Part shown: positions 1 through 64,000 of the stretch, one piece after another
Layout: the number at the start of each line of letters is the position of its first letter
Position numbering within the stretch: position 1 is the stretch's first letter
Assembly (NCBI RefSeq): GCF_002407065.1
Contig: NZ_CP023564.1
Location: 806,001-870,000 of the forward strand
Reading direction: 5' to 3'
DNA from: Brachybacterium ginsengisoli
GTDB lineage: Bacteria > Actinomycetota > Actinomycetes > Actinomycetales > Dermabacteraceae
DNA: 64,000 nucleotides
Translations under genes and position numbers: made by a program
The notes under the pieces: model-generated
Database searches by the model: none
Told to the model about the DNA's origin: nothing
The model's input: the letters and a program-made list of their open reading frames with translations, nothing else

Positions 1-141
1 ATGGCGGGCATGGTCGAGGACCTGATCCGTCTGCTCGACGACGCCTCCAACGGACTGCGTCAGGGGCGTTACCCCGATCGCGGCCACTCGCAGAAGATCG
101 CCACCGTCCTCCGCGCCGTCGCCGACAACTTCGAGGCCTGA
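1..141 (+). CDS. C-terminal fragment of an unknown protein (cut by window edge)
   Basis: An open frame runs from the first base to a TGA at 139-141 and gives 46 residues ending in VLRAVADNFEA. The ATG at position 1 may be internal, so the true start is probably upstream. The residues form an amphipathic helical pattern with no motif I recognise. The stop lies 4 bases before the DUF3027 start, so the two genes are probably co-transcribed. Function unknown. Confidence 0.5.
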   Translation: MAGMVEDLIRLLDDASNGLRQGRYPDRGHSQKIATVLRAVADNFEA

Positions 142-145
142 ACCC

Positions 146-1264
146 ATGACGTCACCGACCACCGCACCCCGCCGCGCCCGCACCGCGAAGCCCAAGCTCG
201 ACGCGATCGCGGCTGAGGCCGTCGAACTCGCCCGCGAGGCCCTGCTCGAGGTCACCGAGCCCGGCCAGGTCGGCGAGCACCTCCGCGCCGAGGCGAGCGG
301 GGAACGGCTGGTCACCCACGTCTTCGAGTGCACCATGCCCGGGTACCGGGGATGGTCCTGGGTGGTCGTGGTCACCCGCGCCTCGCGCGCCAAGGTCGCG
401 ACGGTCGCCGAGACCGCGCTGCTGCCCGGTGACGACGCGATTCTCGCCCCCGACTGGGAGCCGTGGTCCGAGCGCCTGAAGCCCTCGGACGTCGGCGCCG
501 ACGACCTGCTGCCCTACCGCGAGCAGGACGACCGTCTCGAGCAGGGCTATGAGGCCACGGGCGACGAGGACGCCGACCAGGTCGCTCTGTGGGAGCTGGG
601 CCTGGGGCGCACCCGCGTGCTCTCCCAGGAGGGCCGTGGCGAGGCCGCCGAGCGCTGGCTCGAGGGCGACTTCGGACCGCGTCAGACCTCCGGCCGCGGT
701 CGCCGCGGAACCGTCGCGGCGAACTGCACCAGCTGCGGATTCTTCGCCCAGCTCTCCGGCTCCCTGCGCCACGAATTCGGGGTCTGCACCAACGAGTGGT
801 CCCCGGCGGACGGCCGTGTGGTGCACCTGAACTACGGCTGCGGTGCGCACTCCGAGACCGGCCAGGAGGACGAGGACCACGAGATCCCGCGCGGCAGCGG
901 CGTGGTCGTCGACGAGCTGGACGTCGAGCTGGAGAAGGATGCACCCGCCGACGCGTCGCCGATCGAGGTGACCCCCGCCGGCGAGCAGCCCGCGGGTGAC
1001 GCCGCCGACGCCGGCGAGGCCGGCGAGGCCGCCGACGCCGCCGAGGAGTCGCCGAGCACGGCAGACCAGGCGTCCGACGGTCAGGTCGAGCAGGTCACGG
1101 CGGGACGGGTCGCCGACGAGCTGCCGATCGACGCGGTCACGCCCGAGGAGGCGGCTGAGCAGCCGGCCCACGAGCAGGTCGCCGCGGAGCTGCCTGCCGC
1201 TGACCAGCCCACGGAGGAGGCTCGGGTCGACGAGGTCCCCGAGGCCGACTCGCCCGAGGACTGA
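146..1264 (+). CDS. DUF3027 family protein
   Basis: A 372-residue protein. Residues about 15-250 match the DUF3027 pattern known from actinobacteria: a conserved core with repeated Trp residues (GYRGWSWVVVVTRAS, LAPDWEPWSERLKP) and a cysteine-containing segment (NCTSCGFF, then VCTNEW, then YGCGAH) that could bind zinc. Residues about 255-372 form a low-complexity, strongly acidic tail rich in Ala, Glu, Asp and Pro, probably disordered. The molecular function of the family is not known to me. The gene follows the truncated upstream ORF by 4 bases and converges on holB. The tail is the variable part; the core assignment is fairly secure. Confidence 0.85.
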   Translation: MTSPTTAPRRARTAKPKLDAIAAEAVELAREALLEVTEPGQVGEHLRAEASGERLVTHVFECTMPGYRGWSWVVVVTRASRAKVATVAETALLPGDDAILAPDWEPWSERLKPSDVGADDLLPYREQDDRLEQGYEATGDEDADQVALWELGLGRTRVLSQEGRGEAAERWLEGDFGPRQTSGRGRRGTVAANCTSCGFFAQLSGSLRHEFGVCTNEWSPADGRVVHLNYGCGAHSETGQEDEDHEIPRGSGVVVDELDVELEKDAPADASPIEVTPAGEQPAGDAADAGEAGEAADAAEESPSTADQASDGQVEQVTAGRVADELPIDAVTPEEAAEQPAHEQVAAELPAADQPTEEARVDEVPEADSPED

Positions 1265-1293
1265 CCGCTGCGGCCGCGCCCGCGGCTCATCGT

Positions 1294-1338
1294 CGATGCG
1301 CGCTTCTGAACCAGGATCTGGTTCAGAAGCGCGCATCG
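1294..1338. terminator. Near-perfect palindrome between convergent genes
   Basis: A perfect inverted repeat with 21-bp arms (1294-1314 and 1318-1338) and a 3-base loop lies 30 bases after the DUF3027 stop. It could act as a bidirectional terminator for DUF3027 and holB. There is no T-run on either side. The arms are only moderately GC-rich compared with the surroundings, which is unusual here. Confidence 0.6.
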
Positions 1339-1360
1339 CTGTGTGAGGGCCGCGTGGCGC

Positions 1361-1426
1361 GGCCGGGTGCCGCGTGCCGAAGGGCCGGGTGCCGAGTGCC
1401 GAGGGGCCGGGTGCCGGGTGCCGCGT
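1361..1426. repeat. 22-bp tandem repeat, three copies
   Basis: Three units at 1361-1382, 1383-1404 and 1405-1426, each beginning GGCCGGGTGCCG and differing at a few bases. They lie in the non-coding gap between the DUF3027 gene and holB. Confidence 0.75.
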
Positions 1427-1476
1427 GCCGGGGCGGCGCGGTGCCCGGGGAGCTCGGCGTGGCCTCGCCCGGCTGG

Positions 1477-2655
1477 TCAGCGCAGGGAGACCGCGATGCG
1501 GGACAGGAGGGCCTCGATCGCCAGCAGCGGCGGCACGTTGCCGCTGATGCGGTCCCGGGCGCCCTGCACGGCCTCCAGCAGCCCCAGCGTGATCCGGCCC
1601 GAGCCCTGCGAGGCGGCCTGCTCGATCTCGGGAGCGACCTCGATGTTGACCAGCTCCGCCTCGGTGCCGAGCTGTTTGCTCAGGACGTCCCGCAGCACGG
1701 AGTGGGCATCGAGGAGGTAGCGGTCCAGCACGTCGCGGACCAGGCGGGTCTGCCGACGCTTCGCGTCCTCCTCGAGCTGGCGCACCTGGGAGCGCAGCGA
1801 GGGCGGCACCTTGCCGTCGTCGATCCCGGCGGAGCGCAGGAAGCGCTCCTTCTCCTCGGCGGCGACGACGTCCGCGTGCTCCTTCGCCTCGGCGGTGGCG
1901 CGATCCACCAGTCCCTGGGCAGCGAGCACGGCCTGCCCGGCGCTGCGCAGCGAGAGCAGCGTGCGAGCCGACTCCTCCCGTGCGGCCAGGGCGCCCTCCT
2001 GCGTGGCGTAGCGCAGCGCGAGACCGATGTGGCCCTGGGCGGCGCGAGCGGCCCGCACCGCGAGCTGCTCGTCGATCCCGTCGCGGCGGCGCAGCAGATC
2101 GGCGACCACCTCGGAGGGCGGCACCGAGAGCGTCACCAGGCGGCAGCGGGAGCGGATCGTGGGGGCGAGGTCCTCGGCGGAGGGGGCGCACAGCATCCAC
2201 ACCGTCGCCGGAGGCGGCTCCTCGATCGACTTCAGCAGCACGTTGAAGGTGCCGGCGCTCATGCGATCGGCGTCCTCCACGATCAGCACCCGGCGGTTCC
2301 CGGTGGCGGGGGCGCGCTGCGCGGTCATCACCAGCCCGCGCACCTCCTCCTTCGCGATGGACAGCTTGTCCGTCGCGACGACGGTGACGTCAGGATGGGT
2401 GCCCGCGAGCGTGGTCCGGCAGGCCCGGCACTGACCGCACCCGATCCCCTGCTCGCACTGCAGCGTCGCGGCGAAGGCCCGCGCCGCGGTGGAGCGCCCG
2501 GAGCCCGGGGGGCCGGTGACCAGCCACGCCTGGGCCAGCGAACCCTCGGGCGAGGCAGCGCGACGGAACTGCGCGACGGCGGCGTCCTGCCCGACGACGT
2601 CGGCCCAGACGCCGTCGGCCGACACGGTCGGACCTCCGGAGGGGGCGCCGGTCAT
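1477..2655 (-). CDS. holB: DNA polymerase III subunit delta' (clamp loader)
   Basis: About 392 residues. This is the delta' subunit of the clamp-loader complex that loads the beta sliding clamp during replication. An AAA+ P-loop is visible at about residues 48-56 (GPPGSGRST) with Arg in place of the usual Lys, consistent with delta' not being the active ATPase. Four cysteines follow (CEQGIGCGQCRAC, about 67-78), the zinc module of the family. The SRC motif is seen in TIRSRCRLV. I chose the ATG at 2655; a GTG at 2661 overlapping the tmk stop (GTGA) is equally possible. The frame stays open upstream, but that part is antisense to tmk and not coding. It is the last gene of the oxidoreductase-tmk-holB operon, a common actinobacterial pairing. 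Confidence 0.93.
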   Translation of the reverse strand: MTGAPSGGPTVSADGVWADVVGQDAAVAQFRRAASPEGSLAQAWLVTGPPGSGRSTAARAFAATLQCEQGIGCGQCRACRTTLAGTHPDVTVVATDKLSIAKEEVRGLVMTAQRAPATGNRRVLIVEDADRMSAGTFNVLLKSIEEPPPATVWMLCAPSAEDLAPTIRSRCRLVTLSVPPSEVVADLLRRRDGIDEQLAVRAARAAQGHIGLALRYATQEGALAAREESARTLLSLRSAGQAVLAAQGLVDRATAEAKEHADVVAAEEKERFLRSAGIDDGKVPPSLRSQVRQLEEDAKRRQTRLVRDVLDRYLLDAHSVLRDVLSKQLGTEAELVNIEVAPEIEQAASQGSGRITLGLLEAVQGARDRISGNVPPLLAIEALLSRIAVSLR

Positions 2656-2657
2656 GG

Positions 2658-3389
2658 TCACTGCTCGTCCCGGTGGCGGGTGGGCGTCTCGGGCTCGAAG
2701 GTGGGGTCGAAGAGGCTCAGCACCTCCCCGACGGCGGCGAGCACCTGGGCGTGCACCTCCTCGCGGGGCAGGGTGCCGTCGATGACCGCGTAGCGGTCCG
2801 GATCCTCCGCGGCGAGGTCGAGGAACTCGCGGCGCACCGATTCGCGGAAGGCCACCCCGGCGGACTCCAGGCGGTCCCGAGCCGCGGGGGCGCGGCGGTC
2901 GTCGAGGGCCTCCGGCGGCACGTCCAGGAGGATCGTGCGGTGGGGGAGCAGCCCGCCGGTCGCCCACAGGGACAGGGCGGCGATCTCGTCGGCGTCCAGC
3001 TCCCGACCGGCGCCCTGGTAGGCGACCGACGAGTCGAGGTACCGGTCGCCGAGCACCAGGCCGCCCCGGGCCAGGTGGGGCCGGATCAGGGTCGCCACGT
3101 GATGGGCGCGGTCCGCGGCGTAGAGGAGCGCCTCGGCGTACGGGTCCACGTCCTCCCCGTGCAGGAGCAGGTCGCGGATGCTCCGTCCCAGCGGCGTCCC
3201 CCCGGGCTCACGGGTGGTGAGGATGAGGTCCTCGGAGACGGAGCGGTCCGTGACGAGGTGGTCGTGCAGCAGCTTCATCTGCGTGGACTTGCCCGCACCG
3301 TCACCGCCCTCGAAGGAGATGAACACGCCGCGCTTGGGCGGATGGGGAGAGGGGACGCGCAGGCCGCGCGCGGAGTCCTGGATGCTCAT
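2658..3389 (-). CDS. tmk: Thymidylate kinase (dTMP kinase)
   Basis: A 243-residue enzyme that phosphorylates dTMP to dTDP for DNA synthesis. The P-loop GGDGAGKS is at residues 28-35, after an N-terminal extension of about 20 residues. The DRY-type motif is seen in LGDRYLDSSVAYQGAGR and the TMP-binding EPGG in TTREPGGTPLG. The gene overlaps the upstream oxidoreductase by 4 bases (ATGA, 3386-3389) and touches holB, so all three are probably translated from one message. The C-terminus carries about 20 extra hydrophilic residues. Confidence 0.95.
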   Translation of the reverse strand: MSIQDSARGLRVPSPHPPKRGVFISFEGGDGAGKSTQMKLLHDHLVTDRSVSEDLILTTREPGGTPLGRSIRDLLLHGEDVDPYAEALLYAADRAHHVATLIRPHLARGGLVLGDRYLDSSVAYQGAGRELDADEIAALSLWATGGLLPHRTILLDVPPEALDDRRAPAARDRLESAGVAFRESVRREFLDLAAEDPDRYAVIDGTLPREEVHAQVLAAVGEVLSLFDPTFEPETPTRHRDEQ

Positions 3390-4462
3390 GCGGTCTCCTC
3401 CCCGGGGTAGACCACGCCGAGCCGGGCCCGGATCTCATCCATCGTGCCCATCACGCTGAGGGTGTCCTCCCAGCTCATCAGCGGGGACTCGAGATCCCCG
3501 GCCGTGATCCGCCGGGCCGCCTCCGCGATCTCGTACGCCATGCCGTCGCCGACGGGACCGGGATGGGAGAAGGTCGCGGATCGGCCGTCCAGCAGGGAGA
3601 CGGTCAGGGTGCCCGGGGCGAAGAACGCCCCGGAGAGACGGGCGGTGCCCAGGGTGCCGCTCACCACCGCCTCTGTGGGGGTGCGGGAGCGCAGGGTGGA
3701 GGCGAGGCGGGCACGACCGCCGTCCGGGCCCGTCGCGAGCAGGCCGAAGGTCGCGTCGACGCCGGTCTCGGTGAGGTCGCCGCGCACGGCCAGGTCGTCG
3801 AGGGGGCCGAGCACCATCTGCGCGAAGGAGACGGGGTACACGCCGAGGTCCAGCAGCGCGCCGCCGCCCAGCTCGGGGGCGTACATGCGGTGGGACGGAT
3901 CCATGGGGAAGGACTGGCCGTGGTCGGCGGCGACCTCCACGATCTCGCCGAGCAGCCCGGCCTCGAGCACCTGGCGCAGCACGTCGTACTGCGGCAGGAA
4001 ACGGGCCCACATCGCCTCCATGGCGAACAGTCCGCGCTCGCCGGCGAGGTCCAGCAGGTCCCGGGCCTGGCCGGTGTTGAGGGTGAAGGCCTTCTCGACC
4101 AGCACCGGGAGGCCTGCCTCCAGGACGGGGCGGGTCAGCTCGTGGTGCTGGGCGTGCGGGGAGGCGATGTAGACGGCGTCGATCCCGCCTGCGGCGAGCA
4201 TGTCCGCCACGGAGGAGAAGGCGCTCTCGATCCCATGGGCGGCGGCGAACTCCTCGGCCCGCTCCTGCGAGCGGGAGACGACGGAGACCACCCGGGAGGC
4301 GGTCGCCCGGTGCGCGGTGTCGACGAACTGCCCGGCGATGTGCCCGGGCGAGATCACTCCCCAGCGCAGGCCGGGAGCCGTCGACGGCTCGGGGACGGTG
4401 GTCGCGGGCAGGGCCAGGGGCGGCGTCGCCTCGCCGCTGCGGGCCTCGTCGTTCTCGGTCAT
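3386..4462 (-). CDS. Gfo/Idh/MocA family oxidoreductase
   Basis: A 358-residue NAD(P)-dependent dehydrogenase of the glucose-fructose oxidoreductase/inositol dehydrogenase family. The Rossmann segment is near residues 33-60 (WGVISPGHIAGQFV) and the family Lys in PVLVEKAFTLN. The substrate cannot be read from sequence, but sugars, polyols or bile-acid-like diols are usual. The first 30 residues are a hydrophilic extension. Upstream on the minus strand a TAGATT hexamer (4474-4469) ends 6 bases before the ATG, suggesting a leaderless transcript that also carries tmk and holB. The neighbouring sugar ABC transporter has the same orientation but is separated by 85 bp. Confidence 0.88.
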   Translation of the reverse strand: MTENDEARSGEATPPLALPATTVPEPSTAPGLRWGVISPGHIAGQFVDTAHRATASRVVSVVSRSQERAEEFAAAHGIESAFSSVADMLAAGGIDAVYIASPHAQHHELTRPVLEAGLPVLVEKAFTLNTGQARDLLDLAGERGLFAMEAMWARFLPQYDVLRQVLEAGLLGEIVEVAADHGQSFPMDPSHRMYAPELGGGALLDLGVYPVSFAQMVLGPLDDLAVRGDLTETGVDATFGLLATGPDGGRARLASTLRSRTPTEAVVSGTLGTARLSGAFFAPGTLTVSLLDGRSATFSHPGPVGDGMAYEIAEAARRITAGDLESPLMSWEDTLSVMGTMDEIRARLGVVYPGEETA

Positions 4463-4547
4463 GGGTCCAATCTACCGAGCGTCCCCGACACCGTGCTGGG
4501 GTCGGGGACGCTGTGGAGGGAGCTACGCCGAGGGCGCAATCGGCCGG

Positions 4548-5402
4548 CTACCCCTTGACCGACCCCGCCGTCATGCCTCGCACCAGGAAGCGCTGGAGGC
4601 CGAAGAAGACGAGCATCGGGATCACCATCGAGATGAAGGCACCGGCCGTCAGGAGCTCGGCTCCCTGGCCCTGGGTGCCCAGCATCTGCTGCAGGCTCAC
4701 GATGACCGTCTTGTTGTCCCCGCCGCCCAGGAACAGCTTGGCGATGAGCAGGTCGTTCCACACCCACAGGAACTGCAGGGTGGCGAAGGCCGCGATCGCC
4801 GGCGAGGACATCGGTGCCACCAGCCGCCAGAACGTCTGGAAGTGCGAGGCGCCGTCGATCTTCGCGCTCTCCACGACCGAGGTGGGGAGAGTGGCCATGT
4901 AGTTGCGCAGCGTGTAGACCGCCAGCGGCATGCCGAAGCCGGTGTGCAGCATCCACACCGCCACGAACTGTCCGTTGATCCCGAGCCCGCGCGGCCCGAG
5001 GAGGTCCAGCATCGGCTGGAAGGACACCTGGATCGGCACCACCATCACCGCGACGATCGCGATGAACAGGAAGTCCTTGCCGCGGAACTCGATGAAGGTG
5101 AAGGCGTACGCGGCGAAGGCCGCGAACATGATCGGCAGCACCGTGGCCGGCACCGCGACCACGACCGAGTTGATCAACGAGCCGGAGATCGAGGGATCCC
5201 CGAGCACCGTCGCGTAGTTGTCGAAGGTCCAGCCGCCCTCCCAGAGACTGCTCCACCAGCCCGTCGAGGCGGCGGCCTCCCGCGAACGGAAGCTGGTGAC
5301 CAGCAGACCGATCGTGGGGATCGTCCACAGCAGTGCCAGGAGCGGCATGGTGATCGTGGCGACGAGCGAGCGCTTGCGCCCGTCCTTCATGGTCCCGTTC
5401 AT
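4548..5402 (-). CDS. Sugar ABC transporter permease (MalG type)
   Basis: 284 residues with about six membrane helices. It forms the channel of a carbohydrate-uptake (CUT1) transporter with the partner permease. The EAA loop that contacts the ATPase is seen as ESAKIDGASHFQTFWRLVAP. The start MNGTMKDGRK at 5402 overlaps the upstream permease stop by 4 bases (ATGA). The substrate is unknown. No ATP-binding gene follows: the next feature is the leftward oxidoreductase operon. Confidence 0.93.
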   Translation of the reverse strand: MNGTMKDGRKRSLVATITMPLLALLWTIPTIGLLVTSFRSREAAASTGWWSSLWEGGWTFDNYATVLGDPSISGSLINSVVVAVPATVLPIMFAAFAAYAFTFIEFRGKDFLFIAIVAVMVVPIQVSFQPMLDLLGPRGLGINGQFVAVWMLHTGFGMPLAVYTLRNYMATLPTSVVESAKIDGASHFQTFWRLVAPMSSPAIAAFATLQFLWVWNDLLIAKLFLGGGDNKTVIVSLQQMLGTQGQGAELLTAGAFISMVIPMLVFFGLQRFLVRGMTAGSVKG

Positions 5403-6562
5403 CGGTTCGCCTCCTGGTCCCTGAAGCTCTTGACCTGATAGATCAATATCGGGATCACCAGGAGGAGGAGCACGACGACGACGGCCGAGGCCTGTCCGGC
5501 CTGCTGATCGGTGAACAGCTTGCGGAAGAAGAGGTTCGCGATCACGTCGGAGTTGTACAGGCCGTTGGTCGTGACGTAGATGATGTCGAAGACCTTCAGC
5601 ACCAGGATCAGCACCGTGATCAGCACGGCGATGAGTGTGGTTTTCACCTGCGGGAAGATGATCTGCCAGAAGATCCGTACCTCGCTGGCGCCGTCCATCC
5701 GGCCTGCCTCGACGGTGTCCTCGGGGACGCCCTTGATCGCGGAGCTCAGCAGCACCATCGCGAAGCCCGTCTGCAGCCAGATGAGGATCACCATGAGTGC
5801 GAGAGAGTTCAGCCGTGCAGTGTCGATCTGGTACCAGGGCTGCGGGTCCCCGCCCAGGGCGGTGACGATCGCGTTGAGCAGCCCGGTCTGGGCATCTCCG
5901 GGGGAGTTGAAGGCGTACACCAGTCCCCAGATCGTCGCCGCGCCCACGAAGCTGATCGCCATCGGCAGGAAGATGAAGGACTTCGCCGCCTTCTCCCCGG
6001 TGGGGGAGAGCTTGTCCGCGAGGACCGCGACCGCCAGGCCGAACGCCACGGTGACGACCGGGACGATGAGGATCCACAGGAAGTTGTTCAGCAGGGAGGA
6101 CCAGAAGGCGCCGCTGCCGAAGATCGCCCGGTAGTTGTCCAGCCCCACCCAGTCGGTGGAGTCGTCGTTCGCGAACGAGTAGACGATCGTCTGGATCGTG
6201 GGATAGAGCAGGAAGATCGCGATCAGGCTGAAGCCGGGCAGCAGGAACGCGTAGGGGATGAGTCCCTCGGCGAACCTCGACGGAAAACCCTCGATGCACA
6301 GGTTCAGGAAGTAGAAGAACACCAGCGAGCCGCCGATGCCGATGACCAGGCCGAGGACCCCGATGAGGATCTCGGAGCCGGCGAACCACTGCGGGTAGTA
6401 CGCGAAGGCGAGGAACGCGTTGCAGACGAACCAGGCCGTCGCCGCCATGCCGACCGCGCCGATGAGCACCCGTACCGGGCGTGCCGGAGAGCTCTTGCGC
6501 TCGTTCCTCTCCAGTGGTGCTGCACCGCCGGACCCGTGGCGAGCGGGTGCCGTGGTGGTCAC
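5399..6562 (-). CDS. Sugar ABC transporter permease (MalF type)
   Basis: About 387 residues. Two extra N-terminal helices (AVGMAATAWFVCNAFLAFAYY; IGVLGLVIGIGGSLVFFYF) precede the usual six, as in MalF-like subunits. The EAA loop is EAGRMDGASEVRIFWQIIFP. I place the start at the GTG at 6562, which makes a GTGA overlap with the binding-protein stop; an ATG at 6571 is in frame but overlaps by 13 bases. It pairs with the downstream MalG-type permease and the upstream lipoprotein. Confidence 0.92.
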   Translation of the reverse strand: MTTTAPARHGSGGAAPLERNERKSSPARPVRVLIGAVGMAATAWFVCNAFLAFAYYPQWFAGSEILIGVLGLVIGIGGSLVFFYFLNLCIEGFPSRFAEGLIPYAFLLPGFSLIAIFLLYPTIQTIVYSFANDDSTDWVGLDNYRAIFGSGAFWSSLLNNFLWILIVPVVTVAFGLAVAVLADKLSPTGEKAAKSFIFLPMAISFVGAATIWGLVYAFNSPGDAQTGLLNAIVTALGGDPQPWYQIDTARLNSLALMVILIWLQTGFAMVLLSSAIKGVPEDTVEAGRMDGASEVRIFWQIIFPQVKTTLIAVLITVLILVLKVFDIIYVTTNGLYNSDVIANLFFRKLFTDQQAGQASAVVVVLLLLVIPILIYQVKSFRDQEANR

Positions 6563-7905
6563 TTCGGCCACCCGGCTTCGATCTCATCGCAGACCTCCTG
6601 CGAGGTCTTCGCGCCCTGCAGCCACTGGACCATGCCCGTCCAGAAGGACCCGCCGCCCACGGACGTCGGCATCAGATCCGAGCCGTCATAGCGGAACACC
6701 GCGGCCCCCGACGCGATCTCGGCGACCTTTCGGGTGATCGAGTCGGAGTACAGGGACTGGTCGAAGGTGCGATGCGGGCTCAGCCAGCCACCGGCCGTCG
6801 CCCACTCGCCACCGAAGGCATCCGAGGTCAGGAACTCCATCACCTTCACGGTGTCGTCATTGAGGGTGAACAGGGAGGCGAGGTCGCCGCCGCCGAGGAT
6901 CGGCTGGCCGTCGAAGCCGCCTTCCCAGGTGGGCATCGCATACACACCCACCTCGTCGTCCATGTTCGCCTGGATGTCCTCGGGGAAGAAGCCGGTGACG
7001 AAATTGCCCTGGCGCACGAGCATCGCCTTGGGCGGATCCTCGAACAGGGGCAGAGGGGCCTCGGAGAACGGCGTGTTGATGATCGCGTCGGTCCCTCCCA
7101 GCACGTTGCCCTCGCCCTTGAGGAGCTCGCCGACGATGTCGAAGACCTCGACGACCTCCTTGGCGTTGAAGGGGATGCGGTGCTTCGTCCAGTCGTCGTA
7201 CACGACCGGGCCGTGCACGCGCAGCATGAACTCCTCGATCCAGTCGGTGCCCACCCAGCCCGTCGCCTGCTCTGCACCCCAGCCGTCGGACCACGGTGCG
7301 ATGTCGTCGGACTTGATCTGCTCCGTGATCTTCGTGAGCTCCTGCATGGTGGCGGGCTCCGTGGAGTAGCCACCCTCCTCGTACGCCTTCTTGGGGTACC
7401 AGATCAGTGACTTGCAGGCCATGCGCATCGGGGCGCCGTAGACGCGGCCCTGGTATCTGGCCGAGTCGAGGAAGCCGGGGATCAGGGTGGAATTCAGCGC
7501 GTCGTAGTCCAGGAACACGTCGATCGGGGTGATCAGCCCCTTCCCGGCGAGGTCGAACATCCCGCCGGGCTGGGGGAACAGGGCGATATCCGGTGCATCG
7601 CCGGCTCCGGCCCGCTGCTGGATCGTGTTCGTGAAGTCCGAATCCGGGGTGTAGTTGATGGTGATCCCGGAATCGGCCTCGAACTTCTCGAGGGAGGCCA
7701 TGAAGGCTTCCTGCTCCTGGCCTCCGTACGCCCCGAGGATGCTCACCGAGCCGTTTCCCGGGGTGTCGCCGGGCGTGTACTTCTCGCCCCCGCCACCACC
7801 GCTGCCGCCGCTCTGATCCGGGTTCTGAAGACATCCGGTCATGCCCAGCGCCGCGGTGGCCGCGGCTCCAGCCATGACCGTGCGCCGGCCGAGACGTCGA
7901 GTCAT
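6559..7905 (-). CDS. Extracellular sugar-binding lipoprotein of ABC transporter
   Basis: 448 residues. The N-terminus MTRRLGRRTVMAGAAATA is a twin-Arg-like or Sec lipoprotein signal, and a lipobox ending in GMTGC places the anchoring cysteine near residue 25. A glycine/serine linker follows. The rest matches family 1 extracellular solute-binding proteins for oligosaccharides (fold cues such as GVYAMPTWEGGFDGQPILGGGDLA). The ATG at 7905 is chosen because AAAGGAG lies 5 bases before it; an in-frame GTG at 7911 would overlap the ribosome site. It is the first gene of the transporter operon. The C-terminus resembles alpha-glucoside-binding proteins, but the ligand is not certain. Confidence 0.93.
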   Translation of the reverse strand: MTRRLGRRTVMAGAAATAALGMTGCLQNPDQSGGSGGGGGEKYTPGDTPGNGSVSILGAYGGQEQEAFMASLEKFEADSGITINYTPDSDFTNTIQQRAGAGDAPDIALFPQPGGMFDLAGKGLITPIDVFLDYDALNSTLIPGFLDSARYQGRVYGAPMRMACKSLIWYPKKAYEEGGYSTEPATMQELTKITEQIKSDDIAPWSDGWGAEQATGWVGTDWIEEFMLRVHGPVVYDDWTKHRIPFNAKEVVEVFDIVGELLKGEGNVLGGTDAIINTPFSEAPLPLFEDPPKAMLVRQGNFVTGFFPEDIQANMDDEVGVYAMPTWEGGFDGQPILGGGDLASLFTLNDDTVKVMEFLTSDAFGGEWATAGGWLSPHRTFDQSLYSDSITRKVAEIASGAAVFRYDGSDLMPTSVGGGSFWTGMVQWLQGAKTSQEVCDEIEAGWPK

Positions 7906-7911
7906 GATCAC

Positions 7912-8161
7912 TCCTTTGTGAGTCGACTTGGTGCTTCAGGTCACACTGTATGCCGTCGGTGCAGGCGATCGCTCCGCCGGGCGCCCGCGAGAGGTGCCGG
8001 AACCTCTCTCGTGACCGCCTTGTGACCCGAGATGCTCGGTCATGACCACTCTTCGTGCATATCGCCACAAGTCGGTCATAGTGCGGTGACGCGGGCCAGC
8101 ACGGGAAGAGGTCGCGGAGGAGCGCGGAGCGCCGACCCGCGGCGCGGCGCACCGGGTCACA
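7912..8161. promoter_or_regulatory. Regulatory region of the sugar transporter with inverted repeats
   Basis: This 250-bp gap precedes the leftward transporter operon. It holds an inverted repeat GAGAGGT-6-ACCTCTC (7989-7995 and 8002-8008) and a 10-bp palindrome GGTCATGACC (8038-8047), either of which could be an operator. A minus-strand TACAGT lies near 7944-7949 and may be a -10 element. No regulator gene is nearby. The operator role is inference from symmetry only. Confidence 0.35.
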
Positions 8162-8205
8162 CGACGAGAGGGGCACGGACCGTGTGGTCCGTGCCCCTCT
8201 CGTCG
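8162..8205 (-). terminator. Terminator hairpin of topA
   Basis: A perfect 20-bp-arm hairpin (8162-8181 and 8186-8205) with a GTGT loop lies 40 bases beyond the topA stop. It is the obvious terminator for topA, although no U-run follows. Confidence 0.75.
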
Positions 8206-8245
8206 CCCGGGTGCCGCGCAGCCCCTCCGGGGTCGACCGCCGCCG

Positions 8246-10975
8246 TCACTTCTTCGCGGTGGAGGCCTTCTTCGTGGTGGTGGCCTTCTTCGCGGGAGCG
8301 CGCTTCGCGGGCGCCTTCTTCTTCACCGGACCCTTGGCACGCTTCTCCGCGAGCTTCTCGATCGCGACCTTCTCGGTGATCTCCTCGACCCTCTCGGTCG
8401 CGCGCAGCGAGACGTTCGTGGTGCCGTCGGTGATGTACGGACCGAAGCGGCCATCCTTGATCACGATCGGCTTCTCGCTGGTGGGATCGGTGCCGAGCTC
8501 CTTGAGCGGCGGCTTGGCCGCGGCCCGTCCCCGGGTCTTGGGCTGGGCGTAGATCTTCTCGGCCTCCTCGAGGGTGATCGAGAAGATCTGCTCCTCGGTC
8601 TCCAGGGAGCGGGAGTCGGTGCCCTTCTTCAGGTACGGGCCGTAGCGACCGTTCTGAGCGGTGATCTCGGCGCCGTCCTCACCGGCGCCGACCACGCGCG
8701 GCAGGCTCAGCAGCTTCAGCGCGTCCTCGAGGGAGACGCTCGAGAGGTCCATGGACTTCAGCAGCGAGCCGGTGCGGGGCTTGGGCTGCTTGGACTTGGG
8801 GACCTTCTTGCCGTCGACCGTCTCCGGGTCGGGCAGGATCTCGGTGACGTATGGGCCGTAGCGGCCGTCCTTGGCGACGATCTCGTGCCCGGACTCCGGG
8901 TCGGTGCCGAGCACGCGGCCGTCGTCCTTGGCGCGCTCGAGCATCTCCTTCGCCTTCTCGACGGTCAGCTCGTCGGGCGCGACCTCGTCGGAGACGTTCG
9001 CGCGGCGCGGGTCGGAGCCCTCGACCACCTCGCCGTCCTCATCGCGCACCTGCTGCTCGACGTAGGCGCCGTAGCGGCCCACGCGCAGGGTGATGCCCTC
9101 GCCGATCTCGATCGAGTTGATCGCGCGGGCGTCGATCTCGCCGAGGTCGTCGACCATGGGCTTGAGGCCGATGGGGCCGTCGGTGCCGTCGGAGAGGTAG
9201 AAGTTCTTCAGGTACTCCGAGCGCGCCAGATCGCCCTGGGCCATGCGGTCCAGCTGCTGCTCCATCTGGGCGGTGAAGTCGTAGTCGATGAACGGCCCGA
9301 AGTGCTCCTCCAGCAGGCGGACCACCGCGAAGGCGGTCCAGCTGGGCACCAGGGCGGTGCCGCGTCGCAGCACGTAGCCGCGGTCCTGCACGGTCGCCAC
9401 GGTCGAGGCATAGGTCGAGGGGCGGCCGATGCCGCGGTCCTCGAGCGCCCGCACCAGGGAGGCCTCCGTGTAGCGGGGCGGCGGGGTGGTGGTGTGGCCG
9501 TCGGGCAGGAGTGCGCGGGTCTCGAGCGACTGCCCCTCCGTCATCTGCGGCAGGCGCTTGTCGTCGCCCTTGTCGGAGTCCTCGCCGTAGCGGGAGGCGT
9601 CGCGGCCCTCCTCGTAGGCGGCGAGGAAGCCGCGGAAGGTGATCACGGTGCCGGCGGCGCGGAAGGTCGCGGTGCGGCCGGAGGCCTCCAGCTGCAGCTC
9701 GACGGTGGAGGTGGTGCCCTTGGCATCGGCCATCTGGGAGGCGATGGTGCGCTTCCAGATCAGCTCGTAGAGACGGAACTCGTCACCGGCGAGCTGACCG
9801 GCCACCTCGGCCGGCGTGCGGAAGTGATCGCCCGCGGGGCGGATCGCCTCGTGCGCCTCCTGCGCGGACTGCGACTTGTTCTGGTAGATGCGGGGCTTGT
9901 CCGGCACGTACTGCGAGCCGTAGAGCTCGGCCGCCTGGGCGCGGGAGGCGCGGATCGCCTCGCCCGAGAGCGTCACCGAGTCGGTACGCATGTAGGTGAT
10001 GTACCCGTTCTCGTACAGCGACTGCGCCACCCGCATCGCCTGGCGGGCACCGAGGCGCAGCTTGCGCGAGGCCTCCTGCTGCAGGGAGGAGGTGGTGAAC
10101 GGCGCGGCGGGGCGGCGCGTGTACGGCTTGGACTCGAGCGAGGAGACCGTGGCCGGGGCCTCGCCGAGCACCTCGACGAGGGTCCGGGTGGTCTCCTCGG
10201 TGAGAACGGTCGCGCTCTTCGAGCGGGGCTTCAGGGTGCCGTCGTCGGCGAAGTCGGAGCCGGTGGCGACGCGGGCGCCGTCGACCGTGGCGATCTTGGC
10301 GGTGAACTGGGTGGAGTCCCCGCCGTCCTGGCCGGCGAAGGTGCCGGTGATGTCCCAGTAGTCGGAGGCGACGAAGGCCATGCGCTCGCGCTCGCGCTCG
10401 ACCACCAGACGGGTCGCGACGGACTGCACGCGACCGGCGGAGAGCGACGGCTTGATCTTGCGCCACAGCACCGGCGAGAGCTCGAAGCCGACCAGGCGAT
10501 CCAGGATGCGGCGCGTCTCCTGCGCATCGACCAGGCTCGCGTCGATGTCGCGGGTGTTCTCCAGCGCCGCGCGGATCGCGTCCTTGGTGATCTCGTGGAA
10601 CACCATGCGCTTGACCGGCAGGGACTTCTTGGGCTTGAGGGTCTCCAGCAGGTGCCAGGCGATGGCCTCGCCCTCGCGGTCCTCATCGGTGGCGAGGTAG
10701 AGGGTGTCGGCGTCCTTGAGGGCCTTCTTCAGCTCCGCGACGGTCTTCTTCTTGTCGGGGCTGACGATGTAGAAGGGGTCGAAGCCGTTCTCGATGTCGA
10801 CACCGAACTTCCCGTACGGGCCCTTCTTCATCTCGGCAGGGAGGTCACGAGGCACCGGGATGTCGCGGATGTGGCCCACCGAGGCCTTCACGTCGTACTC
10901 GTCGCCGAGATAACGACCGATGGTCCTGGCCTTCGCCGGGGACTCGACGATCACCAGATGTCGTCCGCCAGTCAC
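8246..10975 (-). CDS. topA: DNA topoisomerase I (type IA)
   Basis: About 909 residues. It relaxes negatively supercoiled DNA through a 5'-phosphotyrosine intermediate. The N-terminal Toprim domain shows HLVIVESPAKARTIG and the acidic ATDEDREGEA. The catalytic tyrosine lies in YITYMRTDS, near residue 320. The C-terminal half carries several RYGPYV/FGPYI-type Topo_C repeats and ends in a Lys/Ala-rich tail (KKKAPAKRAPAKKA) instead of zinc fingers, as is typical of actinobacteria. The frame is open to 11095, but the protein should begin at the GTG at 10975 (MTGGRHLVIVES), preceded by AGGAAGGA. It is leftward, after the PAP2 gene. Confidence 0.95.
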   Translation of the reverse strand: MTGGRHLVIVESPAKARTIGRYLGDEYDVKASVGHIRDIPVPRDLPAEMKKGPYGKFGVDIENGFDPFYIVSPDKKKTVAELKKALKDADTLYLATDEDREGEAIAWHLLETLKPKKSLPVKRMVFHEITKDAIRAALENTRDIDASLVDAQETRRILDRLVGFELSPVLWRKIKPSLSAGRVQSVATRLVVERERERMAFVASDYWDITGTFAGQDGGDSTQFTAKIATVDGARVATGSDFADDGTLKPRSKSATVLTEETTRTLVEVLGEAPATVSSLESKPYTRRPAAPFTTSSLQQEASRKLRLGARQAMRVAQSLYENGYITYMRTDSVTLSGEAIRASRAQAAELYGSQYVPDKPRIYQNKSQSAQEAHEAIRPAGDHFRTPAEVAGQLAGDEFRLYELIWKRTIASQMADAKGTTSTVELQLEASGRTATFRAAGTVITFRGFLAAYEEGRDASRYGEDSDKGDDKRLPQMTEGQSLETRALLPDGHTTTPPPRYTEASLVRALEDRGIGRPSTYASTVATVQDRGYVLRRGTALVPSWTAFAVVRLLEEHFGPFIDYDFTAQMEQQLDRMAQGDLARSEYLKNFYLSDGTDGPIGLKPMVDDLGEIDARAINSIEIGEGITLRVGRYGAYVEQQVRDEDGEVVEGSDPRRANVSDEVAPDELTVEKAKEMLERAKDDGRVLGTDPESGHEIVAKDGRYGPYVTEILPDPETVDGKKVPKSKQPKPRTGSLLKSMDLSSVSLEDALKLLSLPRVVGAGEDGAEITAQNGRYGPYLKKGTDSRSLETEEQIFSITLEEAEKIYAQPKTRGRAAAKPPLKELGTDPTSEKPIVIKDGRFGPYITDGTTNVSLRATERVEEITEKVAIEKLAEKRAKGPVKKKAPAKRAPAKKATTTKKASTAKK

Positions 10976-11084
10976 GTTGCTGTGTCCTTCCTCGCCGCGT
11001 CGTCTCGCGGCCCGTCTGCCGTGCCCGAATGCCGTGGCCGAATGCCGTGCTCCGGGATGAACCGGGCACATGCTCGGCGCGTGC

Positions 11085-12080
11085 TCACGGTACACGCTCC
11101 GCGGAAGGGCTCCTGTGTGACGTCGGAGCGCGCAGCAGCAGCGTCAGCGCCATCCACGCGGCCGTGCCGCCGCCGATCAGCACAGCCGTGTCCACGAAGG
11201 AGGAGACCTGCAGGGCCGCGTCGTCCAGCTCCAGCGGGCGCGGCAGGGAGGCCAGGCCGAGGCCCCCGACCACGAGACCTGCCGCTCCGAGCACCATCAG
11301 CAGCACGGCCACCGCGCGTTCGGCGAGGGGGAGGCGCGGTCGATGGGAGAGATCGATCGGGGCGCCGTCGCGCCGACGACGACCGCGGTCCGGCCGGGCA
11401 GCGGCGCGGGCGCGCCGACGACGGACCCCCATGCCCTCGAGGGCGAGGATGAGGAAGGTCCACGCCGCGACCACCGTGATCGCGCCCACCACATCGCTGG
11501 GCCGGTGCCACCCGACCACGAGCGTGCCGATCCCGGCCGCCGCGGTCCACACCGCGCCCACCGGGGCCAGGACCACGCGCGACCGGCCGCCGGCCAGCAC
11601 GAGGGCGATGATCGCGGTCGCCGCCAGGGTGGTGTGCCCGGAGGGGAAGGAGTTGGGGGTGAGGTCGATGCCGGGCCCGAGCGCCTCCCGGGTGACCAGC
11701 AGACGCTTGATCACCTGCGTGGTGAGGTTCGCCCCGAGCACGAGGGTGGCGATTCCCACCAGCTGCCCGGGTCGCCGACGCACCAGCACCAGCACCACCG
11801 CGAGTGCCAGCAGAGCGCTGACCACGGGCACGCTGACCGTGCCCACCGCGATCTCGGCATAGGTGGACAGACGGCCCTCGTGCTCGGTGGCCCCGGAGAA
11901 GATCAGCTGGTCCAGACGCTGACCGCTCGCGGTCCCGACGGCGAGGCGGGACAGGCCCACGATCGCGACCGCGCACACGGCGGCGGCGAGGAAGGAGAGC
12001 AGGGGGCGCAGCACGCCGCCCACGCGGGGCGTGGTCCCGTTGTCGGGTGCGGTGCTGCCCGGTGCGGTCTCGGTGTTCAC
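11085..12080 (-). CDS. PAP2-family membrane phosphatase
   Basis: 331 residues with about six or seven membrane helices. Phosphatase motifs are visible: KRLLVTRE as a weak first motif, NSFPSGHTTLA with the catalytic His, and VGWHRPSDVVGA with the second His and Asp. These enzymes dephosphorylate lipid phosphates such as undecaprenyl pyrophosphate or phosphatidate. The GTG start at 12080 overlaps the methyltransferase stop (GTGA). After the catalytic core come a basic segment and two further helices. The same frame stays open for several kilobases upstream, which is an effect of high GC and not a giant gene. Confidence 0.88.
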   Translation of the reverse strand: MNTETAPGSTAPDNGTTPRVGGVLRPLLSFLAAAVCAVAIVGLSRLAVGTASGQRLDQLIFSGATEHEGRLSTYAEIAVGTVSVPVVSALLALAVVLVLVRRRPGQLVGIATLVLGANLTTQVIKRLLVTREALGPGIDLTPNSFPSGHTTLAATAIIALVLAGGRSRVVLAPVGAVWTAAAGIGTLVVGWHRPSDVVGAITVVAAWTFLILALEGMGVRRRRARAAARPDRGRRRRDGAPIDLSHRPRLPLAERAVAVLLMVLGAAGLVVGGLGLASLPRPLELDDAALQVSSFVDTAVLIGGGTAAWMALTLLLRAPTSHRSPSAERVP

Positions 12081-13657
12081 AGCGTCACCATCCCGGTGAT
12101 GATCAGCTCGCGCACGACGGGCAGGACCCGGGAGAGGGTCTCCTCCTCGTCCGCATCGGTGAGCGCGCACACGGCGCCGATCACCTGGCCGAGGGTGAGG
12201 GTGCCGTCCAGGGCCCCGACGGTGGCCGCCAGCTGCTGGTCGGCGCGCACGCTGCGGGCGAAGCCGGCTCCCTGCACCAGCTCGATGAGCATCGGATCCC
12301 ACTCGCCCGGGGTGAGGTGGCGTCGTTCGACGACGTCCTCGGCCCGCACCGGGCGGGCCGCGGCGAGGGCCGCGTCGTCGAGGTCGGCGAGGGTCGACAT
12401 CGCGCGCAGGCCCGCGGCCAGATGCGGGGCGAGGGCTCCGCTGCCGGTGGCCGGGACCTGCTCGGTGCGCAGCGCGCCGGGTCGCGGGGCGGGGCCGGAC
12501 GCTGCGGGGGCGGATCCGGGATCCGCGGCATCGGGGCGACGAAGCAGCAGGTAGCCGAAGCCGATCCGGGCCACCTCGCGACGCTCGAGATCGTCCAGCC
12601 AGGCGCCCACCAGCGGCGCCCACTGAGGATCGCGGTCGATGATCCCGCCGTCGCGCACCCAGGTCTCGGCGTACTGCGCCGGGTCCTCCTGCTCGCGCTG
12701 GAGCACCCAGGCGTCGACCCCGTCGGCGCCGGCGTCCTGCAGCCAGGTGCGGGGATGGGCGTCCCAGGACTCCGGGTCGGTGATCTCCCAGTTCCCGAGC
12801 ATGACCGCGCTGCCGCCCTGAGCCAGATGCCCGGGCAGGTCGTGCAGCAGCTCCGCCAGCAGCGTGTCCCCGGCGCGGCCTCCGTCGCGGTAGGTCCAGG
12901 TGGTGGAGTCGTCCTCGGGGGTGCGGGGAGTGATGACGAAGGGCGGGTTGGAGACGATGAGGTCGAAGCTCTCCCCGGTCACCGGCTCCAGCAGCGATCC
13001 CTGGCGCAGCTCGATCTTGATGTCGTTGAGCGCCGCGTTGAAGGCGGCGAAGGAGAGGGCGCGCTCGGAGAGGTCGGTGGCGACCACGTGCTCCGCGTGA
13101 CGGGAGGCGTGCAGGGCCTGGATACCGCCGCCGCAGCCCAGGTCCAGGACCTTCCGCACCGGGGCGCGCGGGGTGATCCGGGCCAGGGTGAGGGAGGCGC
13201 CGCCCACCCCGAGCACATGCTCGGGGCCGAGGGGGCGGGAGGTCGCGAGCTCCGAGAGGTCCGAGGCGATCCACCAGCCGATCTGCCCGGCGTCGTCCTG
13301 CGCGGAGTACGGCGCGAGGTCCACCAGGGCGCGCACCGATCCGTCGGTCGGTGTCACGAGCCCCAGGCGCTCCGCGCCGTCCACGCCGAGCGTGGGCAGG
13401 GCGGTCTCCAGCTGGTCGCGTGCAACGACCGCGCCCAGGGTGAACAGGCGCAGCAGCACGGCCGCCGGATCCGGCAGCGGGGCCAGCGCCCGGTGGGCGG
13501 GCACGGGGTTCTCCCGGCCCAGCGCGGACGCGGCCACCGGTCCGAGCAGCTGCTCGACGGTGGCGGAGGTGTAGGAGCTCGCCGCGAGGTCCGCGCGCAG
13601 GGCGGCGATCTCCTCGGGCAGGACCCGCGGGGGGTCGATCGGGACGTCGGTCGGCAT
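12077..13657 (-). CDS. SAM-dependent methyltransferase with extra N- and C-terminal domains
   Basis: 526 residues. The central domain has the SAM-binding LDLGCGGGIQAL near residue 165 and the NPPFVI motif (about 230) of N6-adenine, rRNA-guanine or release-factor glutamine methylases. About 150 residues lie before it and 220 after it. This layout matches an actinobacterial family that I recall as DUF7059-methyltransferase-DUF7782. The substrate (rRNA, DNA or protein) is unknown. The minus-strand CACAAT (13670-13665) 7 bases before the ATG suggests a leaderless transcript. It is divergent from the helicase and overlaps the PAP2 gene. Confidence 0.85.
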   Translation of the reverse strand: MPTDVPIDPPRVLPEEIAALRADLAASSYTSATVEQLLGPVAASALGRENPVPAHRALAPLPDPAAVLLRLFTLGAVVARDQLETALPTLGVDGAERLGLVTPTDGSVRALVDLAPYSAQDDAGQIGWWIASDLSELATSRPLGPEHVLGVGGASLTLARITPRAPVRKVLDLGCGGGIQALHASRHAEHVVATDLSERALSFAAFNAALNDIKIELRQGSLLEPVTGESFDLIVSNPPFVITPRTPEDDSTTWTYRDGGRAGDTLLAELLHDLPGHLAQGGSAVMLGNWEITDPESWDAHPRTWLQDAGADGVDAWVLQREQEDPAQYAETWVRDGGIIDRDPQWAPLVGAWLDDLERREVARIGFGYLLLRRPDAADPGSAPAASGPAPRPGALRTEQVPATGSGALAPHLAAGLRAMSTLADLDDAALAAARPVRAEDVVERRHLTPGEWDPMLIELVQGAGFARSVRADQQLAATVGALDGTLTLGQVIGAVCALTDADEEETLSRVLPVVRELIITGMVTL

Positions 13658-13751
13658 GGCTACGATTGTGCCCCAGCCATCTGGACCGACGTCGAAGGCC
13701 TGGTGGAGGAGATGCGCAGGCCCTGTGGGCGCTGCAGGGAGGTGGGAGCGG

Positions 13752-16241
13752 ATGAGGGCAGGTCGAGCACCCGAGCTCCTCGCCGACCTCTCCGCTCCGC
13801 TGATCCGACGCACCTGCCTCACCCACGTGGAGCGGCGCGCGGCGCGACCGGGACGTCGGGGCAGCTTCCCGGAGTGGACGGATCCGCGGCTCGTCGCGCA
13901 CCTCGCCGAGCGCGGCATCACCGCGCCCTGGATCCATCAGGAGCAGGCGGCGCAGCTCGCCCATGATGGACAGGACGTGGTGCTCGCCACGGCGACCGCG
14001 TCGGGGAAATCCCTCGCCTACCTGCTGCCGATGCTGACGGCGATCGGTGCGCGCGAGCACGACGGCGAGGCGCCGCGGGCGACCGCGCTCTACCTCTCGC
14101 CCACCAAGGCCCTGGCCGCGGATCAGCTGACGAACATCACGGCGATGGCGGACGGCGCCGGGATCCGCGACGCTCGGGTGGCGGTCTACGACGGGGACAC
14201 CCCCGCCGAGCAGCGCCGATGGGTGCGTCGGCACGCCTCGATCGTGCTGACCAACCCGGACATGCTGCATTTCGGGATCCTGCCCGGGCACGAGCAGTGG
14301 GCCCACTTCTTCCGCGCCCTGCGCTACGTGGTCATCGACGAGTGCCACAGCTACCGGGGCGTGTTCGGAAGCCATGTCTCCCTCGTGATCCGCCGCCTGC
14401 GCCGGATCGCGGCGCACTACCGCGCCGATCCCACCTTCGTCCTCGCCTCGGCGACCACGGCGAACCCGGAGCTCTCCGCCTCGCGGCTGATCGGGCGGGA
14501 CGTCGAGGCGGTCACCGAGGACGGCTCCCCGCGGGCGGGGCTGACGATCGGACTGTGGGAGCCGGGGACCCGCACCCGCGTCGACGGGCGCGGGGATCCG
14601 GCGCGATGGGCCGACCGGGACGGCCGGGCGGACCCACCGCCCGAGGAGCAGGATCTCGATCACCCGGATCTCGATGCCCCCGACCTCGAGGACGGCGAAG
14701 GCGGGGGATCCTCGCCGCGCCGGGCCGAGGACCCGCTGCGCCGGTCCGCGACCAGCGAGGCCGCGGCGATCCTCGCCGATCTCGTGGAGCGCGAGGTGCA
14801 GACCCTGGTCTTCGCGCGTTCCCGGCGCGGGGCCGAGCTGGTCGCCGGCGGGGCACGTCGCCTGCTCGAGCAGAAGGCAGAGCAGGGCGGGGGGCCGCAG
14901 CTCGCCGAGCGCGCCGGGAGGGTCGCCGCCTATCGCGGCGGGTATCTCGCACGGGAGCGGCGCCAGCTGGAGGACGCCCTGCGCTCGGGCGAGCTGCAGG
15001 CCCTGGCCTCGACCAATGCCCTCGAGCTCGGCATCGACATCGCCGGTCTGGACGCGGTGGTGGTGGCCGGCTGGCCCGGCACCCGGGCTTCGCTGTGGCA
15101 GCAGTTCGGCCGGGCCGGGCGCAGCCAGGACGCCGACGGCGGCGCACTGGCCCTGTTCGTCGCGCGCGAGGATCCCCTGGACACCTACGTGGTCCACCAC
15201 CCCGAGACGATCTTCGGCGCGGAGGTCGAGGCCTCGGTGTTCGACCCCGGCAATCCGTACGTGATGACCCCTCATTTGTGCGCCGCGGCCTCCGAGCTCG
15301 CGATCCGCGACGGCGAGGAGGAGATCTTCGGGCCCACCGCCCGGGACCTGCTCACCACGCTCGCCGCCCGCGGAGTGCTGCGCTCGCGGCCCACCGGCTG
15401 GTACTGGACGATGAGCGAGTCCGCACATCAGCTCACCGACCTGCGGGGCAGCGGCGGGGAGCCGGTGCGGATCGTCGAGCAGGCCAGCGGGGTGCTGCTG
15501 GGCACCGTGGACGCCGCGAGCGCCCATACCCAGGTCCACGACGGCGCCGTGTACCTCCACCAGGGCACGAACTACGTGGTCGACCATCTCGACGTCGACC
15601 AGGCGGTGGCCTTCGTGCACCGGGAGGATCCGCTGCACAGCACCCATCCGCAGACCGCCTCGACCCTGCGGATCCGGCAGGTCGATCGCGAGGTGGAGTG
15701 GGCCGAGGGCGTGCGGCTCTGCTTCGGCACCGTGGACGTGACCGACCAGGTCACCGGCTATCAGGTCCGCGACGTGTTCACCCAGGCCGTCCTGGCCCAG
15801 CACCCGCTGGACCTGCCTCCGCGCACCCTCACCACCAAGGCGGTGTGGTGGGTCATCCCCCAGGAGAGCGCCGACGCCGCGGAGATCCCGGGGGAGGAGC
15901 TGCCCGGGGCCCTGCACGCCGCCGAGCACGCCGCCATCTCGATGCTGCCGCTGCTGGCCACCTGCGACCGGTGGGACATCGGCGGACTCTCCGCCGCGCA
16001 GCACGAGGACACCGGGTCGCCGACGATCTTCGTCTACGACGGCGCGCCCGGCGGGGCCGGATTCGCCGAGCGCGGGGCCGACGACGCCGCGGCCTGGGTG
16101 CGGGCCACCGCCGACATGATCGGCGAGTGCGGCTGCGAGGCGGGCTGTCCCGCCTGCGTGGTCTCCCCGAAGTGCGGCAACGGCAACGAGCCGCTGTCCA
16201 AGGCGCAGGCGGTGCGACTGCTGGAGCTGCTGCGGCCCTGA
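13752..16241 (+). CDS. DEAD/DEAH-box helicase with C-terminal cysteine cluster (MrfA/YprA-like)
   Basis: About 829 residues. A superfamily 2 helicase: P-loop ATATASGKSLAYLLP near residue 85, motif II IDECHSYRG, motif III ASATTANP, and the motif V/VI region STNALELGIDIAGLD and QQFGRAGR. An acidic low-complexity insertion lies between the two RecA domains (about residues 295-330). The C-terminus has four cysteines (CGCEAGCPAC...KCGNG), the signature of MrfA-type helicases, which in Bacillus act in repair of mitomycin-type damage. The start at 13752 follows GGGAGGTGGGAG; the frame opens further upstream at 13656, which would overlap the divergent gene. Confidence 0.88.
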   Translation: MRAGRAPELLADLSAPLIRRTCLTHVERRAARPGRRGSFPEWTDPRLVAHLAERGITAPWIHQEQAAQLAHDGQDVVLATATASGKSLAYLLPMLTAIGAREHDGEAPRATALYLSPTKALAADQLTNITAMADGAGIRDARVAVYDGDTPAEQRRWVRRHASIVLTNPDMLHFGILPGHEQWAHFFRALRYVVIDECHSYRGVFGSHVSLVIRRLRRIAAHYRADPTFVLASATTANPELSASRLIGRDVEAVTEDGSPRAGLTIGLWEPGTRTRVDGRGDPARWADRDGRADPPPEEQDLDHPDLDAPDLEDGEGGGSSPRRAEDPLRRSATSEAAAILADLVEREVQTLVFARSRRGAELVAGGARRLLEQKAEQGGGPQLAERAGRVAAYRGGYLARERRQLEDALRSGELQALASTNALELGIDIAGLDAVVVAGWPGTRASLWQQFGRAGRSQDADGGALALFVAREDPLDTYVVHHPETIFGAEVEASVFDPGNPYVMTPHLCAAASELAIRDGEEEIFGPTARDLLTTLAARGVLRSRPTGWYWTMSESAHQLTDLRGSGGEPVRIVEQASGVLLGTVDAASAHTQVHDGAVYLHQGTNYVVDHLDVDQAVAFVHREDPLHSTHPQTASTLRIRQVDREVEWAEGVRLCFGTVDVTDQVTGYQVRDVFTQAVLAQHPLDLPPRTLTTKAVWWVIPQESADAAEIPGEELPGALHAAEHAAISMLPLLATCDRWDIGGLSAAQHEDTGSPTIFVYDGAPGGAGFAERGADDAAAWVRATADMIGECGCEAGCPACVVSPKCGNGNEPLSKAQAVRLLELLRP

Positions 16242-16246
16242 GCCCG

Positions 16247-16579
16247 TCATGGTCGCTCCTCGGGGCCGGGCCCTGCCCGGGACCGGGCCGAGGCGGCGGG
16301 CAGCGGGGAGGCGTCGACCTCGACGGTCACCAGCACGTCCCACTCCCGCTGCTCGCATTGGAGCAGCCGGGCCCCGTTCCGGGTGGCGACGTCGGCGGCG
16401 ATCCGGCAGGGATGGGCGTGCGCGACGGCCACGGCGTCCGCCGCGGCGAGCGAGGAGAGGTCCGCGGCCGTCGCGGCCCGGGACTGGGCTATCAGCCCGG
16501 TGCCCAGCAGGGACAGCCCCGCCACCATCGTGGTGGCCGCACCGGTCCAGGCCAGCACGGAGGCGGCGCCGGTGCTCAC
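16247..16579 (-). CDS. Rv3654c-like / TadE-like small membrane protein
   Basis: 110 residues. One N-terminal helix (STGAASVLAWTGAATTMVAGLS) is followed by an Ala-rich region with two cysteines (AHPCRI, LLQCEQ). This matches the Rv3654c family that closes actinobacterial Tad loci. The GTG start overlaps the TadE-like stop (GTGA). It is probably exported and assembled as a minor pseudopilin-like subunit, but that is inferred from position. The stop is 5 bp from the convergent helicase stop. Confidence 0.8.
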   Translation of the reverse strand: MSTGAASVLAWTGAATTMVAGLSLLGTGLIAQSRAATAADLSSLAAADAVAVAHAHPCRIAADVATRNGARLLQCEQREWDVLVTVEVDASPLPAASARSRAGPGPEERP

Positions 16580-16971
16580 GGCGCACCACTTTCGAGCAGC
16601 TGTGGTTCGCGCCGCGCCTCCGCATCGGCGCTGAGAGTCCAGCCCGCTCCGGACAGCGGACCGGTCGGGGCCTCGAGGGTGCGGCGCACCTCGACCCGGA
16701 CCCACTCGCCCGACCCGGAGATCGAGATCTGCAGGTCCTCGCCGCCGATCCGTCGGGCGACCTCCACGGCAGCGGCGGAATCCTCGCCGCGGGCGAGCTC
16801 GCGTGCGGCGCCACGGGCCGCGCTCTCGAGGCGCACCTGGGAGCCGAGGCCCACCCCGGTCAGCAGCAGGACCATCACCATCACGACCACCACGGGCAGC
16901 ACGATGGCGGTCTCCGCGGTGGCGGACCCCCGGTCGTCCCCGAGCAGGGACGACCGGGCGGACCGCGGCAT
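16576..16971 (-). CDS. TadE-family minor pilin-like protein
   Basis: 131 residues. The N-terminus DDRGSATAETAIVLPVVVVM is a class IV prepilin-like signal: a cleavage Gly, then Glu at +5, then a hydrophobic helix, as in TadE pseudopilins. The remainder is a small extracytoplasmic domain. The ATG shares one base with the preceding TGA (TGATG). It belongs to the Tad operon. Confidence 0.85.
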   Translation of the reverse strand: MPRSARSSLLGDDRGSATAETAIVLPVVVVMVMVLLLTGVGLGSQVRLESAARGAARELARGEDSAAAVEVARRIGGEDLQISISGSGEWVRVEVRRTLEAPTGPLSGAGWTLSADAEARREPQLLESGAP

Positions 16972-17171
16972 CACATCCCCTTGGACAGGGCCGAGGTGAT
17001 GATGGACATCAGCATCTCGCGCACCTCCCCGGACGCCAGCAGGGCGACCAGGACGGCGGCGAAGCCGCAGGCGGCGAGCACGGTGATGGCGTACTCGGCG
17101 GTCGAGGCGCCGGTCTCGTCGCGCAGTGCGCGATCGAGGGTGCGGCGCAGTCGCACCAGGGTGTGGGACAT
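16971..17171 (-). CDS. DUF4244 protein, Flp-pilin-like
   Basis: 66 residues. A basic N-terminus is followed by DETGASTAEYAI and a hydrophobic helix. The Gly followed by four residues and then Glu-Tyr is the Flp prepilin processing pattern, so this is probably the major pilin-like subunit. A strong ribosome site (GAAGGAGG, 5 bases before ATG) suggests higher expression than its neighbours, as expected for a pilin. The upstream gap to tadBC is 161 bp, the only large gap in the operon. Confidence 0.85.
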   Translation of the reverse strand: MSHTLVRLRRTLDRALRDETGASTAEYAITVLAACGFAAVLVALLASGEVREMLMSIITSALSKGM

Positions 17172-17332
17172 GGTGTCCTCCTTCGGATCGTGGACGGAGG
17201 GGTCTCCGCCCGGGGGTGCGGCCGGAGCCGCAGGTCCCGCAGCGGCGGTCGCCGTCGCGGGGCGGCGGCCGGGGCCGCCGAGCGCCGACCCGGGAGGGCC
17301 GGTGCGCCGGGCAGTGCCCGGGGGTCTGTCCC
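17172..17332. other. Gap between tadBC and the pilin gene
   Basis: 161 bp of GC-rich DNA with short inverted repeats (for example GCGGCGGCCGGGGCCGCC near 17261-17278). No ORF or clear promoter was seen. It may hold a processing or promoter site giving separate control of the pilin genes. Confidence 0.3.
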
Positions 17333-18418
17333 TCACCCCGTACCGGGGGTGAGCGCGAGGGTGCCGCCCAGCAGCGAGAGGACCGTGGGGATGATCCCGA
17401 GGGCGACGAAGGCGGGCAGCAGCGCCAGCCCGGTGGGCAGAACCAGTCGGACCGCGAGCTGCGCGGCCAGCACCTCGGCCTCGCGGGCCCGGCCGCGGCG
17501 CGCATCGCGGGCCGCGGAGCGCAGCACCCGGGACAGGTCGGATCCGGTGCCCTCGGCGAGCACGGCGGAGCGGGCCAGGGAGTCCAGCTCGGTGGGCAGG
17601 GCCCGACCGGCGAGGGCCGCGGGGACCCCGGCCTCCAGGGCGGCGGAGACCCGCTGCAGCGCTGTCGCCTCGTCCCCGGCGGGCAGGGCGTGGCCGACAG
17701 CCGCCGCTGCACGGGAGAGGGGCAGCCCCGAGTCCAGTGCGCCGGCGATCAGCTCGAGCTGCACGGAGGGGTCCACGCGGCGGCGGCGCGGGGGATCGGC
17801 CCGATGGATGAGCCGTCGCATCCACCACCAGCCGAGGCCGGTCAGGGCGAGGCCCGCGAGGCCGAGCAGGTTCCCGGCTCCGGAGGTCAGCAGGAGGCGC
17901 AGGGGGTCGCCGCCGAGCAGCATCCCCAGGCCGAGCCCGGCCGCAGGCAGGACCAGCAGTATCCGGGCGGTGGACCGGGGGCCGGCAAAGGCTGTGCGTC
18001 GTGCCTGCGCGGCATCGTGCAGATCGCGCAGGGCCTCGGCGAGGTGCTGCAGCATCATCGCGGTCGGCGCCCCGGTCCGCTCGCACACCGCGAGGGCGGT
18101 GCTCAGGGAGGACACCATCTCGGTGCGCCGCAGCCTCTCTCCCGCCGCGCGGCGGAGGTCGGCGCCCGTGGCGGCGGCGCGGGCGAGGTCCTGCAGCTCG
18201 CCCTCGGGGAGCGAGCGCCCCAGCGCGGCCCAGGCCTGGCGTGGTCCCGCCCCGGAGCTGATGACCGTGGCGAGCTGTTCCACCAGGTGCGCCATCTCGA
18301 GGGGACCGGCGCCGGCCCGGCGGGCCCGGCGGGGGAGGGCCGGAGCAGGGGCGTGCGGAGGCGGCGGAGCGAGCACCCATCCCAGCGCCAGCAGGGCCCC
18401 GAGCACGAGGGCGATCAT
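17333..18418 (-). CDS. Fused TadB-TadC-like inner-membrane platform protein
   Basis: 361 residues containing two type II secretion F-type domains in one chain. The first is at about residues 40-140 (LEMAHLVEQLATVISSGAGP), the second at about 220-330 (VQLELIAGALDSGLPLS). Helices lie at the N-terminus, about 145-200 and the C-terminus. Most Tad loci carry two separate genes for the platform; here one frame covers both without a stop. The start ATG at 18418 overlaps the tadA stop (ATGA). It should anchor the TadA ATPase in the membrane. Confidence 0.82.
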   Translation of the reverse strand: MIALVLGALLALGWVLAPPPPHAPAPALPRRARRAGAGPLEMAHLVEQLATVISSGAGPRQAWAALGRSLPEGELQDLARAAATGADLRRAAGERLRRTEMVSSLSTALAVCERTGAPTAMMLQHLAEALRDLHDAAQARRTAFAGPRSTARILLVLPAAGLGLGMLLGGDPLRLLLTSGAGNLLGLAGLALTGLGWWWMRRLIHRADPPRRRRVDPSVQLELIAGALDSGLPLSRAAAAVGHALPAGDEATALQRVSAALEAGVPAALAGRALPTELDSLARSAVLAEGTGSDLSRVLRSAARDARRGRAREAEVLAAQLAVRLVLPTGLALLPAFVALGIIPTVLSLLGGTLALTPGTG

Positions 18419-19656
18419 GCCGTCCGCCGATGCTCGGCGCGCGGTGCTCCGGGTGCTCCGACGACGGACGGCCCCGCAGCGGGGGAGGAGGAACCCGTCA
18501 GGAGGCGGTGGGCGAGAGCCTCGGCGGCCGGCCCGTGCTCGAGCCGGCCCTCCCGGATGCGCAGCGCCGTCGTCGCCTCGAGCAGCCCGTCCTCTCCCCG
18601 CTCGAGCAGGGCGATCTCCTCCAGCGCCCGGGTCCCGCCCCGTCGGCCGAGGTGGATCACGACCTTCAGGGCGCTCGCGACCTGGGAAGCCAGCGCGGAG
18701 CGGTCGAGTCCGCCGAGCGCGCCGAGCGCCTCGAGCCGGGCGGGCACATCGGCGGCGGTGTTCGCATGGACGGTGCCGCAGCCGCCCTCGTGCCCGGTGT
18801 TCAACGCCTGCAGGAGCTCGCGGAGCTCTCCTCCGCGGCACTCTCCGAGCACGATCCTGTCCGGTCGCATCCGCAGGCTCTGCCGCACCAGGGCGGTGAG
18901 GTCCACGGCGCCGGCGCCCTCGCTGTTGGCGTGCCGGGACTGCAGGTGGACCACGTGGGGATGGTCGACGGAGAGCTCCTGCACATCCTCGACCACGACG
19001 ATCCGTTCGTCGTCAGGGGCCTGGGAGAGCATCGCCGCCAGCAGGGTCGACTTCCCGGTGCCCGTTCCACCGGTGACCAGGAAGGGCACCCGTGCCGTGA
19101 TGATCGCGAGCAGTACCGCCCGGGCATCGGTGCCCAGAGCGCCGAGGCGCTCGAGGTCCTCCAGGGAGAGCGCCGTCGCGCCGGGCAGGCGCAGCGAGAG
19201 GATCGCCCCGCCCGGGGACAGCGGCGGGAGCACCGCGTGGAAGCGGATCCCGGAGGGCAGATGCGCATCGGCCCAGGGCATGGCATCGTCCAGCCGCCGT
19301 CCGCCGACGGTGGCCAGACGGACGGCCAGGTCCCGCGCCTGGGCGGGGCCCAGGCGCCGGTCGGTGGGGTGGAGTCCCTCGAGGTCGTCCACCCAGACCG
19401 TGCCGTCGTCGTTGACCAGCAGGTCGGTGACCCCGGGGACGACCAGTGCCTGCAGCGGGCCCAGTCCGTCCACGTGATCGCGGATCCGATCGGTCAGCTC
19501 GAGGGTCGCCGCCGCTCCCAGCACCCGGCCCTGGCGGCGCAGCACCCGCACGATACGGGGAACGTCCACCGTGCCGGGTGTGCGCACCAGGTCCTCCCGC
19601 ACCAGGTCGAGCAGCGGGGCGAGGTCGTCCTGGGGCAGAGTCTCCTCGCCGATCAT
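18415..19656 (-). CDS. tadA: TadA/CpaF-type secretion ATPase
   Basis: 413 residues. It powers assembly of the Flp/Tad pilus or related export machine. Walker A is GGTGTGKSTLL near residue 195, the Walker B region is RMRPDRIVLGECRGGE, and the His box is GHEGGCGTVHANT. The N-terminal segment of about 100 residues resembles the CpaF N-terminal domain. It overlaps the ssd stop by 4 bases. It matches the Rv3659c position in the mycobacterial locus. Confidence 0.9.
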   Translation of the reverse strand: MIGEETLPQDDLAPLLDLVREDLVRTPGTVDVPRIVRVLRRQGRVLGAAATLELTDRIRDHVDGLGPLQALVVPGVTDLLVNDDGTVWVDDLEGLHPTDRRLGPAQARDLAVRLATVGGRRLDDAMPWADAHLPSGIRFHAVLPPLSPGGAILSLRLPGATALSLEDLERLGALGTDARAVLLAIITARVPFLVTGGTGTGKSTLLAAMLSQAPDDERIVVVEDVQELSVDHPHVVHLQSRHANSEGAGAVDLTALVRQSLRMRPDRIVLGECRGGELRELLQALNTGHEGGCGTVHANTAADVPARLEALGALGGLDRSALASQVASALKVVIHLGRRGGTRALEEIALLERGEDGLLEATTALRIREGRLEHGPAAEALAHRLLTGSSSPAAGPSVVGAPGAPRAEHRRTA

Positions 19657-20858
19657 GCCGACCTCCCGGGGACGAGGCGGGCCATCAGCTCGACGGCGGC
19701 GCGGTCGGCGCCGCGACGGCGCCGGTCCAGCAGGGGCACCCAGCTGCGGGGTGAGTCTCGGAAGGTCGCAGCCAGGTCGAGGCCGAGGTCCTCGCAGACC
19801 TCGCCGGCGCCGAGCGGTCCGCTGCGGCGCACCACCGCGCTCGCGAGCCCGTCGGGCAGCTGCCAGGCCCGCAGCCGGCGCATCGTCGCGCGCACGGCAT
19901 GGTCCGTGGAGGGGACGACCACCAGCAGCTGGTGGAGGTGCTCCACCGCGATGGGCACCATGGCGGAGCTCAGATCAACCACCACCGTTCCGTCCAGCGC
20001 GGACAGCGCCGACAGCACGGGTGGGAGGTCCTGCTCCAACGGGCCGTGATCCTCACCGGCGACCAGCAGGTGCACCTCGTCGACCTGGGGGAGCCCGGCG
20101 CGCAGCGCCTCGCCGTCGTCCGGACCGAGGGCCGCGGTGTCCCTCCACCGGATCCCCTCCGATTCCGGGGCCTCGACGAGCAGGTCGATCCCGCCTCCGA
20201 AGGGGTCGGCATCGATGAGGGCGACCGGGCCCCGTGCCCGCGCCGCTCCGGCCACGCGGGCCGCGAAGCTCGAGGCGCCCGCTCCGCCGCAGCCGCCGAC
20301 CACCCCGACCAGGAGCGAGGACGAGCGAGGGCGGGCCAGCTCGGCCAGGCGGGAGAGGAGATCGTCGGAGCCGCTCGGCAGAGGGAGCACCGCCTGCGCG
20401 CCGGCCGCGAGCGCCGCGGACCAGACCGCTGCGGGGATCTCGGGGGAGCCCGTGACCACGAGCAGCGGCGCTGCGCCGCGACCGGGCGCCCTGCCGTCGG
20501 CGAGGGAGGCGGCGTCCACCACGGTGCAGACGACCGCCGACGCGCCGATGCCGACGGGACCTCCGGCGTCCCCGACCTCGACGGCGCCGCCGTGCAGCTC
20601 GAGGCCGACGGCCGTGGCATGGTCGCGCACGAGGGCACGCAGCGCCTGGTCGGACCCCGCCCAGCGCACCGCGGAACGCCCTCGGGGACCCGGTGCGGGA
20701 GCCTCCGGTTCAGGGCCGGGGAAGCGGGTGCGCCGGCGGCGCGCGGTGGCCTCCGCCCCGCCCGCCGGCTCGGTCGGGACGAGGGCGTCGGGCAGGCCCG
20801 GCACCGCGCTCTGCTCGCCGCTGCGCATGCCCGGTGGGATGGTGATCGTCCTGGTCAT
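19653..20858 (-). CDS. ssd: CpaE/TadZ-like ATPase (Ssd, septum-site-determining type)
   Basis: 401 residues. A MinD/ParA-like protein in the first position of the Tad operon, as Ssd (Rv3660c) is in mycobacteria. The P-loop region reads GVVGGCGGAGASSFAA and lacks the signature Lys of the deviant Walker motif, as I recall for Ssd proteins. IDADPFGGGIDLL follows. About 110 variable residues precede the core. It probably positions the pilus machine or affects septation. No good ribosome site precedes the ATG at 20858; an in-frame ATG lies 11 codons downstream. Confidence 0.82.
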   Translation of the reverse strand: MTRTITIPPGMRSGEQSAVPGLPDALVPTEPAGGAEATARRRRTRFPGPEPEAPAPGPRGRSAVRWAGSDQALRALVRDHATAVGLELHGGAVEVGDAGGPVGIGASAVVCTVVDAASLADGRAPGRGAAPLLVVTGSPEIPAAVWSAALAAGAQAVLPLPSGSDDLLSRLAELARPRSSSLLVGVVGGCGGAGASSFAARVAGAARARGPVALIDADPFGGGIDLLVEAPESEGIRWRDTAALGPDDGEALRAGLPQVDEVHLLVAGEDHGPLEQDLPPVLSALSALDGTVVVDLSSAMVPIAVEHLHQLLVVVPSTDHAVRATMRRLRAWQLPDGLASAVVRRSGPLGAGEVCEDLGLDLAATFRDSPRSWVPLLDRRRRGADRAAVELMARLVPGRSA

Positions 20859-20956
20859 GCGGCCATCGTGGCCGAATCGTCGAGGTCAGGACAGGGGTCG
20901 ACGAGGACGGTGGACAACCGGTCTCTGTGGAGGAGAGATCAGGTCCGGTTCGGTAC

Positions 20957-20985
20957 TTGCAGAGCCCGGAACGTGCGCGTAGTGT
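20957..20985 (+). promoter_or_regulatory. Sigma-70-type promoter of the small RNA
   Basis: TTGCAG (20957-20962), a 17-bp spacer and TAGTGT (20980-20985). Transcription would begin near 20992, rightward and divergent from ssd. No ORF follows on this strand before the hairpin at 21121. Confidence 0.6.
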
Positions 20986-20991
20986 GATCTG

Positions 20992-21160
20992 CACAACGAC
21001 GAATACCGGCATCGGAACCCACGTACGACTGGTCCCCGCAACGGACCGGCTGTGAGGCGTCGAAAGCGCCACCGCAGCCAGATCACGTGTACGCCTGATC
21101 CCGATGCAGACGGCTCGTCCGGAGCGGCGTCGCGAGAGATCGCGTCGCCGCTCCTCTTGT
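20992..21160 (+). ncRNA. Candidate structured small RNA, about 165 nt
   Basis: The region has a promoter, no plausible ORF, and nested helices. A closing stem pairs GCATCGG (21009-21015) with CCGATGC (21101-21107). An inner stem pairs CGTAC (21022-21026) with GTACG (21089-21093). Two hairpins lie inside: GGTCC/GGACC (21031-21035, 21043-21047) and GGCTG/CAGCC (21048-21052, 21075-21079), the latter with an inner GGCG/CGCC stem. A strong hairpin ends the unit. It lies next to ssd, where mycobacteria carry the B11 (6C) small RNA, but the C-rich loops of 6C are not seen. The boundaries are estimates. Confidence 0.6.
21121..21154. terminator. Terminator between small RNA and xthA
   Basis: GGAGCGGCG (21121-21129) pairs with CGCCGCTCC (21146-21154), and CGCGA/TCGCG pairs inside. 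The rightward strand continues CTCTTGTGTG, a weak U-rich tract. It could end both the small RNA and leftward xthA. Confidence 0.6.
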
Positions 21161-21213
21161 GTGCGGACTCCCGGGGGCCGCAGCGAGGGCGGGCCGGAGG
21201 CCCGCCCTGCGGC

Positions 21214-22014
21214 TCAGAACTCCAGGTCCACCACCACGGGCGCGTGGTCCGAGGCGCCCTTGCCCTTGCGCTCCTCGCGGTCGATGAACGACCCGGTCAC
21301 CGCGGATTCCACGGCGGGGGAGCCCAGCACGAAGTCGATGCGCATCCCCTCCTTCTTCGGGAAGCGCAGCTTCTGGTAATCCCAGTAGGTGTAGACGCCG
21401 GGGCCGGGATGGTCCCCGCGCACCACATCGGCGAATCCGGCGTCCACCACGGAGCGGAACGCGGCCCGCTCGGGCTCGGTGACATGGGTCTTGCCCTCGA
21501 AGAACTCCCGGTCCCAGACGTCGTCGTCGAGCGGGGCCACGTTGAAGTCGCCCACCAGGGCCACGCGGGCGTCGGCATCCGCGGCGAGCTCGCGCGCACC
21601 CTCGGCGCGCAGCGCCTCCAGCCAGCGCAGCTTGTAGGCATAGTGCGGGTGGTCGATCTCGCGACCGTTGGGCACGTACAGGGACCAGATCCGCAGGCCG
21701 TCGCCCACGACGCCGCCCAGGGCCCGGGCCTCGACCACCCCGGTCTCGTCCTCGGGATAGGAGGGGACCGCGGGCAGCTCGGTGCGCACGTCGGTCAGGC
21801 CCACGCGGGAGATCAGCGCCACCCCGTTCCACTGGTTCAGGCCGTGCGCCGCGACCTCGTACCCGGCCGCCGTCAGGGCCTCGAGATCGAGCTGCGCGGG
21901 CTTGGCCTTGATCTCCTGCAGGGCCAGGACGTCCACGTCGTGCCGTTCGAGGAAGTCGAGCACCCGATCCATCCGGGCACGCAGAGAATTGATGTTCCAG
22001 GTCGCGATGCGCAT
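21214..22014 (-). CDS. xthA: Exodeoxyribonuclease III
   Basis: 266 residues. An AP endonuclease/3'-5' exonuclease for base-excision repair. Family motifs are NINSLRARMDRVLDF, LQEIKAK with the metal-binding Glu, VGDFNVAPLDDDVWD, and the C-terminal SDHAPVVVDLEF with the catalytic His. A minus-strand TAGGAT (22026-22021) ends 6 bases before the ATG, suggesting leaderless expression. Divergent from the SDR gene. Confidence 0.95.
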   Translation of the reverse strand: MRIATWNINSLRARMDRVLDFLERHDVDVLALQEIKAKPAQLDLEALTAAGYEVAAHGLNQWNGVALISRVGLTDVRTELPAVPSYPEDETGVVEARALGGVVGDGLRIWSLYVPNGREIDHPHYAYKLRWLEALRAEGARELAADADARVALVGDFNVAPLDDDVWDREFFEGKTHVTEPERAAFRSVVDAGFADVVRGDHPGPGVYTYWDYQKLRFPKKEGMRIDFVLGSPAVESAVTGSFIDREERKGKGASDHAPVVVDLEF

Positions 22015-22078
22015 GCCACGATCCTACGGGTGTGCGAAGTTGCGCGCCGAGGGGCGCGGAGCGTCGTAAACTCACGGC

Positions 22079-22927
22079 ATGGCGCGCGCACTCGTCACCG
22101 GATCGACCTCCGGACTGGGCCTCGAATTCGCCTGGCAGCTGGCCGGGACCGGGCATGACCTCGTGCTGGTCGCCCGCGACGAGGATCGGCTGCGCGCGGT
22201 CTCGGAGCAGATCCGCGACGTGCACCAGGTCCAGGTCGAGGTGCTCCCCGCCGACCTCTCCGATCGTGAGCAGCTCGAGCGCGTCGCGATCCGGCTCACC
22301 GATCCCGTGGATCGGGTCGAGCTGCTCGTCAACAATGCCGGCTACGGGCTGCGCGGAGGATTCCTCGAGGTCGGCGTCGACGACCATGTGCGGCAGATGG
22401 ACACCCTGATGCGGGCGGTGCTGGTCCTCTCCCACGCCGCGGCGCGCACGATGGTCCAGCGCCGGCGCGGCGCCATCCTCAACGTCAGCTCGCTGGCCGG
22501 GTACACCACCGCCGGCCCCTATGCCGCCTCGAAGAGCTGGGTGACCGTGTTCACCGAGTCGCTCGCGATGGAGCTCGAGGGCACCGGCGTCTCCGCGACG
22601 GCCCTGCTGCCCGGGTTCGTGCAGACCGAGTTCCATGAGCGCGCCTCGATGGCCATGGACGGCCTACCGAGGATCACCTGGCTGAAGGCTCCCTACGTCG
22701 TCGAGTGCGCGCTGAAGGACACCGCACGGGGCACCGTCCTCTCGATCCCCTCGGTGAAGTACCGCACCGCCGGCGAGGTCTCCCGCATCGCCCCGCGCTC
22801 CCTGGTGCGGGCGCTCACCTCGCCGGACTGGTACCGGCGGGTGCAGGCGCGGTCCGTCCAGCGCTCCCGACGCAAGGCCTCCCGCCGGAACCTCCACGCC
22901 CCCTGGCAGCGGGACGACGAGGCCTGA
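22079..22927 (+). CDS. Short-chain dehydrogenase/reductase
   Basis: 282 residues. Classical SDR: cofactor motif TGSTSGLG at residues 7-14, NNAGYG, the active-site Ser in NVSSLAGYT and YAASK with the catalytic Tyr and Lys. The C-terminus is basic. The substrate is unknown; similar proteins are annotated as acyl or keto reductases. TAAACT (22067-22072) sits 6 bases before the ATG with no ribosome site, consistent with a leaderless message. Confidence 0.9.
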   Translation: MARALVTGSTSGLGLEFAWQLAGTGHDLVLVARDEDRLRAVSEQIRDVHQVQVEVLPADLSDREQLERVAIRLTDPVDRVELLVNNAGYGLRGGFLEVGVDDHVRQMDTLMRAVLVLSHAAARTMVQRRRGAILNVSSLAGYTTAGPYAASKSWVTVFTESLAMELEGTGVSATALLPGFVQTEFHERASMAMDGLPRITWLKAPYVVECALKDTARGTVLSIPSVKYRTAGEVSRIAPRSLVRALTSPDWYRRVQARSVQRSRRKASRRNLHAPWQRDDEA

Positions 22928-23025
22928 TCGGGCCCAGGAGCGCCGCCGGTGCGGGTCGTGGACCGTCGGCAGTACGGTGCCGGACGCCGCCGGATCGGCG
23001 AGGCGACGTCCTCTATCCTGGCCGC

Positions 23026-23625
23026 ATGGCCGATCCCCGCACCGCCCCCGCTCAGTCCCTGCCCATCGAGGACGCCCGTGAGCGTCTGCGCGTCCTGATC
23101 CGGGACCTCGCCGTGGTCCGCGGCCACGTCGTGCTCTCCTCGGGCGCCGAGGCGGACCACTACGTGGATCTGCGCCGGATCACCCTGCACCACGAGGCCG
23201 CGCCCCTGGTGGGCCGGGTCATGCTCGATCTGCTGCAGCGCGAGGGCCTGGTCCCCGGCATCGAGGCCGTCGGCGGCCTGACGCTCGGCGCCGACCCGGT
23301 CGCCACCTCGATCCTGCACGCCTCCGCGGCCGACGGGACGAGCGACCCGCTGGACGCCTTCGTGGTGCGCAAGGCCAACAAGGCCCACGGTCTCCAGCGA
23401 CGCATCGAGGGGCCGGACGTCACCGGCCGACGCGTGGTCGCGGTCGAGGACACCTCCACCACCGGCGGCAGCGTGCTCACCGCCTGCGAAGCCCTCACCG
23501 AGGCCGGTGCCGACATCGCGGCGGTCGCCGTGATCGTGCACCGCTCCGAAGCCTCCCGCGAGACGGTCGAGGCCGCCGGGCACCGCTACCTCGCCGCGTA
23601 CGACATCTCCGAGCTGGAGATCTGA
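23026..23625 (+). CDS. pyrE: Orotate phosphoribosyltransferase
   Basis: 199 residues. It transfers PRPP to orotate to form OMP in pyrimidine synthesis. The PRPP-binding loop is VVAVEDTSTTGGSVL, and the core KANKAHGLQRRIEG and GGLTLGADPVATS match the family. TATCCT (23014-23019) lies 6 bases before the ATG, suggesting leaderless transcription. The gene stands alone, not in a pyr operon, and converges on the metallopeptidase gene. Confidence 0.94.
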   Translation: MADPRTAPAQSLPIEDARERLRVLIRDLAVVRGHVVLSSGAEADHYVDLRRITLHHEAAPLVGRVMLDLLQREGLVPGIEAVGGLTLGADPVATSILHASAADGTSDPLDAFVVRKANKAHGLQRRIEGPDVTGRRVVAVEDTSTTGGSVLTACEALTEAGADIAAVAVIVHRSEASRETVEAAGHRYLAAYDISELEI

Positions 23626-23670
23626 GCAGGCTCCACCTGCCAGGAACGGCCCCGGGGTCGGCGCAGCGAT

Positions 23671-23718
23671 CGAGCTGTCACCGCACCGAGCTGTCACCGC
23701 ACCGAGCTGTCACCGCAC
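23671..23718. repeat. 16-bp tandem repeat, three perfect copies
   Basis: CGAGCTGTCACCGCAC is repeated at 23671-23686, 23687-23702 and 23703-23718, followed by a diverged partial copy. It lies between the convergent stops of pyrE and the metallopeptidase gene. Confidence 0.9.
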
Positions 23719-23734
23719 CGACCGGGGGAGCCGC

Positions 23735-24682
23735 TCAGACCTGATCGGCGGAGAAGGTGTCGCAGGACGCCACGGTGCCCTGCTCATAGCCGGTGGTGAA
23801 CCAGGACCGACGCTGCTCGGAGGAGCCATGCGTCCAGGACTCGGGTCGCACCTGACCGCCGGCGACCTCGCCCTGGATGTGGTCGTCGCCCACGGCGCTG
23901 GCCGCGGAGAGGGCCGAGGAGATGTCCTGATCGGTCAGGGGCTCGAGCATGGCGTTGCCGTCGTCGTCCACGGTGTTCGCGGCGTGATGCGCCCACACCC
24001 CGGCGTAGCAGTCGGCCTGCAGCTCGATCCGCACCTGATCGGACTGCGGTCCGGTCTGCGAACGGTCCGCGCTCTCCATCGTCCCGGACAGGTGCTGGAT
24101 GTGATGGCCGTACTCGTGGGCGACGACGTACATCTTCGCCAGCTGGCCGCCGTCGGCGCCGTACTGGCTGGAGAGGGAGCTGAAGAAGTTGACGTCGATG
24201 TAGATCGTCGAATCGGCGGGGCAGTAGAACGGGCCGACGTCCGCGGTCGCGGCACCGCAGCCGGTCTGCACCTCCCCGGGGAAGATCTGACCCGTCGGCT
24301 CGACGAAGTCGAACCCGGACTCGGGTGCCAGCTGCGACCACAGCGAGTCCGCGGACTCGATCGTCGCCTGGACCAGGCAGTCGTCCTGCTCGTTGGCGTC
24401 CGCGCCCGTCTGGCAGTGCTCGAGCGGCCCGCCCTGGGCCGCCGGGGCCTGCTGGGGCGAGCCGCTGCCACCGCCGCCGAGGAGATCCAGGGGGTTGTTG
24501 CCCATCAGGGCGTAGATGATCACGATGACGAGCAGCAGGCAGCCGCCGCCACCGCCGAGCTGCAGGCCGCGACCGCCCCGTCCGCCGCCTCCGGGCAGAC
24601 GGAATCGGCCGCCGCCACCGCCACCGCCACCTGAGGCGGAGACGTTGTCGGACCGGATCTCCGCATCGGGGTTGAACGTCAT
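23735..24682 (-). CDS. Neutral zinc metallopeptidase, YpfJ family, membrane-anchored
   Basis: 315 residues. A Gly-rich N-terminus of about 70 residues precedes one membrane helix (GCLLLVIVIIYALMG). The extracytoplasmic domain has the zinc motif HEYGHHIQH and a downstream ELQADCYAGVWA that supplies the third ligand. YpfJ proteins are putative peptidases without a firm substrate. The ATG at 24682 is chosen: minus-strand TACTCT (24694-24689) ends 6 bases upstream, and the longer open frame has no family similarity. Divergent from DedA. Confidence 0.9.
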   Translation of the reverse strand: MTFNPDAEIRSDNVSASGGGGGGGGRFRLPGGGGRGGRGLQLGGGGGCLLLVIVIIYALMGNNPLDLLGGGGSGSPQQAPAAQGGPLEHCQTGADANEQDDCLVQATIESADSLWSQLAPESGFDFVEPTGQIFPGEVQTGCGAATADVGPFYCPADSTIYIDVNFFSSLSSQYGADGGQLAKMYVVAHEYGHHIQHLSGTMESADRSQTGPQSDQVRIELQADCYAGVWAHHAANTVDDDGNAMLEPLTDQDISSALSAASAVGDDHIQGEVAGGQVRPESWTHGSSEQRRSWFTTGYEQGTVASCDTFSADQV

Positions 24683-24909
24683 GGCCACAGAGTAGACCGA
24701 GACCGCCGTGTGAGCAGGAGGAACGGGCAGAGTGAAGGTCCTGCGGACAAGACCGTCCGGTCGGTGTGCGGTCAGTATCCACCGCCTAGCATGGAGGTCG
24801 GGCCGCACAGCGGCGCATCGGGGGAGCGGATCCCCTGTTCCGTCGGCCCGGCCCGTCGGCCACGACCGACTCACCCGCCGTCCCGGACCGCATCGCGCGA
24901 GGAGCCTGA

Positions 24910-25629
24910 ATGAACATCGTCGACTGGGCGGTGGAGACCATGGACAGCCTCGGGGCTCTCGGCGTCCTCCTGCTGATCTTCCTCGAGAACGTCTTCCCGC
25001 CGATCCCCTCCGAGGTCATCCTGCCGCTGGCCGGGGTGACGGCCGCCGGACCGAACAACTCCTACTGGGTCATGCTCCTGGCCTCCGTGGCCGGATCCGT
25101 CCTCGGGGCCTGGCTGCTGTACGGCATCGGCCGCGCGCTCGGCCCGGAGCGGCTGCGGAGGATCGTCATCCGGCTGCCGCTGGTGCATGTCGGGGACTAC
25201 GACAAGTCCGTCGACTTCATGGACCGCCACGGGCACAAGGCCATCTTCTTCGGCCGCTTCGTGCCCGGGGTCCGATCGCTGATCTCGATCCCCGCCGGGC
25301 TGTATGCGATGCCGATCGGCACGTTCACCCTGCTCACCGCCGCGGGCAGCGCCGTGTGGAACACGATCTTCCTGACCATCGGCTTCTACATGGGCAGCAA
25401 CTGGACCGTCATCGAGCCCTACACCGACGTCTTCTCCAACGTGGTCTACGCGATCATCGTGCTGGTGGTGCTGGTCGTCCTGGTGCGCCTGATCCTGCGC
25501 GAGCGGAAGCGACGCGCCCTGGGTCTGCCCGATCCGGATCAGGCGTACGTCGATGAACTCGACGCCGAGGGCTCCGCGGACGGAGCGAGCGGCACGCACA
25601 GCGCCGACGAGCGCGGCGGGGAGCGATGA
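24910..25629 (+). CDS. DedA/SNARE-associated family membrane protein
   Basis: 239 residues with about five membrane segments. Family signatures are FLENVFPPIPSEVILPLAG and FGRFVPGVRSLISIPAG. DedA proteins act as lipid flippases, some for undecaprenyl phosphate, and help maintain the membrane potential. The C-terminal tail of about 45 residues is hydrophilic. GAGGAG precedes the ATG. It overlaps the next gene by 4 bases (ATGA). Confidence 0.9.
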   Translation: MNIVDWAVETMDSLGALGVLLLIFLENVFPPIPSEVILPLAGVTAAGPNNSYWVMLLASVAGSVLGAWLLYGIGRALGPERLRRIVIRLPLVHVGDYDKSVDFMDRHGHKAIFFGRFVPGVRSLISIPAGLYAMPIGTFTLLTAAGSAVWNTIFLTIGFYMGSNWTVIEPYTDVFSNVVYAIIVLVVLVVLVRLILRERKRRALGLPDPDQAYVDELDAEGSADGASGTHSADERGGER

Positions 25630-26297
25630 CCGAGCCCGCCGCAGATGGTGGAACCCGCGAGAGACCGGAGCAGGAGCCCCGCGAGGTCGGCGTCGGCCCC
25701 CACCCCGAGCCGTGGCCGACGGATCCCCGCCTGGACCCGGAGCTGCTCGCAGGCGGCGACCGGCGCAATGTCGAGGACCGCTTCCGCTACTGGCGGCGCG
25801 AGGCCGTCGTCGCCGAGCTCGACCTGCACCGTCATGCCCTCCACGTCGCGATCGAGAACCTCGAGCACGACGCGAACATCGGCTCCGTGGTCCGCACCGC
25901 GAACGCCTTCGCCGTCGGCGCCTTCCACATCGTGGGCCGACGGCGCTGGAACCGTCGCGGCGCGATGGTCACCGACCGCTACCAGCACGAGATCCACCAC
26001 CCCGACGCCGCGCACCTGATCGCCTGGGCGCGGGAGGAGGGCCGGCCGATCGTCGCGATCGACCTGGTCGAGGGGGCGCTGCCGATCGAGCACACCGAGC
26101 TGCCGCAGAACGCGCTGCTGGTGGTGGGCCAGGAGGGCCCCGGGGTGAGCCCCGAGATCCTCGCCGCGGCAAATCTCGTCGTCGGCATCACCCAGTTCGG
26201 CTCCACCCGCTCCCTCAACGTCGCCGCGGCCGCGGCGATCGCGATGCACAGCTGGATCGTGCAGCACGCCGAGGTGCCCGAGGGCCCGCTGCGCTGA
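25626..26297 (+). CDS. TrmH/SpoU-family RNA 2'-O-methyltransferase
   Basis: 223 residues. The three SPOUT motifs are visible: ANIGSVVRTANAFAVG, VVGQEGPGVSPEIL and STRSLNVAAAAAIAMHSW. The knot binds SAM and the Arg in motif 1 is catalytic. The target may be tRNA or 23S rRNA; the sequence does not decide. Translationally coupled to dedA. Confidence 0.9.
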   Translation: MTEPAADGGTRERPEQEPREVGVGPHPEPWPTDPRLDPELLAGGDRRNVEDRFRYWRREAVVAELDLHRHALHVAIENLEHDANIGSVVRTANAFAVGAFHIVGRRRWNRRGAMVTDRYQHEIHHPDAAHLIAWAREEGRPIVAIDLVEGALPIEHTELPQNALLVVGQEGPGVSPEILAAANLVVGITQFGSTRSLNVAAAAAIAMHSWIVQHAEVPEGPLR

Positions 26298-26440
26298 GCT
26301 CTTCGCCGCCGCTGTCCACGAGGGACCACGCCCAGGGATCGAGCCCGGCCGCTGTGGAACAATGGGCACGATCGGATGGCCCTGCGCGGTGCACCGCACC
26401 GCCGGCCGTCGTACCCAGCTTCAGCGAAGGAGAATGCCTC
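26298..26440 (+). promoter_or_regulatory. Upstream region of fructose-bisphosphate aldolase
   Basis: 143 bp with no ORF. A possible -10 element AACAAT lies near 26358-26363. The ribosome site GAAGGAG sits 10 bases before the ATG. Unlike many neighbours, this gene has a long leader of about 75 nt. Confidence 0.3.
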
Positions 26441-27466
<1,026 letters not shown>

Positions 27467-27509
27467 GCGGTCGCTGACCGGTCCGCCGCTGCGCGGACCC
27501 TGCACGATC

Positions 27510-27543
27510 ACGGAACCCCGGAGCTTCGGCTCCGGGGTTCCGT
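27510..27543 (+). terminator. Terminator of fbaA
   Basis: Perfect 15-bp arms (27510-27524 and 27529-27543) close on a TTCG tetraloop, 43 bases after the stop. It is an intrinsic-terminator-like hairpin with no long U-run. Confidence 0.85.
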
Positions 27544-27639
27544 CATGTCCGGGGCGCGGGCGGGCGGTGTCGCGGGTGGGTCGATGGCGTGGACGGGCCG
27601 GGCCGGGACGGGCCGGGCCGGGCCGGGGTGTCATGGAGC

Positions 27640-27691
27640 GGTCTATGGCGACGAGAGCTGGCTATATAGCCACCTCACGTCGCTATAGACC
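27640..27691. repeat. 52-bp imperfect palindrome with TATA-rich centre
   Basis: Outer arms GGTCTATGGCGACG (27640-27653) and CGTCGCTATAGACC (27678-27691) match except at one base. The centre is the perfect 12-bp palindrome GGCTATATAGCC (27660-27671). The A/T core stands out against very GC-rich surroundings. It directly abuts the 17-bp repeat array. Confidence 0.85.
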
Positions 27692-27695
27692 CGCG

Positions 27696-27831
27696 CGCGA
27701 CATAGGCCGATTCGCGACATAGGCCGATTCGCGACATAGACCCCCGCGCGACACAGGCCGACTCGCGACATCGACCCCCGCGCGACACGGGCCGACTCGC
27801 GACACAGGCCGACTCGCGATTTCAGCCGACC
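27696..27831. repeat. 17-bp tandem repeat array, eight units of two types
   Basis: Units begin at 27696, 27713, 27730, 27747, 27764, 27781, 27798 and 27815. All start CGCGA. One type reads CGCGACATAGGCCGATT with small changes (units 1, 2, 4, 6, 7 and a diverged 8). The other reads CGCGACATAGACCCCCG (units 3 and 5). The unit length is not a multiple of three and no real gene covers the array. It lies between the convergent stops of fbaA and the DUF2516 gene. Confidence 0.9.
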
Positions 27832-27947
27832 CGCGACGCGGCAGGGCGGACGGGGCGTCTCCACGACGGGCGCGAGGACACGCGACGGCCGCGGGCGCGG
27901 CCGGGCCCGGCGCGGTGGCGCCGCCGCTCCTCAGGCGCGGCGGGGCG

Positions 27948-28268
27948 TCACCAGCGGTTGCCCTGTGCGCGACCCATGACCCGCTTCAGCGCGGGCAGGA
28001 CGTCGGCCAGGAAGACTCCCGCGATCACCACACCGGCGAGCATGAACAGCATCGAGCTGCCGCCCCGGCCGATGGGGTAGGGGAGCGAGAGGAAGCCGAG
28101 CAGCACGGCGACCCCCGTCAGCACGCCCCAGAAGGTCTTGCTGCGCTTGCCGGCGGCGGTGTAGGCATCCGGACGGAAACGCAGGGCGTTGACCAGGGCC
28201 CAGACCTCCACGGCCAGCAGGGCCACGGCGAGGACGAGGAAGATCCACATCTGGATGAGGGCGATCAT
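27948..28268 (-). CDS. DUF2516 family membrane protein
   Basis: 106 residues with three hydrophobic helices. The pattern (ALVNALRFRPDAYTAAGKRSKTFWG near the first loop, then GFLSLPYPIG) matches the actinobacterial DUF2516 family of unknown function. Minus-strand TATCCT (28280-28275) lies 6 bases before the ATG, suggesting leaderless transcription. Confidence 0.85.
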   Translation of the reverse strand: MIALIQMWIFLVLAVALLAVEVWALVNALRFRPDAYTAAGKRSKTFWGVLTGVAVLLGFLSLPYPIGRGGSSMLFMLAGVVIAGVFLADVLPALKRVMGRAQGNRW

Positions 28269-28290
28269 CGGGTCAGGATACGGGGCCAGG

Positions 28291-28347
28291 CTGGACGGTT
28301 CCGGGACCGGGCGGAGCGGCCGACACCCCGGTTGCGGAACCGTCCAG
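28291..28347. repeat. 13-bp inverted repeat
   Basis: CTGGACGGTTCCG (28291-28303) and CGGAACCGTCCAG (28335-28347) form a perfect inverted repeat with a 31-base loop. Just around it CGACACCCCGGTTG occurs twice (28321 and 28351). It may be a terminator for the leftward FUSC gene or remnant repeat DNA. Confidence 0.55.
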
Positions 28348-28363
28348 CACCGACACCCCGGTT

Positions 28364-28477
28364 GACGACCCGCTCAGCGCCGCCGGACCGGCTCAGCGCT
28401 ACCGGACCCGCTCAGCGCCACCGGACCGGCTCAGCGCCACCGGACCCGCTCAGCGCCACCGGACCGGCTCAGCGCCG
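28364..28477. repeat. 19-bp tandem repeat, six units, overlapping a gene end
   Basis: Units start at 28364 (diverged), 28383, 28402, 28421, 28440 and 28459, with consensus CCGGACCSGCTCAGCGCCA. The variable S alternates G, C, G, C, G, so the true period is 38 bp. Each unit holds a minus-strand TGA; the last copy contains the stop of the FUSC gene. Confidence 0.88.
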
Positions 28478-29764
28478 CCGGTCCGGATCGGAGCGGTCGG
28501 TGATCAGCAGCTCGAGGGCCTCGGTGGTGGCCTGCGGCTCTAGCGCCCGCATCTCCATCGTCATCGGGCGGGGCCCGATCGCGTCGCCGTCCGCGGCGAC
28601 GACCAGGCTGGGCAGGAACTGCTTCGCCTCGGCGGCGCTGAGCCCGGTGGCCTGCAGCAGGTCGATCGCGAGGGAGCGCAGCTGGATCGTCAGGGTGACG
28701 CCCTCGAAGTGGCCCGCGCGGCCCGGCCGCTTCCCCTCGTCGTTGCGCAGCAGCATCTCGGGGGTGAGGTAGGAGCCGTACAGGCGCAGCTTCCGCCGCG
28801 CCTCGGTGAAGTCGACGTCCTCGTGGGAGACGGCGGTGCTGAGCTCCTGGACCGCATCCCGGGCGGCCAGCAGCGCGTCGGCGAGGGTGGAGTGGGCGTC
28901 GCCGCGCACCGCGTCGAGGAACTCCGTCTGACGCCGGGCGATCACGCGCATGTTCCGCATGGCGCGGTCGGAGCCCACCAGCAGGTGCTGGAGTCGGTTC
29001 ACATCGTCGGCGTGGCGCAGACCGGAGGGGGAGAAGGTGGCGATCTCGTCGGCGACGTCGTTGGCGAGCTTCCACTCGTCGGTGTACTTCTGGGAGACCT
29101 CGCGGATCTTCTTCAGGGCGGCCTGGGCGATCCCGCGGTCCCCGCTGCGGGCTGCGAGCGCGAGGTTGACCAGGGTGCCCTCGAGCTCCCGGTAGAACGA
29201 GGCGGCGGCTCGGCGCTGGAGGCGTCGCGGATCGCCGGAGAGCAGCAGGTGGACCACGATCGCGACGCTCACGCCGGTGAGCGCGTCGAGCACACGGGCC
29301 CCCGGGGTCATGGTGGGGGTGGTGGGCATGATCATCACCAGCAGCGACTGGATGGCCGTCTGGAACCCGAAGAGGTTGCTCGAGTCGATGAGCCGGGCGA
29401 GCATCCCGGCGGTGAACACCACCACCAGGATCTGCCATGTGCCGGAGCCGATGGTGGCGCGGGCGAGCTCGCCCAGGAGCACGCCGAGCATCACGCCGCA
29501 GGACAGCTCGACGATCTTGCGCATCTTCTTCTCGATGCCGAAGCCGATGATGATGAAGCCGACGATCGCCGAGAAGAAGGGGTACTGGTGACCCCAGATG
29601 ATTCCGCTGAGCAGGTAGGCGAGGCTCGCGGCGACCGCGGCGCGGCCGACGGTCAGCGCATCGCCGCGACCCCGCGAGATCCCGCTGGAGAACCAGTCGC
29701 GGACGGCGCCGCGCGCCCGCTCGATGACCGGGATGGAGGAGGTCGGGGTGGGCTGGGTGCTCAT
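28469..29764 (-). CDS. FUSC-type / aromatic-acid-exporter-like membrane protein
   Basis: 431 residues. About six N-terminal membrane helices (residues about 40-180) carry a pattern like fusaric-acid-resistance and aromatic-acid exporter families (YPFFSAIVGFIIIGFGIEKKMRKIVELSCGV shortened here as YPFFSAIVGFIII). A cytoplasmic helical domain of about 240 residues follows. It probably exports small organic acids or drugs, but the substrate is unknown. It begins with an ATGA overlap with the next gene upstream, and its 3' end lies in a 19-bp repeat array. Confidence 0.82.
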   Translation of the reverse strand: MSTQPTPTSSIPVIERARGAVRDWFSSGISRGRGDALTVGRAAVAASLAYLLSGIIWGHQYPFFSAIVGFIIIGFGIEKKMRKIVELSCGVMLGVLLGELARATIGSGTWQILVVVFTAGMLARLIDSSNLFGFQTAIQSLLVMIMPTTPTMTPGARVLDALTGVSVAIVVHLLLSGDPRRLQRRAAASFYRELEGTLVNLALAARSGDRGIAQAALKKIREVSQKYTDEWKLANDVADEIATFSPSGLRHADDVNRLQHLLVGSDRAMRNMRVIARRQTEFLDAVRGDAHSTLADALLAARDAVQELSTAVSHEDVDFTEARRKLRLYGSYLTPEMLLRNDEGKRPGRAGHFEGVTLTIQLRSLAIDLLQATGLSAAEAKQFLPSLVVAADGDAIGPRPMTMEMRALEPQATTEALELLITDRSDPDRRR

Positions 29765-30204
29765 GCCGTCACCGGGTCCTGCAGGCGCATCTCCAGCAGC
29801 TCCTCGAGGCGGAAGGTGTCGCCGTCCCGGGCACCGCGCCCGACGATCAGCGGCGCCATCCCCGGCTCAGGGGTCGCCCCGCGCAGCCGAGCCACGAGGG
29901 AGCCGTCGACGCGCATCACGTAGTAGCGGCCCTGGTCGTCCACGGCGAGGGAGCGATCCTGCTTGAGGTACCAGCCGGTCAGAGAGGTGCGGATGGTGCC
30001 GTTGCCGCGATAGGGGCGGGCGCGCAGCGCCACCGGTGCGATGCCGGCGGCCTGATAACGGGCGACGGCCTCGCGGATCATCGCGGTGGCCTTCTCATGC
30101 TCGGCCTCGCGCGCGGCCTGCAGCGCCTGCTCCTTGGCCTCGAACACCTCCCGACGGTGCCGGGTCCAGTCCTCCTGGTCGCCCTCAGCTCTCATGCCCG
30201 ACAT
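29761..30204 (-). CDS. Hypothetical protein, co-transcribed with the FUSC-type gene
   Basis: 147 residues. A charged helical N-terminal half (EDWTRHRREVFEAKEQALQA) precedes a compact C-terminal region with TGWYLKQDRSLAVDD, which looks like a small beta domain. I do not recognise the family. The start may be the ATG at 30195, which is better spaced from GGAAG. It overlaps the downstream gene by 4 bases. Confidence 0.7.
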   Translation of the reverse strand: MSGMRAEGDQEDWTRHRREVFEAKEQALQAAREAEHEKATAMIREAVARYQAAGIAPVALRARPYRGNGTIRTSLTGWYLKQDRSLAVDDQGRYYVMRVDGSLVARLRGATPEPGMAPLIVGRGARDGDTFRLEELLEMRLQDPVTA

Positions 30205-30370
30205 TCTTCCAGGTCGAGAGCGTCTGCACAGCGGGGATGGCGGAGGAGGGCGGTGCAGGATCGGTGAGGGCGTCGTGGAGGCCGACGGATCGTCGGCCCC
30301 GCACGAGCGCGAGGAGCACGGCGGACCCCTGAAGATCAGAGCGGGGCGTGACGGGCGCGGCGCCCCTCGG

Positions 30371-30421
30371 TCAGGGCGTGGCTGCGGTCAGAGCGTGGCT
30401 GCGGTCAGAGCTTGGCGGTGG
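30371..30421. repeat. 17-bp tandem repeat copying a gene's 3' end
   Basis: TCAGGGCGTGGCTGCGG (30371-30387) and TCAGAGCGTGGCTGCGG (30388-30404) are followed by the related TCAGAGCTTGGCGGTGG (30405-30421), which is the stop end of the YgfZ gene read on the plus strand. Each unit carries a minus-strand TGA. Confidence 0.8.
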
Positions 30422-31532
30422 CAGGGCGGGCGTCGTGCTCGCGCGGCACCACGATCGGCTCCTGGGCGGCGTCGATCCAGAGCGCAGGGCCCGAGCCGTC
30501 GTCGTCGGCCTCCCCGACGCGGACCTGGACGCTCAGCGCGGCGTCGAGCGGCACCGCCCGGCGCACCACGGCCAGCGCGATCGGGCCCAGGTCGGCATGC
30601 AGCGCCGCGGAGGTGACGGTGCCGACGACCTTCCCGTCGGCGCCTCCGAGGCGCACCTCGCCGCCGGGTGCGACCGGCATGTCCTGGGAGCCGTCGAGGT
30701 GGAGCATGACCAGCCGTCGCGGCGGCTGGCCGAGGTTGAGGACCTTGGCGACCGTCTCCTGGCCGCGGTAGCAGCCCTTGGCGGTGTGCACGGCGGTGCG
30801 CAGCAGATCCAGCTCGTGGGGGATGCTGCGCTCGTCGACCTCGCGGGCGGCGCGCGCCCGATGGTCCGCGATCCGCAGCGCCTCCCAGGAGGTCATCCCG
30901 GCCAGGTCCTCGCGGCGCCAGGGCAGCTCCTCGAGCGCGGCGGCGTCGAGGACGGTGAGCACGCCGCCCACCGGGTCCTCGGGGTCGGGGCCGTAGGCGA
31001 CGCCGCCGGGGGCGACCTCGGGCCAGGCCTCGGTCCAGATCGCGACCGGATCGGGCAGGCCGAGCCGGGGGAGGATCTCGGCGGCGGGGGAGAGGCCGCC
31101 GAGGACCCGCAGGTCGTCCCGGTCGGTCAGCTCGACGCGTGCGGCGAAGCGCATCATCTCCAGGTATCGGCGCAGGCCGGCACGGCACCCGGCATCGAGC
31201 ACCAGGAGCAGCGCCTCCTCGTCGAGGACCACGGCGGAGGCCATGTGCTCGACCCGGCCCTGCGGGGACAGCACGGCGAGCGAGGAGCTGGAGCCGATCG
31301 GGGTCCCGGTGAGGACCTGGGTGGTGATGGTGGTCATCCAGCTGCGGGCGTCGGCCCCGCGCACCTCGAGCAGCTCGAGATGGCCCAGGTCGACGACGGC
31401 GCTGCCGTCGAGCAGGTGCCGCTGCTCGCGCAGCGGCGCACCGTAGTGGGCGGGGACCGCCGCGTCGGGACCGTCGCCCAGCACGGAGCTCTCGCGCAGC
31501 AGGGGGCGGATGTCGCGGGCGAGGTCAGGCAC
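30405..31532 (-). CDS. ygfZ: YgfZ/GcvT-domain folate-binding protein
   Basis: 375 residues. It belongs to the family that uses tetrahydrofolate to help assemble or repair iron-sulfur clusters. The signature KGCYRGQE is present (the Cys is functional in E. coli YgfZ), and the N-terminal GcvT-like fold is seen in VVDLGHLELLEVRGAD. The start is the GTG at 31532, which overlaps the FABP-like gene end by 8 bases. Confidence 0.9.
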   Translation of the reverse strand: MPDLARDIRPLLRESSVLGDGPDAAVPAHYGAPLREQRHLLDGSAVVDLGHLELLEVRGADARSWMTTITTQVLTGTPIGSSSSLAVLSPQGRVEHMASAVVLDEEALLLVLDAGCRAGLRRYLEMMRFAARVELTDRDDLRVLGGLSPAAEILPRLGLPDPVAIWTEAWPEVAPGGVAYGPDPEDPVGGVLTVLDAAALEELPWRREDLAGMTSWEALRIADHRARAAREVDERSIPHELDLLRTAVHTAKGCYRGQETVAKVLNLGQPPRRLVMLHLDGSQDMPVAPGGEVRLGGADGKVVGTVTSAALHADLGPIALAVVRRAVPLDAALSVQVRVGEADDDGSGPALWIDAAQEPIVVPREHDARPATAKL

Positions 31533-32157
31533 GGTGCATCTCCAGGGAGAGGTAGGGGGTCAGCTCGGTCTCGCCGGGGGCGCCGTCGGGGACGGGCAGG
31601 CGGTGCTCCCACAGCCACATGAGGCGGCCGCTGATGTAGCCGAACATGCGGGTCGCGGTGACCTGGCCGGTGGCGTCGGCGAGCGCGAGCTGCACGCGCG
31701 GACCTCGCACCTCGCCGGTCCATTCCTCGGTCGGCTCGTCCCGACGGGTCAGCTGCGCCCCGAGGCGGTAGGAGAGGATGCTCGCCGGGGTGCCGGGGCG
31801 GGCCGCCTCGGCGGCCGCATGGTCCTGACCGGGCAGGAGCTCCCCGACGGACCAGACCCCGTCCTCACGATGCAGCAGCGTGCGCTCGCCGGAGCCCGTG
31901 GACTCCGGCGCGGGCGCGGCATCGCGGGCGAAGGCGCTGGTGGGCGGGAGCGGAGCGGGGGCGTCGACCCGGTGGATCGTGGAGCGCCACCCCAGCGTGC
32001 CGTCCTCGCGGGCGGTGCAGACCAGCTGCTGCTCGATGCGGGCGTCCGGGGAGTCCGGATCCGCATCGATGAGCGCGCCCGAGCCCTCCCAGCTGCCGAT
32101 CAGCCAGGCGAGGGGGTACAGGGACGACGGGAGGGAGGTGTCGAGCGAGATGGGCAT
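31525..32157 (-). CDS. FABP-family / nitrobindin-like heme-binding protein
   Basis: 210 residues. The N-terminal LIGSWEGSG is the GxWxGxG motif of the DUF1794/nitrobindin beta-barrel family, which binds heme and nitric oxide. SYRLGAQLTRR and YISGRLMWLWEHRL fit later strands. Known nitrobindins bind ferric heme with a C-terminal His; here SLEMHRA ends the protein with a candidate. It leads the ygfZ operon. Confidence 0.85.
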   Translation of the reverse strand: MPISLDTSLPSSLYPLAWLIGSWEGSGALIDADPDSPDARIEQQLVCTAREDGTLGWRSTIHRVDAPAPLPPTSAFARDAAPAPESTGSGERTLLHREDGVWSVGELLPGQDHAAAEAARPGTPASILSYRLGAQLTRRDEPTEEWTGEVRGPRVQLALADATGQVTATRMFGYISGRLMWLWEHRLPVPDGAPGETELTPYLSLEMHRA

Positions 32158-32173
32158 CGGCGCTGCGGGACCC

Positions 32174-32275
32174 TCAGCGGTCGAACAGGCGGGAGATCAC
32201 CAGGACGGCGAACGCGAGCGTGGCGACCCCCACCAGGACGACGAGGGCGAGGAAGAACAGAGACATGGCGGACAT
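32174..32275 (-). CDS. 33-residue single-helix membrane protein
   Basis: A small ORF of 33 residues: MSAMSLFFLALVVLVGVATL and then a hydrophobic stretch ending ISRLFDR. It is one membrane helix with a basic cytoplasmic end. Minus-strand TAGACT (32287-32282) lies exactly 6 bases before the ATG, the same spacing seen at many other genes here, so it is likely transcribed as a leaderless message. No family is recognised. The next ATG (codon 4) is an alternative start. Confidence 0.6.
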   Translation of the reverse strand: MSAMSLFFLALVVLVGVATLAFAVLVISRLFDR

Positions 32276-32350
32276 GGCTCGAGTCTATCTCCCCGGGTGC
32301 CTGTCGAGGGAGCGTGCGCGCCAGGTCACCCGGGCGGCGCGCTCGGCTCC

Positions 32351-32370
32351 GTCGATCAGGGTCGATCAGG
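32351..32370. repeat. 10-bp tandem duplication spanning a stop codon
   Basis: GTCGATCAGG occurs twice in tandem (32351-32360, 32361-32370). The second copy contains the stop of the leftward membrane-protein gene; the first repeats it just downstream. Confidence 0.75.
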
Positions 32371-33115
32371 GGAGCAGGACCACCACGAGGTGCGCGACCA
32401 CGCCGACGGTCGCCGCAGGGACCGCCGCCACGGCCAGCGAGGGCAGCGGCTCCTTGGCGACGAGCGAGGAGCCCGTCAGCAGGTGGGCGCAACTGGCCCC
32501 GACCGCGGTCACCAGTCCGATGGCCGCGCCGAGCAGGGGATCCAGACCCACCAGCGAGGCGGCGAGGGCCGCTGTGACGCCGGTCCCGACGACGGCCGAG
32601 AGCAGGAAACGCAGCAGCGAGGGCAGGGGCGTGGCGTTCACCAGAAGCGTCGCCGCCAGTCCTGCCGCCACGGCGGTGATCACCCCGGTGGTGCCGGCCT
32701 CCACTGCGATGCTCTGGGCGATGATCCAGCACGCGGCGATCGCCGAGACGAACACCCCGGCCACGGTGCCGGTGAGCGAGGCGGTCAGCTCACGGCGCTC
32801 GGTGCGCAGCATCTGGTGCATGAAGGCGGCGAACACGCCGACCGCGCACGCCATCACCACACCGGAGATCGGGGGGAAGCGGCCCGGTCCCAGCACGGTG
32901 ACCAGGGCGCTGAGGACACCGCTCCCAGCGACGACCGCACGGGTCCCGCCGGGGGAGGGCAGCTCCAGGAGGTCCGGCCAGGCGATGCCGATCAGCAGGG
33001 CGAGCAGCGCGATGGCGACGGCCATCAGGAGCGGCGAGAGCGGGCCCGTGAGCGAGACCACGGCCAGCAGGATCGCGAGGGCGGCACCGAGCGGAGCGCG
33101 CTCTGGGACGGTCAC
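32366..33115 (-). CDS. Multi-pass membrane protein, unknown function
   Basis: 249 residues, almost wholly hydrophobic, with about eight helices. There is a cytoplasmic loop with basic residues (MHQMLRTERRELTAS) at the centre, and the two halves look broadly similar. I do not recognise the family. The GTG start at 33115 follows GGGAGGA. It lies between the small membrane ORF and mshD (divergent). Confidence 0.75.
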   Translation of the reverse strand: MTVPERAPLGAALAILLAVVSLTGPLSPLLMAVAIALLALLIGIAWPDLLELPSPGGTRAVVAGSGVLSALVTVLGPGRFPPISGVVMACAVGVFAAFMHQMLRTERRELTASLTGTVAGVFVSAIAACWIIAQSIAVEAGTTGVITAVAAGLAATLLVNATPLPSLLRFLLSAVVGTGVTAALAASLVGLDPLLGAAIGLVTAVGASCAHLLTGSSLVAKEPLPSLAVAAVPAATVGVVAHLVVVLLP

Positions 33116-33289
33116 AGTCGGTCCTCCCAGGTCGTCGATTCAGGTCTCGGTCGGCACCGACGAGGGGTGTCCGCCGGGCGCTACAGTGGCAGTCTACGAG
33201 TGCCCGATGGTGAGGGCATACTCGACCCCCGGGTACGGCATGGCCCTGTGCTCGAGCCCGCATCCTCTCAGAGCTCCGGGAAGGACCCC
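33116..33289 (+). promoter_or_regulatory. Divergent region upstream of mshD
   Basis: 174 bp. Candidate -10 elements for the rightward genes are TACAGT (33182-33187) and TACTCG near 33220. No -35 with a good match was found. No ORF is supported. Confidence 0.25.
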
Positions 33290-34186
33290 ATGATCACGAC
33301 GGCTGCCCTGCCGCCCACCCTTCGGACGGCGGTCCGCGAGCTGTTCGCGATCGTGACCGAGCACGACGGGGTCCGTCCCCTGGACGAGGCCGCCGAGCTC
33401 GCTCTCGACGGGGGCTCCGCCCAGCACCTGCTCGTCGAGGGGCCCGCGGGTACCGAGGGTCCCGGTGCTCTGATCGGCTACGTGAGCCTGCTGGAGGACG
33501 GCACGGTCCAAGGCATGGTCCATCCCCAGCACCGCCGACGGGGCCACGGCACCGCCCTGCTGCGAGAGGCGCTCGCGCTGCGCCCCGACGCGGGCGTCTG
33601 GGCCCATGGCGCCCTGGACGGATCGCTTGCCTTCCTCGGCGCCGCGGGCCTCCAGGAGACCCGGCGGCTGCTCACGCTGCATCGGGCGCTCGGCGGCGAG
33701 CAGGCTCCCGTCGCCGTCGGGGCGGCCCCGGAGGGTCTGACGCTGGGCACCTTCGACGCCGGGCGCGATGCCGAGCGCTGGGTCGAGGTCAACGCCGCCG
33801 CCTTCGCCGAGCACCCCGAGCAGGGCTCGCTCACGCGCGAGGACCTCGAGCAGCGGATGGCCCAGCCCTGGTTCGATGCCGAGGACATGCAGGTCGCGCT
33901 GCGCGACGACGTGCTGGTGGGCTTCGTCTGGGTCAAGCGCGAGCATCGCGGCGCCGTCGATCGGGACGCGGAGATCTACGTGGTCGCCACCGATCCCTCG
34001 GTGCAGGGGAAGGGTGTGGCGGCCGCGCTGATGGGAGCGTCCCTGGACCGGCTGCGCCGTGACGGCGTGCCCGGGGTGGAGCTGTACGTCGAGGCGGACA
34101 ACGCCCCGGCGCTGCGCCTCTACGAGGCGTGGGGCTTCACCGTCGCCGGCCGCGACGTGCAGCTGCGCGCGTCGGAACGGGGCTGA
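33290..34186 (+). CDS. mshD: Mycothiol synthase
   Basis: 298 residues. It acetylates the Cys-GlcN-inositol intermediate, the last step of mycothiol synthesis. Two GNAT domains are visible. The N-terminal one has GMVHPQHRRRGHGTALL, and the C-terminal one has VVATDPSVQGKGVAAALMG followed by ELYVEADNAPALRLYEAWGF, the acetyl-CoA-binding pattern. The ATG follows GGGAAGGA. It is followed 3 bases later by mutT1. The gene shows that the host makes mycothiol. Confidence 0.92.
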   Translation: MITTAALPPTLRTAVRELFAIVTEHDGVRPLDEAAELALDGGSAQHLLVEGPAGTEGPGALIGYVSLLEDGTVQGMVHPQHRRRGHGTALLREALALRPDAGVWAHGALDGSLAFLGAAGLQETRRLLTLHRALGGEQAPVAVGAAPEGLTLGTFDAGRDAERWVEVNAAAFAEHPEQGSLTREDLEQRMAQPWFDAEDMQVALRDDVLVGFVWVKREHRGAVDRDAEIYVVATDPSVQGKGVAAALMGASLDRLRRDGVPGVELYVEADNAPALRLYEAWGFTVAGRDVQLRASERG

Positions 34187-34189
34187 GCG

Positions 34190-35134
34190 GTGCGCGTCGC
34201 TCCCGGCTCCCCGCGTCCCGTCCTCGCCGCCGGCGCCCTCACCTGGCGTGTGAAGCACGACCGGGTGGAGGTGCTGCTGGTCCATCGGCCGCGCTACGAC
34301 GACTGGTCCATCCCCAAGGGGAAGCTCGACAAGGGGGAGACCTTCCCCGCCGCCGCGGTGCGCGAGGTCGCCGAGGAGACCGGCTATCGGGTGCGCCTGC
34401 AGCGCCCCCTCCCGGCCGCCACGTACCTGATGCGGGACGGCCGCTCGAAGATCGTGCAGTACTGGGTGGCGACCGTGCGCGCGAAGATCGCCCCCGGCCC
34501 GAAGGATCGCGGCGAGGTCGACGAGACCCGCTGGGTCCCGCTGGACGAGGCGATCGATCTGGTGACCCGCCAGAGCGACGAGGCCCCGATCGCGGCCCTG
34601 CAGCGCCACCTCGAGGCCGACGAGCTCGAGACCGCGCCGATCATCATCCAGCGCCACGGCGCCGCCCTGTCGCGGGCGAAGTGGCGCAAGGCCGAGGAGG
34701 CCCGGCCCCTGAACGGCAAGGGGAAGAAGCAGGCCCGGGCGCTGCCCCCGCTGCTGGACGCCTTCGACCCGGCCAGCGTTCTCAGCAGCCCTTGGGAGCG
34801 GTGCCGGTCCACGATCGGGCCGCTCGCGACCGTCGAGGGGCTGAAGATCCGCACGAAGGACGAGCTGACCGAGGCCGGTCACGCCGCGCATCCGGCACGG
34901 ACCGCCGCGGTCATCGACCGAGTGCTCGCCCAGGCGCGGCCCACGGTGGTGTGCACCCACAGGCCGGTGCTGCCCACGGTGATCGAGTCGGTGCGGGCGG
35001 TGTGCGATCCCGGGGTCGCCCTCGAGCTGCCGCGCGAGGACCCGTACCTCGCAGCCGGTGAGGCGCTGCTGCTGCACACCACGAGCGCGGGCAGGGTGGT
35101 CGCGATCGAACGGCACCTGCCGAACATCGACTGA
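34190..35134 (+). CDS. mutT1: NUDIX hydrolase with C-terminal histidine-phosphatase domain (MutT1-like)
   Basis: 314 residues. The NUDIX box is GKLDKGETFPAAAVREVAEE (residues about 44-63), the metal-binding motif of 8-oxo-dGTP diphosphatases. The C-terminal half has the phosphatase start IQRHGAALSR and later CTHRPVLPTVIE. This two-domain architecture is that of mycobacterial MutT1, which cleans oxidised nucleotides and diadenosine polyphosphates. The GTG start follows mshD by 3 bases, so the two are one operon, a logical pairing in oxidative defence. Confidence 0.88.
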   Translation: MRVAPGSPRPVLAAGALTWRVKHDRVEVLLVHRPRYDDWSIPKGKLDKGETFPAAAVREVAEETGYRVRLQRPLPAATYLMRDGRSKIVQYWVATVRAKIAPGPKDRGEVDETRWVPLDEAIDLVTRQSDEAPIAALQRHLEADELETAPIIIQRHGAALSRAKWRKAEEARPLNGKGKKQARALPPLLDAFDPASVLSSPWERCRSTIGPLATVEGLKIRTKDELTEAGHAAHPARTAAVIDRVLAQARPTVVCTHRPVLPTVIESVRAVCDPGVALELPREDPYLAAGEALLLHTTSAGRVVAIERHLPNID

Positions 35135-35186
35135 CAGCACATCGACAGGCGGCGCGTCGACAGACAGCACGGCGACAGAGAGCACC
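35127..35186. repeat. 15-bp degenerate tandem repeat across the mutT1 stop
   Basis: Four units of exactly 15 bp (35127, 35142, 35157, 35172), sharing TCGACAG or CGACAG starts and AGCAC/GGCGC middles. The first unit is the end of mutT1, including its stop (35132-35134). Confidence 0.7.
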
Positions 35187-35246
35187 GCGACGGACGGGCC
35201 GGCCGGATCCTGCCTCGGGGGTGAGAGCAGGGATGAGGAGGACGAC

Positions 35247-35867
35247 ATGACCGCAGGACAGGACCGAGACCTGCCGGACTTCATGGGAGGGAGCGACTTC
35301 TCCGCGTCGAGCGGCGGAGGCGTCGAGGACCCGTACGCCCCGTCGGCCGCGACCTCCGACCCCTACGTCTCGGCGGCCTCCGATCCCTACGCCTCCCCGG
35401 CCTCCGACCCCTACGCCGTCGACCAGGTGCAGGATCAGCCATGGGCCGAGGACCCGTACGCGGGGACGTCGCCGGCCGGCGGGACGTACGGCGCCGTGGG
35501 GCCGTACGGGGCCGACGCCCAGGGGTACGGCCCGTGGCCGCACGGCCCCGGCGCGCAGGCGCCCTGCGGACCACCCGTCCAGGGCGGCTTCGGGCCCCCG
35601 CCGGAGTCCTCGAACGCCGCCATCGCCGGACTCGTGCTGGGAATCCTGGCCCTGTCGATGTGCAGCGGCCTCACCTCCCCGTTCGGGATCTTCTTCGCCC
35701 TGAAGGGGATGCGGGAGACGGATCCCACGGCGATGGCGCCGAAGGGTGGCCGGGGCCTCGCCGTCGCGGGCCTCGTGTGCTCGCTGGTGGGGATCCTCCC
35801 GCTGCTCCTGCTCCTCTTCTACGTGGTGGTGATGGGCCTCGGCATCGCCCTGGAGCTCTCCTCCTGA
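35247..35867 (+). CDS. DUF4190-domain membrane protein with a Pro/Gly/Tyr-rich N-terminus
   Basis: 206 residues. Residues 1-120 are low-complexity with repeated DPYAS/DPYV-like motifs. Residues about 125-206 form the two-helix DUF4190 domain (SNAAIAGLVLGILALSMCSG, GGRGLAVAGLVCSLVGILPL). Such proteins are common in actinobacteria; their function is unknown. A strong ribosome site (GAGGAG) precedes the ATG. Confidence 0.82.
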   Translation: MTAGQDRDLPDFMGGSDFSASSGGGVEDPYAPSAATSDPYVSAASDPYASPASDPYAVDQVQDQPWAEDPYAGTSPAGGTYGAVGPYGADAQGYGPWPHGPGAQAPCGPPVQGGFGPPPESSNAAIAGLVLGILALSMCSGLTSPFGIFFALKGMRETDPTAMAPKGGRGLAVAGLVCSLVGILPLLLLLFYVVVMGLGIALELSS

Positions 35868-35882
35868 CAGGCATCGAGGTCA

Positions 35883-35916
35883 CCTCGCCCACGGTGGCCC
35901 CGATCACGGGGCGAGG
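35883..35916 (+). terminator. Hairpin downstream of the DUF4190 gene
   Basis: CCTCGCCC (35883-35890) can pair with GGGCGAGG (35909-35916), and GCCCCG (35897-35902) alternatively with CGGGGC (35907-35912). It lies 15 bases past the stop; no U-run follows. Confidence 0.4.
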
Positions 35917-35987
35917 CTGTGGCCCCGCACTCTGTGACCTGTTCGTATCCTGCGTATGACCTGGGGTTTCACCACGCCCTGAGACGT

Positions 35988-36009
35988 GTTCACCTGCTGT
36001 TCATGCGAG
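35988..36009 (+). promoter_or_regulatory. PHO-box-like direct repeat upstream of pstS
   Basis: GTTCACCTGCT (35988-35998) and GTTCATGCGAG (35999-36009) are adjacent 11-bp units like the PhoP binding repeats of actinobacteria (consensus G-G/T-TCAYYYR-G/C-G). A further half-match, GTTTCACCACG, lies at 35967. The pstS start is about 100 bp downstream; TTAGCGT near 36034 may be the -10 element. Phosphate control is inference from motif and gene identity. Confidence 0.6.
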
Positions 36010-36106
36010 TGCGGGCGCGCCGTCATCTGCTCTCCTTAGCGTCCGCACTGCCACACCTTCTCGATGGACAGCATCCAGGGCCCACGCGCCCCCGAAAGGA
36101 CTCGCA

Positions 36107-37240
36107 GTGAACGTTCGCAAGAACAAGCTCGTCTCGCTCGTCGCGCTCGGCCTCACCGCCGGCCTCGCCCTGACCGCGTGCGGCGGAGGCGCCGAGGAGA
36201 ACGGCGCCTCGGACAACGGCGGCGCTGCCGCCGGCGGTGGCTACGCAGAGCTCACCGGCAACCTCGCCGGTGCCGGCGCGTCCTCGATGGGCAACGCCCA
36301 GACCGCATGGACCGAGTCCTTCATGGGCCTCGCCGGCGCCGAGGGCTCCGATCTCCAGGTCACCTACGACCCCACCGGCTCCGGCACGGGCCGCGAGCAG
36401 TTCCTCTCCGGTCAGGTGAAGTTCGCCGGCACCGATGCCGCCCTGAAGGACGAGGAGCTCAAGGCCTCCGCCGACGTCTGCAACGGCGAGCAGGCCTTCG
36501 ACCTGCCCGTCTACATCTCCCCGATCGCGGTCGTCTTCAAGCTCGAGGGCGTCGACAAGCTCAACCTCTCGCCCGAGGTCATCGGCGGGATCTTCTCCGA
36601 GGACATCAAGACCTGGAACGATCCGAAGATCGCCGAGCTCAACCCCGATGTCGATCTGCCCGACACGGCCATCGTCCCGGTCCACCGCTCGGACGACTCC
36701 GGCACCACCGAGAACTTCACCGAGTACCTCTCGGCCAACGCGCCCGACGCCTGGAGCCACGGCCCGGTCGAGACCTGGCCGATCGACGGCGGCCAGTCCG
36801 GTGACGGCACCTCCGGCATGATCTCCGCCGTCGAGGGCGGCGAGGGCACCATCGGCTACGCCGACGCCTCGCAGGCCGGCAACCTCGGCACCGCCTCCAT
36901 CGAGGTGGGCGAGGAGTTCGTCGACTACAGCGCCGAGGCCGCGGCCAAGGCCGTCGACGTCTCCCCGCGAGTGGAGGGCCGCGAGGACAACGACATCGTC
37001 ATGGAGCTCGATCGCACCACCACCGAGGCCGGTGTGTACCCGATCGTCCTGGTCTCCTACCTCGCCCTGTGCGGTTCCTACGAGGACGCCGCGACCGGCA
37101 ACGCGGTCAAGGCCTACGCCTCCTACATCATCTCCGAGGACGGCCAGAAGGTCGCCGCCGAGAGCGCCGGCTCCGCGCCGATCTCCGAGGATCTCCGCAA
37201 GGACGCCCAGGCATCGATCGACGGCATCACCGTCGGCTGA
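36107..37240 (+). CDS. pstS: Phosphate ABC transporter substrate-binding lipoprotein
   Basis: 377 residues. It binds phosphate outside the membrane for the high-affinity Pst system. The signal peptide has lipobox LALTAC with the lipidated Cys at about 25, then a Gly-rich linker. Phosphate-binding motifs are GAGASSMGNAQTAW, PTGSGTGREQF, FAGTDAAL and VHRSDDSGTTENFTEYL. The GTG start follows GAAAGGA. A hairpin in the gap to pstC may reduce read-through and so raise PstS over the membrane parts. Confidence 0.95.
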   Translation: MNVRKNKLVSLVALGLTAGLALTACGGGAEENGASDNGGAAAGGGYAELTGNLAGAGASSMGNAQTAWTESFMGLAGAEGSDLQVTYDPTGSGTGREQFLSGQVKFAGTDAALKDEELKASADVCNGEQAFDLPVYISPIAVVFKLEGVDKLNLSPEVIGGIFSEDIKTWNDPKIAELNPDVDLPDTAIVPVHRSDDSGTTENFTEYLSANAPDAWSHGPVETWPIDGGQSGDGTSGMISAVEGGEGTIGYADASQAGNLGTASIEVGEEFVDYSAEAAAKAVDVSPRVEGREDNDIVMELDRTTTEAGVYPIVLVSYLALCGSYEDAATGNAVKAYASYIISEDGQKVAAESAGSAPISEDLRKDAQASIDGITVG

Positions 37241-37261
37241 TCCTGCCCCGCACGACGGCGT

Positions 37262-37289
37262 GCCGCCGGGCCCATCGTGGCTCGGCGGC
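37262..37289 (+). other. Hairpin between pstS and pstC
   Basis: GCCGCCG (37262-37268) pairs with CGGCGGC (37283-37289), with partly paired bases inside. It lies 21 bases after the pstS stop and may act as an attenuator or mRNA end-stabiliser. Confidence 0.35.
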
Positions 37290-37350
37290 TTCGCCGTGAA
37301 CGGGCGTCATGCCACCCACCTCAGCACCGTGAGCTCGGAGGAAGGTCCCC

Positions 37351-38313
37351 ATGAGCACAACTGACATCGAGCAGGAGTCCGCACCGACTCCGCCGCCCTC
37401 CATGTCGTCCAGCCGCCGACGCATCGGCGACTCGGTCTTCTCGTCCCTGAGCGTCGGCTCGGGCCTGCTGATCTTCCTCACCCTCGCCGCTGTGGCGATC
37501 TTCCTGACCACGGAGTCCATGCCGGCGGTCATCGCGAGCCAGGAGTTCTCCGGCACCGCCGACTTCTCCCTGGTGAAGTACGCGCTGCCGCTCGTGTTCG
37601 GCACCGTGCTCGCCTCCGGGATCGCCCTGCTGATCGCGATCCCGATCTCCATCGGGATCGCCCTGTTCATCTCCCACTTCGCACCGCGCCGACTGGCCTC
37701 GGGCCTGGGCTACATGATCGACCTGCTGGCCGCGGTGCCCTCGGTCGTCTACGGCCTGTGGGGCGGGATCTGGCTGGTCCCCAAGCTCGAGCCGCTCTAC
37801 TTCTTCCTGAACACCTACTTCGGGTGGATCCCGCTGTTCGCCGGCGAGCCGCACGCCCCGATGCGCAACCTCGCCTCCGCCTCCGTGGTGCTCGCCGTGA
37901 TGGTCCTGCCGATCATCACGGCCGTCACCCGCGAGGTGTTCCTGCAGACCCCGCGCCTGCAGGAGGAGGCCGCGCTCGCCCTCGGCGCCACGCGCTGGGA
38001 GACGATCCGGACCGTCGTGCTGCCGTTCGGGCGCGGCGGCATCGTCGCCGCGTCGATGCTCGGGCTCGGCCGCGCGCTCGGCGAGACCATGGCGGTGCTG
38101 ATGATCCTCGCGCCCGGCGCCACCTTCTCCCTCCGCATCCTCGAGGTGGGGCAGCACAACTCGATCGCCGCCAACATCGCCTCGAAGTCCGCGGAGGCCT
38201 CCGGCGTCGACATGTCCCTGCTGGTCTTCACCGGCCTGGTGCTGTTCGTGCTGACGTTCATCATCAACGCCATCGCCCGGTGGATCGTCGCCCGCAGCGG
38301 CCCCAAGAGCTGA
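37351..38313 (+). CDS. pstC: Phosphate ABC transporter permease
   Basis: 320 residues with six membrane helices. The EAA-type loop is EEAALALGATRWETIRTVVL. It forms the phosphate channel with PstA. The ribosome site GGAGGAAGG precedes the ATG. 9 bp before pstA. Confidence 0.95.
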   Translation: MSTTDIEQESAPTPPPSMSSSRRRIGDSVFSSLSVGSGLLIFLTLAAVAIFLTTESMPAVIASQEFSGTADFSLVKYALPLVFGTVLASGIALLIAIPISIGIALFISHFAPRRLASGLGYMIDLLAAVPSVVYGLWGGIWLVPKLEPLYFFLNTYFGWIPLFAGEPHAPMRNLASASVVLAVMVLPIITAVTREVFLQTPRLQEEAALALGATRWETIRTVVLPFGRGGIVAASMLGLGRALGETMAVLMILAPGATFSLRILEVGQHNSIAANIASKSAEASGVDMSLLVFTGLVLFVLTFIINAIARWIVARSGPKS

Positions 38314-38322
38314 GAGGTCCCC

Positions 38323-39489
38323 ATGAGCTCCATGACGTCCGCGCCCACCGAGGCCTCGGTGCATCGTCCTCACGACGAGCGCCGACTGCCCTGGTACCAC
38401 CTGATCTTCACCGGTCTGACCGGCCTGCTGGTCGCCATCGCCGGCCTGGCCATCGTCGACGCCCTCTCGATCGCCAGCGCGATCGTGGTCGGCTTCCTGC
38501 TGCACCTGCTGTTCGGCTGGGTGTACTCGCTGGTGCGCGAGGGCCCCCGCTGGGCCATGGACCGCCTGGTGACCCTGCTGGTCATCGGCGCCTTCGCCGT
38601 GGCGATGTTCCCGCTGCTCTCCCTGCTGTGGGAGGTCATCCGACGGGGCCTGACCCGCGTGCTCGCCGCGAAGCCGTCCGTGCTCTCGTTCTGGACCTCG
38701 GACATGTCCGGCATCATCGGCGGCGCCGATGCGGGCGGCGTCCTCCACGCGACCGTGGGCACGCTGCTGATCACGCTGTGGGCCTCGATCATCTCCATCC
38801 CGATCGGTCTGTTCACCGCGATCTTCCTCGTGGAGTACGCGGATCAGGGGTGGAAGAAGACCCTCGGCACCGGCGTGACCTTCCTGGTCGACGTCATGAC
38901 CGGCATCCCCTCCATCGTGGCGGGCCTGTTCGGCCTGGCCGTGTTCATCACCCTCATGCCGGACGCCAGCGTGCGCATGGGCATCATGGGCGCCGTCGCG
39001 CTGTCCCTGCTGATGATCCCCACCGTGGTGCGCAACAGCGAGGAGATGCTCCGGCTGGTCCCGATGGACCTGCGCGAGGCCTCCTATGCGCTGGGCGTGC
39101 CCAAGTGGCTCACCATCGTCAAGGTGGTGCTGCGCACCGCGATCGCGGGTCTGACCACCGGCATCACCCTCGCGATCGCCCGCGTGATCGGCGAGACCGC
39201 CCCGCTGCTGCTCACGGTCGGCATGGTGACCTCGATGAACTGGAACATGTTCGACGGGCGCATGGCGACCCTGCCCACGTTCATCAACCAGCAGTACCGT
39301 GCCGGCAGCGCCAACTGCATGAGCGACTCGGTCACCAACCCGATCACCCATGAGGTGTACGCCTGCTCGATCTCGACCAACATCGATCGCGCCTGGGCCG
39401 CAGCCTTCACCCTGATCGTCATCGTGATGGTGCTGAACATCGTCGCCCGACTGATCAGCCACTACTTCTCTCCCAAGCTCAGCCGCTGA
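38323..39489 (+). CDS. pstA: Phosphate ABC transporter permease, long N-terminus
   Basis: 388 residues, clearly longer than the usual 280-300. The extra N-terminal segment (about residues 15-90) adds two helices. The EAA loop is [20 protein letters not shown]. An insertion near the C-terminus (about residues 325-350) carries two Cys ([14 protein letters not shown]) that could form an extracytoplasmic disulfide. It pairs with PstC. Confidence 0.94.
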
Positions 39490-39517
39490 GCCCTCGCCCC
39501 ACCCGAAAGGACTCCAG

Positions 39518-40303
39518 ATGGCAGCCCCTCAGCCCATCAACGTCGAGGATCTCGACATCTTCTACGGGGACTTCCTCGCCGTGGAGGGCGTGAACGTCCA
39601 GATCCGCCCGCGCTCGGTCACCGCGCTCATCGGCCCCTCCGGCTGCGGCAAGTCGACCTTCCTGCGCACCCTGAACCGCATGCACGAGGTCATCCCCGGC
39701 GCCTACGCCAAGGGCAAGGTCGAGATCAACGGCGAGGACATCTACGACTCCAAGGTGGACCCGGTCAACGTGCGCCGCCGCGTGGGCATGGTGTTCCAGA
39801 AGGCGAACCCCTTCCCGACCATGTCGATCCGGGACAACGTCCTGGCCGGCGTGAAGCTCAACAACCGGCGGATGTCCCGCTCAGCAGGGGACGAGCTGAT
39901 GGAGAAGGCGCTCCGGGGGGCGAACCTCTGGAACGAGGTCAAGGACCGCCTGGACAAGCCCGGCATGGGCCTCTCCGGCGGCCAGCAGCAGCGCCTGTGC
40001 ATCGCGCGGACCATCGCCGTGCAGCCCGAGGTGGTGCTGATGGACGAGCCGTGCTCGGCGCTCGATCCGATCTCGACCCTCGCCATCGAGGACCTGATCC
40101 ACGAGCTCAAGCAGGAGTACACGATCGTGATCGTGACCCACAACATGCAGCAGGCGTCGCGCGTCTCGGACCGCACCGGCTTCTTCAACATCGCGGGCAC
40201 CGGCAAGCCCGGTCACCTCATCGAGATCGACGACACCGACACGATCTTCACCAACCCGACGAACAAGCAGACCGAGGACTACATCTCGGGTCGTTTCGGC
40301 TGA
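39518..40303 (+). CDS. pstB: Phosphate ABC transporter ATP-binding protein
   Basis: 261 residues. Walker [12 protein letters not shown], signature [14 protein letters not shown], Walker [13 protein letters not shown], and the switch His in [10 protein letters not shown]. The ribosome site GAAAGGA precedes the ATG. phoU is not adjacent. The stop-codon segment GCTGATCGACGTGC is duplicated 53 bases downstream. Confidence 0.96.
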
Positions 40304-40365
40304 TCGACGTGCTGCGAGGCACGAGCGGCAGGAGATCAGCGGGACAGCACAGCTGATCGACGTGC
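40299..40365. repeat. 14-bp direct repeat including the pstB stop
   Basis: GCTGATCGACGTGC occurs at 40299-40312 (containing the pstB TGA) and 40352-40365. The 39 bases between are unrelated. Confidence 0.7.
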
Positions 40366-40375
40366 CCATTCCGCA

Positions 40376-40415
40376 CGCAGGGCGTGCGCTCCTCTCGGGG
40401 AGTGCACGCCCTGCG
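40376..40415 (+). terminator. Terminator of the pst operon
   Basis: CGCAGGGCGTGC (40376-40387) pairs with GCACGCCCTGCG (40404-40415), and the stem continues inward with CTCC/GGAG-type pairs. It ends the pst operon 73 bases after the pstB stop. Confidence 0.8.
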
Positions 40416-40519
40416 GCGTCGGTGGGGTGGCTCCCTCCACCCACGGTCTGACGCCGCAGGGTCAGGATCGATCCCCGGGCCGACGCGGCGGGCGGGGCGC
40501 GGGGACGACGCTGGATGCC

Positions 40520-41323
40520 ATGAACACCGCACCCGTCTCCCACTCCGCTCCTGCCGGGCACCGTCCCGCCGATCCGGCACCGCAGCACGCCGCGCCCTCT
40601 GCGTCGCGGCACCCCGCTCCGGTCCTCTCCGCTCGCGGCCTGATCCAGACCTACGGCAGCGCGAGCGCAGCGACCCGCGCCCTGGACGGCGTGGACCTGG
40701 ACATCGCCGCCGCCGATTCGCTCGCCGTGATGGGCCCGTCGGGCTGCGGCAAGACGACGCTGCTGCACATCCTCGCCGGCATCCTCACTCCCACCGCCGG
40801 CTCCGTGCAGCATGCCGGCATCGACCTCGCGTCCCTCGGGGACCGGCGTCGCACCCGCCTGCGTCGCAGCGACTTCGGCTTCGTCTTCCAGGACGGTCAG
40901 CTCCTTCCCGAGCTGACCGCACTGGAGAACGTGATCCTGCCGCGCATGCTCGGCGGCACCTCCCGACGCGCCGCGACCGCAGAGGCCGCCGGCTGGCTGG
41001 ACCGTCTGGGCCTGTCGGGCATGCACGACCGTCGTCCCACCCAGCTCTCCGGCGGGCAGGCGCAGCGCGTCGCGATCGCCCGTGCGCTCGCCGGCAGGCC
41101 CTCGGTGGTCTTCGCCGATGAGCCCACCGGCGCCCTCGACCAGGACACCGGCAGCTCCGTGCTGCAGATCCTGGTCGACTCCTGCCTCGACACCGGCGCC
41201 AGCCTGGTGATGGTCACCCATGACGCGAAGGTCGCCGCCGCCTGCCGACGCACCGTCGCCATGCGCGACGGCCGCATCGCCCAGGAGTACGTGCGCCCCG
41301 AGGGCGCGGGGGCGACCCGATGA
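40520..41323 (+). CDS. ABC transporter ATP-binding protein (FtsX/MacB-type partner)
   Basis: 267 residues. Walker A GPSGCGKTTLLH near residue 73, signature LSGGQAQRVAIARALAG, Walker B VVFADEPTGALD. The pattern is that of LolD/MacB/bacitracin-export ATPases. The N-terminal 40 residues are a low-complexity Ala/Pro/His-rich extension. The ATG at 40520 gives this extension; the conserved domain starts near residue 37. It overlaps the permease by 4 bases. Confidence 0.9.
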   Translation: MNTAPVSHSAPAGHRPADPAPQHAAPSASRHPAPVLSARGLIQTYGSASAATRALDGVDLDIAAADSLAVMGPSGCGKTTLLHILAGILTPTAGSVQHAGIDLASLGDRRRTRLRRSDFGFVFQDGQLLPELTALENVILPRMLGGTSRRAATAEAAGWLDRLGLSGMHDRRPTQLSGGQAQRVAIARALAGRPSVVFADEPTGALDQDTGSSVLQILVDSCLDTGASLVMVTHDAKVAAACRRTVAMRDGRIAQEYVRPEGAGATR

Positions 41324-42675
41324 ACGCCCTGCTCGCCTCCGCCCCGCTGCTGCTCCGGCGCCGAGGAGCCCTCGCCGACGTGCTCCCGGTGATCGCCTTC
41401 GCCGCGGCCACCACCATCACCGCGACCGTCCTCGGCGGCACCGCCGCCTTCGTCGGCCGGCTGCCGGCCTCGGGCCTGGAGATGCCCTCGGGCGAGGAGA
41501 CGCTGATCCCCTTCCTCGTGATGTGTGCGATCACGGCCTCGGTCCTGCTGATCCCGAGCGCCATCGGGCTCGGCGGCTCCGCCGCACGGCTGTCCCTGGC
41601 GCGCCGGGAGAAGGATCTCGCCACGATCCGCCTGGTGGGCGGCACCGGCGGTCAGGTCGGCGCAGTGGCCGTGCTCGACGTCGCCGCCCAGGCGCTCCTG
41701 GGCGCGATCATCGGCAGCGTCCTGCATCTGGCGGTCGCCCCGCCGCTGACAGCGCTCGACTTCGGGATCGCTCCCTTCACCCTCGGGGAGCTGCTGCTCC
41801 CGTGGTGGGCGTACCCGCTGCTGGTGCTCGGGATGGTGCTCCTCGCCGCGGGGTCCGCGGCCGTGTCGCTCACCGGCGTGGTGCTCAGCCCCCTCGGCGT
41901 GGCCCGGGATTCGCGCGTGGTGCGGATGTCGGTGGTGCGCGTCGTGGTGTGGGTGGTCCTCATCGTGGGGCTGTTCGGATTCATGCAGGTCGGCGGGGCG
42001 CTGTTCGGCCAGTTCGCAGACGGCATGGTGACGATCGCGATCATGGTCGTCTTCGTCGGCGCGATCGTGGCCGGGGTCAACATCGTGGGTCCCTTCGTGG
42101 TCTGGGCGACGGCGCTTCTGGTCGCCCGCACCGCCCCGACCCCCTCTCTGCTGGTGGGGGCCCGACGCCTCGCCGCGGACCCCCGCGCCGGCTGGCGCGC
42201 CGTCTCCGGGATTACCTTCGCCCTGGTGATCGCCGGGTTCCTCACGGTGCTCTCGCTGATGACGCGCGGCAGCGGCAGCAGGCCGGAGGACGTCCTGATG
42301 GCGACCGCGCTGTCCACCGGCGGGCTGCTGACCCTCGGGATCGCCGCGGTGCTCGCGGCCGTCAGCACCGGGGTCACGCAGACCGCCCGGGTGATCGACC
42401 AGGCCCCGGTGCTGCGCGCCCAGCACATCGCCGGCGCCGAGGTGGGCCAGCTCCATCGCGCACGCATCGCGGAGATCTCCCTGCCCGTGCTGCTCAGCTC
42501 GATCCTCGCCACCCTCACGGCGCTGCTCGTCGTGGTGGCGGTGCTCGGCGCACCGAACCATCCGCTGGTCGCGGTGCAGTACCTGCTCAGCGTCCTCGCC
42601 TCCTACGCGCTGGTGATGGCCGCCGTGCTGGTCGCCTCGCCGCTGGTGCGCCGGTACGCGCTGCGTGGCGCCTGA
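41320..42675 (+). CDS. FtsX-like ABC permease
   Basis: 451 residues with about eight helices and an FtsX-type domain in each half (VRLVGG-like segment in RREKDLATIRLVGGTGGQVG). It forms an exporter or mechanotransmission pump with the upstream ATPase, possibly for antimicrobial peptides or lipids. No sensor system is adjacent. The substrate is unknown. Confidence 0.86.
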   Translation: MNALLASAPLLLRRRGALADVLPVIAFAAATTITATVLGGTAAFVGRLPASGLEMPSGEETLIPFLVMCAITASVLLIPSAIGLGGSAARLSLARREKDLATIRLVGGTGGQVGAVAVLDVAAQALLGAIIGSVLHLAVAPPLTALDFGIAPFTLGELLLPWWAYPLLVLGMVLLAAGSAAVSLTGVVLSPLGVARDSRVVRMSVVRVVVWVVLIVGLFGFMQVGGALFGQFADGMVTIAIMVVFVGAIVAGVNIVGPFVVWATALLVARTAPTPSLLVGARRLAADPRAGWRAVSGITFALVIAGFLTVLSLMTRGSGSRPEDVLMATALSTGGLLTLGIAAVLAAVSTGVTQTARVIDQAPVLRAQHIAGAEVGQLHRARIAEISLPVLLSSILATLTALLVVVAVLGAPNHPLVAVQYLLSVLASYALVMAAVLVASPLVRRYALRGA

Positions 42676-42705
42676 GCCGACGCGGTGGGCAGTACGCTGG
42701 AGAGC

Positions 42706-43032
42706 ATGGACATGGAGAACGTCGCCCCGACCGCGATCCCCGAGGGCGCGCACCTCATCGACGTGCGCGAGCAGAGCGAATGGGACGCGGGTCATGCCGC
42801 CCAGGCGCAGCATCTGCCGGCCAGCTCGCTGCTGGAGAACCTCGACCAGCTCCCCGAGGTGGACGAGCCGCTGTACATCGTGTGCCGCAGCGGCGGGCGC
42901 AGCTTCCAGGTCTCCCAGTGGCTGAACGGGAACGGCTTCGAGGCGATCAACGTCGCCGGCGGCATGGACCAGTGGTTCGAGGCCGGACTCCCGATCGTCT
43001 CCGACGGCGAGGGCGACGCCTTCATCCTCTGA
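42706..43032 (+). CDS. Rhodanese-like domain protein
   Basis: 108 residues: a single rhodanese domain with active-site CRSGGRS (Cys in the loop), preceded by LIDVREQSEWDAGH. It may transfer sulfane sulfur. TACGCT (42693-42698) lies 7 bases before the ATG at 42706, which supports this start as leaderless; an upstream in-frame GTG would lie before the -10 element. Confidence 0.9.
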   Translation: MDMENVAPTAIPEGAHLIDVREQSEWDAGHAAQAQHLPASSLLENLDQLPEVDEPLYIVCRSGGRSFQVSQWLNGNGFEAINVAGGMDQWFEAGLPIVSDGEGDAFIL

Positions 43033-43050
43033 TCCGTCCGACCAGCTTCT

Positions 43051-43066
43051 CGGGGCCTGCGCCCCG
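43051..43066. terminator. Short hairpin between convergent genes
   Basis: CGGGGC (43051-43056), loop CTGC, GCCCCG (43061-43066). It could end both the rhodanese and CPBP genes. Confidence 0.4.
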
Positions 43067-43080
43067 GATGCCGGGCGGGC

Positions 43081-43842
43081 TCAGATCGAGATGACGTCCT
43101 TCAGCAGCGCGTAGCCCACGAACGCCACCACGTCGAGCAGGGTGTGCGCGATGATCAGCGGCATCGTGCGCCGGGTGCGCCGGTACCACTCTCCGAACAC
43201 CAGCCCCATCACCAGGTTCGCGATCCCCGGACCCACCCCCTGATAGGTGTGGTACGCCCCGCGCAGCAGGGCGGAGGCGATGATGATCCGACGAGGTGAC
43301 CAGCCCAGACGCTCGAGGCGCTGGAACAGGTACCCCACCACGATCACCTCCTCCAGCACGGCGTTCTTCACCGCGTGCAGCACCAGCACCGGGAGCGTCC
43401 ACCAGTGGGTGTCCAGCGCCGCCGGGACCACCTCGACGGTCGCGCCCAGAGCGCGCCCCAGGTAGTAGATCGCGAGCCCAGGCACTCCGATGCCCGCGGC
43501 GATCAGCACCCCGTGCAGCAGGTCCCGCAGCGGCCGGCTGAGGTCGAGGCCCAGGTCCACCAGCGCCTGGTGCAGGGATCCGGCGGTGAGAGCGAGCAGC
43601 AGCAGGACCAGCGCGACCGGCATCAGCGTGAAGCCGATCGAGAGCAGCTGCTGGAGCAGGTCCAGCCACGGGTTCTCCTGCAGCGAGGAGTTCAGCGCGG
43701 TGGACTGCTCGGACAGCGGTCCGGCGGCGAGGGCCTGGATGAGGGCGATCGTCGAGTACACGGCGCTGCGGCCCAGCGACAGCGCGAGGACGATCAGCAC
43801 CTCTGCGCGCACCAGGCGCCGGCTCGGGGTCAGGGTCTGCAC
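43081..43842 (-). CDS. CPBP-family intramembrane protease (Abi type)
   Basis: 253 residues with about seven helices. The family motif region is NAVLEEVIVVGYL with the Glu pair, then SALLRGAYHTYQG and LIIAHTLLDVVAF, which carry the His and Asp. The third motif-1 residue (Arg) is not seen, but the EEVIVVGYL form occurs in many actinobacterial members. It starts with GTG at 43842. Confidence 0.85.
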   Translation of the reverse strand: MQTLTPSRRLVRAEVLIVLALSLGRSAVYSTIALIQALAAGPLSEQSTALNSSLQENPWLDLLQQLLSIGFTLMPVALVLLLLALTAGSLHQALVDLGLDLSRPLRDLLHGVLIAAGIGVPGLAIYYLGRALGATVEVVPAALDTHWWTLPVLVLHAVKNAVLEEVIVVGYLFQRLERLGWSPRRIIIASALLRGAYHTYQGVGPGIANLVMGLVFGEWYRRTRRTMPLIIAHTLLDVVAFVGYALLKDVISI

Positions 43843-43897
43843 CGCGTCATCGTCTCACCCGGCGGAGCGGCCCGGTCCTCGTGACAGACTCGAACCC

Positions 43898-44623
43898 ATG
43901 ACCCCGTCTCACATCGCCCCGCGCACCACTCGCCCCGTCGTCCTCATCACCGGTGCGAGCCGGGGGATCGGCCGGGCCGTCGCCGCGGACCTCGGCCCGG
44001 ACCACCACCTCATCCTCGCCGGCCGGGACGAGCGGGCGCTGGACGCCCTCGCCGCCGAGCTGCCGTCGGCCGAGACCTTCGTCGCCGAGCTCACCGACCA
44101 CGCCGCGACCGCCGCCGCGGTGGCGGCGCTGGATCTGGGGGAGGGGCTCTCCGGCGTGGTCCACTCCGCCGGCATCCTGGTCACCGGCTCCGTCGAGGAG
44201 CTCGACACCGCGGACTGGGAGCGCAACTTCGCCGTCAACGTCACCGCCGTCTCCGAGCTGACGCGGGTGCTGCTGCCCGCGCTGCGCGCCGCCCGCGGCA
44301 CGGTCGTGGCCGTGAACTCGGGGGCCGGATACAACTCCAAGGGGAAGCGCAGCGCGTACTCGGCCTCGAAGTTCGCCCTGCGCGCCTGGACCGACGCGCT
44401 GCGCCAGGAGGAGCTGCCGCACGGGGTCCGCGTCAGCTCGGTGCACCCGGGTCGGGTGGACACGGACATGCAGCATGAGCTGCGCGCGGCGGAGAGCGGC
44501 GACTACGAGTCCGAGAAGTACCTGCGCCCCGAGACCGTCGCGGCGGCGATCAGCTACGTCCTGCGGGCCCCGGAGGAGGCGGTCATCGCGACGATCGACA
44601 TCCGCCCCCGCGCGATCGGCTGA
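43898..44623 (+). CDS. Short-chain dehydrogenase/reductase
   Basis: 241 residues. TGASRGIG at residues 19-26, VHSAGILV, active-site SGAGYN and YSASKFA with Tyr and Lys. The substrate is unknown. CAGACT (43885-43890) lies 7 bases before the ATG, a weak leaderless signal. It converges on purB. Confidence 0.88.
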   Translation: MTPSHIAPRTTRPVVLITGASRGIGRAVAADLGPDHHLILAGRDERALDALAAELPSAETFVAELTDHAATAAAVAALDLGEGLSGVVHSAGILVTGSVEELDTADWERNFAVNVTAVSELTRVLLPALRAARGTVVAVNSGAGYNSKGKRSAYSASKFALRAWTDALRQEELPHGVRVSSVHPGRVDTDMQHELRAAESGDYESEKYLRPETVAAAISYVLRAPEEAVIATIDIRPRAIG

Positions 44624-44629
44624 GACAGG

Positions 44630-44660
44630 GCGACGGGGCCCCGATGCGGGGTCCCGTCGC
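44630..44660. terminator. Bidirectional terminator between SDR gene and purB
   Basis: Arms 44630-44643 and 44647-44660 (14 bp, one G-T wobble) with loop ATG lie in the 45-bp gap between the two convergent stops. Confidence 0.75.
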
Positions 44661-44668
44661 GGGCGTGA

Positions 44669-46084
44669 TCAGGCCTGCGCGTCGTCCAGGTGCGAGACGA
44701 GCTGCGCGGCGTAGCCGACGTAGGTGTCGGGGCCGAGGGCCAGCAGACGCTCCTGCTCCGCCTCGGGCAGGCCCAGGCTGCGCACGAACTCGCGCATCCC
44801 CTCGCCGTCCACGCGGTGACCGCGGGTGAGGTCCTTGAGCCGCTCGTAGGGGTTGTCCAGGCCCGGCACGCCCTGCACGCCGAGGGTGCGCATGACCGAC
44901 TGCACCGCCTCACCGAGCACCTCCCAGTTGCCGTCGAGGTCCGCGGCCATCGCGTCGGCGTCCACATCCAGGCCCGCGAGGCCCTTGCGGAGGTTCGCGA
45001 TCGCGAGCAGCGAGTGGCCGAACGCGGGGCCGATGTTGCGCTGGGTGGTGGAGTCGGTGAGGTCGCGCTGCAGGCGCGAGGTGACCAGGGTCTGGGACAG
45101 CGAGTCCAGCAGAGCGCCGGAGATCTCGAGGTTCGCCTCGGCGTTCTCGAAGCGGATGGGGTTGACCTTGTGGGGCATGGTCGAGGAGCCGGTGCCGCCC
45201 TGGGCGGAGAGCCGCTGGCGGAAGTAGCCCATCGAGATGTAGGTCCACACGTCGGTGGCGAGGTTGTGCAGGATCCGCCCGGCGCGGGCGACGTCCGCGT
45301 AGACCTCGGCCTGCCAGTCATGGGACTCGATCTGGGTGGTCAGCGGGTTCCAGCTCAGGCCCAGGTGCTCCACGAAGGTGCGCGAGACCTCCTGCCAGTC
45401 GGCCGACGGAACGGATACCGCGTGGGCGGCGTAGGTGCCGGTCGCGCCGTTGATCTTGCCGAGGTACTCGTCGGCGAGGATCCGCTTCTCCTGGCGGCGG
45501 AGGCGGTGGGCGAACACCGCGATCTCCTTGCCGAGGGTGGTGGGGGTGGCGGGCTGGCCGTGGGTGCGCGAGAGCATCGGCACCTCGGCGGCGTCGCGGG
45601 CCAGGGCGGAGAGATCCTCGATCACCTCGCGCAGGGCGGGCAGCCACACCTTCTGGACCGCGCCCTGGACCATCAGGGCGTAGGAGAGGTTGTTGACGTC
45701 CTCGCTGGTGCAGTAGATGTGCACGACCTCGGCCAGGGGCTCGAGGGAGGTGCCGGCCAGGCGGCGCTTGATGTAGTACTCGATCGCCTTGACGTCGTGG
45801 ACGGTCTCGCGCTCGATCTCGGCGTGCTCGGCGATGCCCTCGGCGCCGAAGTCCTCGGGGATGGCGCGCAGCAGGGCGCGCTCGTCCTCGGTGAGGGTGC
45901 GCAGGCCGGGGATGACCTCGCCGTCGAGCAGGTGGATCATCCACTCGGTCTCCACCACGAGGCGGGAGCGGTTCAGGGCCGCCTCGGAGAGGTGGTCCAC
46001 CAGCGGCGCGGTCTGTGCGCGGTAGCGGCCGTCGAGCGGGGTCAGGGCGATCTGCGGGGTGATGTCCGCGAAGGAGTGAGCCAT
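44669..46084 (-). CDS. purB: Adenylosuccinate lyase
   Basis: 471 residues. It catalyses two fumarate-releasing steps of purine synthesis. The family signature is SSTMPHKVNP; the catalytic region SRTHGQPATPTTLG is also visible. The start at 46084 (MAHSF) is better spaced from GGGAG than the in-frame ATG at 46093. Single gene. Confidence 0.95.
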   Translation of the reverse strand: MAHSFADITPQIALTPLDGRYRAQTAPLVDHLSEAALNRSRLVVETEWMIHLLDGEVIPGLRTLTEDERALLRAIPEDFGAEGIAEHAEIERETVHDVKAIEYYIKRRLAGTSLEPLAEVVHIYCTSEDVNNLSYALMVQGAVQKVWLPALREVIEDLSALARDAAEVPMLSRTHGQPATPTTLGKEIAVFAHRLRRQEKRILADEYLGKINGATGTYAAHAVSVPSADWQEVSRTFVEHLGLSWNPLTTQIESHDWQAEVYADVARAGRILHNLATDVWTYISMGYFRQRLSAQGGTGSSTMPHKVNPIRFENAEANLEISGALLDSLSQTLVTSRLQRDLTDSTTQRNIGPAFGHSLLAIANLRKGLAGLDVDADAMAADLDGNWEVLGEAVQSVMRTLGVQGVPGLDNPYERLKDLTRGHRVDGEGMREFVRSLGLPEAEQERLLALGPDTYVGYAAQLVSHLDDAQA

Positions 46085-46110
46085 GAGGGCCATTCTCCCA
46101 GACCCGGAGG

Positions 46111-46142
46111 GGTCCGCGTCGGAGCGTTCCCCGACGCGGACC
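46111..46142 (-). terminator. Terminator of the holin-like gene
   Basis: GGTCCGCGTCGG (46111-46122) and CCGACGCGGACC (46131-46142), perfect 12-bp arms with an 8-base loop, 28 bases past the stop at 46170 and upstream of purB. Confidence 0.65.
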
Positions 46143-46169
46143 GTCCACGGGGACGGGCCCTGGTCGGGA

Positions 46170-46583
46170 TCAGTCCCGTGCGGCGCGGGAGCGGTCCCCG
46201 CGGGACTCGCCGAGCCCGGTGACGGCCTCGACGATCGCGGAGAGGATGCCGATGATGATGCCGGCGCCCAGCGCCCACCAGAAGCTGTCGAACTGGAGGG
46301 TGAGCCCCGCCAGTCCCGAGACCCAGCTCGCGAGCAGCAGCATCAGCGTGTTGATGACCAGCTGGAACAGGCCGAGCGTGAGGCAGGTGAGGGGGAGCGC
46401 GAAGAACTCCAGGATCGGCTTCACGATCGTGTTGATCAGCGCCAGGATCAGGGCGATCGCTCCGATGGTGAGCACCTGCGTGAGCAGGCTCGCGCTGTTC
46501 TCGCCCAGGTGCATCCCGGGCAGGATCAGCGCGGTGATCCACAGGGCGAGGCCGGTGACGATGACGTGTCCGAGGAATCGCAT
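46170..46583 (-). CDS. Phage-holin-family (DUF-type) four-helix membrane protein
   Basis: 137 residues with four hydrophobic helices. The pattern ALILALINTIVKPILEFFALPL matches the Phage_holin_4_2 family, a common chromosomal membrane protein of unknown role, despite its name. The C-terminus is short and basic. There is no phage gene nearby. Confidence 0.85.
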   Translation of the reverse strand: MRFLGHVIVTGLALWITALILPGMHLGENSASLLTQVLTIGAIALILALINTIVKPILEFFALPLTCLTLGLFQLVINTLMLLLASWVSGLAGLTLQFDSFWWALGAGIIIGILSAIVEAVTGLGESRGDRSRAARD

Positions 46584-46707
46584 GACGTCATTCTTCCCGG
46601 CGGAGCTGAACGCCGCATCGGGGTTATCCCCACTCCTCGTCCCGGGGCGGACGGATGACGGATGGTCGGCTGTTGTCCCCGGCGGGTCGCGCTGGCACGA
46701 TCGGCGG

Positions 46708-47601
46708 ATGGAGGCCGACGCTGCAGATCCTTGCGCCCCGCACCCGCCGACGCGCGAGACGGGGCAGGTGCGCTCCCTGACGGTGCGAGCGGCCGACGGT
46801 CGATCCCTGCACGCGCTCACCCAGGGCGAGGGTGATCATCTGGTCGTGCTCGAAGCAGGCCTCGGAGCGGGCGGGGCCTCCTGGGCGGGGGTGCTCGACC
46901 TGCTGGGACCGGAGGTGCGAGCGGTCGCCTATGACCGTGCCGGCTATGGCGGCAGCGACCGGGTCCGCGGGCCCCGCGATCTCGCCGCCCTCTCCGCGGA
47001 TCTTCTCGCGGTGGTCGATGCCGTCCCCGATGATCGACTCGTGCTGGTGGGGCACAGCTGGGGCGGACCGATCGTGCGCCATGCCGCGCAGCAGCTCGCC
47101 GACCGCGGCCGGGAGGTGCGTGGCGTCCTCCTCGTGGATCCGGCCGAGGAGCTCGCGGACCTGTACTTCACCCCGCTCGCGCGCGGGATGAACCGGGCCC
47201 AGGGCGTGGCCCTCCCCGTCCTCGCCCGCCTCGGCCTTCTCGCGCCGCTGCAGCGCGCAGCCGTCTCCGGACTGCCCGAGGCGCTCCGGGCCGAGGCGGC
47301 CGCCTCCGTCTCGACGCTCGGGGCCGCGTTCGCGGTCGCCGAGGAGTCGCGGCACATGACCCGGGGACTCCAGTCCCTGCGCCTGGATCCGCCGCCTCCG
47401 CTCCCCGGCGCGGTCAGCGTGATCTCGGGCCGACGACCGGAGGGCCTCGGACGGCGGATGCGGGACGAGCTCACCGCGGCCCATCGGGCGCGGGCCGACC
47501 GCGAGCTGGGCCGGTTCCTGCCGGCCGAGCAGTCCGGGCATGTGGTCGGTGCGTCCCAGCCCGAGCTGATCGCCGGTGAGATCGAGCGTCTCCTGCGCTG
47601 A
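46708..47601 (+). CDS. Alpha/beta-hydrolase
   Basis: 297 residues. The nucleophile elbow is GHSWGG and the oxyanion region is VVLEAGLGAGGASW. A late EQSGHVVGASQPELI supplies the catalytic His. The substrate is unknown. CACGAT (46696-46701) lies 6 bases before the ATG, a weak leaderless signal. Confidence 0.85.
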   Translation: MEADAADPCAPHPPTRETGQVRSLTVRAADGRSLHALTQGEGDHLVVLEAGLGAGGASWAGVLDLLGPEVRAVAYDRAGYGGSDRVRGPRDLAALSADLLAVVDAVPDDRLVLVGHSWGGPIVRHAAQQLADRGREVRGVLLVDPAEELADLYFTPLARGMNRAQGVALPVLARLGLLAPLQRAAVSGLPEALRAEAAASVSTLGAAFAVAEESRHMTRGLQSLRLDPPPPLPGAVSVISGRRPEGLGRRMRDELTAAHRARADRELGRFLPAEQSGHVVGASQPELIAGEIERLLR

Positions 47602-47645
47602 ACGCGGCCCTCCCCGCACGGGTCGCCGGACTTACCCTGGGGACC

Positions 47646-48737
47646 ATGTCGACTGAGCCCGCCGAGAACGTCCGCCTGCGCCCCGCCCTGGAGGACCTTC
47701 CGGTCTACGTGCCGGGCCGGCCCTCCGCCGACGACGGCGTCCCTCGCTTCAAGATCTCCTCCAACGAGTCGTCCTTCCCGCCCGTGCCCGCCGTGCGCGA
47801 GGCCGTGATCGACTCGCTCGACGCGATGTACCTCTACCCCGATGCGGCCGGCCTCGAGCTGCGTGCCGCGCTCGGGGAGATCCACGGTGTGGAGCCCACC
47901 CAGATCGCGCTGTCCAACGGCTCGGTGTCCGTCACCGCGGATCTGGTGCGGGCCCTGGTGGGAGAGGGCGATGAGGTGGTCTTCGCCTGGCGCTCCTTCG
48001 AGGCGTACCCGCTGCTGGTGGGCGGCCACGGCGGCACCTCGGTGCAGGTGCCGCTCGCCGCGTCCGGCGAGCACGACCTCGAGGCGATGGCCGCGGCGAT
48101 CACCGACCGCACCCGGCTGGTGCTGCTGTGCACCCCGAACAACCCCACCGGCCCCTCGCTGTCCACCGAGCAGGTCGAGAGCTTCCTCGTCCAGGTGCCC
48201 GACCATGTCGTGGTCGCGATCGACGAGGCCTACCGGGAGTTCCACGACCCGGCCACGGTGCTGGGCACCGCCGGGATCTTCCGCCGCCACGGCAACGTGG
48301 TGCTGCTGCGCACCTTCTCGAAGCTGCAGGGACTGGCCGGTCTGCGCCTCGGCTACGCGGTCGCCCATCCCCGGCTGGCCACGGCGCTGGGCCAGGTCGC
48401 GGTTCCTTTCGCCGCCAGCAGCCCCGCACAGGCGGCGGCGCTGGCGAGCCTCCGACCCGAGGTGAGGGCGGAGCTCGATCGGCGTGCCGAGTGGGTGCGC
48501 TCCGAGCGCTCCCGCGTGCAGCGCGCGCTCGGCGAGCAGGGCTGGGAGCTGCCGTCGAGCCAGGGCAACTTCGTGTACTTCCCGGTGGGGGAGGACAGTC
48601 CGGAGTTCGCCGCCTTCTGCGACGCCCGCGGTCTGGTGCTGCGCGCCTACGGCGTCGAGGGCGTGCGCGCCACGATCGCCGAGCAGGAGGCGAACGATCT
48701 GCTGATCGAGATCGCCGGGGCCTGGCGCAGGCGCTGA
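47646..48737 (+). CDS. hisC: Histidinol-phosphate aminotransferase family (HisC-like)
   Basis: 363 residues. A PLP-dependent class I/II aminotransferase: TPNNPTGPSLS, DEAYREF, and the PLP Lys in RTFSKLQGLAGLRLGYAV. It converts imidazole-acetol phosphate to histidinol phosphate, or acts on aromatic 2-oxoacids; it is not in a his operon, so the substrate is open. TACCCT (47633-47638) lies 7 bases before the ATG. Confidence 0.85.
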   Translation: MSTEPAENVRLRPALEDLPVYVPGRPSADDGVPRFKISSNESSFPPVPAVREAVIDSLDAMYLYPDAAGLELRAALGEIHGVEPTQIALSNGSVSVTADLVRALVGEGDEVVFAWRSFEAYPLLVGGHGGTSVQVPLAASGEHDLEAMAAAITDRTRLVLLCTPNNPTGPSLSTEQVESFLVQVPDHVVVAIDEAYREFHDPATVLGTAGIFRRHGNVVLLRTFSKLQGLAGLRLGYAVAHPRLATALGQVAVPFAASSPAQAAALASLRPEVRAELDRRAEWVRSERSRVQRALGEQGWELPSSQGNFVYFPVGEDSPEFAAFCDARGLVLRAYGVEGVRATIAEQEANDLLIEIAGAWRRR

Positions 48738-48972
48738 GGCCGAGCCGGCGCGGGGCGCGGCGCGGCGCGGCGCCGGTCCGCTGCCGCGGCGCGGGGGAGC
48801 GACCGGTCGCCGGGGGAGATCCCCGGGCCGCACGGCACGAGGCGGACAGCATTACCGTCCGAGCACCTCTCACGGATACCCTCGATGGTGGTCGGGCCCC
48901 TGCCGAGGTGGGTGAGGGCGCCCGCGGCGTCCGAACCGACTGACACCGCCCGCCCGACCTCGAAGGACCGCC
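48738..48972 (+). promoter_or_regulatory. Gap upstream of the MFS gene
   Basis: 235 bp. The first part is a GCGCGGC low-complexity run (48750-48775). An inverted CGGAC/GTCCG pair flanks CATTACC near 48842-48860, and TACCCT (48877-48882) may be a -10 element. No ORF is supported. Confidence 0.3.
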
Positions 48973-50301
48973 ATGAGCACCCCCGCCGCGCCCGCCCCCG
49001 CACTCGGCGGAGCCCGAGCGAACGTGGTGTGGATCGCCGCGGTCACCGCGTACTCGATCGCCGTCCTGCAGCGCACCACCATGGGGGTCGCCGGGCTCGA
49101 GGCCACCGAGCGCTTCGGGGCCTCCGCCACGATCGTCTCCACCTTCGTGGTGCTGCAGCTGGCGGTCTACGCGATCTGCCAGATCCCCGCCGGCGTGCTG
49201 CTGGACCGCTACGGCTCCCGGGCCACCCTGGTGGCCGGCGCGCTGCTCATGGGTGCCGGTCAGCTGCTGATGGCCGAGACGGACACGGTGGGCGTGGCGA
49301 TGGGGGCCCGCATCGTCCTGGGCGCCGGGGACGCGCTGACCTTCTCCAGCGCCATCCGACTGGTCCCCGCCTGGTTCCCCGCCGCGAAGGTCCCGATCCT
49401 CACCCAGCTCACGGGGATCCTGGGACAGGTCGGGCAGATCGCCTCCGCAGTGCCCTTCGTGGCGGTGCTGACCGTGGCCGGATGGGGCACCGCCTTCTCC
49501 GCCGCGGCCTCCGTGAGCGCGGTCGCGGCGCTGCTGGCGCTGCTGGTGGTCCGGGCCACGCCGCCCGGCGTGCCGCGGCCCCGTGCGCGCCAGGACCTCG
49601 CGAGGATCCCGCTGGTGCTCTCCCGGATCATCCGCCATCCCTCCACGCAGCTGGGCTTCTTCACCCACTTCACCGCGGGGTTCACCGGCATCTCCTTCTC
49701 GATGATGTGGGGCTACCCGTATCTCACCGCGGGGGAGGGGCTCAGCCGCCCCGCGGCCTCCGCCGTGATGACCGTGCTGGTGGTGGTCGCCGTCGTCGGC
49801 GGACCGCTGATCGGCGCGCTCACCCAGCGCCATCCGCTGCGCCGCTCCACCCTGGTGCTGCTGATCGTGGGCGCGATCGGGGTCCCGCTGGTCGCGCTCG
49901 TGCTGTGGCCGGGGCCCGCCCCGATGTGGCTGCTGATCCTGCTGGTCTCGGGCTTCTCGATCGGCGGGCCCGCCAGCAGCGTCGGCTTCGACTTCCCGCG
50001 CACCGACCTGGCCCGGCACCGGCTGGGCACGGCGACCGGGATGGTGATCATGGGCGGCTTCATCGGCGGTCTGATCTCGATCCTGCTGATCGGCGTGGTG
50101 CTGGACCTCCTGCGGCCCGACGGGGACTACGACCTCCACGCGTTCCGCCTCGCCTTCGCGGTGCAGCTGCCGCTGCTCGCCGTCGGCGTGGTGGGGATGC
50201 TGGTCACGCGGCGCTCCCTGCGTCGCCGCATGGCCGCGCGGGGCCTCGAGGTGCCGCCGTGGCGCGATCTGTGGAGATCCGGCAGATGGCGGCGCCTGTA
50301 A
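48973..50301 (+). CDS. MFS transporter
   Basis: 442 residues, 12 predicted helices. The family loop motif appears as LLDRYGSRATL between helices 2 and 3. The substrate is unknown. GAAGGA precedes the ATG. Confidence 0.88.
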   Translation: MSTPAAPAPALGGARANVVWIAAVTAYSIAVLQRTTMGVAGLEATERFGASATIVSTFVVLQLAVYAICQIPAGVLLDRYGSRATLVAGALLMGAGQLLMAETDTVGVAMGARIVLGAGDALTFSSAIRLVPAWFPAAKVPILTQLTGILGQVGQIASAVPFVAVLTVAGWGTAFSAAASVSAVAALLALLVVRATPPGVPRPRARQDLARIPLVLSRIIRHPSTQLGFFTHFTAGFTGISFSMMWGYPYLTAGEGLSRPAASAVMTVLVVVAVVGGPLIGALTQRHPLRRSTLVLLIVGAIGVPLVALVLWPGPAPMWLLILLVSGFSIGGPASSVGFDFPRTDLARHRLGTATGMVIMGGFIGGLISILLIGVVLDLLRPDGDYDLHAFRLAFAVQLPLLAVGVVGMLVTRRSLRRRMAARGLEVPPWRDLWRSGRWRRL

Positions 50302-50305
50302 GGGC

Positions 50306-50334
50306 TTGCCCAGGCCCCTGCGCTGGCGTAGCGT
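50306..50334 (+). promoter_or_regulatory. Promoter of the second Gfo/Idh/MocA gene
   Basis: TTGCCC (50306-50311), a 17-bp spacer and TAGCGT (50329-50334), followed by a roughly 25-nt leader with AAGGAGG 5 bases before the ATG. Confidence 0.55.
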
Positions 50335-50365
50335 TCCTCCCGACACTTAATTTCAAGGAGGAAGT

Positions 50366-51658
50366 ATGTCTTTCACGCTGGGGATCATCGGGATCGGCCA
50401 GTTCGGCTCCCACTTCGCCGAGCTGTTCGCCGCCCACCCCGAGATCGAGGCGCTCTACGCCGTCGACGCCGTCCCCGAGAGGATCGACGCGGTGGAGGCG
50501 CGCGGTGTCACCTTCGACAAGCGCTTCGACACCCTCGAGGACCTCCTCGCCTCCGACGTCGATGCGGTGGCGATCTTCACCCAGCGCTGGACCCACGGTC
50601 AGCACGCCCTGGCCGCGCTGCGCGCGGGCAAGCACGTCTACTCCGCGGTGCCGATGGCCATCGAGGAGGAGGAGATCCGTCAGATCACGGAGGAGGTGCA
50701 GCGCACGGGCCTGGTCTACATGATGGGCGAGACCAGCCAGTACAACGCCGCCGTGGTCCTGGCCCGACGGATCCACCGCTCCGGTGCCTTCGGCGAGGTG
50801 TTCTACGCCGAGGGCGACTACGTCCATGACATGGACCTGGGCTTCTACGACGCCTACAAGTACTCCGGCGGCGAGCAGTGGAAGTCCACCGCCTCCTACC
50901 CGCCTCTGCTCTACCCGACCCACTCCATCGGCGGCATCCTCGGCGTGATCGGCGAGCGCTACGCGACCTCGGTCTCCGCCCTCGGTCGCCCCGACACCCG
51001 CGGCGACGGCGTCTTCGACAAGGACGTCTCGATGTTCGGCAACGACGTCTCCAACGCCTTCGCCCTGTTCGGGATGGACAACGGCGGGGCCTTCCGCACC
51101 AACGAGCTGCGCCGCGTGGGCTACCCCAGCCACAAGCGCGAGTCCCGCTTCCGCTTCTTCGGCGAGGAGTCCAGCTTCGAGGAGACGGTCGACGTCACCT
51201 ACTGGCACGACAAGAAGCGCGTGCTGGACGTGACCGAGCTGATCGCCACCGGCTCCACCATGAGCCTGGACGACCCGCGGCTGGCGGACGTCTCCCCGGC
51301 CCTGCGCGACGCCTTCGTCGCCGGCGCCGCCCAGGTGCACCATCAGGCCCGCCTGCCCAAGGAGTTCCAGGGCATGCCCAACGGGCACGAGGGGGCGCAC
51401 CACTTCCTCGTGGACGACTTCGCGCGCGCCGTGGCGGACGGCCACCAGCCCTTGGTCAATGCCTGGCAGGCCGCCCGCTACACCCTGCCCGGCGTCATCG
51501 CCCACCAGTCGATGAACCAGGGCGGCGAGCGACTGGAGATCCACGACCTCGGCGAGAGCCCGCTGCCCGTGGTCGACCTCGACGCCGATCAGGAGCCGCT
51601 GGACCTCGAGGCGCTGTACGCCGAGCAGGAGGCGCGCACGGGCACTGCCGCGGAGTGA
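50366..51658 (+). CDS. Gfo/Idh/MocA family oxidoreductase
   Basis: 430 residues. Rossmann start GIIGIGQFGSHFAELFAAHP; the family Lys-containing loop is GKHVYSAVPMAI (here without the usual EKP). FYAEGDYVHDMDLGFYDAYK may hold catalytic residues. It is probably a sugar or polyol dehydrogenase. A perfect AAGGAGG ribosome site precedes it. It is followed by a terminator. Confidence 0.87.
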   Translation: MSFTLGIIGIGQFGSHFAELFAAHPEIEALYAVDAVPERIDAVEARGVTFDKRFDTLEDLLASDVDAVAIFTQRWTHGQHALAALRAGKHVYSAVPMAIEEEEIRQITEEVQRTGLVYMMGETSQYNAAVVLARRIHRSGAFGEVFYAEGDYVHDMDLGFYDAYKYSGGEQWKSTASYPPLLYPTHSIGGILGVIGERYATSVSALGRPDTRGDGVFDKDVSMFGNDVSNAFALFGMDNGGAFRTNELRRVGYPSHKRESRFRFFGEESSFEETVDVTYWHDKKRVLDVTELIATGSTMSLDDPRLADVSPALRDAFVAGAAQVHHQARLPKEFQGMPNGHEGAHHFLVDDFARAVADGHQPLVNAWQAARYTLPGVIAHQSMNQGGERLEIHDLGESPLPVVDLDADQEPLDLEALYAEQEARTGTAAE

Positions 51659-51666
51659 GCCTTCTG

Positions 51667-51709
51667 CCGACGGGCCGGGAGGGGAGAAGTCCCCCTTCCG
51701 GTCCGTCGG
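51667..51709 (+). terminator. Terminator after the oxidoreductase gene
   Basis: CCGACGG (51667-51673) pairs with CCGTCGG (51703-51709), with an imperfect continuation to the AAGT loop. It resembles the hairpin at 52645. Confidence 0.65.
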
Positions 51710-51730
51710 CCCGGCTCATAGGCTCGCGGC

Positions 51731-52612
51731 ATGAACAGGCCGGACTTCCGCAGGACCGCACAGCACACCGCGCTCTTCGCCGTGGAGCGCCAGGTCGCGC
51801 TCGACGCCGCGCTCACCGAGGCGCTGGGCGAGTACCGCTGGGACCTCGACCTCGCCGCCCATGCGCTGACCTTCCGGTCCGAGGACCGTGCGCTGAGCGG
51901 GCGCGCCGACCTGCTGGCCTCCGTCGCCGCCCGCCCGGCGACCCTCCTGTGGGCCTGGTCCTCGCAGCTGGTCGACCTGGTCGGCCCGGACCCCCTCGCC
52001 GAGCGGCTGCGCGAGCACGGGACGGCCCACAGCCTGCCGGCGCTGACCGCCGAGGAGATCGACTACGACCTCCCCGAGGGACAGGATCAGCGCGAGGTCA
52101 TCGCCGAGGTCGCGCACGAGGTGGGGCGCATCGGTCTGGAGGTGTTCGGTCCCGAGGCCCTCTATTACACCTTCCCCGCCGGCGGGGGCTCTCGGGGCTG
52201 CGTGCTGCTGCGGGACCTGCCCCTGGAGCTGCCGCCGGTGCGCCTCGAGTCGATCGCCACCGCGCTCGGCCGCTCCGCCGCGATGCTCGACGACATCGGA
52301 TGGGCTTTCGACGGGCTCGCCCGCCTGCTGCCCGGTTGGCAGGCGCAGCCAGGGAGAGCGGCCGATGGAGCCTCCGTCGACGTGATCGCCGATGCACAGG
52401 GCCGACGGCTCTCCGCCACCTCCACCCTCGACGAGCACGGCCGGATCACCCGGCTCTCGGTCACCATCGAAGCAGGTGAGCCGCCGATGGAGGAGCGACC
52501 GGAGGCGGCCGGCGCGGCGGTCCCCGCGCAAGCACCGGTCGAGGACCAGGGGGTCGATCCCGCTCCGCGCCGAGGGCCCTTCGCCGGGATCCGACGGCTC
52601 TTCGGCGCCTGA
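51731..52612 (+). CDS. DUF6882-like protein, unknown function
   Basis: 293 residues. The region around TLLWAWSS and the Phe/Trp-rich N-terminal 120 residues resemble DUF6882. Residues about 215-293 are a hydrophilic, Pro-rich tail ending in GPFAGIRRLFGA. There are no membrane helices or catalytic motifs that I recognise. It is flanked by two similar terminators, so it is probably a single-gene unit. Confidence 0.65.
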   Translation: MNRPDFRRTAQHTALFAVERQVALDAALTEALGEYRWDLDLAAHALTFRSEDRALSGRADLLASVAARPATLLWAWSSQLVDLVGPDPLAERLREHGTAHSLPALTAEEIDYDLPEGQDQREVIAEVAHEVGRIGLEVFGPEALYYTFPAGGGSRGCVLLRDLPLELPPVRLESIATALGRSAAMLDDIGWAFDGLARLLPGWQAQPGRAADGASVDVIADAQGRRLSATSTLDEHGRITRLSVTIEAGEPPMEERPEAAGAAVPAQAPVEDQGVDPAPRRGPFAGIRRLFGA

Positions 52613-52644
52613 GGCCCGGCGCCGCTCCCGCAGGCAGCACCGGC

Positions 52645-52686
52645 GGCCGACGGGCCGGACGGAGTCCTCCTCCCGGCCCGTCGGCC
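52645..52686 (+). terminator. Terminator after the DUF6882-like gene
   Basis: GGCCGACGGGCCGG (52645-52658) and CCGGCCCGTCGGCC (52673-52686), perfect 14-bp arms with a 14-base loop. Confidence 0.75.
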
Positions 52687-52720
52687 GTGGGCGGGCTCCT
52701 CGGACACCTAGAGTGCAGTG

Positions 52721-54361
52721 GTGAACCTCCACCTCCTCACACTGCGCGTGCGCGGACTCCTTCGGACGTCGAGGGACTCACTCGACGAGCCGGTCGGTCC
52801 CGTCTCGGCGCTCGCCCATCAGCTCGCTCTGTCCACCTGCATGGTTCTGGGCATCGTGGTCGTCGACGACCAGGGGCTCGGGATCCCCTGGCTGTACTGG
52901 ACGGGCCAGACCGTGGTCCACCTGCTCACCCTCGCCCTGGTCCTCGCCCTGCTCTCCTCGCGGACCGGTCGCGTATCGCGGCGCTGGACCGGGCACCTCA
53001 TGGTGGTCCTTCCCTTCGTCGATCTGCTGGTCCTCGCGGTGTGCCGGTGGTCCGTGGTCAACGCCGGAGGGTTCCAGGGCTTCCTGATGGCGGTCCCCAT
53101 CGTCTGGCTGGCGGCGCGCTATCGCTTTCGCGGCGTGACGATCGGCGTCGCGTTCGGCGTCTGCTCGATGGTGCTGGGTCTGCTCATCTCGCCGGAGTGG
53201 GCGGCGATCGACCTGATCTCCCGGGGTCTGGCCACGACGGTCCTGACCGGAGCAGTGGCGCTCGTGGTGGCCGGTGCTGTGGCCCGACTCGAGGAGCAGA
53301 GGCGTCGGTTGCAGACCGTCAGTGCGGCGCTCGGTGTGGTCTCCCTGGTCCTCGGCGAGGAGGGGGAGCTGGTGGAGGTCGATGGTCGCCTCGGCGGGAT
53401 CGCGAGCGGACGGGCGATCCCCGAGCTGCTCAGGGACCCGGTCTTCGCCGACAACGGGCGCACACCGCTCCCGCCGGCGCGGAACCCCCTGGCCCGCGCG
53501 GCGGGCGGGGCCGAGCTCGACGGCGCGGCCGTCTGGGTGGACCTGGAGGACGGGCGCCGGATCGCTCTGTCGGTGAGCTCCACCCGACTCGACGAGGCGC
53601 GGATGCTCGTGGTCGTCCACGACGTGACCGCTTCCCTCGCCGCCGTGCTGCAGGAGGAGCAGTTCCTGGCGAACGTCTCGCACGAGCTGAAGACTCCGCT
53701 CACCTCGATCTCGGGATACATCGAGCTCGTCGAGGACGAGATCGCCGAGGAGGGCGGCGGCGATACGGAGACGATCCGCGCGCATCTGCACGTGGTCGGC
53801 CGCAATGTCGTCAGGCTCCAGCAGCTGATCCTCGGGCTGCTGGAGACTGCTCGCACCGTGAGCGCCGACAGGGTCGGCTCCCGCACCGGTGCTCCGCGAG
53901 CGATCGCCCTCGACGAGCTGGTCGGGCAGCAGCTCGCCTCGATCCGTCCGCGGGCGGACTCCCGACGCCTGCGCTGGGCGGTCAGCGGCGTCGATCGCGA
54001 GGTCGAGCTGCTCAACGCGGATCCCGAGCGCCTGGGTCAGGCCCTCGACAACATCCTGTCCAACGCGGTGAAGTACGCGCACGAGGGGGGTCTGATCACG
54101 GTGCGACTCGGCGTGGAGGGGCAGGCCGCCCGGCTCCACGTCGCCGACGAGGGCATCGGCATCGACCAGGAGGATCTGCAGAAGCTGTTCACGCCCTACT
54201 TCCGTGCCCGCACGGCGACCGAATCAGGGGTCGCCGGGTACGGACTGGGCCTGATGATCACCCGCCGGATCGTCCGTGCTCACGGCGGGGAACTCACCAT
54301 CTCCTCACGGGTCGGCAGGGGGACTCGCGTCGAGATGGTCATCCCTCTGGTCCGGACCTGA
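52721..54361 (+). CDS. Membrane sensor histidine kinase
   Basis: 546 residues. About six N-terminal helices (residues about 30-190) form a membrane sensor. A PAS-like region follows (about 200-300). HisKA is FLANVSHELKTPLTSISGYI with the phospho-accepting His. HATPase is NILSNAVKYAHEGG, then VADEGIGIDQEDLQ and GYGLGLMITRRIV. The GTG at 52721 is chosen over 52718 because TAGAGT (52709-52714) lies 6 bases before it, as in other leaderless genes here. The nearest receiver gene is at 56813-57178, on the other strand, past two genes. Confidence 0.9.
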   Translation: MNLHLLTLRVRGLLRTSRDSLDEPVGPVSALAHQLALSTCMVLGIVVVDDQGLGIPWLYWTGQTVVHLLTLALVLALLSSRTGRVSRRWTGHLMVVLPFVDLLVLAVCRWSVVNAGGFQGFLMAVPIVWLAARYRFRGVTIGVAFGVCSMVLGLLISPEWAAIDLISRGLATTVLTGAVALVVAGAVARLEEQRRRLQTVSAALGVVSLVLGEEGELVEVDGRLGGIASGRAIPELLRDPVFADNGRTPLPPARNPLARAAGGAELDGAAVWVDLEDGRRIALSVSSTRLDEARMLVVVHDVTASLAAVLQEEQFLANVSHELKTPLTSISGYIELVEDEIAEEGGGDTETIRAHLHVVGRNVVRLQQLILGLLETARTVSADRVGSRTGAPRAIALDELVGQQLASIRPRADSRRLRWAVSGVDREVELLNADPERLGQALDNILSNAVKYAHEGGLITVRLGVEGQAARLHVADEGIGIDQEDLQKLFTPYFRARTATESGVAGYGLGLMITRRIVRAHGGELTISSRVGRGTRVEMVIPLVRT

Positions 54362-54372
54362 GAGACCGGTCC

Positions 54373-55833
54373 TCAAGATCCTGTGAAGCCCGTGCGGGTC
54401 ATCTCGCCCCACACGGCCTTGCGGCCGCGGAGGGCCTGCCACCAGCCCTGGATCCGCCACACGGCGGTGAGCTGTCTGTATCCGAGGTTCTCGAGGAAGG
54501 CGCAGCTGATCATGATCACGAGGTCTCGGGCGGTCGATCGACGTCGGCGGGAGGACTCCTCCAGCAGAATCGACAGCACGGTCACGAGGATCCCGCATCC
54601 GAGGGCGATCCCCAGCAGCGCGAGGGCCATCCCGGCATCCACTGCCCCGGTGACCAGCGCGGCGACGATGAGCACCGTCCCCAGCAGCTCGAACAGCGGG
54701 GCGAACAGCTCGAACAGCCAGTAGTAGGGCAGGCCGATCATCCCGATCCTGCCGTAGCGGGGGTTCAGGAGCATGTCCCGGTGCATCCACAGCACCTCCC
54801 ACAGCCCTCGGTGCCAGCGAACCCGCTGTCGGCGCAGGACGGGCAGGTTGTCGGGCACCTCGGTCCAGCAGGTCGGGTCCGAGGCGAAGACCATTCGATA
54901 GGCGCGGCCACGGCGCCGGCACCAGCGGTGGACCTTGAGCGTGAGCTCGAAGTCCTCGCCGATGGTGTCCGGATCGAAGGCACCGACCGTCAGCAGGACA
55001 TCCCGCCGGTAGACCCCGAAGGCTCCCGAGATGAGCAGCAGCGTGCGCAGACGCGACCACCCGGCGCGGCCCAGGCTGAACGCCCGCAGATACTCGACGA
55101 CCTGGAAGCGGGCGAGCCACCCCCGAGGCATTCCCTCCTCCGTGACGCGGCCGGCGACCACCCGGCTCCCGTTCACGGCGCGGATGTTCCCGCCGACGGC
55201 CACCACCCGCAGGGGATCGTCGAGGAAGGGCTGCACGGCGAGCAGCAGCGCGTCGGGGTCCATGATCGAGTCCGCGTCGAAGATGACCACCAGGTCCTTC
55301 GCCGCTAGGCCGATGCCGGCATTGGTGGCATCGGACCGGCCGGAGTTCTCCGAGTCCACCACGATCAGCGGCGTGCCGGGATCCTTCGCCTCGTACACCT
55401 GACGGATCCGGCCGCGGAGATCGACCTGCGGCCCCGGGTCCACTCTGCGCGTGCTGGGGACCAGGTCGAACGCTGTCCTCAGCACCTCCAGCGTGTCGTC
55501 GGTGGAGCCGTCGTTGACCACGACGACCTCGTGATCGGGGTAGTCCAGCGCCAGGGAGGAGCGCACGGAGTCCGTGATGACGGCGGCTTCGTTGTACGCG
55601 GGCATCACGACCGTGAGCCCGAGGGAGACGGGGGCAGTCGCCGACTCGGCGAGATCGAGCACGGAGCGGCGCGAGGCCGAGCGGCGGATGTCGACGAATC
55701 CCAGCAGCACCAGGACCGCGTAGGTCAGGTTGAGGGCGACGAAGTACAGCAGGGTCGGCCACGCGGTCCACACCAGCACCATGCGCACGATGTCGTGGGC
55801 GGCGGTGCCCGTGAGGTCGAAGAGGTCGAGCAT
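54373..55833 (-). CDS. Membrane glycosyltransferase family 2 (PNAG/cellulose-synthase-like)
   Basis: 486 residues. Processive GT2 motifs are present: VVNDGSTDD, FDADSIMDPDA, IGEDFELTLK and LRRQRVRWHRG (QxxRW). There are one or two N-terminal helices and about four C-terminal ones. It is predicted to polymerise a sugar into an extracellular polysaccharide, and IcaA/PgaC-like enzymes are the closest by pattern. The loop after the first Asp, ENSGRSDATNAG, lacks the Lys often found there. It is the last gene of the receiver-HEAT-GT2 operon; the convergent gap to the histidine kinase is only 11 bp. Confidence 0.88.
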   Translation of the reverse strand: MLDLFDLTGTAAHDIVRMVLVWTAWPTLLYFVALNLTYAVLVLLGFVDIRRSASRRSVLDLAESATAPVSLGLTVVMPAYNEAAVITDSVRSSLALDYPDHEVVVVNDGSTDDTLEVLRTAFDLVPSTRRVDPGPQVDLRGRIRQVYEAKDPGTPLIVVDSENSGRSDATNAGIGLAAKDLVVIFDADSIMDPDALLLAVQPFLDDPLRVVAVGGNIRAVNGSRVVAGRVTEEGMPRGWLARFQVVEYLRAFSLGRAGWSRLRTLLLISGAFGVYRRDVLLTVGAFDPDTIGEDFELTLKVHRWCRRRGRAYRMVFASDPTCWTEVPDNLPVLRRQRVRWHRGLWEVLWMHRDMLLNPRYGRIGMIGLPYYWLFELFAPLFELLGTVLIVAALVTGAVDAGMALALLGIALGCGILVTVLSILLEESSRRRRSTARDLVIMISCAFLENLGYRQLTAVWRIQGWWQALRGRKAVWGEMTRTGFTGS

Positions 55834-55835
55834 GG

Positions 55836-56816
55836 TCAGCGGCTCCCGGCAGGTCGATCGGACGGCGGCAGCAGAGGGGTCAGGAGCGCGTCACCGCGAC
55901 GAGCCACCTCGGTGATCGCAGACGCCGTGACGTCCCGCGGAAGCGCGAGGAGGGCCAGGAGGCAATGGGTGCGCACCGGGCCCCACGGGGATCGGGTGCC
56001 CTCGAGAAGGGCCGGGATCGACGAGGCGCGGCCCACCCGCGCCAGGGCGTGCGCGGCGGCGAACTGCACCGACGGGGTGGGGTCACGGCGGAGCAGCAGG
56101 GCGAGCCGATCGGCATCGGACGCGCTGGTCAGCTCTCCGAGCGTCTGGGCGCACGCGGCGCGGACCTGGGCGAGCGGGTCGTCCAGCCCGGCGCGGATCG
56201 CTCCGAGCGCCGCGGAGGATGCGGTCCCCTGGCCGATCAGCGAGGTGGTGACCACCAACGAGGGGACCTCGCCGCGACCGCGCAGCTGATCGAGCACGGT
56301 GACGACCGCACGGGCGGACGGGTACGAGGCGGCGGCGCGCACCGCCACGGTCCGTACGACGGGCGAGCGATCGGAGGTCGCGGCGAGCACCAGATCCTCA
56401 TCCATCGGCAGCGCGAGCTGTCCCAGCCGGCGGATCGCCGAGGCCCGCGTCATCGAGCGTCGCGCGCCGGCCAGTCGCCTCAGCCGCGTCGGGTGCCCGC
56501 GCTCGACGAGCAGTGCGGCGACGCGCCCGCGCGCCTCGCCGCGCAGGGTCTCGAGCACCGCGAGCAGGCGCTCGTCCACCTGGTCGCCGAAGGGTCCGCG
56601 CGCCTCGCGGAGGGGCGTCATCAGCGCCGGGTCCTCGTCCTCCGTGAGAGCGAAGCGGATCACCAGGGGACGCGCCCTGGACGCGAGGTCCTCGCGCCGG
56701 CGCTCACGGGCTGCACGCACCGCGTGCACGATGCCGAGCGCGAAGAGCACGAGCGCGATGGCCGCCCACAGCGCCATCAGGGCCGTGAGCACGAGCCCGG
56801 GCTCGAGGGAGATCAT
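55836..56816 (-). CDS. HEAT-repeat membrane protein
   Basis: 326 residues. One N-terminal helix (LVLTALMALWAAIALVLFAL) is followed by cytoplasmic HEAT-like repeats from about residue 100 to 310 (for example SPVVRTVAVRAAASY, PLAQVRAACAQTLGEL, TPSVQFAAAHALARVG). Such scaffolds bind partner proteins. Its ATG overlaps the receiver-gene stop (ATGA) and it lies 2 bp before the GT2 gene, so it probably connects the receiver and the synthase. Inference only. Confidence 0.8.
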   Translation of the reverse strand: MISLEPGLVLTALMALWAAIALVLFALGIVHAVRAARERRREDLASRARPLVIRFALTEDEDPALMTPLREARGPFGDQVDERLLAVLETLRGEARGRVAALLVERGHPTRLRRLAGARRSMTRASAIRRLGQLALPMDEDLVLAATSDRSPVVRTVAVRAAASYPSARAVVTVLDQLRGRGEVPSLVVTTSLIGQGTASSAALGAIRAGLDDPLAQVRAACAQTLGELTSASDADRLALLLRRDPTPSVQFAAAHALARVGRASSIPALLEGTRSPWGPVRTHCLLALLALPRDVTASAITEVARRGDALLTPLLPPSDRPAGSR

Positions 56817-57178
56817 CGGCGGGACAGCATCGAGGTGACGCGTGCGGCGAGCTCACGAGGCGAGAACGGCTTGGTCATGTAGTCATCGACACCGGCGGTG
56901 AACCCGTTCTCGAGATCTCGTTCCTGGCTCCGCGCCGTGAGCATGAGGACCTTCAGCGTCGACCCGCCGGCACGCAGGGCGCGGACGAGGTCCACCCCGG
57001 TCATCCCGGGCATCATGTGGTCCACCACCGCGAGATCCACGTCCGTGCGCGTGGCGAGGGTGTCGAGCGCCGCCTCCCCGGAGCCGACGGCCGTGACCTC
57101 GTGCCCGGAGGAGCGCAGCTTCAGGGAGACCAGCTCCACGATGTCGGGATCGTCGTCGACAACAAGAATGTTCGCCAT
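56813..57178 (-). CDS. Stand-alone response-regulator receiver protein
   Basis: 121 residues, a receiver domain with no output domain. Acidic pocket VVDDDPD, phospho-accepting Asp in LAVVDHMMPGMTG (about residue 53), Thr/Ser in LTARSQ, and Lys in TKPFSP. Minus-strand TACGAT (57190-57185) lies 6 bases before the ATG, suggesting a leaderless operon promoter. Coupling to the histidine kinase at 52721 is likely but unproven. Confidence 0.88.
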   Translation of the reverse strand: MANILVVDDDPDIVELVSLKLRSSGHEVTAVGSGEAALDTLATRTDVDLAVVDHMMPGMTGVDLVRALRAGGSTLKVLMLTARSQERDLENGFTAGVDDYMTKPFSPRELAARVTSMLSRR

Positions 57179-57244
57179 CGTGACATCGTAGAGAAGTCGG
57201 ACAGCGCGGCGCACCCCGGCCTCGCCGCCGTGCGATGCTGAAGC

Positions 57245-58720
57245 ATGGATATCACCTCCTCGGGGACCCGGACCTGGGACGCCGACGCGCTCGGCGTGCT
57301 CATGGCCCCCTTCACCGGCACCGAGCTGCCGGACTGGATGCGCGAGGTGCTCGGCGCGGGCCTGGCCTCCGTGATCCTCTTCGGTCACAACACCCCGGAT
57401 CTGCCGACGGCCGCGCGCCTGTCGCGCTCGGTCCACGCCTGCGCCGAGGACTGCGTGGTCGCGATCGACGAGGAGGGCGGGGACGTCACGCGACTCCAGG
57501 CGGGGGCCGGCTCGGCGCTGCCCACCGCGTGGGCGCTCGCCGAGGTCGACGACATCGAGCTCACCCGTCATCTGGGCAGCGCGCTGGGCGGCCTGCTGGC
57601 CGCCTGCGACCTCGATCTGGACCTCGCACCGGTGCTGGACGTCTCCACCGATCCGGCGAACCCCGTGATCGGCACCCGCTCCTTCGGCGACGACCCCGAC
57701 CGGGTCGCCGCCCACGCACGGGCCTTCGCCACCGGCCTGATCGAGGCAGGGCTGGGCACCTGTGCGAAGCACTTCCCCGGCCACGGCGCGACGGACACCG
57801 ACTCCCACACGGCGCTGCCGCGGATCGGTCTCGACGCCCGCGAGTTCGAGCGCGACCACCTGGCGCCCTGGCGGATCGCGCCCTGGCTCGACAGCGTCAT
57901 GACAGCCCATGTGCTCGTCCCCGCCCTCGGCGAGGGTCCCGCCTCGATCGCGCCCTGGGCGCGGCCGCTGCTGGACCGCGCCGTGGGCGGGCACTTCCAG
58001 GGCCTGGTCATCACCGACGCCCTGGACATGGCCGCCGTCGCCGCCGATCCGGGCTACGGCGAGGCGGCGGTGCGGGCGATCGAGGCGGGCGCGGACCTGC
58101 TGTGCCTGGGGACCTCGATGCGGAAGGACGACCAGCAGATGCTCCGCGAAGCGCATGACGCCCTGATCGACGCCGTCGACGCCGGGCGCCTGGATCGCGC
58201 GACCCTCCGCGACCGCGCCGAGCGGACCCGGGCCCGGCTGCGCACGTTGCGCACCCGTCGACGCTTCGTCCCCGCCCCGCCGCTGGAGGACGCCCTGGCC
58301 CGCGCCGAGCAGCTCGGGGCCGAGGCCGCGGGTCGCGCGGTCCGCGCCCGCCACGCCGCCCTCGACCTGCGGCCCGCCACCGTGGTCGACCTGAGGTTCC
58401 GAGCCCAGCACGCGTCCGGCTCCCGCGCCCAGCAGCTCGTGGCCGCGCTGCAGGAGCAGGGCATCTCCGCTGCGGAGCCGGACTACCCCGACCAGGTGGA
58501 CGACGCCGCCCAGCTGCTCGCCCTCACCCGGCTGCCGCGCAGCGACCCCGAGGAGGGTGCGCGCCTGGCCGCGCTGCTCGCGCGCCGTCCCGACACGATC
58601 GTGGTCCACACCGGGGTGCCCGCCGCAGCCCCGGACCACCGCCGGCTGGTGCTCGCCCACGGCGCGGGGCGCACCATGATGCGTGCCGCGGCCGCGCTGC
58701 TGCGGCGAGTGGAGGGGTGA
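57245..58720 (+). CDS. nagZ: Glycoside hydrolase family 3, probable beta-N-acetylglucosaminidase
   Basis: 491 residues. The NagZ signature KHFPGHGATDTDSHTALP is present, with the catalytic Asp/His region, and DEEGGDVTRLQAG near residue 78. It removes GlcNAc from muropeptides. The C-terminal 150 residues are an extra domain, common in actinobacterial members. It is coupled to anmK (TGATG). Confidence 0.9.
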   Translation: MDITSSGTRTWDADALGVLMAPFTGTELPDWMREVLGAGLASVILFGHNTPDLPTAARLSRSVHACAEDCVVAIDEEGGDVTRLQAGAGSALPTAWALAEVDDIELTRHLGSALGGLLAACDLDLDLAPVLDVSTDPANPVIGTRSFGDDPDRVAAHARAFATGLIEAGLGTCAKHFPGHGATDTDSHTALPRIGLDAREFERDHLAPWRIAPWLDSVMTAHVLVPALGEGPASIAPWARPLLDRAVGGHFQGLVITDALDMAAVAADPGYGEAAVRAIEAGADLLCLGTSMRKDDQQMLREAHDALIDAVDAGRLDRATLRDRAERTRARLRTLRTRRRFVPAPPLEDALARAEQLGAEAAGRAVRARHAALDLRPATVVDLRFRAQHASGSRAQQLVAALQEQGISAAEPDYPDQVDDAAQLLALTRLPRSDPEEGARLAALLARRPDTIVVHTGVPAAAPDHRRLVLAHGAGRTMMRAAAALLRRVEG

Positions 58721-60036
58721 TGCGGATCCTCGGGATGATGTCCGGCACCAGCCTCGACGGGATCGACGTGGTGCTCGCGGACTTCGACCGGGACCCGGAG
58801 GATGCCTCGACGCTGCGGGCCCGGCTGCTCCACGTCGGCGAGGAGTCCTGGCCGGGCGGCACCCGGGACGCGCTGCGGGCCGTGCTGCCGCCCGCCCCCG
58901 CCGACATCGCCACCTGGAACCGCCTGCACGCCGCCGCCGGCGCCGCCTTCGCGGACGCCGCCGCCCGGGCGCTCGCCCGCCATGGCGGCGCCGACCTCGT
59001 CGCCACCCACGGCCAGACCCTCCATCACGACGTCGACGCGGACGGCCGGGTGAGCGGCACGCTGCAGATCGGCGACGCCTCCCGGATCGCGGAGGCCACC
59101 TCCACCCCGGTGCTCTTCGACCTGCGCGCCGCGGACGTCGCCGCCGGCGGCCAGGGCGCTCCGCTGGCCCCGATCCTGGACCAGCTGCTGCTGGGCGGCG
59201 GGACCGGACGCACCGCGGTGCTGAACATCGGCGGCATCTCGAACGTGACCGTCGTGGGGGAGGGGGAGGTGGTCGCCGGCGACCTCGGCCCGGGCAACGC
59301 CCTGCTGGACGCCGCCGTGCACGCCGCGACCGGCGCCCCCGCCGACCTGGACGCGGCGCTCGCCCGGCAGGGCCGGGTCGACCCCGCCGCCCTCGAGACG
59401 CTTCTGGGCGAGCCCTTCTACGCCCGGCCCCTGCCGCGCTCCACCGGGCGGGAGCACTTCGACGCCGAGCACGTGCACCGCCTGCTCGGCCCCGAGATGC
59501 TCGCGGCGATGACCCTGCCCGACCTGCTGGCGACCCTGGTCGAGCTGACCGCGGTGACGATCGCCCGCGGCATCGCCCCGCTCGGCGTCTCCCGCGTGGT
59601 CGCCTCCGGCGGAGGGATCCGCAACCCGCTGCTGCGGGAGCGCCTGGCCGCGCACCTCGACCCGGTGCCGCTCCTGGACGCCGACGAGCTGGGCATCCCC
59701 GCCGACGGCAAGGAGGCCCTGCTCATCGCCCTGCTCGGCTACCTCGGCGCCCACGGCCTGCCCGGCACCATCGCGCGCGCCGACGGCACCGCGCACACCG
59801 GAGCGCGCCGAGCCGCGGTGCTCGGTGCGCTGGCCCCGCCGCACGCCCTGCGCGACCTGCCCGTCGAGGCGGCGGACCGCGTTCCCGTCGGCCGCCTGGT
59901 GCTGGACGTCCCACCGGCCGACGGCCCGTCGACGGAGGGCGACACTGTGATCGAGGGGAGGATCTCCTTCGACAGGCGCGACACGCCAGGTCGCAGGCCT
60001 GGGACGGGGCGCTCCGTGACACCTACGGCACCGTAG
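58720..60036 (+). CDS. anmK: Anhydro-N-acetylmuramic acid kinase
   Basis: 438 residues. It phosphorylates 1,6-anhydroMurNAc in cell-wall recycling. The N-terminal MMSGTSLDGIDVV is the family signature; THGQTLHH, NIGGISNVTV and GPGNALLDA follow. The ATG at 58720 shares a base with the nagZ TGA. The C-terminal 60 residues extend beyond the usual end; their DNA contains the promoter of the next operon. Confidence 0.93.
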   Translation: MRILGMMSGTSLDGIDVVLADFDRDPEDASTLRARLLHVGEESWPGGTRDALRAVLPPAPADIATWNRLHAAAGAAFADAAARALARHGGADLVATHGQTLHHDVDADGRVSGTLQIGDASRIAEATSTPVLFDLRAADVAAGGQGAPLAPILDQLLLGGGTGRTAVLNIGGISNVTVVGEGEVVAGDLGPGNALLDAAVHAATGAPADLDAALARQGRVDPAALETLLGEPFYARPLPRSTGREHFDAEHVHRLLGPEMLAAMTLPDLLATLVELTAVTIARGIAPLGVSRVVASGGGIRNPLLRERLAAHLDPVPLLDADELGIPADGKEALLIALLGYLGAHGLPGTIARADGTAHTGARRAAVLGALAPPHALRDLPVEAADRVPVGRLVLDVPPADGPSTEGDTVIEGRISFDRRDTPGRRPGTGRSVTPTAP

Positions 60037-60044
60037 GTTACGCT
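60016..60044 (+). promoter_or_regulatory. Promoter with operator-like palindrome for the 2-oxoacid dehydrogenase operon
   Basis: GTGACA (60016-60021), a 17-bp spacer (60022-60038) and TACGCT (60039-60044). The spacer is filled by the palindrome ACCTACGGCACCGTAGGT (60021-60038; 8-bp arms, 2-bp centre). The GTG start at 60052 is 7 bases past the -10, so the transcript is probably leaderless. The palindrome covers the anmK stop (60034-60036). A repressor (TetR-like symmetry) is a reasonable guess. Confidence 0.65.
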
Positions 60045-60051
60045 TCCCGGC

Positions 60052-61212
60052 GTGAGCGTCTTCCGATCCACGATCCCTGATGTCGCGGCCGAGGAGCCGA
60101 TGGTCCAGCTCCTCGCGGCCGACGGCACCCGCACCCCGCACGAGCAGCTCGACGCCGTGCTCGAGGAGAGCGGACTGGCCACCCCCGAGCGCCTGCGCGG
60201 CTACTACCGCGACATGGTGATGATCCGCGCCGCGGACCTCGAGGCCACCAGTCTGCAGAGGCAGGGCCAGCTGGGCCTGTGGGCCAGCGCGCTGGGTCAG
60301 GAGGCCGCGCAGATCGGTGCCGGCCACGCCTCCCGCGTGCAGGACTACCTGGTGCCCACCTACCGCGAGCACGGGGTGGCCTGGGCGCGCGGCATCGAGC
60401 CCTGGCGCCTGCTGGAGCTCTTCCGCGGCGTCAGCCACGGCGGCTGGGACCCCAACGAGCTGCGCACCCACCCGTACATGCTCGTCCTCGGCTCGCAGGC
60501 CCCGCACGCGGTGGGCTACGCGATGGGCCTGCAGCGCGACGGCGTGGTGGGCACCGGCGACCCGGAGACGGACACCGCCGTGCTGACCCTGTTCGGGGAC
60601 GGCGCCTCCTCCGAGGGCGAAGTCTCCGAGTCCTTCACCTTCGCGGCCTCCTTCCAGGCCCCGGTCGTCTTCTACACCCAGAACAACCAGTGGGCGATCT
60701 CGGTCCCGACCCAGGTGCAGTCCCGGGTGCCGCTGGCCCAGCGCTCCCGCGGCTGGGGCATCCCCTCCGTGCGGGTCGACGGCAACGACGTGCTGGCCGT
60801 GCTCGGCGCCGTGCGCACCGCCCTGGACTCGGCGCGCTCCGGGAACGGGCCGCTGTTCGTCGAGGCCCTGACCTATCGCATGGCTTCGCACACCACGAGC
60901 GACGACGCCTCCCGCTACCGGCCCGCCGCCGAGGAGGCGGAGTGGGCCGAGAAGGATCCGATCCTGCGCCTGCGCCGCCACCTCGAGCAGATCGACGAGA
61001 TCGACGAGCAGCACGTGGCCCGCTGCGACGAGGAGGCCCACGACCTCGCCATGCAGCTGCACCACCACATCCACGGCATGGAGGATCCGGACCCCGTGCA
61101 CATGTTCACCCACGCCTACGCCGAGCCCCATCCGGTCGTCGAGGCCGAGCGCGCGGAGTACCTCGAGTACGTCGCACAGTTCGAGGACGAGGACGAAGGG
61201 ACCGACGCATGA
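60052..61212 (+). CDS. bkdA: 2-oxoacid dehydrogenase E1 alpha (branched-chain or pyruvate)
   Basis: 386 residues. The thiamine-diphosphate-binding part is LFGDGASSEGEVSESFTFAA ending in QNNQWAIS; the phosphorylation-loop-like SHTTSDDASRYR is also present. It pairs with E1 beta as a heterotetramer. Actinobacteria usually use AceE for pyruvate, so an alpha/beta enzyme here is more likely the branched-chain oxoacid dehydrogenase that supplies iso/anteiso fatty-acid primers. The gene symbol is a functional inference. GTG start. Confidence 0.85.
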   Translation: MSVFRSTIPDVAAEEPMVQLLAADGTRTPHEQLDAVLEESGLATPERLRGYYRDMVMIRAADLEATSLQRQGQLGLWASALGQEAAQIGAGHASRVQDYLVPTYREHGVAWARGIEPWRLLELFRGVSHGGWDPNELRTHPYMLVLGSQAPHAVGYAMGLQRDGVVGTGDPETDTAVLTLFGDGASSEGEVSESFTFAASFQAPVVFYTQNNQWAISVPTQVQSRVPLAQRSRGWGIPSVRVDGNDVLAVLGAVRTALDSARSGNGPLFVEALTYRMASHTTSDDASRYRPAAEEAEWAEKDPILRLRRHLEQIDEIDEQHVARCDEEAHDLAMQLHHHIHGMEDPDPVHMFTHAYAEPHPVVEAERAEYLEYVAQFEDEDEGTDA

Positions 61213-62198
61213 GCGCCTCCTCCACCACCCTGCCGATCGCCAAGGCCATCACCGCCGGGCTGCGCGATGCGATGACCGCCGACGACCACGTCCTGCTGAT
61301 GGGCGAGGACATCGGGGTGCTCGGCGGCGTCTTCCGCGTCACCGATGGGCTCCACGCCGAGTTCGGCTCCCAGCGGGTGGTGGACACCCCGCTGGCCGAG
61401 GCCGCCATCGTCGGCACTGCGCTGGGCCTCGCCGTGCGCGGCTATCGCCCCGTCGTCGAGATCCAGTTCGACGGCTTCGTCTTCCCGGCGTTCAACCAGA
61501 TCACCACCCAGGTCGCGAAGATGCACAGCCGCACCAGCGGCGCCGTGAACCTGCCGATGGTCATCCGCATCCCGCACGGCGGCGGCATCGGCGCGGTCGA
61601 GCACCACTCGGAGAGCCCCGAGGCGCTGTTCGCGCACACCGCCGGGCTGCGGATCCTCGCCCCCGCCACCGCGCAGGACGCGTACTGGATGACCCGCCAG
61701 GCGATCGAGTCCGAGGACCCGGTGATCCTGCTCGAGCCCAAGCGCCGCTACTGGGTCAAGGGGGACGTGGATCCGGACCGACGGCCCGAGCTCTCGCCCT
61801 GGGAGGCGAAGATCGTGCGTCCCGGCACCGACGCGACCCTGCTGGCCTGGGGCCCGTCGATGCCGCTCGCGCTCGAGGCCGCTGAGGCCGCCGCGGCCGA
61901 CGGGATCGAGCTCGAGGTCATCGACGCCCGCTCCCTGGCCCCGGTGGACTTCCCGACGATCGCCGAGTCCGTGCGCCGCACCGGCCGCCTGCTGATCGTC
62001 CACGAGGCGCCCGTGCTCGGCGGGCTCGGCGGCGAGATCGCCGCACGCATCTCCGAGCAGTGCTTCTACCACCTCGAGGCGCCCGTGCTCCGCGTGGGCG
62101 GGTACCACCTCCCGTACCCGCCGGCCCGCATGGAGCACGCCTACCTCCCCGACCTCGACCGGGTGCTCGACGGCGTGGACCGCCTGCTCGAGCACTGA
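61209..62198 (+). CDS. bkdB: 2-oxoacid dehydrogenase E1 beta
   Basis: 329 residues. Typical E1 beta features: LMGEDIGVLGGVFRVTDGL, DTPLAEAAIVGTALGLA, EIQFDGFVFPAFNQI and the C-terminal HEAPVLGGLGGEIAARI. Its ATG overlaps the E1 alpha stop by 4 bases. Confidence 0.9.
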   Translation: MSASSTTLPIAKAITAGLRDAMTADDHVLLMGEDIGVLGGVFRVTDGLHAEFGSQRVVDTPLAEAAIVGTALGLAVRGYRPVVEIQFDGFVFPAFNQITTQVAKMHSRTSGAVNLPMVIRIPHGGGIGAVEHHSESPEALFAHTAGLRILAPATAQDAYWMTRQAIESEDPVILLEPKRRYWVKGDVDPDRRPELSPWEAKIVRPGTDATLLAWGPSMPLALEAAEAAAADGIELEVIDARSLAPVDFPTIAESVRRTGRLLIVHEAPVLGGLGGEIAARISEQCFYHLEAPVLRVGGYHLPYPPARMEHAYLPDLDRVLDGVDRLLEH

Positions 62199-62231
62199 CG
62201 GACGCCTCCCCTGCGTGAAAGGATCACGACC

Positions 62232-63758
62232 ATGACTGCAGCCTCCACCGGTCCGACCGGCTCGCCGATCGTCACCGTCCCGCTGAACGATCCCGGCGAG
62301 GGCCTCACCGAGGCCGAGATCCTCGACATCAAGGTGGCCGTCGGCGACCGGGTCGAGATCAACGCGCCGGTGGTCGAGGTCGAGACGGCCAAGAGCGCCG
62401 TCGAGCTGTCCACCCATGTGGCCGGCACCGTCGTCGCGGTCCTGGTCGAGGTGGGCGACGAGGTCGCCGTCGGCGCCGGGCTGATCCAGATCGACACCTC
62501 CGACGGCGCGGCCTCCGCCGCGGAGCCGGCCCCCGCCGGCTCGCAGGAGGCACCGGCACCCGGGGCGGGTGCGGACGACGAGGTCGAGGCAGATCCGTCG
62601 GCCGAGGAGCTCGCCGAGCAGGTGCCGGCGCCCGCCGAGTCGGGCGCAGAGACTGTCGCCGAGCCCGCCGCCGAGCCCGCCGCCGAGCCCGCGAGCGAGG
62701 AGCCCAAGAACCTCGTCGGCTACGGCTCCCGCTCGGCCCCGCAGCGGCGCCGCCGTCGCCGTGCCGAGCAGGCGCAGTCCGTGGACGAGCAGCAGGTCCC
62801 GATCGATCGGATCCTCGCCAAGCCGCCGGTGCGCAAGCTCGCCCGCGATCTGGGCATCGCCCTGCACGACGTGCTCGCCACCGGTCCCGAGGGGACCGTC
62901 ACGCGGCAGGACGTGCTCGCCGCCCAGCAGCGCGCCTTCGGAGGCGCCGACGGAGACGGCGACTTCTTCCCCGAGGAGTCCCCGCAGGCCCCCGAGGGCC
63001 TCGGCGGGGCGATGAAGTCCACCCGCGACCAGCCGTTCTCGGGCGTCACGACCGACGAGCGCACCACCCGGGTGCCGATCCGCTCGGTGCGCAAGCGCAC
63101 CGCCGAGGCGATGGTGGCCTCGGCCTTCACCGCCCCGCACGTCACGGTCTTCAACGAGATCGACATGACCAACGCGGTGAGGATCGTCAGCACCCTGCGG
63201 GCCTCCCGCGAGTGGGCCGACGTGAAGGTCAGCCCCCTCGCGGTGATCGCGAAGGCGCTGCTGGTCGCGATCCGGCGCAACCCCGAGGTCAACGGCTCCT
63301 GGGACGAGGCCGCGCAGGAGATCGTCTACAAGCATTACGTGAACCTCGGCATCGCCGCGGCCACGCCCCGCGGCCTGATCGTCCCGAACCTCAAGGACGC
63401 GCACCTGATGACCCTGCGCGAGCTGGCCGAGGGCATCAGCGAGCTCGCCCGCACCGCCCGCGCCGGGCGCACCTCCCTGCGGGACACCCGCGACGGCACC
63501 ATCACGGTCACCAACTACGGCGTCTTCGACATCGACTCGGGCACGCCGATCCTGAACCCGGGGGAGTCCGCGATCCTCGGCGTGGGTGCGATCAAGGAGA
63601 AGCCCTGGGTGGTCGACGGCCAGGTGGTCCCGCGCCAGGTCGCCACGCTCTCGCTGAGCTTCGACCACCGCCTCATCGACGGCGCCCTGGGCGCCGAGCT
63701 GCTGCGCGACGTGAGCGCCGTGCTGGAGGATCCGTCCCTCGGCCTCGTGTGGGGTTGA
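62232..63758 (+). CDS. bkdC: Dihydrolipoamide acyltransferase E2
   Basis: 508 residues. An N-terminal lipoyl domain carries Lys in VETAKSAVEL (about residue 53). A Pro/Ala/Glu-rich linker, a peripheral-subunit-binding domain (PPVRKLARDLGIALHDVLATG about 195-225) shown here as PPVRKLARDLGIAL, and a catalytic domain with SFDHRLIDGALG (HxxxD) follow. It passes the acyl group to CoA. The E3 gene is not in the window. The ribosome site GAAAGGA precedes the ATG. Confidence 0.9.
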   Translation: MTAASTGPTGSPIVTVPLNDPGEGLTEAEILDIKVAVGDRVEINAPVVEVETAKSAVELSTHVAGTVVAVLVEVGDEVAVGAGLIQIDTSDGAASAAEPAPAGSQEAPAPGAGADDEVEADPSAEELAEQVPAPAESGAETVAEPAAEPAAEPASEEPKNLVGYGSRSAPQRRRRRRAEQAQSVDEQQVPIDRILAKPPVRKLARDLGIALHDVLATGPEGTVTRQDVLAAQQRAFGGADGDGDFFPEESPQAPEGLGGAMKSTRDQPFSGVTTDERTTRVPIRSVRKRTAEAMVASAFTAPHVTVFNEIDMTNAVRIVSTLRASREWADVKVSPLAVIAKALLVAIRRNPEVNGSWDEAAQEIVYKHYVNLGIAAATPRGLIVPNLKDAHLMTLRELAEGISELARTARAGRTSLRDTRDGTITVTNYGVFDIDSGTPILNPGESAILGVGAIKEKPWVVDGQVVPRQVATLSLSFDHRLIDGALGAELLRDVSAVLEDPSLGLVWG

Positions 63759-63813
63759 GCGGCATCCGCGCCGTGCTCAGCCGCTGCGCGGGGGCCCTCG
63801 GTACGCTGTGGCG

Positions 63814-64000
63814 GTGACCTCGAGCCCTTCTCCCGCGCCGCGCGGATCGCGCAGCACCGATCCGCGGATGCACACCGTCGAGATGGCGGCCCTGCGCATC
63901 GACGAGGTCACCGACTCCGAGACCCTCGACTCCGGACCGGTCCACGCCGATCTGGCCCCGTGGCGCACGGCGCTCCTGGTCGCGGCCGGGGGAGCGGTCG
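63814..64000 (+). CDS. crcB: Start of a CrcB/FluC-like fluoride channel gene (cut by window edge)
   Basis: The frame from the GTG at 63814 runs to the window end (62 residues). About 48 hydrophilic residues precede PWRTALLVAAGGAVG, the start of the first CrcB helix and its Gly-rich turn. TACGCT (63802-63807) lies 6 bases before the GTG, so it is probably leaderless. The assignment rests on this short segment. Confidence 0.55.
   Translation, partial: MTSSPSPAPRGSRSTDPRMHTVEMAALRIDEVTDSETLDSGPVHADLAPWRTALLVAAGGAV

Follow-up and report, generated by a model that had tools for sequence, protein, structure and literature searches.

For many extragenic palindromes of bacteria, RAYT transposases provide the explanation. 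The iteron-plus-hairpin origins of HUH replicons combine a stem-loop with adjacent direct repeats. REPs and REPINs are dispersed extragenic palindromes for which hairpins are predicted in single-stranded DNA, and REPINs are associated with RAYT transposases (Bertels and Rainey 2011, PMC3116915). Tandem REP arrays are reported in the same article and consist, in the passages used here, of whole REPs 72 or 112 bp apart or of evenly spaced GI REPs. By definition, a REP unit measures 20–40 bp and carries a GTAG or CGTC tag that stays unpaired (Di Nocera et al. 2013, PMC3733652). The CGTC-tagged REPs of that article, for which the sections cited here give no known dedicated transposase, have stems of 8–9 bp, loops of 4–5 nt and an unpaired tag, and prefer convergent and unidirectional gaps; TGTC is given there as one variant of the tag. 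The phyla named in that article do not include Actinobacteria, and the word occurs 0 times in its main text. Stem-keeping double changes in a palindrome can also be explained by quasipalindrome template-switch correction, which in the account of Monttinen and Löytynoja (2022, PMC8794818), as far as cited here, is a mutation process and not a repeat family and leaves dispersal unexplained.

Here we describe a palindrome with an adjoining tandem array from Brachybacterium ginsengisoli. In the parts of the Brachybacterium and REP/palindrome literature covered, no description of this repeat family was found; both passages of the B. equifaecis paper containing the word "palindromic" concern CRISPR.

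Results

The window analyzed, a stretch of 64,000 nucleotides (positions 806001–870000), is part of a 3.95-Mb single-contig genome, here called G000. The palindrome and the array share a gap of 481 bp between two convergent genes, the setting that had been given in the first-pass annotation: fbaA, encoding a class II fructose-bisphosphate aldolase (26441..27466, plus strand, PF01116, E 1.4e-74), and a DUF2516 gene (27948..28268, minus strand, PF10724, E 4.3e-27). The DUF2516 protein led to 17 relatives, of which 16 are recorded as Brachybacterium and one as an Actinomycetales MAG, which places the host in Brachybacterium. The fbaA gene is followed by a terminator-like hairpin at 27507..27546 (plus strand, inverted repeat I3, 94%) which is separate from the element. 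A hairpin of this kind was recognized by eye in 12 of the 14 fbaA gaps inspected.

The 52-bp palindrome of the first-pass annotation (27640..27691, inverted repeat I1) is real, but represents only the inner part of a complete palindromic element of 74 bp with the ends TGTC...GACA at 27629..27702. Its arms, 27640–27667 and 27664–27691, are 89% complementary around the core GGCTATATAGCC. The full extent was obtained from family alignments A1 and A3 and from a covariance match (G000:C1:833627-833704, corresponding to window positions 27627–27704) of 80.8 bits. A left outer module of the TGTC-RCGGA type (27629..27639, plus strand) and a right outer module (27692..27702, minus strand) enclose the inner hairpin; in the family both are kept in sequence and poorly paired at positions 7–12. 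Folded as RNA, the 78-mer reached −46.7 kcal/mol (z −7.0).

An in-register comparison revealed that the terminal 17 bp of the element (TAGACCCGCGCGCGACA, 27686..27702) are the unit repeated by the array. Since the element's own last 17 bp constitute the array unit, the array has grown out of the element. It occupies 27703..27838 and consists of eight outward 17-bp copies starting at 27703, 27720 (A), 27737 (B), 27754 (A), 27771 (B), 27788, 27805 (A) and 27822 (decayed). Two unit types, TAGGCC-GATT-CGCGACA and TAGACC-CCCG-CGCGACA, were distinguished, and beyond TAGACCCGCGCGCGACA the array goes on outward as TAGGCCGATTCGCGACA and TAGACCCCCGCGCGACA types. The direct-repeat family D1 is spaced exactly 17 bp, and TRF reported a period of 17 with 8.4 copies at 27696–27837. 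Thus, 17-bp units of two types do lie beside the palindrome as originally proposed, and the number of eight holds; the first unit then counted belongs to the right end of the palindrome. In the left flank, 27566..27589 (plus strand) is probably a degenerate copy of the outer arm (GGTGTCGCGGGTGGGTCGATGGCG), as suggested by inverted repeat I2, in which 27561–27589 pairs with 27766–27794 (83%).

The periodicity of the gap is far beyond chance: the best periodic match covered 101 of 136 positions, compared with a maximum of 70 in 500 dinucleotide shuffles of the 481 bp. The palindrome exceeds chance moderately, its best 37-pair form having 28 pairs against a maximum of 25 in 500 such shuffles, a modest margin. 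The evidence that the palindrome is real rests more on its repetition than on this test. Palindrome and array are one object, a single copy of a dispersed hairpin repeat family of about 74 bp.

In a BLAST search of the 221-bp region against 58 genomes the palindrome was found in several relatives and at many further places of its own genome. For the array part, no match elsewhere in these genomes lay below E 1e-4; its best match elsewhere was a look-alike GC-rich array in genome G033 (E 1.9e-4). A first alignment, of 18 copies selected among the initial 24 places for their palindrome score, gave the 74-bp element. Covariance model R1 detected 17 places in this genome and, at E ≤ 0.01, had a match in 24 of 38 Brachybacterium genomes. 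The broader model R2 was built from 80 copies, with no genome contributing more than 8. With the best 125 first-look candidates per genome scored, it gave matches in 27 of the 38 genomes at E ≤ 0.001, none in the other 11, and up to 62 two-strand matches corresponding to about 31 places; place counts of both models are rough, their E-values being short-calibrated and the best candidates per genome being those scored. Among 149 sampled genomes of the order 6 matched, namely 5 of the 10 listed members of the genus and genome G043, in which the match was weak, partial and 50 bp long. Apart from this partial match, the family has so far been seen only in Brachybacterium. Copy number differs sharply between relatives: G007 has about 10 places and its neighbor G029 one single-strand match, as placed on an fbaA tree of 30 genomes which, based on one gene, is rough.

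According to the first-pass annotation, restriction to this single locus would count against its proposal. Such restriction applies to the exact array, whose pattern gave 6 unit-to-unit matches in this genome and 0 in the other 37 of the 38 genomes, whereas the palindrome is dispersed. According to R2, a family copy is present in 4 of 30 fbaA gaps (contig ends truncate 2 of them, 28 are complete) and at 5 of 17 named DUF2516 loci, two of the latter in species outside the four fbaA-gap carriers. An array of the same module was seen in 2 of the 14 fbaA gaps inspected (G000 and G018). The suggestion of a single iteron-type replication or partition site is not supported, given the 17 palindrome places in the genome and the searched neighbors, which comprise VTT, SpoU methylase, fbaA, DUF2516, FUSC and one protein without family and include no rep or par gene; it is also disfavored by the fact that the array is not kept at orthologous gaps. 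Carriage by phages or plasmids was set aside: the 481-bp region had no match in PLSDB or INPHARED, and 25 IMG/VR stretches matched two arm patterns, none of them with the palindrome (best 21 of 37 pairs).

Related structures were encountered in the genus. Besides the first subfamily there is a second one, which has the core TCTGCCATATATGGCAGA and shares the TGTC ends; its members are G030 C24, C13, C18, C1 and C21 and G026 1685226 and 4129059. The fbaA gaps of G012 (L156) and G001 (L161) are without a family copy and contain other long hairpins of different sequence, and a further hairpin in the fbaA gap of G029 had a single match across the 38 genomes. Two very similar genes, which from their sequences we take to encode superoxide dismutase-like proteins, occur in G000 (L124 2896–3531 and L131 4055–4681) and in G004 (L226 and L227), with an element downstream of each.

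The genomic surroundings were determined for a catalogue of 117 copies from 16 genomes, among the matches listed, with genes from a codon-score caller. Gaps between genes harbored 113 of the 117 copies: 61 were tandem, 44 convergent and 8 divergent; 3 further copies overlapped a gene call and 1 remained undetermined. Convergent gaps made up 44 of 110 element-bearing gaps and 14 of 89 control gaps (p 1.7e-4), and divergent ones 8 of 110 and 21 of 89 (p 0.002), the controls being gaps no shorter than 120 bp, taken from the window and from other stretches; a few of these gaps carry an element. An earlier orientation control was discarded as biased, since no neighbor of a convergent gap can itself be convergent. 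The element thus sits between genes, preferably at their 3' ends. The interpretation of the first-pass annotation is thus partly supported: the element is real, non-coding, repeated over the genome and enriched in convergent gaps, so that "BIME-like" is the nearest of the explanations offered there. As to location relative to the origin, the distance of 46 positions from position 1 was not different from uniform (p 0.35); at the start of five assemblies (position 1), no dnaA was recognized by eye in the initial gene calls.

Arm pairing was counted in 115 copies, two of the 117 having been dropped for an off-centre palindrome (7 and 8 pairs). As the copies were collected mainly by a model that rewards pairing, the absolute values are over-estimated to some degree: folded-arm positions 14–39 were mostly 73–100% paired, with 55–60% at 28, 32 and 37; positions 4–6, near the TGTC ends, were 80–95% paired; and positions 7–12 were 38–67% paired, with 17–47% of departures matched on the other arm. 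The contrast between inner and outer parts is less affected by this bias, from which the places first seen by BLAST are free. Position 26 carries 0.09 bits of sequence information, yet it is 83% paired and 84% of its departures are matched. In 80 copies 441 double-changed cells were counted versus 175 ± 10 in shuffles, with changes on both sides at 31 of 35 pairs. In the 32 usable of 33 strict orthologous pairs, inner double changes numbered 139 against 57 expected under independence of the arms, 97 of them being fully compensatory; outer ones numbered 52 against 43 expected. The element is therefore bipartite, with an inner hairpin of about 52 bp whose arms co-vary and outer TGTC modules which are kept as sequence and whose arms change nearly independently. 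The ungapped 80-copy alignment displayed the conserved blocks TGTC..GGGCC..TGGC; helical phasing of these blocks was not significant (p 0.14).

A mismatch that is G·T on one strand is A·C on the other. On the coding strand of 59 tandem-gene copies G·T (108) was not preferred over A·C (98; p 0.53). Rfam gave no match at gathering score in the window, and two sub-threshold microRNA matches appeared in another search. An RNA hairpin was rejected on these grounds. We infer that the family acts and evolves as DNA, in the form of a transient hairpin or cruciform, and not as RNA.

The inheritance of the copies was followed with 33 strict one-to-one orthologous pairs, which replace a looser list of 59 and represent 39 of the 117 copies at 13 positions in 21 genome pairs. 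Orthologues were closer to each other than non-orthologues in 17 of the 21 genome pairs, but not in 4; positions are thus inherited. The occurrence of the 13 positions in several species argues against recent activity there. At the same time, copies within a genome were closer to each other than to their orthologues in 14 of the 21 genome pairs, but not in 7, which indicates that the sequences were homogenized or re-spread; many of the exceptional genome pairs of both kinds rest on one orthologue, and homogenization fails most clearly in the closest species pairs, G017-G026 and G026-G030. Between the close species G026 and G030 a compensatory pair, A-T to C-G, was found. Several copies in G028 have common flanks on both sides, with 76–91% identity over the joint stretch, a likeness that points to copying of a longer unit. 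Embedded in this longer repeat, which reaches beyond the palindrome by about 80–90 bp on its left and by as much as about 100 bp on its right, are the G028 copies L049, L050, L051, L052, L053, L055 and L102. In one orthologous gap the element is absent from G017 and present in G026 and G030. The G017 gap also lacks more than 100 bp of flanking sequence; since its flanks differ as well, neither a clean insertion junction nor a target duplication could be read in this single aligned element-free gap.

Tandem growth of the terminal module is not restricted to the window. Of 230 element ends, 22 bore outward matches to the terminal 17 bp, 29 matches in total, and 5 matches were inverted; swapping of flanks gave a mean of 11.1 and a maximum of 20 in 300 swaps. 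A smaller test on 53 elements yielded 20 end copies and 3 inverted ones; swapped flanks gave 10.8, with a maximum of 21 in 200. The excess of end modules over swapped flanks is clear and directional. Further arrays of the end module were found at G028 C17 (17 bp), G028 C7 (18/36 bp), the fbaA gap of G018 (C14, 19 bp) and G030 C1 (19 bp); those at G007 C51 (19 bp) and G007 C14 (20 bp) consist of two alternating types. Arrays of any kind were present in 49 of 109 element gaps versus 24 of 162 element-free gaps, an approximately 3-fold enrichment (p 0.008, 0.003 and 0.012 in three gap-length classes) which may partly come from weaker constraint in convergent gaps. The array of G033 (L014, about 1440–1570) is GC-rich, has a unit of about 21 bp with a GACCCCCGCGCGAC motif and resembles the B-type unit of the window. 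As neither BLAST nor R2 found a family match in G033, look-alike arrays evidently arise without the element. Minisatellites of 13–36 bp are common in gaps of the genus. The window itself contains other GC-rich tandem arrays at 28367–28486 (19-bp unit, 6.3 copies), 23671–23721 (16-bp unit, 3.2 copies, perfect) and 30368–30416 (17-bp unit, 2.9 copies).

The search for a mobilizing enzyme gave no hit for Y1_Tnp (PF01797) in the 38 genomes; the same search was positive in 5 of 14 control genomes. An MTES_1575-type endonuclease-like gene (PF18741) lies between two elements in G000 (L123 4212–5129, about 1141.2–1142.1 kb), G018, G019 and G031 (L117, L191 and L215), at a locus whose flanking genes we assume, from their sequences, to encode PhoH and fumarase. 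A homologue in G030 (L202) has one element and stands beside different genes. The position of this nuclease, for which no relevant NCBIfam or PADLOC family was obtained, is suggestive, but it was rejected as the mobilizer for now: its family is present in all 38 genomes, including the 11 without an element match, and gene number does not follow element copy number.

Discussion

Like REPs and REPINs (PMC3116915, in the passages cited), the Brachybacterium elements are dispersed extragenic palindromes, and tandem arrays accompany both. Their arrays repeat the outer module at 17–20 bp, unlike arrays of whole REPs. The element also falls outside the definition of a REP unit, as it is 74 bp long and carries a paired TGTC at both ends, with an arm of 37 bp in place of the short stems of the CGTC-tagged REPs. 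It has in common with the latter (PMC3733652, as cited above) the gap preference, the TGTC variant and the lack of a known dedicated transposase. HUH-replicon origins differ in that no linked Rep gene or replicon was seen here and that many chromosomal copies exist. We class the family among the extragenic palindromic repeats, as a variant whose end-module array is unusual.

The explanation that we favor, as a whole probable though far from assured, is a REP-like family of extragenic palindromes at the DNA level, with tandem expansion of its own ends and a putative trans-acting spreader. Complementarity of the arms would be maintained through hairpin-templated (quasipalindrome, template-switch) correction, through selection for the hairpin or through both. 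Spread would occur by occasional copying via the putative trans-acting factor. The simplest cause of the arrays may be replication slippage at the base of the hairpin, which could be seeded by a TGnCG-type match, seen by eye, 17 bp apart between outer module and inner stem of some copies. The outer module may be a protein-binding site. A more far-reaching formulation, which we regard as possible and put forward tentatively, is a two-part element not described before: a freely varying, largely self-complementary hairpin would stand between "address" modules that are kept as sequence and able to multiply outward, and its copies, partly inherited in place, would be rewritten together in each species by a putative trans-acting system other than a Y1 transposase.

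A different emphasis would have the outer 17-bp module bound by a nucleoid, transposition or replication protein, with palindrome and array as a cluster of higher affinity, in line with the iteron-like sites proposed in the first-pass annotation. Conservation of the module as sequence and not as pairs, its tandem expansion at several loci, in some of which two unit types alternate, and the conserved blocks of the 80-copy alignment speak for such a site, and a direct-repeat array is a trait of iteron and partition sites. However, these are linked to a rep or par gene and confined to one or few loci, and here no such gene was among the searched neighbors and 17 places carry the palindrome; moreover, the array is not kept at the orthologous gap, an outward copy occurs at only 22 of 230 ends, and a protein reading the duplex fails to explain the matched changes at freely varying inner positions. 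We therefore rate the binding-site system as rather unlikely. A further reading is a purely mutational relic, in which a chance quasipalindrome was perfected by template switching and arrays arose by slippage, with neither factor nor function. Such a relic is compatible with the compensatory pair between the close species G026 and G030, with the ability of template switching to maintain stems (PMC8794818, in the part cited) and with the many kinds of tandem arrays in gaps of the genus. It leaves unexplained why copies of one family are dispersed, why blocks are conserved and length is near-constant across the genus, and why longer flanks are common to copies in G028, and appears improbable.

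A classical REP or REPIN mobilized by a RAYT (Y1 transposase) is another candidate, as is a MITE belonging to a DDE transposon; extragenic position, palindromic structure, 3'-end preference and the patchy copy number of related species such as G007 and G029 agree with this. The RAYT form is weakened because Y1_Tnp is absent from all 38 genomes. In addition, the element exceeds the length of REPs (PMC3733652, as cited) and has tens of copies where REPs usually number more than 100 per genome (PMC2817692, in the part cited), and the target duplication of a MITE was not seen in the one aligned element-free gap, whose flanks differ too. We give this origin as little credit as the mutational relic. 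The least probable reading, and a very improbable one, is a bidirectional transcription terminator or RNA 3'-end hairpin. Enrichment in convergent gaps and the stable fold would suit it, but fbaA already has its own hairpin upstream of the element, a T-run terminator scan passed no site, neither that hairpin nor that of the element, the coding strand has no preference for G·U, and 8 copies lie between divergent genes.

The REP-like family favored here is an actinobacterial palindrome family in which no RAYT was found, and position sharing, homogenization and compensatory change can be measured in it within one genus. Whether such palindromes are maintained by selection or by template switching, and whether adjoining minisatellites are seeded by hairpins, are thus questions that are testable in this family.
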